The notes under the pieces: model-generated
Databases searched by the model: none
Told to the model about the DNA's origin: nothing
Seen by the model: only the letters and a program-made list of their open reading frames with translations
Origin: Acidobacteriota bacterium
Lineage (GTDB): Bacteria > Acidobacteriota > Vicinamibacteria > Vicinamibacterales > 2-12-FULL-66-21
Assembly: GCA_003223835.1 (NCBI GenBank)
Contig: QHWR01000028.1
Span: forward strand, 1-32,536
Length of the DNA stretch: 32,536 nucleotides
Reading direction: 5' to 3'
Shown here: positions 1-32,536 of the stretch, piece by piece
How positions within the stretch are numbered: position 1 is the stretch's first letter
How the letters are laid out: each line of letters begins with the position of its first letter
Made by a program: the position numbers and the translations under genes

Positions 1-547
1 CCGCGGCGGCGACGACGGCGTCCTGCAGGCGTTTGCCGCGGCCGATCGCCAGGCCTGCGTCGAACGCGGCCCGCGCGGCTGCGCCGCCGGGCAGATGCGC
101 CCGCGCGGACTTGAGCGCCGCGGCCGACACCTTCTCGCCGCGTGCGAGGCTGGCGGCGAAATCGAACGCGGCGCGCGCCGCCGGCCCGCCGGGCACGGCG
201 TTGCGTGCCGCGGCGAGCACGACATCGCTGATCCGCTTGCCGGACGCGAGCGCTTCCGCGGCCCCGAGCGCTGCTGCGACGCCCGTGCCGACCCCCGGCA
301 CGAACGATGCCGCCGTCGCGGCGACGCGCACCGTCTCGCGCAGCGGCTTGGCCCCCGCTCGCGCGGCGACGCGCGCGGCGCGCAGCAGATTGCGGCGGCT
401 CGTCACCCTCGCGCCGGCGCGCAGCGCGGAGCGGACGACCGGATCCTTCGCCACTTTTTTCACCGCGGCGGCGAACGCTTTGTCCCCGCGCGCCGCGATC
501 GCGGCGACCCGTCCGACCCTGCGGGCGATTCTCCTGAGCGATACCAT
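1..547 (-). CDS. LPGG-repeat protein, 3' end cut by window edge
   Basis: An open frame runs from ATG at 547 off the left edge (182 codons seen, no stop). The start has a good ribosome site, AGGGGGTG, about 5 bases upstream. The N-terminus (residues 1-60) is very basic and Ala/Arg/Lys-rich. From about residue 75 there are tandem 34-residue units with the core LPGGxAARAAFDxGxAxxRGK; two units align without gaps, a more diverged unit precedes them and another starts at the edge. Each unit looks like two short amphipathic helices joined by a PGG turn. I see no signal peptide or catalytic motif. Function unknown; the regular helical repeats suggest a scaffold or binding protein. It lies 67 bases downstream of the small helical gene at 615-887 and is probably co-transcribed with it. 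Confidence 0.7.
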   Translation of the reverse strand, partial: MVSLRRIARRVGRVAAIAARGDKAFAAAVKKVAKDPVVRSALRAGARVTSRRNLLRAARVAARAGAKPLRETVRVAATAASFVPGVGTGVAAALGAAEALASGKRISDVVLAAARNAVPGGPAARAAFDFAASLARGEKVSAAALKSARAHLPGGAAARAAFDAGLAIGRGKRLQDAVVAAA

Positions 548-614
548 GACGCACCCCCTGTTGAAGCTAACGTCACCCGCTGTCATTCCGAACGAATGCA
601 GCTTCAGCGTTCAG

Positions 615-887
615 TCATTCGTCTTCGCCGACCGACTGCGTCGCCGCCGCTTCCTGCGGCAGCTTCCCGCGACGCTCCATCATCGTCCGGACCAACCCGC
701 GCAGCGCCTCCGCCGCGAGCGCGTGCGCCGCGCTGAGGCGCGCGAGATCGTCGAGGTCCGCATCGGTCACCTCGGTGCGTTGATCGAGTGCCTCGATGCG
801 GTCGCCGAGCGCCGACAGGCCCTTGGCGGTCCCCTGCGCTCCGCGCATCGCGGCCTTGAGCGCGTCGATCTCGTTGGGGTTCGTCAT
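615..887 (-). CDS. small helical (coiled-coil-like) protein, 90 aa
   Basis: I chose ATG at 887 (MTNPNEIDALKAAM), giving 90 residues; a GTG three codons upstream would add VRR. The protein is acidic and strongly helical, with heptad-like spacing around ALGDRIEALDQRTEVTDADL and a second helix rich in Ala and Leu. There are no cysteines, signal peptide or membrane segments. It lies just upstream of the LPGG-repeat gene on the same strand, so the two may be partners. I do not recognise the family. The ribosome site is weak, so the exact start is uncertain. Confidence 0.55.
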   Translation of the reverse strand: MTNPNEIDALKAAMRGAQGTAKGLSALGDRIEALDQRTEVTDADLDDLARLSAAHALAAEALRGLVRTMMERRGKLPQEAAATQSVGEDE

Positions 888-1060
888 GCGGCGCACTTTA
901 TCGCAGTTACACGTGTGGATCGACGCTGACGAATCTGTAATCACTGGTTGCGCGACGGGACACCGGCAGGGGCTAATTCACTGACGCCTCAGGCGATGTC
1001 GCACGCGATTTCACCGAGCGGGACTGGAGCGCGCGTTGCAAAGTCTTCGGGGTTTTCTTC

Positions 1061-4000
1061 ATGTCCGTGCAGCCGGCCGAGACCGCCACCTCCATGACCG
1101 CGTCCGGGTATGCCGACGGTCTTGGCCGGCGTGTGCTCGCGTTCGACCGCGAGAGCGGCGAAATCCTCGAGCGGCTGTGCCTGCGGCCCGAACTCATCGC
1201 CTTCGAGCAGGTCCTCCAGCAGACGATCGCCCGGTTCGCGACGCTCGAGGACGAGCGCTTCGCGCGCCCGCGCCGTCTCGAATCGGATGACGACGGCGGG
1301 TTGAGCGTCGTGTCCGACTTCGTCGGCGGACTGCGCATGGCGGACGCCCTCGACATCGCCGCCGACGCGACGCTGGCCCCGGGACTCGACGCGGCGCTCG
1401 GCTTGCTCCTCGAGTTGTTGCCCGCGCTCGGCGGCCTCCATTCGGCCGCCGGCATCGCGCACGGCGCGATCGGTCCCGGCCGCATTCTGTTCACGCCCGA
1501 AGGAACCGTCGCCATCCTCGATTCGGTTTACGCGGCGCCGCTCGAACGGCTGCATTTCACGTCGCGGCGCCTGTGGGAGGAATTCGGGCTGGCGGTGCGC
1601 GAGGGCGCGCCGGCGCGATTCGACGTCGCCGCCGACCTGATGCAGACCGCGCTCGCCGCGAGCGCGCTCATGATCGGACGGCCGCTCGCCGATCGCCCGA
1701 CGGGCTCGAGCCTCTCGACGCTGCGGCGCGAGATTTCCGACGTCGCGCAGATTCGCGGGACGAGCGCCTTTGCGACCGGCGTCGGCCGGTTGTTCGATCG
1801 ACTGCTGGGGGCGGCCGCGGCCTCGCCGTACGGATCGGCCGACGAAGCCGTGCTCGACCTTCGCCAACTGCTCCGGCGCGAGCTCGGCATCGACGCGTGC
1901 CGCGCGGCGCTCAAGGAATTCCTCACGCAGGTCGAGGCCGCGGGCAACGAGCTGGCGGAGGCGGAGTTCGCCCAGCTGCAGCGCCTCGGCGCGGCGCAGG
2001 CAGAGAGCCAGCGCACCAAGGCCACGCGCTTCGCCGCGGAGCTCGCCGAGGCGGCGCGCCGCGAAGCCGAGCGTCTCGAGACGGAGCGTTTCGAACGCGA
2101 CGGCCGTGAGGCGGAACGGCGCGAAACCGAACGCCGCGGGCGGCTCGAAGCCGAGCGGCTCGAACGGGAACGCGTCGAAGCGGAACGCCGCGAGCACGAG
2201 CGCCTTGAAGCGCTGCGTCTCGAACAGGCCCGGCTCGAAGCGGAACGGAAGGAACGCGAGCGCCTCGAAGCGCTGCGGCGCGAACAGGAACGCGTCGAAG
2301 CGGAACGCCGCGAACGCGAACGCCTCGAGGCCGAGCGCAAGGAGCGCGAGCGGCTCGAAGCGCTGCGGCGCGAACAGGAGCGGCTCGAGGCCGAGCGGAA
2401 GGAGCGCGAACGGCTCGAGGCGGAGCGCCGCGAGCGCGAACGTCTCGAGGCCGAGAAGAAGGAGCGCGAGCGCGTCGAGGCGAAGCGGCGCGAGCAGGAG
2501 CGCCTGGACGCGGAACGCCGCGAACGCGAACGGGTCGAGGCGGAGCGCCGGGAGCGCGAACGCAAAGAAGCGGAGCAGCGCGAGCGCGCGCGTCTCGAAG
2601 CGGAGCGCCGCGAAGCCGAACGCCGCGAACGCGAGCAGATCGAGGCGGAACGAAAGGAGCGCGAGCGGCTCGAAGCCGAGCAGCGCGAAGCCGAGCGCCG
2701 CGAGCGTGAACGCCTCGAGACGGACCGGAAGGAACGCGACAAGGCCGAGGCCGAACGCCGCGAGCGCGCGCGCCTCGAGATCGAGCGCGAGCGCGAGCGC
2801 CTGGCAGCGGAACGCCGCGAACGCGAGCGCCAGGAAGCGGACCGCGCCGCCGCGGCCAGGCGCGCCGCCGAACGCGACGACGACGAGCAGGAGGATTCGG
2901 ATCCCGCGGAGTCCCAGAAAGCCGGCGGCCGGCGCAAGCGGGATCGCTCGGCGAGAACGCGGAAGGATCGTCTTCGTTCGAACGCGCAGCCCGGCAGCCC
3001 CACGCCTCCCGCACCCGCACAGCCGGCGCAGCGTTCGAGCTGGCTGATTCCGCCGGAGCGCGCGGCGAAGTTCGAGCCGCCGGTTGAAGACGCGCCACGT
3101 CCGGCTGCGAGTCCGACCGCGTTCGTGCCGCCCGCGCCCGCCGCGCCGCCGGCGCCGTCCTGGGCCGCCACGCCGCCGCAGACGTACGTGCCGGCGCCGG
3201 ATCCGGCGCGCGCGATGACGCCGCCGTACGGCGTGCCACGCCCGCCGGCGCCGATCGCCCCGTCGGTCCCGTCGGTTGCCGTCGAACCTGCCGGCGGGTC
3301 GATCTACGGCACGCCGTCGTTCGCCCCGGCGCCGCCGATCACCCCCATCCGTCTGAAGCCGGACGCCCTCATGGCGCCGGCGCCGATTCGACTGAGGTCG
3401 GATCCGATCGCTCCGGCGCCGCAGCCCGCCCGGCCGCGCCAGGAGCGGGCCGCGCGCGATCCGTATCCGAGCCATCCGAGCCTGTTCAACGACGAGGCTG
3501 CGAGATTAGAGGAGACTCCGCGTCTGCCGTGGAAGTGGGCCGCGGTCGCAGCGGTCGTGCTCACCGTTGGCATCGCCGCTTCGCGCTGGCTGACGCCGGA
3601 ACACGAGGCGGACGCCGCGCCGCTCAAGAAAGCCGCGCCTGTGTCGGCTCCCGCCGCGCCGACAAAGTCGGCCGCCAGCGGAACGACCGGGGAGATCGCC
3701 ATCACGACCGAGCCTGAAGGCGTTCGCGTCCTCGTCGATGGCCGCGAAGCGGGCACGTCCCCGGTGACGGTGCCCGGCCTCGCCCCCGGCCGCCATGTCG
3801 TCACGATCTACGGTGCCGCCGGCGCGGTAAAGCGGACCGTCCGCGTCGAGGGCGGCAAGGTCGCGACCGTAGACGTGCCGGTCTACTCCGGCTGGGTCGC
3901 CATCTCCTCTCCCATCGTCCTGGAAGTGTCCGAAAAGGGACGGACGCTCGGAAGCACGGAGCAGGACCGCATCCTGCTCGGCCCGGGCCATCATGACCTG

Positions 4001-4240
4001 ACGCTGGTCAACAAGGATTTGGGCTACTCGGCCAGCATGCAGGTCGAAATCGAGGGCGGAGAGGTCAAGCCGATCGCGCTGGATCCGCGCGGCGGCGTGA
4101 ACCTCAACGCGATCCCGTGGGCGGAGGTGTTCGTTGACGGGAAGAAGGTGGGCGAGACCCCCATCGCCAACCTCCAGCTGACGCTGGGGGTCCGCGAAAT
4201 CGTCTTCAAGAACCCCCAGTACGGCGAGCGCAGACGGTGA
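1061..4240 (+). CDS. pseudokinase / coiled-coil / PEGA-domain membrane protein, C-terminus frameshifted
   Basis: This 1059-residue protein has four parts. Residues 1-290 resemble a protein kinase C-lobe: [10 protein letters not shown] (134-143) sits where kinases have HRDLKPxNIL, so the catalytic Asp and the Asn are lost, while the Asp of DFG survives (D154). Residues about 300-620 are an almost uninterrupted charged coiled coil of [14 protein letters not shown] type. A Pro-rich stretch follows (about 660-815), then one membrane helix (about 824-843). Two PEGA-type beta repeats close the protein (about 877-942 and 1011-1059). The kinase-like part should be cytoplasmic and the PEGA part periplasmic. 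The last PEGA repeat stops early at TGA 4238-4240; one extra base near 4229-4233 would restore the usual ending and run to TAG 4285-4287. The start is uncertain: ATG 1061 or ATG 1094. Probably a structural or signalling scaffold rather than an enzyme. Confidence 0.8.
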
Positions 4241-4336
4241 CGGCGAGCGGCTCGCCGGCGGTCAGCGTCGACTTCACGAAGCAGTAGCCGTCTCCGTTTC
4301 CAAAAGACACAGAGCGACATGGGCGTCCATGTGCGA

Positions 4337-4423
4337 CGCAGATTCGTAATCGCACGAACGAATACGGCACATGCCCCAAGCGTCGCGCGAGGCCTCGCGC
4401 TGACCGATTCTCACGAATCTGCG
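4337..4423. repeat. inverted repeat with an internal perfect palindrome
   Basis: In the 222-base gap after the PEGA gene, CGCAGATTCGT (4337-4347) is matched exactly by its reverse complement at 4413-4423. Between them lies a 16-base perfect palindrome, GCGCGAGGCCTCGCGC (4385-4400). There is no T-tract after the right arm, so it is not a classic terminator. It could be a protein-binding site or a folded RNA. The role is unknown. Confidence 0.5.
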
Positions 4424-4509
4424 CGGATCTCGGCGGTCGCCGCAGCACGTTCCTGCTGGCACTCGAATTGCCAACACGCGCGTATCAAGTGATCGTTAGT
4501 AGGTGCGCT

Positions 4510-4677
4510 ATGTGGAACTGGATCTGCTGCTACGTCACCGGCCACGACTACAGCGTCTGCTGCGAGCAGGGCTCGATGTTCTTGCGCTGCCTGGTCTGCG
4601 GACGCCGTTCTCAGGGATGGGTGGTTCACCACTCGCACCACGGCCACGCCGTCGCGGCTCACGTCGATCGGTCCTAG
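4510..4677 (+). CDS. small Cys/His-rich zinc-ribbon-like protein, 55 aa
   Basis: ATG 4510 has TAGGTG 5 bases upstream, which is why I prefer it to an ATG at 4468. The 55-residue product has five cysteines: a CC pair after WNWI, a second CC pair in SVCCEQG, and a CxxC knuckle in LRCLVCGRRSQGW. A conserved-looking GHDY motif and a His-rich tail (HHSHHGH) add possible ligands. This GHDY...LRCxxCG..S.GW layout resembles a family of very small acidobacterial proteins of unknown function that I know only from general pattern; no function can be assigned. Metal binding is an inference from the CxxC and the histidines. It stands alone between an intergenic inverted repeat and the rhodanese-like gene. 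Confidence 0.7.
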   Translation: MWNWICCYVTGHDYSVCCEQGSMFLRCLVCGRRSQGWVVHHSHHGHAVAAHVDRS

Positions 4678-4707
4678 CCCCGCTGTTGACACTCCGCGCG
4701 CGGCCTG

Positions 4708-5103
4708 ATGACAATACCGTCGATGACGGTGCCGCGGATCTCGCGAGAGGAGCTGAAACAGCGGCTTGACGCCGCGCCCGCCGCTTCGTCCCCCGTCGTC
4801 ATCATCGACGTTCGATTGAAGTATCCCTACGAACACAGCACCGTGACCCTGCCCGGCGCGCTCCGGATGGGGCCCGGACATCTCGATTCCAGTCGCCTGC
4901 CGCGCGACCGCGACATCGTCCTCTACGACTCGGATCCCGAGGAGCTGGTCAGCTCGCGCGTCGCGCAGGAGCTGCTGCGGCAGGGATATCGCGTCTCCGT
5001 CCTCGCCGGCGGCATCGGCGACTGGGTCGCGGCGAAGTTTCCCACCGACAGCAAGCCGGCGCCGCAGGCGTCCGCCCCCGCGCCCGGCTCCCTGAAGGGG
5101 TGA
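4708..5103 (+). CDS. rhodanese-like domain protein lacking the active-site Cys
   Basis: The 131-residue product is one rhodanese fold: VVIIDVRLKYPYEHSTVTLPGA (conserved DVR and the PGA turn), DIVLYDSDPEE, and LAGGIGDW at the C-terminal helix. Rhodaneses normally carry the persulfide-forming Cys right after the VxxY strand; here that position is Asp (D74), and no other Cys exists in the protein. It should therefore not catalyse sulfur transfer and may bind or regulate instead. ATG 4708 and ATG 4723 are both possible starts; neither has a clear ribosome site. Its TGA overlaps the GTG of the PHP gene (GTGA at 5100-5103), so the two are translationally coupled and probably act together. Confidence 0.82.
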   Translation: MTIPSMTVPRISREELKQRLDAAPAASSPVVIIDVRLKYPYEHSTVTLPGALRMGPGHLDSSRLPRDRDIVLYDSDPEELVSSRVAQELLRQGYRVSVLAGGIGDWVAAKFPTDSKPAPQASAPAPGSLKG

Positions 5104-6326
5104 GGACCGCCCCGTTCACGCTCGGGCGCGCGTGGGATCTCCTCGAATCCCTGTTGCCGTTGTTCGCTTCGTGCCCGGAGCTGGACGGCGTCGAGCCTGC
5201 CGGTGACGTCCGGCGTTTCGAGGCGCTCGTCTCGGCGCTGGTGATCGTCGCGCGCGCCGCGGACCCCGAACGAGCGATCGATGCGCTCGCGCGACAGCGC
5301 GAACTGACGGATGTGGTGGAGCGAACGGCGCGGCGGCTCGTCGTGCGCTTCCGCCTCGCGCAAGTGGACGTGCGCGTCGCGCCGCGCGACGAATTCGGGA
5401 CCGTGCTGTTCACCGCAACCGGCACCGCCGCGCACGTGTCCGCCGTCCGGCAGCGAACGACGCCGGGGTTCGCGGCAACCGAGCCGGACGTCTACCGTCA
5501 GGCGGGACTGCCCTTCATTCCGCCGGAGATCCGCGCGGGAACGGACGAGATCGAACTGGCCCGTCAGGGACGCGTGCCGGCGCTCGTCGCGCGCGAGGAC
5601 ATCCGGGGCGACCTCCATATGCACACGACGTTCAGCGACGGGCGCGATTCGCTGACGGAGATGGTCACCGCATACGCCACGCTGGGGTACGAATACATCG
5701 CGATCACGGATCATTCCGTCGGCGCCAGCGCATCGCGGACGGTGACGATCGATCAACTCGCGCGACAGCGCGACGAGATCGAGCGTCTGCGCGAGCAGTT
5801 TCCGTCGCTCGCGATTCTGCACGGGATCGAGGCGGACATCCTGCCGGACGGCCGGCTCGACTTTCCCGACGCGGTGCTCGCGGGGCTGGACATCGTGCTG
5901 GCGTCGCTGCACGAGCGCGACGGCCAGTCGGGGGCGCGGCTCACGGACCGCTGTGTCGCCGCGATCCGGCATCCGCTCGTCACCGTCATCACGCATCCGT
6001 CCAACCAGCTCGTCGGACAACGCGAGGGCTACGACCTGGATTATCCGCGGCTCTATGCGGCCGCCGCGGAAACAGGAACGGCGCTCGAAATCGACGGCGC
6101 GCCGGGGCATCTGGACCTCGACGGCGAGCACGCCCGCGAGGCAGTGGCCGCGGGCGTCACCGTCAGCATCGACAGCGACTGCCATCGCGCGCGTTCCCTC
6201 GAGCGGCAGATGTGGCTCGGGGTCGGCACGGCGCGGCGCGGCTGGGTGGAGCCCCGGCACGTCCTCAATACCCGCCCGATGGCCGAGGTGCGCGCGTTCA
6301 TTGACGCCAAGTGCGGTCAGGGGTAA
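5100..6326 (+). CDS. PHP-domain phosphoesterase, PolX-like with degenerate polymerase domain
   Basis: The 408-residue protein aligns with the C-terminal two thirds of the DNA polymerase X encoded at 19686-21404. The PHP domain (about 168-400) keeps the metal motifs: GDLHMHTTFSDG, YIAITDHS, ILHGIEADILPDG, LASLHE, ITHPSNQ, ALEIDG and DSDCHR. It also ends with the same GWVxxxxVLNTRP signature. The helix-hairpin-helix DNA-binding domain is absent. The nucleotidyltransferase segment is eroded: where PolX has GSLRRG...GDLD, this protein has AGDVRRFEALVSALVIV, so the metal-binding Asp pair is gone. It should be a phosphoesterase or nuclease without polymerase activity. The start is GTG 5100, overlapping the stop of the rhodanese-like gene. 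The substrate is unknown; histidinol-phosphatase-like activity is an alternative, but similarity to PolX is closer. Confidence 0.85.
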   Translation: MRTAPFTLGRAWDLLESLLPLFASCPELDGVEPAGDVRRFEALVSALVIVARAADPERAIDALARQRELTDVVERTARRLVVRFRLAQVDVRVAPRDEFGTVLFTATGTAAHVSAVRQRTTPGFAATEPDVYRQAGLPFIPPEIRAGTDEIELARQGRVPALVAREDIRGDLHMHTTFSDGRDSLTEMVTAYATLGYEYIAITDHSVGASASRTVTIDQLARQRDEIERLREQFPSLAILHGIEADILPDGRLDFPDAVLAGLDIVLASLHERDGQSGARLTDRCVAAIRHPLVTVITHPSNQLVGQREGYDLDYPRLYAAAAETGTALEIDGAPGHLDLDGEHAREAVAAGVTVSIDSDCHRARSLERQMWLGVGTARRGWVEPRHVLNTRPMAEVRAFIDAKCGQG

Positions 6327-6328
6327 GG

Positions 6329-6418
6329 GTGGCCAAAGGGCGCAGAATTGTGAAGCGCCGCAGCCGCCGGGTGAACGCCCGCGTCGCCCGCATCGGACGG
6401 AGCCAGGTGCTACACTGA
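6329..6418 (+). CDS. possible tiny basic peptide, 29 aa
   Basis: A GTG at 6329, two bases after the TAA of the PHP gene and preceded by GGGGTAAGG, opens a 29-codon frame ending in TGA 6416-6418. The product (MAKGRRIVKRRSRRVNARV...) is extremely basic, with Arg and Lys making up about 40 percent. It would fit a nucleic-acid-binding peptide, but in GC-rich DNA short Arg-rich frames arise by chance. The same segment ends in TGCTACACT, which could be an extended -10 promoter element for the lolA gene. Confidence 0.25.
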   Translation: MAKGRRIVKRRSRRVNARVARIGRSQVLH

Positions 6419-6437
6419 GCAGACGTCCCGGGCTTCC

Positions 6438-7085
6438 ATGAAACCGTTTCTCGCCGCGCTCATGTTCGCGACGCTGGTTCCGGCGCAAACGCCGGCCGCC
6501 CAGGACGTCGCCCGCGCGCTGCAGCGCAAATACGATCAGGTCCATTCGTTCACCGCCGACTTCGTGCACCACTACGAGGGAGGCGTCCTCCGGAAGAAGC
6601 TGACGGAACGCGGCACGGTGCAGGTGAAGAAACCGGGCCGGATGCGCTGGGAGTACAAGGTCCCCGAAGAAAAACTCTTCGTGTCCGACGGCCACAAGAT
6701 CTATTCGTACGTGCCCGCGGACAAACAGGTCATCGTCAGCAACGTGCCGGGTGACGATCAGGCCACCACGGCGGTGTTGTTCCTGGCCGGCAAGGGCAAC
6801 CTCACGCGCGATTTCACCGCGTCGTTCACGAGCGGCGGCGACGCGAAAACCTGGGCGCTGAAACTCGAGCCCAAAACCCCCCAGCGCGAGTACGACTGGC
6901 TCGTGATCGTCGTCGACCGCGATTCGATGCAGATTCGCGCCCTGACGGCGGCCGACAACGAGGGCACCCGCTCGACATTCCAGTTCTCGAACCTCCGCGA
7001 AAACGTGGACGTCCCCGACAAGCAATTCGTGTTCAAGATTCCGCGAGGGGCCGATGTCATCACGTCAGGCTCGTCGATACCGTAG
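6438..7085 (+). CDS. lolA: LolA-like outer-membrane lipoprotein carrier
   Basis: The product has 215 residues, close to the family's usual length. An N-terminal signal peptide (MKPFLAALMFATLVPAQ) predicts export to the periplasm. The fold signature is visible: KYDQVHSFTADFVHHYEGG near residue 32, the GTVQVKKPGRMRWEYKVPEEKLFVSDGHKIYSYVP stretch typical of LolA, and DNEGTRSTFQFSNLREN near the C-terminus. LolA family proteins shuttle lipoproteins from the inner-membrane LolCDE complex to the outer membrane. The downstream gene, a lipoprotein secretin, overlaps it by 32 bases, which suggests that this carrier serves, or was recruited for, that lipoprotein. A dedicated LolA-like paralogue cannot be excluded. 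Confidence 0.85.
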   Translation: MKPFLAALMFATLVPAQTPAAQDVARALQRKYDQVHSFTADFVHHYEGGVLRKKLTERGTVQVKKPGRMRWEYKVPEEKLFVSDGHKIYSYVPADKQVIVSNVPGDDQATTAVLFLAGKGNLTRDFTASFTSGGDAKTWALKLEPKTPQREYDWLVIVVDRDSMQIRALTAADNEGTRSTFQFSNLRENVDVPDKQFVFKIPRGADVITSGSSIP

Positions 7086-8865
7086 CGGAGCCGCCGGAAC
7101 GGCCGCGGCCGTCCTCGTGGCTCTTCTCGCAGGCTGCGCCACAACCGGGGCCGTACGCGCCGGCCGGCGCGCCGAACAGGCGCAGAACTACGACCTTGCC
7201 GTCGTGGAATACACGAAGGCGGTGCGCGCGCAGCCCGACAACGTTGACGCGCGGGCGGCGCTCGAACGCGCGAAACTGCGCGCGGCGCAGGTCCATACCG
7301 CGAGCGGACGCCGCTTCGCCGCGCAGGGGCGCTACGAAGACGCGGTCGTCGAGTTCCAGCTCGCGTCCGAGCTGAACCCGACGGACGCGCTGGTGGACGC
7401 CGCGCTGCGCGACGCACGCCAGCGGCTGCGGACGAAGCTCGCCGTCACGCGCAACGGGCGCACCGATCTCGAGAACCTGATCGATCGCACGCGCGACCTG
7501 CCGCCGCCGGGGCTCGACCTCCCGGACCACACGAAGCTGCCGTCGTCGCTGGCGTTCAGCAATGCGAGCAGCAAGCTCGTGTTCATCTCGATCGCGAAGT
7601 TCGCCGACCTGAACGTCGTCTTCGACCCGGCGTTCCGCGAGCAGCCCGTGTCGATCGACCTGCGGAACATCACGCTCGAGGACGCGCTGGCGTCACTCAC
7701 CGCGAGCACTCACACGTTCTACCGGGTCACGGCCCAACGCACGATCACCATCGTGCCCGACACGCCGGCGAAGCGGCGAGAGTACGAAGAGTCCGTCGTC
7801 CGCACGTTCTATCTGAGCAACGCAGATCTGAAGGAAGTCATCGACCTCCTCCGTGTGGTGGTTGATATCCGTCAGATTTCGGCGATTACGGCGACGAACG
7901 CGATCTCCATCAAAGACACGCCGGAACGCATCGTGGCGGCGGCACGATTGATCAACGCAATCGACAAGGCACGGCCCGAAGTCGTCATCGAGGTCGAGCT
8001 GCTCGAGGTCAACCGGTCGCGGCTGCGCGAGTATGGGCTGGGGCTTGCGTCGCCGGGTTCCGACGGCATCAGCGGCGGGGCCGCGGCGAACGTGACCACG
8101 CTGCAGAATCTGAAGAATCTCACGGCCGCCGACGTCCTCGTCTCGGGAGTTCCGGCGCTGTACTACAAGCTGCTCAAGAACGACGCGTCCACGCGAACGC
8201 TTGCGAATCCGCAGCTTCGAACGGCGGAAGGGATCACGGCGATCGCGAGGTTCGGTCAACAGGTGCCGGTGCCGGTGACGACCTTTGCTCCGCTGGCGAC
8301 GGGTGGCGTCAACCAGCAGCCGATCACGTCCTTTTCGTACAGGGACATCGGCGTCAACATCGACATCACGCCGCGCACGCACCACAACGACGACGTCACG
8401 CTGGCGCTGAAGGTCAGCCTGTCGAACATTTCAGGGACGGGATTCGGCGACCTCCCGACGTTTGGCAACCGCGAGATCGCGACGACGATCCGTCTCAAGG
8501 ATGGCGAGACGAACATGCTCGCCGGACTCATCCGCGACGCGCTGATCGGCCGGCTCTTCGCGAGCAATCACAAGGAGCGCGAGCAGACCGACATCATCCT
8601 GACCCTGACGCCGCACATCGTTCGCGTGCTCGACGTCAACGAAGCGGACCTGCGGCCGTTCCGGCTGGGACGCGACACGGGGTCGCCGGCGGCGGAGCCG
8701 CCGACGCCGCCTGGTCCGCCGCGCGAGGAACCGCCGGGACCGGGAACGGGCGCACCGCCGGCGGCTCAGCCCGCGTTCCCGCAGCCGCTCGAGGGAAAAC
8801 TGCCCGGCGTGGCGATTCCGACGCCTCCGCCTCCGCCCAAGAAGGGAGGCGGCGGCGGGTCGTAG
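7054..8865 (+). CDS. TPR-containing lipoprotein secretin (GspD/PilQ family)
   Basis: Residues 1-28 form a lipoprotein signal ending in the lipobox LLAGC (Cys 28). TPR-like helices follow (about 35-130: RAEQAQNYDLAVVEYTKAV, then GRYEDAVVEFQLASELNP). A secretin N-domain (about 160-230) precedes a NolW-type module (about 240-305) and the secretin core (about 310-525), recognised by YRDIGVNIDITPRTH, REIATTIRLKDGETNMLAGL and TDIILTLTPHIVR. The tail (530-603) is rich in Pro and Gly and ends GGGGGS. Secretins form outer-membrane rings for type II secretion or type IV pili. Here the TPR and the lipid anchor are part of the same chain, which may replace a separate pilotin. ATG 7054 has GAGGGG just upstream and overlaps lolA. 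No other secretion or pilus genes are in the window. Confidence 0.88.
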   Translation: MSSRQARRYRSGAAGTAAAVLVALLAGCATTGAVRAGRRAEQAQNYDLAVVEYTKAVRAQPDNVDARAALERAKLRAAQVHTASGRRFAAQGRYEDAVVEFQLASELNPTDALVDAALRDARQRLRTKLAVTRNGRTDLENLIDRTRDLPPPGLDLPDHTKLPSSLAFSNASSKLVFISIAKFADLNVVFDPAFREQPVSIDLRNITLEDALASLTASTHTFYRVTAQRTITIVPDTPAKRREYEESVVRTFYLSNADLKEVIDLLRVVVDIRQISAITATNAISIKDTPERIVAAARLINAIDKARPEVVIEVELLEVNRSRLREYGLGLASPGSDGISGGAAANVTTLQNLKNLTAADVLVSGVPALYYKLLKNDASTRTLANPQLRTAEGITAIARFGQQVPVPVTTFAPLATGGVNQQPITSFSYRDIGVNIDITPRTHHNDDVTLALKVSLSNISGTGFGDLPTFGNREIATTIRLKDGETNMLAGLIRDALIGRLFASNHKEREQTDIILTLTPHIVRVLDVNEADLRPFRLGRDTGSPAAEPPTPPGPPREEPPGPGTGAPPAAQPAFPQPLEGKLPGVAIPTPPPPPKKGGGGGS

Positions 8866-11191
8866 CTATTCGGTTCTCAATGCCATCATCGGATCCACGC
8901 GCGTGGCGCGACGCGCGGGAATGTAGCTCGCGGCGACCGCGACCGCCAGAAGCACGACCGTGACCGCGACGAACGTCATCGGATCGGTCGGCGTCACGTT
9001 GTAGAGCGCGCCGCGGAGCACGCGGCTCGCGGCCAACGCGCAGCCAAGCCCCAGGACCATCCCGAGCCCCGACAGCCGCAGACCGTCGGCAATCACGAGC
9101 CGCAGGATCTGCTCGGGCCGCGCGCCGAGCGCCACGCGCAGACCCAGCTCGCGCGTCCTTCGCGAGCGCCGCGAAGAGGGCGAGCCCCAGCGTCTCGAAC
9201 CGGTCGAGGGAGACGGATGACGCGACCATCGCGGGCATCGCCTGAATCGACGGCGCAGGCAGTCCGGGGTCGATGCCGGCGAGCGCGTGCTCGAAGCCGC
9301 GTCGGAGCGCGTCGGGCGCGAGCGAGCTGCGCATCACGACCGTCATGAAGCTCCAGGGTGCCTGCCGGTACGGCTGAAAGAACTCCGGCCGTGGGGGCTC
9401 GCGCAGGCTCGAATGCTTGACGTCGGCCGCGACGCCCACGATCTCGAACCACGGTCCGCCGGTAATCCGGAAGCGCCGGCCGATTGGGCTGGCGTTGGGC
9501 CAATACCGCCGCGCCATCGCTTCGTTGACGATGGCGACGAGCGGCGCGCCCTCGCGATCGCGGTCGGTGAAAGAGCGGCCGCGGTCGATCGGGATGCCGA
9601 GGACGTCGAAATAATCCGGGCTGATGACGCGGATGCCGGCTTCGGCGTCCGCCACGCTGCCTGGAGGATCGAGATCGATGCCGCGAATGCTGTTCCCCTG
9701 GGCGAACGGCAGGCGCGCGGCGGCCGCGACGCTCGTGACGCCGGGTGTCGCCTTCAATTCCTCGAGCAGCCGATCGAAGAATTGCGCCTGCTGCGCGGGC
9801 GTCCGGTAACGCGCCGGCGGCAACGTCACCAACCCGGTCTGAAGCCCCGCGGGACGGAATCCAGGATCGACGCTTCGCAGGGCGAGGAAGCTGCGAACCA
9901 TCAGCCCGGCGCCGGCGAGCAACGCCAGCGAGATCGCGAACTCCCCTACGACGAGCGCCTGCCGCACGAGCCGTCCTTCACGGCTGCCGGTGCTTCGGCC
10001 CGCGGCCTTCAGCGCGTCGGCGAGATTCCACCGGGATGCCTGAAGCGCGGGTGCGCAGCCAAACAGCAATCCCGTCGCGATCGATGCCACGAGCGCGAAC
10101 AAGAGAACCGGGAGACCGAGATTCGCATCGACCGAACGCACCGAGGCCGGCGCGAACCTGAGCAACGTCGGCAGGATCCACGCGGCCACCAACGTGCCGA
10201 GCGCGCCGCCGGCGACGGCGAGCACGCTGCTCTCCGTCAGCAACTGCCGGATGATTTGACCGCGTCCGGCGCCCAGCGCGGCGCGGATGCTGATCTCCTG
10301 ATGACGCGCCGTCGACCGTGCCAGCATGAGATTCGCGATGTTCGCGCAGGCGATCAACAGCACGAGCCCCACCGTCGCGAGCAGGATCAGCAGCGGAGAT
10401 CTGAGGTCGCCGATCAGCCATTCTCGAAGCGGGATCAGGGCCGCGCCGACGTCCTCCTGCGACACCTCGTCGGGGTACCGTCGCATCAGTTGCGTGAAGA
10501 TGAGCCGCCGCTCGCTTTGCGCCTGCTGGAGCGTGACGCCGGGTTTGAGGCGGCCGTACACGCCGATGTAATGCGATCCACGCATCTGCGTCGCGTCGGC
10601 TTCGGGCCTGAGCGGATACTCGGGGACGACATGACGTGGAGGAACCCACATCAGACACGGCGACGGAAAGTCGAATCCGGGCGGCATGACGCCGACGACC
10701 ATGAACGGCTGACCGTTGAGGGCAAGCGTCGTCCCCACGATGCGCGGATTCGCGCCGAAGCGGCTGCGCCACAACGAATCCGCCAGCACGACGACGCGTT
10801 CGCCGCTCTCGTCGTCGCCGCGCGTCAACGTCCGCCCGAGCACGGCCGGAACGCCCATGACGTCGAAGAAATCGCCGGTCACGATCGCTCCCTCGATCGC
10901 TGCCGGCCGATCGAGCCCCGTGAGCGCAAATCGCGTGTCGCGCAGCGCCGCGATCGCGGCAAACGCGCTGGTCTGCGCACGCCAGTCGAGGAAGAGCCCG
11001 GGCGATTGATCGTCGGCGACGACAATGCGGCTGCTGTCCGGATAAGGAAGAGCCCTCACCAGCGCGGCGTAGACCACCGCGAACATCGACGTATTCGCGC
11101 CAACGCCGAGCGCCACGGTCAGCAGCACGACGGCCGTGAACGCCGGCGAGCTGCGGAGCATGCGGAGGGCGTAGCGTAAGTCTTGTTTCAT
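8866..11191 (-). pseudogene. MacB/FtsX-type ABC permease (acidobacterial orphan type), internal deletion and frameshift
   Basis: ATG 11191 has GAGGG 5 bases upstream. The first part (to about 9160) shows the full N-terminal half: MKQDLRYALRMLRSSPAFT, a MacB periplasmic core, LLILLATVGLVLLIACANIANLMLARS with the IRAALGAGRGQIIRQLL coupling helix, and a second periplasmic core. The frame is lost right after LGLALFAALA. The remainder resumes in another frame as RTRELGLRVALGARPEQIL and runs through the last two membrane helices to MMALRTE* at 8866. Roughly 20 residues of the seventh membrane helix region are missing, and the total length is 3n+1, so both a deletion and a frameshift are present. 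There is no ATPase gene nearby, as usual for these orphan permeases. It follows murA by 23 bases. As read, it cannot give an intact transporter. Confidence 0.85.
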
Positions 11192-11214
11192 GTTTCCCTC
11201 AATGCTCGCGGGCG

Positions 11215-12471
11215 CTACGGAACCCGTTCGACCTGGGCCCCGAGACCGCGGAGCCGATCGACGAGCGACGCGTACCCGCGCTCCACCGTTTCGAGCGGCG
11301 CGATGCGGGTTTCTCCTTCGGCGGCGAGCGCCGCCGCGATGAGCGCCATGCCGGACCGGAGATCGCGGCTGTCGAGCGACCGGCCTTTCAGCTTCGTCGG
11401 GCCGCTCACGATGATGCGATGCGGATCGCACAGGAACAAATCGGCGCGCATCGCGCTGAGCTGCTCCAGCGCGAACAGACGCAGTTCGTACAGCCAGTCG
11501 TGGACGAGCGTCCGGCCGTCCGCCTGGGTCGCCAGCACGGTGACGAGACTCACCATGTCGCTCGGAAAGCCGGGCCACAGGCTCGTCGTGATCCGGCGCG
11601 TGGCGGTCAGCTGCGACGGTTCGACGGTGAATCGGTTGTCTTCGTACGCACACCGAACGCCCATCTTCCGCAGCGGCGCCGCGATCACTTCGATATCGAG
11701 CGCGCGCGCGCCGGTCACCTCGATCTCGCCACCCGTGATCGCCGCGACCACGCCCCAGCTTCCCGCTTCGATGTAGTCGCCGCGCAGCCGGTGGCACGCG
11801 CCGCCGAGCCGAGGCGGCGGCTCGACGCCGATCGTCGTCGTTCCCTCGCCTTCGATCGCGACGCCCATCCGCCGCAGGAACTCGCACAATTCGACCACGT
11901 GCGGTTCCATCGCGGCGTGACGGATCTCCGTACGGCCGCGCGCGGCAGCAGCGGCGAGCAGCGCCGTTTCCGTTCCCGTCACCGACGCCTCGTCGAGATA
12001 GATCGAGGTGCCGTGCAACCCGCCGCGTGCCTCGAGCGCATGCCCCGGCTCGTCGAGCGCGGTTGCGCCCATCGCGTGCAGCGCCTGGAGGTGCGTCGCG
12101 ATCGTGCGGCGCGCGGGAAAATCTCCGCCGGGGGGCGCAAGCCGCGCCGAGCCGTAACGCGCGAGAAGCGGGCCGAGCAACAGCACCGAGCCGCGAAGCT
12201 TGCCGACGAGCACGGGATCGGGACGATCGCCCGAGATCCGTTCGCAGACGACGCGGACGGTCGCCGTCCCGCGCCCTTCGACGGAGGCACCGAGATCCTC
12301 CAGCAGATCGATCAGCACCTCGACGTCGCGGATGCGGGGCACGTTCGTGATCTCGCACGGCCGGTCGGTCAGCAGGCACGCGGCGAGGAGCGGCAGCGCC
12401 GAGTTCTTGTTCCCCTCGACGCTCACGCGGCCCGACAGCCGCCGCCCTCCTTCAATTCGCAGTGTGGCCAT
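11215..12471 (-). CDS. murA: UDP-N-acetylglucosamine 1-carboxyvinyltransferase with Cys-to-Asp active site
   Basis: MurA transfers enolpyruvate from PEP to UDP-GlcNAc, the first committed step of peptidoglycan synthesis, in the cytoplasm. The 418-residue length is normal. Visible active-site residues are K22 and N23 (EGNKNSALPLLAA), R122 and H127 (numbered here), PGFPSDM for the Asp that takes the C3 proton, and DLRSGMAL with the PEP-binding Arg. The loop reads PPGGDFPARRTIATH: Asp 117 replaces the Cys (C115 in E. coli) that fosfomycin alkylates. Asp at this position is known from mycobacterial and chlamydial MurA, which remain active but are fosfomycin-insensitive. The start codon lies inside the end of murB (20-base overlap). 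Intrinsic fosfomycin resistance is a reasonable inference. Confidence 0.93.
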   Translation of the reverse strand: MATLRIEGGRRLSGRVSVEGNKNSALPLLAACLLTDRPCEITNVPRIRDVEVLIDLLEDLGASVEGRGTATVRVVCERISGDRPDPVLVGKLRGSVLLLGPLLARYGSARLAPPGGDFPARRTIATHLQALHAMGATALDEPGHALEARGGLHGTSIYLDEASVTGTETALLAAAAARGRTEIRHAAMEPHVVELCEFLRRMGVAIEGEGTTTIGVEPPPRLGGACHRLRGDYIEAGSWGVVAAITGGEIEVTGARALDIEVIAAPLRKMGVRCAYEDNRFTVEPSQLTATRRITTSLWPGFPSDMVSLVTVLATQADGRTLVHDWLYELRLFALEQLSAMRADLFLCDPHRIIVSGPTKLKGRSLDSRDLRSGMALIAAALAAEGETRIAPLETVERGYASLVDRLRGLGAQVERVP

Positions 12472-13354
12472 CGTCGAATCCCAGAAAGACGATTTCCTCG
12501 CGCAGCTCGACGCCGAAGCGCGCGCGCACGCCGTCCTTGCAGCGCTGAATCAGCCGGCGCACGTCGGTCGCGGTGGCGCCCCCTTCGTTGACGATGAAGT
12601 TCGCGTGGGTCATCGACACGCGCGCGGCGCCTTCGCGCGCGCCCTTGAGCCCCGCGCGATCGACGAGCGCGCCCGCCGACGCGGGGATGCCGTCCGGAAT
12701 CCGATCGCGGGACGGATCCGGATTCTGAAAAATGCAGCCGGCGCTCGGCGACTCGAGCGGCTGCGTGCGCTTGCGGTACGCGAGCGATTCCCGCGCGACC
12801 GCGCGCAGCGCCGCCGCGTCCCCGCGCCCGACGCGGAAATCGGCCGACAGCACGGCCTCGACCGATAGGACTTCGCCCCTCTCGCTCGCCAGTTCGGCCT
12901 GCACGACCAGCTCGCCGATCAGGCGTCCGCGAAAATGCGCGTTGCCGAAGATGGCGCCCCCGACGGTGCCAGGCGTGCCCGCCCACATCTCGAGCCCCGC
13001 GCACCCGTGCGCGATCGTCCAGCGGACGAGCCCGTTGATCGTGACGCCCGCATCGGCGCGAATGCGATCGACGCCGAGTTGTCGCACATCGCCGCCGTGC
13101 ACGCGAATCACGACGCCGCGGACGCCGCGGTCCGAGACGAGGACATTGGAGCCGCCGCCAAGCAGCGTCACCGGGACCCCCGCGTCGCGCGCGATTTCGA
13201 GCGCGCGTCGAACGTCGTCGGCGCGATGCGCGAGGACGAGCCAGTCGGCGGTCCCGCCGAGCTTGAACGTCGTGAACGGCGCGAGCGGCGCGTCACGCGC
13301 GACCCGATCGTCGCCGAGCGCACGTTTCAGCCGGACGGCGAAGTCGTCGCGCAT
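12452..13354 (-). CDS. murB: UDP-N-acetylenolpyruvoylglucosamine reductase
   Basis: MurB reduces the enolpyruvyl product of MurA with NADPH and FAD to give UDP-MurNAc. I place the start at ATG 13354 (300 residues), preceded by GAGTGAG; a longer frame begins at 13462 but would translate repeat-rich intergenic DNA. FAD-binding motifs are clear: FTTFKLGGTADWLV, VTLLGGGSNVLVSD and WAGTPGTVGGAIFGNA. The catalytic segment reads SAGCIFQNP, with Cys 207 at the position of the proton-donating Ser of E. coli MurB; Cys occurs there in some MurB lineages. The C-terminal GAARVSMTHANFIVNEGGAT contains the catalytic Glu region. The length and lack of the extra domain fit the short type II class. It is upstream of and overlaps murA. 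Confidence 0.93.
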   Translation of the reverse strand: MRDDFAVRLKRALGDDRVARDAPLAPFTTFKLGGTADWLVLAHRADDVRRALEIARDAGVPVTLLGGGSNVLVSDRGVRGVVIRVHGGDVRQLGVDRIRADAGVTINGLVRWTIAHGCAGLEMWAGTPGTVGGAIFGNAHFRGRLIGELVVQAELASERGEVLSVEAVLSADFRVGRGDAAALRAVARESLAYRKRTQPLESPSAGCIFQNPDPSRDRIPDGIPASAGALVDRAGLKGAREGAARVSMTHANFIVNEGGATATDVRRLIQRCKDGVRARFGVELREEIVFLGFDDGHTAN

Positions 13355-13363
13355 CTCACTCAG

Positions 13364-13470
13364 CCCGGGGGCTTCGCCCCGCGGACCCCCTGCACGCCCC
13401 CTCGCGGGGACCCCGACCCCGCTCCGGGTCGTGGCTCGCTTGCTTCGCTCGCTCGCTCGCATTGCCGACT
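13364..13470. repeat. GC-rich intergenic element with hairpin and GCTCG repeats
   Basis: Between pxpC and murB lies a short hairpin, GGGGC-TTC-GCCCC (13368-13380), followed by runs of CCCC/GGGG and a GCTCG-rich tract ending in CGCTCGCTCGCTCGC (about 13430-13462). A related tract is found between rimM and trmD at 29671-29732 and a shorter one near 19650-19680. This looks like a dispersed intergenic repeat inserted in an otherwise gapless operon. There is no T-run, so it is not an obvious intrinsic terminator. Confidence 0.5.
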
Positions 13471-13474
13471 CTTC

Positions 13475-14413
13475 TCATCCGGCCACCGGACCGGCATCGC
13501 CCGCGAGCGACGCCACACGTTCGCGAAGCGCCTCGAGCGCTTCGTCGCGCGCGCAGGCGATGAACTCGATCGAGTCGCCGGGCGCGAGCTGACCGGCGAG
13601 CGGCAGATCGGCCGTGATCGCCGTCGCGATGACGGCGTAGCCGCCGGTCGTCTGACGATCCGCCATCAACAGAATCGCCTGCCCTGAAGACGGCACCTGG
13701 ATCGATCCAATCGGCGTCGCCTCGGAGAGAATGTCGGCGCCGGAGACGTGCGGCAGCGCCGGCCCGTCCAGGCGATAGCCCATGCGGTTGGATTGCGGCG
13801 TCACGAGAAACCGCGATCCGGTCAGCAAGGTCCACGCCCGATCCGTGAAGCGCGCGCGATGGGGCGCGGGCAGCACCCGGATGCGCGCATGACCGTCGGG
13901 CAGCGGCAGCGGCGCGCCCACGCGCGGCGTGCCGGCCGCGCGCGCGCCGATCGTGACACGATCGCCGGCGGTCAGTTGACGGCCGCCGAACGGTCCCATC
14001 CGGCTGACGAGGTGCGTGGCGCGGCTGCCGAACGTCGCGGGGACGTCGATTCCGCCGGCAAAGGCGAGCGTCGCCCGCGCCCCGCGACGCCGCGCGCCGA
14101 AGCGCAGTCGCGCGCCGGCCGGCAGGACGAATGCACGGTCGCTCGACACGACCTGCCCGTCAATCGTGAGATCGAAGGCAGCGCCCGCGACAGCGCACTC
14201 GACGTCCGCGTCGCTCTGAAGCTCCGGTCCGATCAACGTCACTTCGAGCGCAGCCGCCGACGCGTCATTGCCCGCGAGCTGGTTTGCGAGCTGATGAGAG
14301 TACCAATCCATCGGGCCGGCGACGGGCACGCCGAGTCCCTGATAGCCGCGGCGTCCCCGGTCCTGGACGGTCGTCAATATGCCTGGGCGGACGACGCTGA
14401 TCGTTGCGCTCAC
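13475..14413 (-). CDS. pxpC: 5-oxoprolinase subunit C (biotin-dependent carboxyltransferase-like, KipA family)
   Basis: The 312-residue protein has the family opening ISVVRPGILTTVQDRGRRGYQGLGVPVAGPMDWYSH and the later blocks FLVTPQSNRMGYRLDGPAL and ILMADRQTTGGYAVIATAI, all typical of PxpC/KipA. With PxpA and PxpB, this subunit hydrolyses 5-oxo-L-proline (pyroglutamate) to glutamate using ATP. I prefer GTG 14413, whose GTGA overlaps the pxpB stop by four bases; GTG 14425 would add four residues. The family name carboxyltransferase is historical and does not imply biotin use. No pxpA (LamB/YcsF family) gene is in the window, so the enzyme would need a distant third subunit. Confidence 0.9.
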   Translation of the reverse strand: MSATISVVRPGILTTVQDRGRRGYQGLGVPVAGPMDWYSHQLANQLAGNDASAAALEVTLIGPELQSDADVECAVAGAAFDLTIDGQVVSSDRAFVLPAGARLRFGARRRGARATLAFAGGIDVPATFGSRATHLVSRMGPFGGRQLTAGDRVTIGARAAGTPRVGAPLPLPDGHARIRVLPAPHRARFTDRAWTLLTGSRFLVTPQSNRMGYRLDGPALPHVSGADILSEATPIGSIQVPSSGQAILLMADRQTTGGYAVIATAITADLPLAGQLAPGDSIEFIACARDEALEALRERVASLAGDAGPVAG

Positions 14414-15117
14414 GCCGCGCTCCACGCGCTGGTCCGATGGAACTCACCCTCCGAGATCCGGCGGAATCGCACGCGATCGCCGGGCCGCAGCAGAAACGGC
14501 TCGGCGCGCGCCGGGTCGTACGGTTTCACCGGCGTCCGCCCGATGATGTGCCAGCCGCCGGGCGTCTCGGAAGGATAGACACCGGTCTGGCCCGCGGCGG
14601 TCGCGACCGCGCCGGCCGGCACCCTGAGACGCGGCGTCGCGCGCCGTGGCGCCGCGATCGAAGGATCCACGGCCGCCATGTAGGCGAAGCCGGGCACGAA
14701 GCCCACCATGAACACGCGGTACTCGCGCGCGAGGTGACGCGCGATCACCTCCTCCACGCCGCACCGCGCAAACGCGGCGACGTCCGGCAGGTCGGGCCCG
14801 AATGCGCCGTCGTAACAAACGGGCAGCTCCACCAGATGGCCGGCGATTCCACCGCCCGCCGGGCGCGCGCGGGCCATCTCCTCGAGCATGCGCGGCACGC
14901 GCCCCGCATCATCGGCCAGCGGGTCCGCGTAGATCATGACGGTGCGGTAACCGACGACGATGTCCGTCAGGCCCGGGATGCGCGCGGCTTCGACCCGCGC
15001 GGCCAGCTCGATCGCGCGGGCATTCACCTCGGCGTCGATCCGTTCGGGCAGCTCGATGAGCCACGCCGAGTCGCCGGCGGCGACGACGCGCGGGTCGATC
15101 GAATCATCCGGCGGCAC
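14410..15117 (-). CDS. pxpB: 5-oxoprolinase subunit B (KipI family)
   Basis: The 235-residue protein matches the PxpB/KipI family over its full length: an N-terminal AGDSAWLIELPERID domain, LPVCYDGAFGPDLPDVA, then the diagnostic FMVGFVPGFAYMAAVD and VPAGAVATAAGQTGVYPSETPGGWHIIGRTP blocks. Together with PxpC it forms the core of ATP-dependent 5-oxoprolinase; in Bacillus the homologue also inhibits the KinA sporulation kinase, which is unlikely to apply here. The start is GTG 15117, which lies within the end of mpl (14-base overlap), and its own end overlaps pxpC. This tight packing ties it to the peptidoglycan recycling genes. Confidence 0.92.
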   Translation of the reverse strand: MPPDDSIDPRVVAAGDSAWLIELPERIDAEVNARAIELAARVEAARIPGLTDIVVGYRTVMIYADPLADDAGRVPRMLEEMARARPAGGGIAGHLVELPVCYDGAFGPDLPDVAAFARCGVEEVIARHLAREYRVFMVGFVPGFAYMAAVDPSIAAPRRATPRLRVPAGAVATAAGQTGVYPSETPGGWHIIGRTPVKPYDPARAEPFLLRPGDRVRFRRISEGEFHRTSAWSAA

Positions 15118-16507
15118 GGGTCTGGAGCGCCGTCAGCAGTTTCTCGTGGATGCCGTCGAACCCGCCGTTCGACATGATGACGACGAGGTCGCCCGCGCGC
15201 GCCTCGCGCGCGACCGACGCGACGATGTCGTCGACCCGCGGCACGTACCGGGCGTCCTGTCCGCGGGCGCGCAGATCGGCAATCAGTTGCTCGATCGACA
15301 AGCGCTGCTCGTCGGGAAGATTCGCGCGAAACACGGCCGGCAGGATCACGTGGTCCGCCGCGCTGAACGCCTTCGCGAATTCGTCCTGGAACACTCTCCG
15401 GCACGAGGTCGCGGAGCGCGGTTCGAACACGGCCCAGATGGGCCGATCCGGATACGCGGACCGCACGCCCGCCAGCGTCTCGGCAATCGCGGTCGGGTGA
15501 TGCGCGAAGTCGTCGTAAATGGCCACGCCCGCGACGGTCCCCCGGAGCTGCATCCGGCGGCGCACGCCTTTGAATCGGCGGAACGCCTCCGCGATCGTGT
15601 CGGGGTTGAGCCCGACCGCGGACCCCACGGCGATCGCGGCGAGCGCATTGCGCACGTTGTACGCCCCGAGCAGCGGGACCTCGAAAAGGCCGATCGGCGT
15701 GCCGCCCCGGCGGACCCCGAAATGCGTGACCCCGGCGTCGATCTTCAGATCGTGGCCCTGCCAGTCCACGCCGTCGCTCAATCCGAACGTCTCGACCTTG
15801 CACCGCGCCGTCTGAGCGAGCGCACGCGCCTCGCGGTCATCGCCGCCGAGCAACAGGAGGCCGCGGCGCGGGATCAGATTCACGAGACGCCGGAACGCCA
15901 CGCGGATGCTTTCGAGATCCGCGTAGATATCGGCGTGGTCGAACTCGATGTTGCTCACCACGGCGACGTCCGGCAGGTACTTCAGGAACTTGGCCGTCTT
16001 GTCGAAAAACGCGCTGTCGTACTCGTCCCCTTCCAGCACGAAGTCGCGGCCGCCGCCGATCCGATAACTCCCCGCGAAATTCTCGGCAATGCCGCCGATG
16101 AACACGCTCGGGTCGAGCTCCGCGTGCGTCAACACCCACCCCGCCAGCGACGTCGTGGTCGTCTTGCCGTGCGTCCCGGCGATCACGATCGAGCGGGCGC
16201 CCCAGAGAAAATGATCGCGCACCGCTTCCGGCAGCGAGCAATAGCGGATCTTCCGATCCAGCACCTCTTCCAGTTCGGGGTTTCCGCGCGAGATCGCATT
16301 GCCGACGACGACGAGATCGAGATCCGCCGTGATGTGCTGCGGATCGTAACCTTGCAGGGTGGCGATCTGCTGCTCGGCGAGGAAGTCGCTCATCGGCGGA
16401 TAGACGTTCTGGTCCGATCCCCGGACGTCATAGCCGCGCCGTTTGAGCATCGCGGCGAGCGTCGCCATGGCGGTGCCGCAGATGCCGATCAGATGGATGC
16501 GTTTCAT
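15104..16507 (-). CDS. mpl: UDP-MurNAc:L-Ala-gamma-D-Glu-meso-DAP ligase (murein peptide ligase)
   Basis: Mpl attaches recovered L-Ala-gamma-D-Glu-meso-DAP tripeptide to UDP-MurNAc, the recycling shortcut in cytoplasmic peptidoglycan synthesis. The 467-residue length is typical. It opens with KRIHLIGICGTAMATLA (MurC/Mpl-type GxxGxG) and SDQNVYPPMSDFL, has the ATP loop GTHGKTTTT (111-119), and VLEGDEYDSAFFDK, the Mpl-type segment that differs from MurC. Further ligase blocks are SNIEFDHADIY, LLGAYNVRNALAA, YDDFAHHPTAIAETL and VFEPRSATS. The FDK and SCRR features favour Mpl over MurC. It starts 6 bases after ldcA ends and overlaps pxpB. It occupies the position before murB that murC holds in many cell-wall clusters. 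Confidence 0.93.
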   Translation of the reverse strand: MKRIHLIGICGTAMATLAAMLKRRGYDVRGSDQNVYPPMSDFLAEQQIATLQGYDPQHITADLDLVVVGNAISRGNPELEEVLDRKIRYCSLPEAVRDHFLWGARSIVIAGTHGKTTTTSLAGWVLTHAELDPSVFIGGIAENFAGSYRIGGGRDFVLEGDEYDSAFFDKTAKFLKYLPDVAVVSNIEFDHADIYADLESIRVAFRRLVNLIPRRGLLLLGGDDREARALAQTARCKVETFGLSDGVDWQGHDLKIDAGVTHFGVRRGGTPIGLFEVPLLGAYNVRNALAAIAVGSAVGLNPDTIAEAFRRFKGVRRRMQLRGTVAGVAIYDDFAHHPTAIAETLAGVRSAYPDRPIWAVFEPRSATSCRRVFQDEFAKAFSAADHVILPAVFRANLPDEQRLSIEQLIADLRARGQDARYVPRVDDIVASVAREARAGDLVVIMSNGGFDGIHEKLLTALQTRAAG

Positions 16508-16513
16508 GCGCGC

Positions 16514-17440
16514 TCAGCCGACGGCGGACTCTTCGATCACGAGCGCGGCGCGCGGCGTGGTGACGACGCGGGCCCTGACGCCGAACGGCAGCGTGAGCGC
16601 GGCGCCGTTCGTGTGGCCCGATGGAAGCCCGAAGAGCACCGGTCCGTGGAAGTCGGCAACCGCTTCGGCGACCACGTCGCGAGCGGACGGGCCGTCATCG
16701 CCCGGTTCGTCGCAGCGCGGCAGCTCGCCGAAGACGACCGCCGCGGCGCGGCCGAGCAGGCCCGCCAGTCGCAGCTGCATCAACATGCGGTCCAGCCGGT
16801 ACGGCCGCTCCCCCGCCTCGTCGATGAACAAGACGTATTCGAAGGGGGGATCGAACGCATACGGCGTCCCCAGCGACGCGAGGAGCTGCGTCAGCGTGCC
16901 GCCGAGGAGGATGCCGCGCGCGTCGCCGTCGCGGATCGGCTCCAGGCCGTCGTGCGTGATGACGCCGGCCGCCTCGGGACGCGTGAGGCAGCGCAGGAAC
17001 GTGTCGCGATCGTAGCCGGCCTCGCCGCGCGCGAGCCGCCCCTCCAGCATCGGCCCATGGAACGAGACGATGCCGCAGTGGATGTTCAGCCAGGCGAGCA
17101 GCGACGTGTTGTCGCTGTAGCCGATGAAGGCCTTCGGCGTGCGACGGACTTCGTCGGGATCGAGTTGCGGGAGGAGCTGAACGCTGCCGTAGCCGCCGCG
17201 CGCGGCGATCAGCGCCGCGATCGACGCGTCATTCCACGCGCGCCGGAACGCCGCGGCCCTGATCTCCGCGGTGCCCGCGACGTAGCCGTGCCGGTGAAAG
17301 ACGGACGGATCGAAGACGGGCTCGAACCCGAGCCGCCGGATTTCCTCGACGCCGGCGTCGAACGCCTCCCGGGCGAATGGACTGGCGGGCGCGACGACGG
17401 CGATGCGATCGCCCGGCCGGAGCGCGCGCGGCTTGAGCAT
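16514..17440 (-). CDS. ldcA: LD-carboxypeptidase (peptidase S66, muramoyltetrapeptide carboxypeptidase)
   Basis: LdcA removes the terminal D-Ala from recycled tetrapeptides, giving the tripeptide used by Mpl. The 308-residue product begins LRPGDRIAVVAPASPF, as usual for S66. The triad is visible: Ser 109 in FIGYSDNTSLL, Glu 208 in LFIDEAGERPYRLDRML and His 276 in GLPSGHTNGA. The ARGGYGSVQLLPQLD segment is also characteristic. No signal peptide is seen, in keeping with the cytoplasmic enzyme. It starts 2 bases after nagZ and ends 6 bases before mpl, so substrate flow and gene order agree. Confidence 0.93.
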   Translation of the reverse strand: MLKPRALRPGDRIAVVAPASPFAREAFDAGVEEIRRLGFEPVFDPSVFHRHGYVAGTAEIRAAAFRRAWNDASIAALIAARGGYGSVQLLPQLDPDEVRRTPKAFIGYSDNTSLLAWLNIHCGIVSFHGPMLEGRLARGEAGYDRDTFLRCLTRPEAAGVITHDGLEPIRDGDARGILLGGTLTQLLASLGTPYAFDPPFEYVLFIDEAGERPYRLDRMLMQLRLAGLLGRAAAVVFGELPRCDEPGDDGPSARDVVAEAVADFHGPVLFGLPSGHTNGAALTLPFGVRARVVTTPRAALVIEESAVG

Positions 17441-17442
17441 CG

Positions 17443-18472
17443 CTACGCGAACCTCGCCATTTCGGCGGCGATCGCCTGGTGCTCGTCACGTCCCAGGATC
17501 GTGTGGAGCGGCGCCGCCGGCCGCGCGGAGCGGGGCCGCGCGAGAAACCGCCCCTTGACGCGCCGCTGGCGCGCGACCGCCTCCTCGACGCGCTTGACCG
17601 GCAGACGGCCGGCCTCGACGGCGTGGATCAGCGTCTCGAGCGCGTCGACCTGCGCGTCCTGGTCGGGCGGACACATCAGGACCGCATCGCACCCGGCCGC
17701 GATGGCCAGCACCGTCGCCTCGCTGTGACCGTAACGGCCGCTGATCGCTTTCATCTCGAGATCGTCGCTGAGGACGAGGCCCTCGTAGCCGAGCGTCTTC
17801 CTGAGCAATCCGTCCACGATCGCAGCCGACAACGTCGCGGGACGCTCCTCGTCCAGCGCCGGGATCAGAATGTGCGCCGTCATGATCGCGGCGACGTCGG
17901 CGGCGATGGCGGCCTTGAACGGCACCAGCTCGACCGCGTCGAACCGATCGGGCGGATGCTCGATGACCGGCAGCTCGTGATGCGAGTCGGTCGTCGTGTC
18001 GCCATGACCGGGAAAGTGCTTGCCGCACGCCGCGATCCCTTCCGCCTGCAGGGTCCGGATGATCGCCGCGCCGAGCCGCGCGACGTCTTCCGCCCGATCC
18101 GCGAGCGCGCGGTCGCCGATCACGGGATTGCCCGGGTTCGTGCGCACGTCGAGCACCGGCGTGTAATCGAGAGAGATGCCGACCGCCTTCAGCTCCGCGG
18201 CCAGCGCGCGCGCGAACCGTTCGGCGAGCCGCTCGTCGCCGCTCCGGCCGAGCGTGATCATCGGCGGCCATTCCGTGAACGGCTTGCGGAGGCGGGCGAC
18301 AGGTCCTCCCTCCTGCCACCTGCTGCGGCTCGGCGACGTTGCGCGCGAAGAAGATCACGCCGCCGAGATCGAACGCCTTCGCGAGCCGCCGCAGGTCTTC
18401 GGGAATCGTGTGGCCCGCGAAGCCGGCGATCGCGAGCTGTCCCGCATGACGGCGGAAGTCCCTGAGCGACAC
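17443..18472 (-). pseudogene. nagZ: beta-N-acetylhexosaminidase NagZ (GH3), internal deletion and frameshift
   Basis: NagZ removes GlcNAc from GlcNAc-anhydroMurNAc peptides in cell-wall recycling. From GTG 18472 the frame reads VSLRDFRRHAGQLAIAGFAG...DLGGVIFFARNVAEPQQV and then becomes nonsense near 18315. The true continuation is in another frame: QEGGPVARLRKPFTEWPPMITLG, followed by GKHFPGHGDTTTDSHHELP (with the conserved acid-base loop), AIMTAHILIPALD and LVLSDDLEMKAI (nucleophile Asp), ending at 17443. Relatives have about 20 more residues between AEPQQV and DQEGG, so some 60 bases and the Asp of DQEGG are missing, and the length is 3n+1. Short CAG/GGAGG repeats sit at the junction. As read, no intact enzyme is made; the gene may be decaying or misassembled. 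Confidence 0.85.
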
Positions 18473-18498
18473 GCAGATGATGATACCGGATCTGATCG

Positions 18499-18522
18499 CA
18501 CCACAGAGAGAACAGAGTGGTG
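18499..18522. repeat. CACCACAGAG...GTGGTG short inverted repeat
   Basis: CACCAC (18499-18504) and GTGGTG (18517-18522) are perfect complements around a 12-base AGAGAGAACAGA spacer. The GTG start codons of the GHMP kinase are the right arm. The 12-mer GAGAGAACAGAG (18506-18517) occurs again at 19546-19557, next to the larger repeat after the gene. CACAGAG-type intergenic repeats are widespread in acidobacterial and related genomes. Confidence 0.6.
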
Positions 18523-19581
18523 AATAATGTTCGAGTGCACATTGAAGCGTCCGCGCCGACACGGATCGATCTCGCGGGCGGGACGCTCGACATCTGGCCG
18601 CTCTATCTGTTCCATCACGGCGCGCAGACGATTAACGCCGCGATCAGTCTGCGCGCGTGGTGCGAGATCCGGCCGCGTCCGGATCGCCGTCTCGTGATCG
18701 TTTCCGACGACGCCGGCCAGCGCGTCGAAGTCGACCACTGGTCGCAGCTCCGCGACACCCACGACCTGAAGCTGCTCGGACGGCTGCTGCACTACTTTCA
18801 AGCGGAAGGACTCGAGCTGCGCACGCGGTCCGAGTCTCCGGTCGGCGCCGGCATCGCCGGTTCGTCGGCGCTCAACATCGCGGTGTGCGGCGCGTTGAAC
18901 GCGTGGAGCGGCGGCCGGCGCTCGGCCGACCAGATTTTTCAGATCGCCATGAACGTCGAGGCGCAGGCGATCGACGTCCCGACCGGCGTGCAGGATTACC
19001 GGCCGGCGTACTACGGCGGCATCTCCGCCGTGGAGCTGGGCGTGGACGGCATCCGCCGCGTGCCGCTCGACGTCGGGACGGACGAACTGCAGGCGCGGCT
19101 CGCGCTCGCGTACACCAACGCGTCGAGGAACTCCGGCATCAACAACTGGGAAGTCACGAAGCGTCACATCGATGGCGACGCCGGCGTCCAGCTTCGGTTC
19201 GCCCGCATCCGCGACATCGCGGCGGCGATGCGCGCCGCGCTCGAACGGCGCGACTGGCCGGAGGTCGGCCGGCAGATCGCCGCCGAATGGGAGAACCGCA
19301 AGGCGCTCGCGCCGGGCGTGACGACACCCGACATCGACGCGCTCCTCGCTGCGGCGGCCGCGGCTGGAGCGCTCGCGGGCAAGGTGTGCGGCGCCGGCGG
19401 CGGCGGGTGTCTGTTCTGCTTCGCCGATCCCGAGCGCATCCCCGCCGTCAAGCAGGCGCTCGCCGCCACCGGTGCGAAGGGGCTGGATTTCCGGATCGAG
19501 TCCGAGGGCCTGCGGATCGTCCGGCGCGAGGCGGCAGACGGAGCGGAGAGAACAGAGAAACGGAACTCACCGCAGAGATAA
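18517..19581 (+). CDS. GHMP-family sugar kinase (heptose/galactose-kinase-like)
   Basis: The product has three GHMP kinase motifs: RIDLAGGTLDIWPLYLF near residue 17 (sugar-binding side), PVGAGIAGSSALNIAV near 108 (ATP-binding glycine loop) and KVCGAGGGGCLFCF near 289. Such kinases phosphorylate small sugars or sugar phosphates with ATP in the cytoplasm. The substrate cannot be read from sequence; similarity is greatest to the D-glycero-D-manno-heptose 7-phosphate kinase and galactokinase branch. GTG 18517, 18520 or 18535 could start translation. The last dozen residues (AERTEKRNSPQR) are encoded by the downstream CACAGAG repeat, so the original stop was probably lost or replaced. The gene is divergent from nagZ across only about 44 bases. 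Confidence 0.85.
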   Translation: MVNNVRVHIEASAPTRIDLAGGTLDIWPLYLFHHGAQTINAAISLRAWCEIRPRPDRRLVIVSDDAGQRVEVDHWSQLRDTHDLKLLGRLLHYFQAEGLELRTRSESPVGAGIAGSSALNIAVCGALNAWSGGRRSADQIFQIAMNVEAQAIDVPTGVQDYRPAYYGGISAVELGVDGIRRVPLDVGTDELQARLALAYTNASRNSGINNWEVTKRHIDGDAGVQLRFARIRDIAAAMRAALERRDWPEVGRQIAAEWENRKALAPGVTTPDIDALLAAAAAAGALAGKVCGAGGGGCLFCFADPERIPAVKQALAATGAKGLDFRIESEGLRIVRREAADGAERTEKRNSPQR

Positions 19582-19636
19582 CAGAGATAACAGAGTTCAA
19601 AATGTTTTCTCTGTTCGCTCCGCGATCTCTGTGGTG
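19546..19636. repeat. CACAGAG/AACAGAG imperfect inverted repeat
   Basis: CACCGCAGAGAT (19568-19579) pairs with ATCTCTGTGGTG (19625-19636) with one mismatch, and AACAGAG (19589-19595) pairs with CTCTGTT (19609-19615) around an A/T-rich loop. GATAACAGA is repeated in tandem. The whole segment can fold into a long two-part hairpin that may end transcription of the GHMP gene. It shares GAGAGAACAGAG with the repeat at 18499-18522, so the gene is bracketed by related sequences. Confidence 0.65.
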
Positions 19637-19685
19637 AACCCCAACGTGCGACTCGGCTCGCTCGTTCGGCTCGGCTGATTCGACG

Positions 19686-21404
19686 ATGGACAATCTCGCG
19701 ATTGCGCGCGTGCTCGGCGAGATTGCCGACCTGCTCGAGATCAAGGCGGAGAATCCATTCAAGATCCGCGCGTATCGCAACGCGGCCGACACCGTCGTCC
19801 ACGAGGCGCGGCGCGTGGCCGACATCCCGGCTGCCGAGCGTCTGGCGCTGCCCGGCATCGGCAAGGACATCGCCGCCAAGATCGGCGAGCTGGCCGAAAC
19901 CGGCACGCTCCGCTATCACCAGGAACTGCTCGAGGAATTCCCGCCGACCGTGCTCGACCTGCTGCACCTGCAGGGCGTCGGGCCGAAGACCGTGGCGCTC
20001 CTCTATCGCGGCCTCGGCATCCGCACGTTGCAGGACCTCGAGGACGCCGCGAAGAACGGCCGGCTCCGCGAGCTCAAAGGCATGGGAGCGAAGAAAGAGG
20101 CGCTCATCCTCAAGGCGCTCGAGGAGCGTCAACGGGTCGCCGGACGCCGGCTGATGGCCGAAGCGTACGATACGGCGGCCGCGCTCGTCGGCGAGCTGCG
20201 CGCGCACGCGCCCGGCGCCGAAATCCACATGGTCGGAAGCCTGCGCCGCGGCTGTGAGACGTGCGGGGACCTCGACGTCCTCGCGGCGGGGGCGCCCGCG
20301 TCCGTGATGGACGCGTTCACGGGCTACCGCCTCGTCGAGCGCGTGCTCGCGCACGGCGAGACGAAGTCGAGCGTGCTGCTCTTCGGCGGATTTCAGGCGG
20401 ACCTCCGACTCGTCCCGCGCGAGAGCCTCGGCGCCGCGCTCCAGTACTTCACGGGTTCGAAGACGCACAACATCGAGCTGCGCGACCGCGCGATTCGGCA
20501 CGGGCTCAAGCTGAACGAGTACGGCCTGTTTCGAGTCGAGGACGGAACCCGGATCGCCGGCGAAGACGAAGCGGCGCTTTACGAAGCGCTCGGGCTCGCC
20601 TTCGTCCCGCCGGAGCTGCGCGAGAACCGCGGCGAGATCGACGCGGCCATCGCCCACGCGCTGCCGCCGCTCGTGCGGCTGTCGGATCTTCAGGGCGATC
20701 TGCACATGCACACCACGGCGACCGACGGCCGCGCCGATGCGGAATCGATGGCGCGCGCGGCGCTGGCGGCGGGTTTACGCTACATCGCGATCACCGACCA
20801 CAGTCAGTCGCTCGCGATGGCGAACGGCCTCGACGAGACGCGCGCGCTCGAACACGCGCGCGCGGTCCGCAGCCTGAACGGCCGCCTCGAGGGCATGACG
20901 GTACTGGCGGGCATCGAGTGCGACATCCGGCCCGACGGGACGATGGATCTCGCCGACGACTGCCTCGCGGAGCTGGACCTCGTCGTCGCGTCCGTCCACT
21001 CGGCGTTCCATCAGGAAGAAGCGCAGATGACCGACCGGCTGCTCCGCGCCATCGACTGCCGGTGGGTGGACATCCTCGGCCATCCGACCGGACGGCTGAT
21101 CCTGAAGCGCGACGGCTACAAGGCGGATTTCGGGCGCGTCTTCGCCGCCGCCGCCCGCGCCGGCGTGGCGCTCGAGATCAACTGCCAGATCGACCGGCTC
21201 GATCTGAGCGACGTGCACGCGCGGCAGGCGCGCGACGCGGGCGCCCGGTTCGTCATCGGATCCGACGCGCACAGCCCGGCGGCGTTCGGCGGGCTGCGCT
21301 GGGGCGTGACCGTCGCCCGCCGCGCCTGGCTCACGCCGGCCGACATCCTCAACACGCGTCCGCTCGACGAATGCCTCGCCGGGCTGCGGCGTCATCGGAG
21401 GTGA
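19686..21404 (+). CDS. polX: DNA polymerase X family (polymerase beta-like plus PHP)
   Basis: Bacterial PolX fills short gaps during base excision repair; its PHP domain adds 3'-5' exonuclease and AP-endonuclease activities. The 572-residue length is standard. The order is an N-terminal 8-kDa/HhH region (ENPFKIRAYRNAADTV, LPGIGKDIAAKI, LQGVGPKTVALLY), a palm with GSLRRGCETCGDLDVL near 184 (the metal Asp pair) and FQADLRLV near 239 (third Asp), a thumb (ALQYFTGSKTHNIELR), and a PHP domain from about 335 (GDLHMHTTATDGR, IAITDHS, GIECDIRPDG, ASVHSAF, GHPTGR, EINCQ, GSDAHSP). All key residues are present, in contrast to the paralogue at 5100-6326. Its TGA overlaps the ATG of the next gene. Confidence 0.93.
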   Translation: MDNLAIARVLGEIADLLEIKAENPFKIRAYRNAADTVVHEARRVADIPAAERLALPGIGKDIAAKIGELAETGTLRYHQELLEEFPPTVLDLLHLQGVGPKTVALLYRGLGIRTLQDLEDAAKNGRLRELKGMGAKKEALILKALEERQRVAGRRLMAEAYDTAAALVGELRAHAPGAEIHMVGSLRRGCETCGDLDVLAAGAPASVMDAFTGYRLVERVLAHGETKSSVLLFGGFQADLRLVPRESLGAALQYFTGSKTHNIELRDRAIRHGLKLNEYGLFRVEDGTRIAGEDEAALYEALGLAFVPPELRENRGEIDAAIAHALPPLVRLSDLQGDLHMHTTATDGRADAESMARAALAAGLRYIAITDHSQSLAMANGLDETRALEHARAVRSLNGRLEGMTVLAGIECDIRPDGTMDLADDCLAELDLVVASVHSAFHQEEAQMTDRLLRAIDCRWVDILGHPTGRLILKRDGYKADFGRVFAAAARAGVALEINCQIDRLDLSDVHARQARDAGARFVIGSDAHSPAAFGGLRWGVTVARRAWLTPADILNTRPLDECLAGLRRHRR

Positions 21405-21613
21405 TGGTGGACAGGCTCGCCGAAATCCGGCGGCTGTATTACGAGACGACGGCCGCGACGATCCAGGAGGATCTGGAACGCGCGATCGATCTGCTGAAGG
21501 AAATGCGCGACGAAGACGAGCGCGGCCGGGCCGCCGTCTTCATGGAAGGGCTCAACGAGATGCGAAAGGAGTGGCGAGGGACGAAGGGTCCGCGGCGGCG
21601 CGGACGATCGTGA
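21404..21613 (+). CDS. small helical protein coupled to polX, 69 aa
   Basis: ATG 21404 overlaps the polX stop (ATGA), and the upstream GGAGGTG gives a strong ribosome site. The 69-residue product (MVDRLAEIRRLYYETTAATI...) is a charged, two-helix protein with a QEDLERAIDLLKEMRDEDER core and a basic tail (GPRRRGRS). No known motif is visible. Coupling to polX suggests a role in the same process, perhaps as a DNA-binding helper; that is inference. Its last 62 bases overlap, on the opposite strand, the end of the membrane-protein gene at 21552-23336. Confidence 0.75.
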   Translation: MVDRLAEIRRLYYETTAATIQEDLERAIDLLKEMRDEDERGRAAVFMEGLNEMRKEWRGTKGPRRRGRS

Positions 21614-23336
21614 ACGACGATCCGGCCATGGCGCGGCGACCGTCCGCCGTGACGACCGTGAACCGCAGCGCGTGCGCTCCCGGCGCCAGCAGGCCGGCGG
21701 CAAACGAGACGGCGAATCCCGATCGACGGTACGCGGGCTCGCGAAGCGCCGCGGCGACGTCCGGCCGCTCGAGCTCGAGCAGCGCGGGAATCACCAGCCG
21801 GCCGCCGTCAATCACCACGAACACGGCCGCCGGACGCCGGCGCGCCATCGGATCGACGGCCCATCCGTTGAGCCACACGGCCGCTTCGCTGCCGACTCGC
21901 ATCGGCCGCGCGGCCTGGATCGGACGGCTGTTGAGGAGATCGAGGGACATCAACGCCGCGGCCGGAGCGCTCGCGAGGACGGCCGGATCGACGCGCGGCT
22001 CCGCGTACACGTTCAGGCGCAGCCGCTCGAGGACGTCGGCGGCGCTCCGGACTTTGAAGCGTGGTCCCGGATGCAGGAGTTCCAGTGTTTCGTCCGCCTG
22101 AAATCGCGCCGTCATGAGCACGTACGCGGCCTGGCGGCGATTCTGGCGCTCCACGCGGCCAGTCTGGACGCCGTCCACGACGCCGGCGACGACGCTCGGA
22201 AGCGCGACGGCGAGGAGCGCCACACGGAGACGATCCGTCCGCATCGACTCCCGGACCGCCGGGGCGGTGAAGACAAACCAGCAGCCGATGACCGCCGTCA
22301 TCGAGAATGGCGCGTAGCGCGACGAGAGCGCCTGATCGACGCCCATGCCGGAGCGCCCGACCGCGATCATCACCTCCGACAGCGTGCCGAACGCGATGAG
22401 CCAGATGCCCCATGGCGCCCGGCGGCCGGCGCGCACGCTTTGGATCGTCGCCGCGATCGCGGCGCCGTTCAGCACGCATAGCACGGCACCCACCGCGATC
22501 GCGGCGTCGCGCGTCGCCGCCAACGCGCCGCCGCCGGCCGCGAGAACATACGCGATCGCCGAAAAAGGCGCGCGCGCGAAGAACAGCAGCGACGGATGCT
22601 GCGGCGGTTTGGTGTAACCGTGGAAGTACGTCGCGGTCACCGCTGCGCCGACCAGCAGCCAGATGACGAGCAGCGCATAGCGCGGTCGCCGCGGCTCGGC
22701 GAACAGGAGCAGCAGCGCGCCGATCGGCCAGACGAGGAGTCCGTTCAGGTACGAGAACGACGCGAACGTCGCGGCCGCGAGCGCGCCGGCAAAGGCGGGG
22801 CCCGCACGCTCCGCGCGATCGAGCAGCAGCAGCGTCGCGAACACGCCGAGCAGCACCAAGTACGTCGTCGGCAGCGCGTCGCCGCGCAGCAGCAGCTCGT
22901 TCTGCCGCCACGTGAACAACAGCAGGCCGGCCGGGAGGAACCAGCACAGGGCCTGCGCGCGTGACGGCCACTCGCGTGCGTACGCGGCGTACAACATGAA
23001 TCCGCACGCCACCATCAGCGCGAGTCCGGCGTACATCTCCGCGACGTTGTTGAAGCGCGTGATGCGGCCGAGCGCGAGGAACAGGAGGTGCGGGAAGAAG
23101 ATGCGGTGCTCGTTGGCGAGCCCGAACGCCAGCTTCGCGGTCAACGCGCCGCGCGACATTGCGTCGAACAGGACCACGTTGCCGACGTGGTCGGCGTAGA
23201 CGGCGTTCACGCCGAACGACGCGATGTACGCCGCCGTCGCCAGCGGCGCGGCGGCGAGCGCCGCCCCCGCGAGCCACACGGTCGCACGCGTCGTCTGTGT
23301 GCGGGGGCGTTCGACGGTTTCGGTCGGCATCGCCAT
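21552..23336 (-). CDS. polytopic membrane protein with C-terminal beta-type domain
   Basis: The 594-residue protein has about ten hydrophobic helices between residues 18 and 385 (for example VWLAGAALAAAPLATAAYIA and YALLVIWLLVGAAVTATYF). An NAVYADHVGNVVLFDAM loop and LANEHRIFFPHLLFLALG follow the first helix, with charged residues (DH, NEHR) placed as in GT-C-type glycosyltransferases and polymerases, though no signature is decisive. The C-terminal 150 residues are soluble and contain WLNGWAVDPMARRRPAAVFVVIDGG, a beta-sandwich-like motif seen fused to various membrane proteins. A cell-envelope glycan role is possible but unproven. It begins 3 bases after the upstream gene ends and is the last gene of the long minus-strand run. 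Confidence 0.8.
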   Translation of the reverse strand: MAMPTETVERPRTQTTRATVWLAGAALAAAPLATAAYIASFGVNAVYADHVGNVVLFDAMSRGALTAKLAFGLANEHRIFFPHLLFLALGRITRFNNVAEMYAGLALMVACGFMLYAAYAREWPSRAQALCWFLPAGLLLFTWRQNELLLRGDALPTTYLVLLGVFATLLLLDRAERAGPAFAGALAAATFASFSYLNGLLVWPIGALLLLFAEPRRPRYALLVIWLLVGAAVTATYFHGYTKPPQHPSLLFFARAPFSAIAYVLAAGGGALAATRDAAIAVGAVLCVLNGAAIAATIQSVRAGRRAPWGIWLIAFGTLSEVMIAVGRSGMGVDQALSSRYAPFSMTAVIGCWFVFTAPAVRESMRTDRLRVALLAVALPSVVAGVVDGVQTGRVERQNRRQAAYVLMTARFQADETLELLHPGPRFKVRSAADVLERLRLNVYAEPRVDPAVLASAPAAALMSLDLLNSRPIQAARPMRVGSEAAVWLNGWAVDPMARRRPAAVFVVIDGGRLVIPALLELERPDVAAALREPAYRRSGFAVSFAAGLLAPGAHALRFTVVTADGRRAMAGSSFTIVRAAADPSSLATPFASR

Positions 23337-23339
23337 CCG

Positions 23340-24119
23340 TCAGCCCAGCCGGCCCTTCGTCACGATCTTCCGCGCGGCCAGTCGAAGCGCCTCGGGCACG
23401 TTGCGGTCGATCGAGAGCATCTTCAAATCGCGCTCGTTGACCCGATGGACCATCGTCATCGAGATGCCGGGCGGAGTCTTCGGGTTGCGGCACAAGCCGA
23501 CGATGATGCCATAGTTCTTCGTCCACGAACGGTTCATGCCGATCGTGCGCAGGACATCCTCCGAAATGTTGCCCATGCGCGTGAACGCCTCGACCTCCGC
23601 GTCGGTCAGCTTCGGGCTGCTCAACACCGCGGCGGCCACCAGCTTGTTGGCGTCACGAATGAGGGCGGAGCGCTGCTCGCGCGACCCCTTGATCGCGAGC
23701 TTCATGCGGTCGATGATCGGGAGCGACGACAGCAGCTTGGGTTCCGCGGCGCCGGGCTCCTCGCCCGCGCTTCCTTCCGGCAGTCCCTGAAGCGTGTCGA
23801 GCAACGGTTCCAGGAACTCGTCGGTGCCCGGACTCTCGGCCGGCTCGATCCCGCGCGCGGCGAAGAACCGCCGGATCTCCGTGGACACGTCGGAACGCGC
23901 GAGGAACGAACGGAGCGGGCGTTCAGGCAGCCGCGCCAGCGTGACGTTCGTCATCCGCGCGATCTCTTCGTCGGGGTCGTCGGCGAGCAGCACGAGCAGC
24001 GCGACCTGTTCGTGCGCGCGGGGCGCGAGGGCGCCTTCCGCGGCGAGCATCCGCACGTCCTTCGCGACTTCGCCGCGCCGGAAAAAATCGAGGAGCGGGG
24101 AGCGAAACCCGGGGTCCAC
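23340..24119 (-). CDS. conserved helical (HEAT-like) protein of unknown function
   Basis: GTG 24119 directly follows the TAA of the RodZ-like gene, so translation is presumably coupled. The 259-residue protein is mostly helical. Its C-terminal half has a strongly patterned stretch: KLAIKGSREQRSALIRDANK, AVLSSPKLTDAEVEAFTRM, NISEDVLRTIGMNRSW, CRNPKTPPGISMTMVHRV and IDRNVPEALRLAARK. These repeating helix pairs look like HEAT-type or DUF2336-like repeats. The protein has no signal peptide or membrane helix. I recognise the pattern as one shared by acidobacterial and deltaproteobacterial proteins, but no function is known to me. Its position next to rodZ hints at envelope or cell-shape work. Confidence 0.75.
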   Translation of the reverse strand: MDPGFRSPLLDFFRRGEVAKDVRMLAAEGALAPRAHEQVALLVLLADDPDEEIARMTNVTLARLPERPLRSFLARSDVSTEIRRFFAARGIEPAESPGTDEFLEPLLDTLQGLPEGSAGEEPGAAEPKLLSSLPIIDRMKLAIKGSREQRSALIRDANKLVAAAVLSSPKLTDAEVEAFTRMGNISEDVLRTIGMNRSWTKNYGIIVGLCRNPKTPPGISMTMVHRVNERDLKMLSIDRNVPEALRLAARKIVTKGRLG

Positions 24120-24938
24120 TTATTTGAGGTACGTGCCCGCCGTTGTCGGGGTGATCTTCGCCGTTTTGACCTGACCGGCGGCGCCGAGCGACCGGCCAGG
24201 GCGGCCGTTGATCGAAAAGTCGAAGGCGCCGGCGTCGCCGATTTCGATCACGGCTTCGCGCTGGACCGTCCGGGACTCGTGCTCTCCCGGCTGCATCACG
24301 CGCGCGAACAGCCGCTCGCCATCGACCGTCAGCGAAATCCAGCAGGGACCCGTCGGGTGCAGATCGAGCTTCAGCGGCTGTCCGGCCTGGACGGGAACGG
24401 TCCTGGCCGGCGCGGGCACGGTCGGGCGGGCTCGCGCCGGCGGCGTGACGGGCGCCGGCACGGGCGGGAGCGCCTGGGACGACTTCGGCGGCGCGGGTTC
24501 CGGCGCCGACGACTGGTCGGGCGGCTCGGGCGGCGGCTGCGGCGCGGGCCGGCTCCGCAGGGTGAAGTACAGAATGACGATGATCAGCGGCACGCTGACG
24601 AGGACGAGCTTCAGGAGCACGCTCGCCATGCGCTGCTGATTCTCGAACTGGCTTTCCTGTTCCGGGACCGCGACCGCGGCGTGCGCGGCGACGACGGGCG
24701 TGTCTTCCTGAAACCGCTCGAGGAACTCGCGGACGGTCTCGTCGGGGTCGAGGCCCACCTCGAGCGCGTATGAACGGACGAACGCGCGGCTGAAGATGCC
24801 GCCCGGAAGCCTGGAGATATGGTTGCGCTCGAGCGCTTCGAGCGCCGCGACGGAAATCTTGGTGCTGGCCGCGATCTGGCGGAGTGAGATTCCGCGGCGC
24901 TCGCGCGCCTGGCGCAGCTTCCCGCCAAAATCGCTCAT
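24120..24938 (-). CDS. rodZ: RodZ-like HTH membrane protein
   Basis: The 272-residue protein follows the RodZ plan: a cytoplasmic HTH domain (residues 6-75: LRQARERRGISLRQIAASTKIS, LPGGIFSRAFVRSYALEVGLDPDE), one membrane helix (about 105-127), a Pro/Ala linker (131-178) and a C-terminal periplasmic beta domain of DUF4115 type (about 185-272, LHPTGPCWISLTVDGERLF, FDFSINGRPGRSLG). RodZ links MreB filaments to the elongasome and helps keep rod shape. Many acidobacterial genomes have several such HTH_25 proteins, so a true cytoskeletal role is not certain; no mreB is in the window. The ATG overlaps the thiE stop (ATGA at 24935-24938). Confidence 0.82.
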   Translation of the reverse strand: MSDFGGKLRQARERRGISLRQIAASTKISVAALEALERNHISRLPGGIFSRAFVRSYALEVGLDPDETVREFLERFQEDTPVVAAHAAVAVPEQESQFENQQRMASVLLKLVLVSVPLIIVILYFTLRSRPAPQPPPEPPDQSSAPEPAPPKSSQALPPVPAPVTPPARARPTVPAPARTVPVQAGQPLKLDLHPTGPCWISLTVDGERLFARVMQPGEHESRTVQREAVIEIGDAGAFDFSINGRPGRSLGAAGQVKTAKITPTTAGTYLK

Positions 24939-25615
24939 TTTTCCGCCGTCACTTTAGACAACCTGCGATCCGGTGTCAACGCGCGCTGGAGCGCCGCGAC
25001 GCTGGATGCGAGCGCGGCTTCGTCCGCGGCGGTCATGAAAACGCCGATCGCCGCGGCGCCCGCCGCGCCGGCTCCGGCGATCGCCGCCGCGTTGGCGGGG
25101 TCGACGCCGCCGATCGCGATGACGGGCAGCGACACGGCGCGGCAGACGCGCGCGAGCGCGTCGATGCCGGCCGCGGGATGCGCCGCCGGCTTGCCGCGCG
25201 AAGCGAACACGCTGCCGAAGAACACGTAGTCGCAGCCGCCGGCCGCCTCGACGGCGCGCGCTTCGTCGGCACCGTGCACCGATCGGCCGATCAGAAACGA
25301 AGGCGGCGCGATCGAACGGATGCACGGCGCGGCGATCGAATCGCCGCGCAGGTGGACGCCGGCGGCCCCCGCGGCGGCGGCGACGTCGACCCGGTCGTTC
25401 ACGAGCACCCGCGCCCCTGTCCCCGCGACGGCGGCGACGCTGTCGCGCACGAGCGCCGTGAGCGATCGGTCGTCGAGATCGCGTTCCCGGATCTGCACGA
25501 GCGAAACGCCGGCCCGCGCGGCCGCGCCGATGCGCTCGACGAGCGCGAGGATGGAGGGATCGGCGCCGCGGCGGCGGTCGGTGACGAAGCACAATGCCGG
25601 CCGCGGGAGCGTCAC
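24935..25615 (-). CDS. thiE: thiamine-phosphate synthase
   Basis: ThiE joins HMP-pyrophosphate and thiazole phosphate to thiamine phosphate. The 226-residue barrel shows LVQIRERDLDDRSL, LVNDRVDVAAAAGAAGVHL, IGRSVHGADEA, DYVFFGSVFASRGKP and LPVIAIGGVDPANA, in the right order and spacing for the ThiE/TenI family. The usual TxTK/SK pyrophosphate-binding segment reads ASRGK here. TenI, an aminase-like paralogue, is the alternative, but the QIRERDL and NDR motifs fit ThiE. GTG 25615 overlaps the stop of the small membrane-protein gene (GTGA). No other thiamine genes are in the window, so its place in this run looks fortuitous. Confidence 0.85.
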   Translation of the reverse strand: MTLPRPALCFVTDRRRGADPSILALVERIGAAARAGVSLVQIRERDLDDRSLTALVRDSVAAVAGTGARVLVNDRVDVAAAAGAAGVHLRGDSIAAPCIRSIAPPSFLIGRSVHGADEARAVEAAGGCDYVFFGSVFASRGKPAAHPAAGIDALARVCRAVSLPVIAIGGVDPANAAAIAGAGAAGAAAIGVFMTAADEAALASSVAALQRALTPDRRLSKVTAEK

Positions 25616-25878
25616 GGCTTGACTTCCTCCTGCCGCGGCGGCTCGCGCCGGCGCGCCGCCACGACGAGCGCCAGCTCCACGAGGCCCGCGATTGCGGTCA
25701 CGCCGCCGACGCCCGACACGGCACCGCGGAGGTACGGGCTCTGGAGAAACCCCTGAAGCGCGGGACGCGTCTGCGCATACGCGTTGTGCTCCCAGAGGGC
25801 GGACCACGGCGCGACGATGAGGATGAGACCCGCTTCGAGGAAATAGGCGGCGAACAGAAGCCGGCTGAGGACGCGGAT
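25612..25878 (-). CDS. small two-helix membrane protein, probable non-canonical start
   Basis: A coding frame ends in TGA 25614-25612 (overlapping thiE) and encodes RVLSRLLFAAYFLEAGLILI...VSGVGGVTAIAGLVELALVV...RQEEVKP. Two membrane helices flank a conserved-looking APWSALWEHNAYAQTRPALQ loop and LRGAVSG. No in-frame ATG, GTG or TTG exists upstream. A strong GGAGG at the end of the TPR gene sits 6 bases before ATC 25878, which is therefore the likely start (88 residues); ATA 25884 is an alternative. I recall similar APWS...W-type small membrane proteins in Acidobacteria, of unknown function. An ATG-to-ATC change or base error would explain the missing start. Confidence 0.65.
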   Translation of the reverse strand: MRVLSRLLFAAYFLEAGLILIVAPWSALWEHNAYAQTRPALQGFLQSPYLRGAVSGVGGVTAIAGLVELALVVAARRREPPRQEEVKP

Positions 25879-25880
25879 GA

Positions 25881-27827
25881 CTATCCTCCGGTCTGCACAC
25901 GCGCCAGCCGATCCACGCGCGCGGCGACGTCGCGATAGTCCCCGGCATCGGCCTGGAGCTCCATCAGCACCCTGAGCGCGCGCGCCGTCTCACCCGCTCC
26001 CTCCAGCGTCGTGCCGAGATCATAAAGGAGGGAGCGCCCCTGCTCGAGGCCCGGGGCCGGCGCCTCGGCGGCGCGTTCCAGCCATTCGATCGCCCTGGAG
26101 GTATCGTTGCGCTCCCGGTACAGGCGCCCGAGGATCGCGGCGGCTTCGAAGCGGTGGCGCGGCGAACGCGCCGCGGTCGTCAACGACGCGATCGCTTCGT
26201 CGGTCATGCCGACCTCGAGGTACGTGCGGGCGAGCTTGAGCTGTTGCGCGGCTTCCTCCACGCCGGTCTGCCGCGACACCTCGTCGCGAAAATCCTGAAA
26301 GACCTCTTCGAGATGCTGTCGCGGCGGCGTGTCCGGCGGTGGCGTCATCGCCGGTGTTCCCTGGAGGTCGCCGAGAATGCCCGTCAGGTCGATCTCGGCC
26401 GGACTCCCCGGCTTCGAAGGCGTCCCGGTGAATGGCGCCGGCGGGCCGGGCGCCGGCGCGGGGTGCTGCGGCGCTGACGTGTTCGACGGCGCGTCGGCGC
26501 CGGCGGTTGCCGTCGCGCGCGATTCGTCGAAGGCCGCGGGACGCGCGCCGTCCGCGGTTGCCTGGACGGACTCCGGCGGGAAGCCGTCCGCGAACGGATC
26601 GGTCGCGGTGAACGGCGCCTGACCGCTCAGCCGCTCCGCGATCAGCGCGTCGGGGTCGGACACCTTGAGCATGACGAGCGCCCGGCGGAAGCGATCGATG
26701 TGGCCGCGTTCCCACGGCTCGCGTGCGACGAGGTCCTCGGCGATGACGCGCGCTTCCGCCGGCTGCCCGCGCGAGAGATACGCATCGGCGAGCTGCGCCT
26801 GCGCCTCGTACATCGTCGCCTCGAGACCGCCGTCCACGCACACTTCGACGAGCTTCAGCAGCGCGGCGACGTGGCTGGGCACGCGCGTGACGAATTCCTG
26901 CAGGATGCTCGCCGCGTCGGCGTGATCGGTCGCCAGGAGCGCCGCGTCCACGGCGTTCTCGATGCAGAGAAACGCCGCGTCCGGCGACGTATCGGCGAGC
27001 GACCACGCGAGGTCCACGACCTCGTGGCGCCGCTCCTGATCGATCGCGATGATCCGCGGCAGCAGCTCGCGCGCTTCTTCCAGAGAGCCCGAGCGCAGAT
27101 CGACGTTGACGAGCGCCATCAGCAGCGCGGGATCGGATCCCGCCGTCTCGCGATCGAGATAGCCGCGCGCGCTGTCGTAGTCGCCGGCGGTCACCGCCGC
27201 GCGCGCCAGCTCGGCGCGGCCGTCTTTGTCCTGCGGGTTCAGCCGGACCGACTCCCGCAGCGCGTCGATCGCTTCCTTGTCGCGCCCTTTCTCGAGCAGA
27301 TCGTCGTGCAGGTCGCGGTAACGCGCGGCCGCTCCCGCCTGGTCGCCGTTCTGTTCCGTGAGACGCGCCGCGTTCCGGCGCGCATCGATGTCTCCGGGAT
27401 CCAGCGAACCGAGCCGGAGCGTGATCTCCTCGGCGCCGCGCTTGTCGCCGCGGAACCGCCGGCGCTCCGCGACGGCGGCAAAGTGCGTCTTCGCGTCGGC
27501 GAGCAGTCCCTGCTTCGCCGAAAGCTCGGCGAGCTTGAGGAGCGACGTCTCGTCCTCCGGCTTGATCTTCAGGATCTTCTTGTAGAGCGCCGCCGCCTTC
27601 GGATAGAAGCCCTCGTGCATCAGGTGGTCGGCGATGCGCGCGTACATCGCCGCGGCCTTGTCGGGCTGTCCGACTCGCGCGTAGAGATCGCCGAGCGTGT
27701 TCGTCGTCGTCCAGTCGCGCGGCTGTTCCTCGAGGACGCGCACGTACTCCGCGACGGCCGCGTCGAGCCGGCCCTGGCGGAGCAGCTTCTCCGCCTTTTT
27801 CAGCGCATCGTCGCGGTCGAAGGCCAA
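25881..27827 (-). CDS. TPR-repeat protein
   Basis: The 648-residue protein opens with tandem tetratricopeptide repeats (GRLDAAVAEYVRVLEEQPRDW, LYARVGQPDKAAAMYARIADHL, EGFYPKAAALYKKILKIKPED) and continues with TPR-like helices to about residue 385. A Pro/Ala-rich, low-complexity linker (about 400-495) leads to a second helical TPR block (about 500-645, EEAAQQLKLARTYLEVGMTDEAI). There is no signal peptide, so a cytoplasmic scaffold is likely. I take TTG 27827 as start because GGAG lies 9 bases upstream and the repeats begin at once. Similar TPR-linker-TPR proteins occur beside pilus and gliding genes in related phyla, but nothing here proves such a role. Confidence 0.8.
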   Translation of the reverse strand: MAFDRDDALKKAEKLLRQGRLDAAVAEYVRVLEEQPRDWTTTNTLGDLYARVGQPDKAAAMYARIADHLMHEGFYPKAAALYKKILKIKPEDETSLLKLAELSAKQGLLADAKTHFAAVAERRRFRGDKRGAEEITLRLGSLDPGDIDARRNAARLTEQNGDQAGAAARYRDLHDDLLEKGRDKEAIDALRESVRLNPQDKDGRAELARAAVTAGDYDSARGYLDRETAGSDPALLMALVNVDLRSGSLEEARELLPRIIAIDQERRHEVVDLAWSLADTSPDAAFLCIENAVDAALLATDHADAASILQEFVTRVPSHVAALLKLVEVCVDGGLEATMYEAQAQLADAYLSRGQPAEARVIAEDLVAREPWERGHIDRFRRALVMLKVSDPDALIAERLSGQAPFTATDPFADGFPPESVQATADGARPAAFDESRATATAGADAPSNTSAPQHPAPAPGPPAPFTGTPSKPGSPAEIDLTGILGDLQGTPAMTPPPDTPPRQHLEEVFQDFRDEVSRQTGVEEAAQQLKLARTYLEVGMTDEAIASLTTAARSPRHRFEAAAILGRLYRERNDTSRAIEWLERAAEAPAPGLEQGRSLLYDLGTTLEGAGETARALRVLMELQADAGDYRDVAARVDRLARVQTGG

Positions 27828-27872
27828 CGGGATGTCTCCACGGAGCGCGAGTCGCCTGGAACCGGCGTGGGA

Positions 27873-28496
27873 TCAGTCAATCGTATCAAACAGGGATGGC
27901 GGGCGGAACGAGCGGCGATGGACGTGGGAATAGCCGTAGCGGGCAACCGCGTCGAGGTGATCGCGCGTCGCGTAGCCTTTGTGACGATCGAATCCGTACC
28001 GCGGATCGCGCGCGTGCAGGTCGGCCATGAGGCGGTCGCGCGTCACCTTCGCGACGATCGACGCGGCCGCAATCGCCGTGCAGCGGCTGTCGCCGTGGAC
28101 GACGCCGCGCTGCGCCATCGGCAGATCCGGAATGCGGAACGCGTCGACCAGCACCATGTCGGGCAGCGGCGCGAGCGCCATCACCGACCGCTGCATCGCG
28201 CGCAGCGACGCCTGGTGGATATTGACGAGATCGATCTCGTCGGGCTCGACGGCGGTGACCGACCACGTGACCGCCTGGACGACGATCGTGTCGTACAGCC
28301 GATCGCGCTCGAGCGGCGTCACCGTCTTGGAATCGCATACGCGCGGAATGTAGCGTTCGGGATTGAGGACCACGGCGGCGGCCACGACCGGGCCGGCGAG
28401 ACAGCCGCGCCCCACTTCGTCCACGCCCGCGACGTACACGAACCCCATGCGCCGCAGCGCATTCTCGAGGGTGCGGTACGCGCGAACCTTGGACAT
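27873..28496 (-). CDS. rnhB: ribonuclease HII
   Basis: RNase HII nicks RNA in RNA/DNA hybrids and starts removal of misincorporated ribonucleotides. The 207-residue product has the complete metal set: Asp 26 and Glu 27 in AGVDEVGRGCLAGPVVAAAV, Asp 118 in MVLVDAF and Asp 154 in AASIVAKVTRDRLM. The GYATRDH segment and the C-terminal HRRSFRPP are also family features. The usual DSKKL is DSKTV here, outside the catalytic residues. ATG 28496 begins 7 bases after rplS ends, the conserved neighbour in many bacteria. Confidence 0.95.
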   Translation of the reverse strand: MSKVRAYRTLENALRRMGFVYVAGVDEVGRGCLAGPVVAAAVVLNPERYIPRVCDSKTVTPLERDRLYDTIVVQAVTWSVTAVEPDEIDLVNIHQASLRAMQRSVMALAPLPDMVLVDAFRIPDLPMAQRGVVHGDSRCTAIAAASIVAKVTRDRLMADLHARDPRYGFDRHKGYATRDHLDAVARYGYSHVHRRSFRPPSLFDTID

Positions 28497-28503
28497 GAAA
28501 CGG

Positions 28504-28842
28504 CTACTTCGATTCTCGCATCCTCGCGGCCTTGCCCTTCAGGTTGCGCAGGAAGTACAGCTTCGCGCGCCGGACCTTCGCGGTGCGGACCACTTCGATC
28601 TTGTCGATGATCGGCGAGTGCAGCGGAAAGATGCGCTCCACGCCCTGGCCGAACGACACCTTGCGGACCGTGAACGTGGCGCGCGCCCCGCCGCGGTGCT
28701 GCCCGATCACCATGCCCTCGAACACCTGGATGCGCTCCTTGTCCCCCTCGCGCACCTTCACGTGCACGCGCACGGTGTCGCCCGGCTTGATCGCCGGGCG
28801 TTCGGTCAGCTGGCCGCGCTCGACGGTCTCTACGGCAGTCAT
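28504..28842 (-). CDS. rplS: 50S ribosomal protein L19
   Basis: The 112-residue protein shows the L19 core: [49 protein letters not shown] and [21 protein letters not shown]19 lies at the 30S-50S interface. The ATG has GAAGGGAG 8-12 bases upstream. It follows trmD, as in most bacteria. Confidence 0.97.
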
Positions 28843-28897
28843 GACAATGCTCCCTTCTCTCGCTTCTCACTGATCCTAACGCACGACCCGGGCGGCG

Positions 28898-29665
28898 CTA
28901 CGGCTTCCGCACGCCGCCGGCCCGACGCTCGTCGAGCAGCTCCGCCAGAATCGCTTCGTCTTCCGGCTCCAGGCCGCCGCGCCGCGCCGCGTCCAGCAGA
29001 TCGGGACGCCGCTCGAGCGTGCGGCTCAACGCCTCGCGCCGGCGCCATCGCTCGATCTCCGCGTGATGGCCCGACAGCAGCACCGGCGGCACCGCATGCC
29101 CGCGGAACTCCGCGGGCCGCGTGTACTGCGGGAAGTCCAGCAATCCTCGCGCGAACGTGTCGCGCGCGACCGACGCATCGTCGCCGACGACGCCGGGCAC
29201 GAACCGCGCGAGCGCATCCACGATCACCAGCGCCGGCAACTCGCCGCCCGACAGCACGTAATCGCCGATCGAGATGGCCTCGGTCGCCAGATGCTGCCGG
29301 ACGCGCTCGTCGACGCCTTCGTACCGGCCGCACAGGATCGCGACGTGATCCAGGCGGCTGAGCCGCTCCGCCGCGCCGTGCGTCAGGCGTTCGCCGTCCG
29401 GCGACGTCAGAATCACGGCGTCCGGCTTCCCGCGGTCCTGCTCGATCCGATCGACCGCCGCGAAGAGCGGCTCGGGCTTCAGCACCATCCCGGGTCCGCC
29501 GCCGAACGGCACGTCGTCCACGACGCGGTGGCGATCCGACGTGAAGTCGCGCAGGTCGTGTACCCGGACGTCCAACACTCCGCGCGCGATCGCCCGCGCG
29601 ACGATGCCTTCCGCGAGCGGCGCCTCGACCATCTTCGGGAAGATGGTGACGATGTCTAATCTCAA
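28898..29665 (-). CDS. trmD: tRNA (guanine-37-N1)-methyltransferase
   Basis: TrmD methylates G37 of tRNAs from S-adenosylmethionine, preventing +1 frameshifting. The 255-residue SPOUT enzyme shows [52 protein letters not shown] and [18 protein letters not shown], which forms the knot and cofactor site. The Asp and Arg needed for catalysis lie in [11 protein letters not shown] and near [11 protein letters not shown] take TTG 29665 as the start because it gives the standard MRxDxxTxFP N-terminus; no good ribosome site precedes it. It is separated from rimM by a GC-rich repeat. Confidence 0.96.
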
Positions 29666-29670
29666 TGCCC

Positions 29671-29732
29671 GCGGGGCCCCACCCCCGCTCGCGCTCGCTC
29701 GGCGGCTTCGCGCCTCGCTCGGGCCGCAGGCG
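29671..29732. repeat. GC-rich GCTCG intergenic element
   Basis: The short gap between rimM and trmD is filled by GCGGGGCCCC, then GCTCGCGCTCGCTCGG and GGCGGCTTCGCGCC. This resembles the tract at 13364-13470 in composition and words (CCCC runs, GGCTTCGC, GCTCGCTCG). It replaces the usual ribosome-binding region of trmD. Confidence 0.45.
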
Positions 29733-30254
29733 CTACTCGTTCAGATCCAGCAGCCCCTCCGGCGGATCCACGACGATCTCGCGCGCCGCCGGATCCACTT
29801 TCACGCAGATGTCGGCGACGAGCGGAATCAACAGCTCGCCCCGCGGTCCCTGCACGACGAGCCGGCTGCGTTCCATCGGCCCTTCGACGCCCGTGACGCG
29901 TCCCAGCGCCTCGCCGCGCGTGTCGCGCACCTCGCAGCCGACGAGATCGTGATGGTAGAACGTCCCGCCGGGCAGCGAGCCGAGCGCCGCCGCCGGCATC
30001 TTCAACTCCGCCCCGGCCAGCGCTTCAGCCGCGTCCATCGTGTCCACGCCCTCGAGCGCGATGACGGGGCGGCCCTGATGAAATCGAACCGACGCGATGC
30101 GCCGCGGCGCCGATCCGCCGGCCGTGCACACCTGCACGATCTGTCCGGGCCGAAAGCGCTCCTGCGCGAAATCCGTGTCGGGATTGACGATCACCTGCCC
30201 GCGGTTGCCGTGCGCGCGGGCGACGCGCCCGACCCGCAGGAGGTCGTCATGCAT
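29733..30254 (-). CDS. rimM: 16S rRNA processing protein RimM
   Basis: RimM helps assemble the 30S head and binds S19. The 173-residue protein has the N-terminal RimM barrel ([19 protein letters not shown], with the conserved HGxRG replaced by HGNRG) and a C-terminal PRC-barrel ([40 protein letters not shown]). ATG 30254 shares one base with the khpA stop (TAATG), so it is translationally coupled. Confidence 0.94.
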
Positions 30255-30499
30255 TACTGCTCGTCGCGGAACTCGAGCGTCGCCCTCTGGCCCTCGAGTT
30301 CGGCGGTCGCGTTCACGATGGTCCGCATCGCGGCCGCGGTCCGGCCCTGCCGTCCAATCACGCGTCCGAGGTCGCCCGGCGCCATGAACAGCTCGACGAC
30401 GGTCTGCCCGCGATGCGCCTGCTCGGTCACGCGGACCGCGTCCGGGTGATCCGCCAGCGCTTTCGCGATCACCTCGACGACGTCGCGCGCGCGGCTCAC
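30254..30499 (-). CDS. khpA: KH-domain RNA-binding protein KhpA
   Basis: The 81-residue protein is a single KH domain. ELFMAPGDLGRVIGRQGRTAAAMRTIV carries the GxxG loop (GRQG) that grips RNA. KhpA forms a complex with KhpB in several bacteria and affects cell division and small RNA stability. GTG 30499 overlaps the rpsP stop by four bases (GTGA). The rpsP-khpA-rimM-trmD order is the common one. Confidence 0.93.
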   Translation of the reverse strand: MSRARDVVEVIAKALADHPDAVRVTEQAHRGQTVVELFMAPGDLGRVIGRQGRTAAAMRTIVNATAELEGQRATLEFRDEQ

Positions 30500-30810
30500 G
30501 ACGTCGCTCGGCCTCCGCTCGCGACGCCCCGAGCACCGTCGAGGGGCGCGGGCGTTTCAGCCGGCGCGGCCGTCTCGGCCGGCATCCGGGCCACCAGCGT
30601 CCGCACGGTGTCGGACGGCAGCGCGCCCGCCTTCAGCCAGTGATCGAGCCGCGCCCGATCGATCTTCAGCGTCTCGGGCTTCGTGCGCGGGTTGTAGCTG
30701 CCGAGCACCTCCACGAAACTGCTGTCGCGCGCCGCCGCCGAATCGGTGACGACGACCCGGAAGAACGGCCGCTTCTTCGAACCCGCGCGTCTCAGTCGTA
30801 TCGCTAACAT
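30496..30810 (-). CDS. rpsP: 30S ribosomal protein S16
   Basis: The S16 core is evident: MLAIRLRRAGSKKRPFFRVV, SFVEVLGSYNPRTKPETLKID and RLDHWLKAGALPSDTVRTL. ATG 30810 has AGAGGA 4 bases upstream, so I prefer it to the ATG four codons earlier; the product is 104 residues. The last 25 residues form an Ala/Pro/Gly-rich tail common in high-GC bacteria. Confidence 0.96.
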   Translation of the reverse strand: MLAIRLRRAGSKKRPFFRVVVTDSAAARDSSFVEVLGSYNPRTKPETLKIDRARLDHWLKAGALPSDTVRTLVARMPAETAAPAETPAPLDGARGVASGGRATS

Positions 30811-30837
30811 GAATCCTCTCAACTCGAGCTGCCAGCT

Positions 30838-32193
30838 CTATTTCAACATCCCCTTCAACGCGGCGAGATTCGGCCGCTTCTTGCCCAACCCCGCCATTCC
30901 GCCCACCGCCTTGAGCATCTTCTTCATCTGAATGAACTGCTTCAGCAGGCGGTTGACCTCTTCCACCGTCGTCCCCGAGCCCTTCGCGATGCGCTTGCGG
31001 CGGCTTCCGTTGATGACCTGATGATTGCGGCGCTCCTTCGGCGTCATCGAGTTGATGATCGCTTCGACGCGCAGAATCTGTTTGTCGTCCACCTGCGCGC
31101 GCTGCCCCTGCAGCTCTTTGAGCGCGCCCATGCCGGGCAGCATCCCGAGAATCTGCTCGAGCGGCCCCATCTTGCGGATCGTGCGGAGCTGATCGCGGAA
31201 ATCCTCGAGCGTGAATTCGTTGTGGCGGATCTTGCGTTCGAGCTTCTCCGCGTCCTCCTGCGACACGGCTTCTTCGGCTTTCTCGATGAGCGACAGCACG
31301 TCGCCCATCCCGAGCACGCGCGACACGACGCGGTCGGGATGGAACGGCTCGAGATCCTGCAGCCGCTCGCCGCTGCCCACGAACGCGATCGGCACGCCCA
31401 CGACCGAGACCACCGACAGCGCCGCGCCGCCGCGCGCGTCGCCGTCCATCTTCGTCAGCACGACGCCGGTGACGCCGACGCGCCGGTTGAACTCGCCGGC
31501 GCTCTTGATCGCGTCCTGCCCGGTCATCGCGTCCGCGATGAAAAGCTGGTCGGCGGGCTGCACGGCGCCCTTGATCGCCCGCAGTTCGTCCATCAGCTCG
31601 TCGTCGATGTGCAGCCGCCCGGCGGTGTCGACGATGACGACGTCGAAGCCGCTGTTCTTCGCTTCCGTCAGCGCGCCCGCCGCGCGGGCGACCGGGTCCA
31701 TCTGCCCGGCGGGGTCGTGCACCTTCACGCCCGCCTGCTTTCCGACGATCGAGAGCTGTTCGATCGCCGCGGGACGCCGCACGTCGGTCGACACCAGGAG
31801 CGGATGGCGGCCCTGCTTGGCCAGCCAGCGTCCCAGCTTCGCCGCGGTCGTCGTCTTGCCGGAGCCCTGGAGGCCGAGCAGCAACAGGACCCGCGGCCGC
31901 GCCGCGCTCGCCGGCAGTCCCCCTTCGGTCGTCCCGAACAGCGCCAGCATCTCGTCGCGGACGATGCGGACGACCTGCTGCGCGGGCGTCAGGCTCCGGA
32001 GCACTTCCTGATCGACCGCCCGGTCGCGCACGCGGTCGATGAAGACCTTGACGACCTTGAAGTTGACGTCGGCTTCGAGCAGCGCCATCCGAATCTCGCG
32101 CAACGCCACCTCGACCGTCTCCGGCGTGAGGCGTGCTTCACCGCGAAGGGTGCGGAACACGTCCTGGAGGCGGGTGCTGAGCGAGTCGAACAT
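30838..32193 (-). CDS. ffh: signal recognition particle protein Ffh
   Basis: Ffh binds the signal sequence of nascent membrane proteins together with 4.5S RNA and docks to FtsY. From ATG 32193 (MFDSLSTRLQDVF) it has 451 residues. The N and G domains show LLLLGLQGSGKTTTAAKLG (P-loop), TDVRRPAAIEQL, VIVDTAGRLHID, TKMDGDARGGAAL and FVGSGERLQDLEPFHP. The M domain shows GPLEQILGMLPGM, NGSRRKRIAKGSGTTVEEVN (RNA-binding) and Met-rich QMKKMLKAVGGMAGLG. A frame start at 32229 would lie inside the promoter's transcribed edge and is unlikely. It is the first gene of the ribosomal/processing operon. Confidence 0.97.
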   Translation of the reverse strand: MFDSLSTRLQDVFRTLRGEARLTPETVEVALREIRMALLEADVNFKVVKVFIDRVRDRAVDQEVLRSLTPAQQVVRIVRDEMLALFGTTEGGLPASAARPRVLLLLGLQGSGKTTTAAKLGRWLAKQGRHPLLVSTDVRRPAAIEQLSIVGKQAGVKVHDPAGQMDPVARAAGALTEAKNSGFDVVIVDTAGRLHIDDELMDELRAIKGAVQPADQLFIADAMTGQDAIKSAGEFNRRVGVTGVVLTKMDGDARGGAALSVVSVVGVPIAFVGSGERLQDLEPFHPDRVVSRVLGMGDVLSLIEKAEEAVSQEDAEKLERKIRHNEFTLEDFRDQLRTIRKMGPLEQILGMLPGMGALKELQGQRAQVDDKQILRVEAIINSMTPKERRNHQVINGSRRKRIAKGSGTTVEEVNRLLKQFIQMKKMLKAVGGMAGLGKKRPNLAALKGMLK

Positions 32194-32235
32194 GACGGGG
32201 ACGGAAGCGCCTAAGGTCCTCAGGCGCAAACGTTT

Positions 32236-32264
32236 ATCGTAGAGGAAGGCGTGCGTTCTGTCAA
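32236..32264 (-). promoter_or_regulatory. sigma70-type promoter for the ffh operon
   Basis: On the minus strand TTGACA (32264-32259) is followed after exactly 17 bases by TACGAT (32241-32236). The -35 box is a perfect consensus and the -10 box matches 4 of 6. Transcription would start near 32229, giving a leader of about 36 bases before the ffh ATG at 32193. It is the clearest promoter in the window and could drive the whole minus-strand run. Confidence 0.75.
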
Positions 32265-32268
32265 TTCT

Positions 32269-32366
32269 CCGGGTTCGGGGTTCTGAGGGTTCGGGGTTCG
32301 CGGTCTGGTTCGAGGTTCAAGGTTCAAGGCTCTGGTTCGTGGTTTGGCGTTCGCCGTTCGGCGTTC
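32269..32366. repeat. degenerate GGTTC-type tandem repeats
   Basis: About 100 bases consist of near-repeats of GGTTC and CGTTCGGC (GGGTTCGGGG, GGTTCAAGGTTCAAGG, GCGTTCGGCGTTCGGCG). The composition is T/G-rich on the plus strand, unlike the flanking genes. Such tracts are common between acidobacterial genes; the origin is unknown. Confidence 0.55.
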
Positions 32367-32395
32367 GGCGCGTGCGGCCGTAAGCGGCACGCGCC
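32367..32395 (+). repeat. hairpin just before the S23-type gene
   Basis: GGCGCGTGC (32367-32375) is perfectly complementary to GCACGCGCC (32387-32395), with an 11-base loop. It ends one base before ATG 32396, so it could mask that start or favour ATG 32414. It could also be the remnant of a terminator or repeat. Confidence 0.5.
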
Positions 32396-32536
32396 ATGCC
32401 TCAGCTGATCGGCATGTCAACGATCAAATCGCACGAAGAGGTTGTCGCATGGCAGCTTAGCGAGGATCTGAAGGATCGCGTGTTTGAAATACTTGCGCGG
32501 CCGGCTGCGCTGAAAAATCTCGATTTTTGCGACAAC
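32396..32536 (+). CDS. four-helix-bundle protein (S23 / rRNA intervening-sequence family), partial
   Basis: A frame opens at ATG 32396 (or in-frame ATG 32414) and runs off the right edge after 47 codons. STIKSHEEVVAWQLSEDLKD and VFEILARPAAL match the first helix pair of the four-helix-bundle S23 family, recognised by the VWQ/AWQ motif. These proteins were first noted inside 23S rRNA intervening sequences of spirochaetes; most, as here, are free-standing and of unknown function. Codon use is less GC-rich than in the neighbouring genes (AAA, AAT, TTT, ATA appear), suggesting a different origin. The full family length is about 120 residues, so more than half is missing. Confidence 0.72.
   Translation, partial: MPQLIGMSTIKSHEEVVAWQLSEDLKDRVFEILARPAALKNLDFCDN

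Follow-up and report, generated by a model that had tools for sequence, protein, structure and literature searches.

Do two neighbouring genes that have each lost a catalytic centre make up one system, or do they share no more than a place in the genome? The question is raised by a window of 32,536 nucleotides (that is, the whole stretch of DNA analysed), a contig of a 93%-complete genome from the order Vicinamibacterales (Acidobacteriota). In this window the open reading frame of a rhodanese shares four bases (GTGA) with that of a PolX-like protein, here called PolX-A; that the two genes overlap had been pointed out in an earlier note on the sequence. Our results suggest that the two genes probably represent two unrelated and old histories at one address, those of a polymerase-dead PHP nuclease and of a rhodanese module with Asp for Cys/Sec, and that they do not form a fixed pair. 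The features concerned are collected in Table 1.

Table 1. Positions in the window of the two overlapping genes, their altered sites, the constant neighbours and the full-length PolX
Feature	Position	Strand	Remarks
DxD rhodanese	4708..5103	+	131 aa; descends from the CxU (selenocysteine) rhodaneses of family NF041203
Asp-Ser-Asp codons (D74, S75, D76)	4927..4935	+	stand in place of Cys-x-Sec/Cys
PolX-A, noncanonical PolX	5100..6326	+	408 aa, GTG start; without HhH region, palm predicted to be dead, PHP domain intact
Ala46-Leu-Val48 of PolX-A	5235..5243	+	in place of the palm Asp-x-Asp when aligned with PolX-B and Thermus PolX
PHP domain and C-terminal part of PolX-A	5610..6323	+	nine-ligand metal site complete
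LolA	6438..7085	+	TIGR00547 134.5 bits, cut-off 112; constant downstream neighbour
GspD/PilQ-like secretin, adjoining LolA	7054..8865	+	Secretin 91 bits
PolX-B, full-length PolX, paralogue of PolX-A	19686..21404	+	NF006375 486 bits, cut-off 426; triad DDD

The upstream protein has a rhodanese domain, with a score of 35.5 bits against the Pfam Rhodanese model (cut-off 22.2), and its active-site loop reads VLYDSDPEE, with one Asp at the Cys position and another at the second redox position. A profile search of 162 genomes of the order recovered 75 clear orthologues (at least 145 bits) and a contig-edge fragment (G027), and the next matches scored at most 65 bits. Ser75 and Asp76 are found in all 75 orthologues and Asp74 in 74 of them, so that the loop begins without the Cys (or Sec) that an active sulfurtransferase needs; the sole orthologue with Cys at position 74 is G057 (locus L212; YCSDP, codon TGC). 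R36, K38, Y39, H43, S44 and R53 are also invariant in the 75 sequences, against a mean column identity of 62% in a sample of 22 rows. A previous set of 61 loci had been gathered with peptide patterns; its count of 62 Asp in 62 is not used as evidence because the patterns held the very residues under test, and the profile-based set is used instead. Among 396 genomes drawn from the phylum, all 16 matches of at least 159 bits came from this order, and the next match (88.9 bits) carries TGA. A search for plasmid copies returned one weak match only. In an AF2 model of moderate confidence (pLDDT 76.5) the DSD directly follows strand 69-73, where the active-site loop of a rhodanese begins. The model matches solved rhodaneses with Z up to 16.7, and the Foldseek and VIA-align lists show rhodaneses.

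Against the selenocysteine family model NF041203 the window protein scores 75.3 bits, below the cut-off of 115, and it has DSD instead of CxU or CxC, which places it outside the family as the model defines it. Twenty near relatives from outside the DSD clade were taken from the top of the profile match lists, 18 of them from outside the order and 2 from within; C-T-U with an in-frame TGA is present in 18 of the 20 and C-T-C in the other 2. After masking of positions 74 and 76, a tree groups the DSD proteins in a single clade (0.88), itself nested in a DSD+CxU clade (0.94) that is separate from eight ordinary rhodaneses. As judged by sequence, the rhodanese is a descendant of CxU selenocysteine rhodaneses in which both Cys and Sec were replaced by Asp, and the loop beside the site was remodelled to the invariant R36-x-K38-Y39 / H43-S44 pocket. 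SelB scores above its cut-off in the window's genome. Two more rhodaneses of the same genome, L015 on C144 and L020 on C378, carry a C-S-TGA motif whose TGA is in frame, and are probable selenoproteins. As far as the literature search shows, the DxD rhodanese looks like a so far undescribed, order-wide variant of a known family: the search found no description of a DxD rhodanese or of a Cys/Sec to Asp transition, and no paper in the open-licence literature searched joins 'Vicinamibacter' with 'rhodanese', an absence that is weak evidence.

The downstream protein matches the Pfam PHP model (36.7 bits), and the thumb model stays below its cut-off. It aligns to Thermus PolX (3b0x) from Thermus residue 160 on, so that the N-terminal HhH part is missing and the protein starts at the palm. 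VSALVIVARA stands where Thermus has VGDLDFLVAS; two palm Asp are thereby lost (A-V-D) and the third (QVDVRV) is retained. A gap against the Thermus protein follows the TGxAAH motif (a palm/fingers/thumb deletion), and the set of nine PHP ligands (HHDHEHHDH) is complete. Once G013 is set aside, 58 of the 162 genomes carry PolX-A. The 59 aligned hits, less G013 and two contig-edge fragments (G005 and G107), leave 56 for the triad count: none has the palm triad DDD, whereas the nine PHP ligands are complete in 55, the exception being G123, in which the match ends before the C-terminal part. The triad is present in 29 of 29 sequences of PolX-B and of a third PolX type. The hit in G013 (255 bits) was dropped as PolX-A since it has DDD, and it was assigned to this third type, which occurs in some genomes of the order (L272, L275, L276).

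PolX-A is monophyletic (support 0.94, in a tree without G005, G107, G013, G123 and G026 on the PolX-A side) and often lies on the same contig as a full PolX. An old duplication therefore fits its apparent origin as a paralogue of full PolX. In 18 genomes that have both paralogues, the mean pairwise identity of the palm is 32% in PolX-A versus 63% in PolX-B, and that of the PHP domain is 62% versus 65%; within the window's family the values are 41% versus 76% for the palm and 70% in both for PHP. This is the pattern of a duplicate that has abandoned DNA synthesis, with its PHP metal site under full constraint. The N-terminal region, whose length was judged by open reading frames with putative starts and by the similarity of the proteins to one another, comprises about 150 residues in G003, G006 and G009 and about 60 in G008, G010 and G011, and is absent in the window. 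HhH models gave no match in this region in any of the 10 longer PolX-A proteins scanned. The HhH/lyase region is thus degenerate and, in the window's family, has been deleted in steps. What the earlier note had read from the single sequence is borne out here: an Asp in place of the rhodanese Cys, a PolX-like protein lacking HhH domain and two palm Asp around a complete PHP site, and a complete PolX elsewhere in the window. Since the Asp recurs in nearly all orthologues, with Cys in one close orthologue only, and the triad is broken in 56 of 56 PolX-A, the loss of both centres is no accident of a single genome. The note had also attributed the pair to duplication, a proposal that fits PolX-A as an old duplicate of full PolX.

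The further proposal, that the two genes share a coupled function, is not supported by their distribution. Both genes are present in 27 of the 162 genomes, the rhodanese alone in 49, PolX-A alone in 31 and neither in 55, with absence of PolX-A judged by a score cut-off (E 1e-50) and neighbourhood, so that very divergent copies elsewhere may escape. The association is not above chance (odds ratio 0.98, Fisher p = 1.0, in a test that ignores kinship), and a two-gene rhodanese/PHP system, tried on joint presence and adjacency, was rejected. Whole families keep one gene alone: the rhodanese in f3, f9 and f14, PolX-A in f15 and, for the most part, in f12. In f12 and f15 the palm triad is just as broken where the rhodanese is missing. 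It is therefore very improbable that the two form one system in which the rhodanese, as a ligand-binding regulator, steers a PHP phosphoesterase, even though the two genes are directly adjacent in 26 loci, an in-frame GTGA overlap is possible in 5 of the 26 loci holding both genes, and the window shows the loss of both centres at once. The overlap had been called conserved, which these 5 loci do not bear out, and in most relatives the genes are not neighbours. Because family f2 has both genes in 17 of its 27 genomes and the overlap is allowed in those 5 loci, a local coupling in some lineages is possible, and in the window's genome the two may simply be cotranslated. That both genes are decaying pseudogenes can practically be dismissed: catalytic residues are lost and the N-terminus is shortened, but the frames are intact and conservation is sharp in 75 rhodanese and 56 PolX-A orthologues. 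No paper in the open-licence literature searched names both 'rhodanese' and 'PolX', and this absence too is weak evidence.

What the two genes have in common is their surroundings. LolA lies downstream of 70 of the 75 rhodanese loci and of 55 of the 58 PolX-A loci, and the eight loci without it are all, except that of G057, close to where a contig or the fetched stretch ends. The genome with Cys at position 74 is thus also one in which no LolA was recognised downstream. Among rhodanese-only loci, 35 of 49 reach lolA within 400 bases, and in many genomes LolA is separated from PolX-A (or the rhodanese) by a TMEM260-like glycosyltransferase. Both genes have LolA with the secretin as their constant neighbour, from which we infer that their shared address is the lolA-secretin neighbourhood. 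The order rhodanese - PolX-A - (TMEM260-like glycosyltransferase) - lolA - secretin is found whole or in part across Vicinamibacterales, and an ancestral order of this kind would have been thinned by separate losses.

Other genes recur around the locus. Of 108 loci compared (G013 counted twice), 39 have a threonine-synthase-like PALP gene upstream of PolX-A or the rhodanese. In several genomes of family f14 (including L217 and L219) such a PLP enzyme is immediately upstream of the rhodanese, and in L217 it stands beside a second, canonical threonine synthase; we take it as part of the chromosomal neighbourhood. In the window, a short Cys-rich ORF upstream of the rhodanese (4510-4677, + strand, 55 aa) looks zinc-ribbon-like by eye and gave no match in a Pfam scan; many relatives have a counterpart, 41-81% identical, ahead of PolX-A or the rhodanese. 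Farther upstream (1061-4240, + strand) a large protein has PEGA domains and a long Arg/Glu-rich repeat stretch. A run on the opposite strand (11215-18261, - strand) holds genes of cell-wall type (EPSP-synthase/MurA fold, MurB, Mur ligase, LD-carboxypeptidase S66 and glycosyl hydrolase 3) and a pair of carboxyltransferase-domain proteins, and MacB/FtsX and antisense ORFs are also present. The locus was also seen in records labelled Acidimicrobiia, Woeseiaceae and Bifidobacterium breve (L070, L093, L113), which are likely mislabelled or mixed MAGs.

If the genes are separate, each needs a role of its own. The strict residue constancy of the rhodanese argues for a job and against decay, and from its sequence the protein looks repurposed; it could no longer hold a persulfide or selenide on residues 74 and 76. 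Strict conservation of the pocket would also suit an enzyme, in which Asp74, or the DxD with H43, K38, S44 and R36, would form a metal-dependent or Asp-nucleophile site, chalcogen chemistry having given way to carboxylate chemistry. Such a site is, we presume, formally like that of HAD phosphatases. The constancy of the eight residues R36, K38, Y39, H43, S44, R53, S75 and D76, and nearly that of D74, against the mean identity given above favours an enzyme, as does the predicted position of DSD at the start of the active-site loop. The Cys at position 74 in G057 suggests, however, that Asp74 is dispensable as a nucleophile, and the published Asp-for-Cys rhodanese with a proposed role is a signalling or binding domain, at least in the accessible text on TROL (PMC12295754); retained enzymatic activity thus seems quite improbable to us. 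A broader version, in which an order-wide change from a Cys-Sec site to an invariant Asp-x-Asp pocket re-engineered the fold for carboxylate/metal chemistry or for cation/metabolite sensing, is speculative and, on balance, unlikely. By analogy, the rhodanese most likely binds a ligand or partner protein as an acidic module without catalytic activity, because two inactive rhodaneses serve as precedents: the portions of the literature at hand describe the rhodanese of TROL, a plant thylakoid protein, as inactive with Asp for the catalytic Cys and proposed to signal (PMC12295754), and that of TBC1D23 as inactive and acting in signalling or protein binding (PMC7274447).

For PolX-A the choice is between DNA and small substrates. 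Small phosphoesters are the substrates of some stand-alone PHP proteins, and this precedent, together with the loss of the DNA-binding HhH region in the window's lineage and the relaxed palm, could mean that PolX-A has left DNA altogether as a small-molecule phosphoesterase of the PHP superfamily. We consider this a serious but rather unlikely alternative: many PolX-A retain some of the palm/thumb as well as an N-terminal region, though a degenerate one, and the predicted structure (pLDDT 93.7) has its best match in Thermus PolX, ahead of YcdX or HisK. By analogy again, PolX-A is most likely a Mn2+-dependent 3'-end-processing nuclease/phosphoesterase in DNA repair, our best guess because the text available from Prostova et al. 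2022 (PMC9226535) reports that noncanonical PolX proteins, with altered palm triad, shortened palm/fingers and complete PHP site, have no polymerase activity and are exonucleases, expected to work in the 3'-5' direction with Mn2+. This polymerase-dead, nuclease-alive condition is noted in PMC12926913 too.

PolX-A would then be an example, spread through the order, of a polymerase paralogue retained for its PHP nuclease alone, and the canonical enzyme of the same genomes serves as an internal control. The rhodanese, a member of a selenocysteine lineage whose two reactive residues became Asp and were then frozen, raises the role of a rhodanese pocket after chalcogen chemistry. The locus also indicates that adjacency of two 'dead' genes can arise from a shared ancestral neighbourhood.

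Set against known systems, the rhodanese is nearest to NF041203 ('rhodanese_LYCAU'), the CxU selenoprotein that corresponds to rhodanese form 3 in the accessible part of PMC13188914. It has the same fold and the flanking motif Y-x-x-x-P-x-E-x-x-S, and this family is the closest in the tree and profile search, but the window protein differs in having Asp for both C and U and in the remodelled loop before them. With TROL it shares the Asp at the catalytic Cys position, whereas the TROL rhodanese is a lumenal domain of a plant membrane protein for which the part of PMC12295754 consulted reports a single substitution. On sequence grounds, PolX-A is known in kind, a noncanonical PolX found order-wide, since polymerase-dead exonucleases of this type are already published (PMC9226535, as far as the available text goes); within the open-licence literature, 'noncanonical PolX' together with 'Acidobacteri' occurs only in that paper, the absence elsewhere being weak evidence. 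As in the proteins described in that text, the palm triad is substituted, the PHP active site is full and the palm/fingers/thumb carry deletions; PolX-A is here a second paralogue beside a canonical PolX. What is unusual is that the N-terminal domain is lost completely: by the same partial source the 8 kDa domain is full-length in 95.3% of all PolX surveyed and a usual, though optional, feature of noncanonical PolX, unlike in the window. PolX-like proteins without a polymerase region, almost exclusively actinobacterial according to the portion of PMC12926913 available, resemble PolX-A as PolX relatives shrunk towards the PHP part, and differ from it in that PolX-A still has a relaxed palm.

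Follow-up and report, generated by a model that had tools for sequence, protein, structure and literature searches.

pxpBC genes of 5-oxoprolinase within a conserved cell-wall recycling cluster of Vicinamibacterales, with pxpA encoded elsewhere in the genome

Pyroglutamate (5-oxoproline) arises spontaneously from glutamine, glutamate and γ-glutamyl phosphate, and the three genes of the 5-oxoprolinase PxpABC usually share one gene cluster, an arrangement that the enzyme itself does not need. In the accepted scheme, PxpBC phosphorylates 5-oxoproline with ATP, and PxpA opens the ring and frees glutamate (PMC13274462). Here we analyze a stretch of 32,536 nucleotides, hereafter the window, from an Acidobacteriota bacterium of the order Vicinamibacterales (contig QHWR01000028.1 of assembly GCA_003223835.1, a draft of 400 contigs that is 93% complete), in which pxpB and pxpC lie among genes for cell-wall recycling and synthesis. 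Neither the enzyme nor the set of recycling genes is new in itself; what is new is a split pxpABC with pxpBC inside the recycling operon, of which a limited search of the open literature found no description.

The minus strand from 11215 to 18472 reads nagZ-ldcA-mpl-pxpB-pxpC-murB-murA, with neighboring genes overlapping or lying a few bases apart except at the spacer between pxpC and murB. The order, strand and tight packing are thus as described in the initial annotation, with the exception that nagZ is not a single open frame in this assembly. The most downstream gene, murA (11215-12471, 418 aa), encodes a UDP-N-acetylglucosamine 1-carboxyvinyltransferase (TIGR01072, 408.3 bits against a cut-off of 392.7; PF00275), and murB (12452-13354, 300 aa) encodes a UDP-N-acetylmuramate dehydrogenase (TIGR00179, 179.9 bits, cut-off 144.5), its start being set from the sequence at the ATG at 13354; a longer in-frame start at 13462 falls within a repeat. 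This repeat, which had been noticed before, fills the 120-nt spacer between pxpC and murB (13355-13474) and is a copy of an interspersed element with 21 matches in its own genome, itself included, at 77-100% identity, whereas in the other linked loci the pxpC stop and the start of the MurB domain are separated by a median of 6 nt. At the other end of the pxp pair, mpl (15104-16507, 467 aa) encodes the UDP-N-acetylmuramate:L-alanyl-γ-D-glutamyl-meso-diaminopimelate ligase (TIGR01081, 429.8 bits, cut-off 388.7) and fits that model better than the murC model, for which its 332.3 bits fall below the cut-off of 335.1. It is preceded by an ldcA-type LD-carboxypeptidase gene of peptidase family S66 (16514-17440, 308 aa), which is above cut-off for PF02016 and PF17676 and below it for NF008424 (124.1 bits against 378). 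Downstream of murA, a large minus-strand frame (8636-10930) reads in translation as an ABC-type permease with an ADOP-like layout.

Both pxp genes match their family models. PxpC (13475-14425, 316 aa) scores 287.1 bits with PF02626 and 267.6 bits with TIGR00724 (cut-off 230.2), and PxpB (14410-15117, 235 aa from a GTG at 15117) scores 175.8 bits with TIGR00370 (cut-off 145.55) and also matches PF02682. The GTG lies inside the 3' end of mpl, giving an overlap of 14 nt, in agreement with the initial annotation. Among structures in the PDB, PxpC matches chain A (YbgK, E 8.6e-53) and PxpB matches chain B (YbgJ, E 1.4e-40) of 5dud, the solved E. coli YbgJ-YbgK complex; PxpB additionally has a match in 2zp2, the structure of the Bacillus kinase A inhibitor. 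With the narrow equivalog NF045499 (306 model residues), PxpC reaches 224.9 bits, far under the cut-off of 500, which counts against an ordinary 5-oxoprolinase, though a cut-off so high would fit a narrow group only.

The first gene of the cluster, nagZ, is represented by two halves in different frames, a C-terminal part (17443-18315, PF00933 221 bits, placed by alignment with relatives) and an N-terminal part (18316-18472, from a GTG at 18472), because 62 nt flanked by short CAGG repeats are missing at 18315/18316 relative to four relatives (G037, G038, G035 and G029). The gene is intact in these relatives, and no intact glycoside hydrolase family 3 gene is read at this position of the present assembly; the gap reflects either true decay of the gene or a fault in the assembly of this draft genome. 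Divergent from nagZ, and kept beside the cluster in most relatives, are a GHMP-type kinase gene (18517-19581, HddA-like and far under the cut-off of that model) and a PolX gene (19686-21404). Given that no AnmK was found in the source genome, the kinase may, speculatively, be a candidate recycling sugar kinase.

Although the initial annotation was right that pxpA is missing near the cluster, the gene is present in the genome: a single copy lies on another contig (G000:C382:20948-21661; PF03746 338 bits; NF003814 366.3 bits against a cut-off of 226) and is followed by an MFS transporter gene. Since pxpB and pxpC each have exactly one match in the source genome, both within the cluster, a normal pxpABC operon elsewhere, which was looked for, is absent, and the single complete set of 5-oxoprolinase genes is split over two places. 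pxpA likewise lies on a contig other than that of the cluster in all 20 linked genomes for which the pxpA locus was inspected, so that the three genes do not form one cluster there either. The genes beside pxpA, read from their translations, are an MFS transporter in families f1/f2 and elsewhere a DGQHR-like protein, argJ with an argF-type gene, or acyl-CoA synthetases; none is consistent across families, and they were dropped as a hint to function.

The arrangement around mpl is not peculiar to this genome. pxpC is present in 146 of the 185 genomes of the class. In 90 genomes of the window's order it is a same-strand neighbor of mpl, with a median start-to-start distance of ~1.9 kb that leaves room for pxpB. 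Chance or a private arrangement was rejected on this ground, the same order recurring in dozens of genomes. When 60 linked loci were read, 52 had the full set of seven genes, co-directional and in this order, and the other eight were cut by contig ends, lacked murB-murA (L079 and L081) or had overlapping frames; measured from the stop of one gene to the domain of the next, every junction had a median gap of 5-20 nt. The arrangement is found in at least 10 families, a comparison that the earlier suggestion of a meaningful placement withstands. Nine of 14 entries of the order in which mpl and pxpC are not adjacent belong to families f3 and f9, which have a classical operon; those in G042 and G130 are extra copies, the other copy being adjacent in each; and in G050, G103 and G163 the two genes are on different contigs, with pxpC ~1 kb from a contig start in the first two and the contig starting at pxpB in the third (L086).

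Outside the order, mpl and pxpC shared a contig in none of 20 genomes from the other orders of the class. A separate scan of named genomes recovered the same cluster in all 20 loci titled Acidobacteria, Terriglobia bacterium or Vicinamibacterales, and found pxpBC beside mpl in none of 60 named loci from other lineages, nearly all of which have pxpA nearby. Among 20 loci read from elsewhere in the phylum, none had pxpBC beside mpl. The layout is old and well conserved in this order of Acidobacteriota from soil and groundwater. Variants occur within it. In part of family f12 (L066-L072, L074-L076) PxpB and PxpC are fused in one frame and MurB is clearly divergent, with scores of about 250-270 against 450. 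In two loci of family f13 (L079, L081; genomes of 1.5-2.5 Mb) the cluster stops after pxpC, murB-murA are absent and pxpA was not found; these are possibly reduced genomes with an incomplete 5-oxoprolinase.

The history of the insertion can be read from relatives that lack it. In families f3, f5, f7 and f11 and a few members of f2 (loci including L136-L149), mpl is followed directly by murB in the cluster nagZ-ldcA-mpl-murB-murA, so that pxpBC must have been inserted into, or lost from, an older operon. In a concatenated tree of PxpB and PxpC, all mpl-linked copies form one clade (SH-aLRT 98), which also holds G163, unlinked solely through a contig end, and the copies from classical operons, those of f3 and f9 included, are separate. 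On the Mpl tree, the pxpBC-free lineages are scattered and imply five changes, at least three of which are forced by supported branches. A single insertion with later losses accounts for both the pxpBC-free relatives and the single PxpBC clade, and as judged from these trees the simplest reading would be that pxpBC entered once, early in the order, that several lineages lost it later, and that a classical operon took its place in f3 and f9. In the latter two families (L096-L104), which have no mpl-linked pxpBC, the classical pxpABC operon belongs to another PxpBC clade and its PxpA sits on a long branch; this operon is probably a replacement.

Despite their separation, pxpA and pxpBC are retained or lost jointly. 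Among the 185 genomes, pxpA and pxpC occur together in 136, are jointly missing from 29 and are discordant in 20 (odds ratio 39, Fisher p 3e-17, kinship ignored), at least some discordant cases being contig ends (loci L154 and L155; the contigs of G117 and G179 end inside pxpB). All five independent contrasts in pxpC presence on the Mpl tree go with pxpA, with a sign test p of 0.0625 that is the limit for five. The distances of PxpA and PxpBC, compared over 21 genomes in which the genes are unlinked, correlate at r 0.84, and still at r 0.72 (permutation p 0.0002) after removal of the Mpl/LdcA/NagZ distance, as compared with 0.15 to PxpBC and -0.01 to PxpA for the MurA control; the co-divergence drops to 0.39 without three fast-evolving genomes. 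The linked proteins generally retain most of the residues that are near-invariant (at least 95%) in classical PxpABC, and the source genome departs from them at one of 93 columns (PxpB 0/21, PxpC 1/35, PxpA 0/37). Taken together, the joint presence and absence, the co-divergence and the retained residues argue strongly, at the level of sequence, against PxpBC having left 5-oxoprolinase.

These observations bear directly on whether the PxpBC of the cluster might act without PxpA, either as a kinase regulator of the KipI/KipA type or on another wall-linked lactam or acyl substrate. The PxpB match to 2zp2, the position of pxpA outside the cluster and a few genomes with pxpC in which pxpA was not found would fit such a role, which we nevertheless consider highly improbable, given that pxpA accompanies pxpBC and diverges along with it, that the conserved residues are retained, and that the genomes with pxpC only are drafts of 74-94% completeness. 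The oddity of a PxpBC without PxpA, implied by the initial annotation, thereby disappears, as the genome does contain a pxpA, and pxpA follows pxpBC both in presence or absence and in divergence. Rather more weight attaches to the view that the shared operon reflects history only, in that pxpBC landed there once and translational coupling has made its loss costly, with no functional tie to the wall genes. The single insertion, the overlapping gene ends, the retention of pxpA elsewhere and the several lineages that dropped pxpBC while retaining the rest of the cluster are all in keeping with this view, but conservation over at least 10 families is less so, and f3 and f9, which lack the mpl-linked pair, own a classical operon instead, which shows that the enzyme as such is of value. 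On balance we regard a purely historical origin as unlikely, though it merits serious consideration.

A closer tie is conceivable, in which wall turnover releases γ-D-glutamyl peptides or D-glutamate that are cyclised and then restored to glutamate by PxpABC; this would explain why pxpBC lies beside mpl. The position of the pair between recycling and synthesis genes, held over the whole order, speaks for this, as does the one GGACT (γ-glutamyl cyclotransferase-like) gene of the source genome. Across the class, GGACT and pxp are weakly associated (odds ratio 2.3, p 0.05); being weak and uncorrected for kinship, this signal was not used as evidence. Wall-derived pyroglutamate needs a cyclising step, and Mpl takes the intact tripeptide, so that its route yields no pyroglutamate. 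Pyroglutamyl peptidase was rejected as a source for the class, since it occurs in five of 185 genomes and is absent from the source genome. Moreover, families without pxp still keep nagZ-ldcA-mpl-murB-murA, GGACT persists in the pxp-less families f7 and f5, the pxpA neighbors are an MFS transporter or unrelated genes with none of the wall-recycling genes sought at the pxpA loci read, and PxpABC is known for the L-form (PMC13274462). A wall origin of the pyroglutamate therefore appears improbable, in view of the near absence of pyroglutamyl peptidase, the weak GGACT signal, the Mpl route and the pxp-less families. The proposal of the initial annotation that PxpBC acts on cyclised γ-D-glutamyl stem-peptide products has nothing but gene order in its favor: recycling genes persist in pxp-less lineages, and candidate feeder enzymes are absent or weakly associated; its milder half, a supply of glutamate, is compatible with all the evidence. 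In our estimation quite improbable, too, is the idea that 5-oxoprolinase serves wall recycling in this order by converting stem-peptide pyroglutamate, perhaps in the D-form and with altered stereospecificity, for the glutamate pool. If true, it would close a glutamate salvage loop that, to our knowledge, has not been described in known peptidoglycan recycling pathways. As a separate observation, L112 (G010), G011 and G012 have a gene for pyroglutamyl peptidase at a distance of 2-3 kb from pxpABC, a classical pyroglutamate salvage neighborhood.

We favor, with good though not complete confidence, an ordinary ATP-dependent PxpABC whose pxpBC genes were inserted between mpl and murB in the ancestor of the order, were kept there, and are probably co-expressed with the wall genes. 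PxpB and PxpC would be the subunits thought to activate 5-oxoproline, with PxpA supplied from the single distant gene. The pre-existing operon nagZ-ldcA-mpl-murB-murA would have taken in the pair, by which 5-oxoprolinase capacity probably came to be co-expressed with wall recycling and UDP-MurNAc synthesis; salvage of pyroglutamate to glutamate may then track the demand for wall precursors. Should this tie be functional, glutamate salvage and wall turnover would be coordinated in these bacteria. What might be misread as PxpBC without PxpA is an order-wide split enzyme, two subunits of which are tied to wall genes and the third unlinked, and all three are kept, lost and diverging jointly despite the split.

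In comparison with known systems, the set resembles PxpABC (E. coli YbgJ-YbgK-YbgL, B. subtilis, and the C. glutamicum pxpTABC; PMC13274462) in its three single-copy subunits matching the family models, its conserved residues and the genome-wide co-occurrence of A with BC, and differs from classical PxpABC in having pxpBC within a wall operon and pxpA solitary. Unlike in the C. glutamicum pxpTABC, the linked loci show no NRAMP-type pxpT next to pxpBC, and in the window's family and some relatives it is an MFS transporter that accompanies pxpA. KipI/KipA of Bacillus, the kinase A inhibitor, belong to the same protein families as PxpB/PxpC, a similarity at the family level only, and differ in that the pxpA partner is kept here. 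Lastly, the surrounding genes correspond to the NagZ-LdcA-Mpl recycling set with MurB-MurA, the Mpl, MurA and MurB models being above cut-off and the LD-carboxypeptidase and NagZ families present; they depart from the standard set in the disrupted nagZ of this assembly, in the lack of a detected AnmK in the genome and in the two pxp genes at mid-cluster, with or without which the recycling cluster is conserved.
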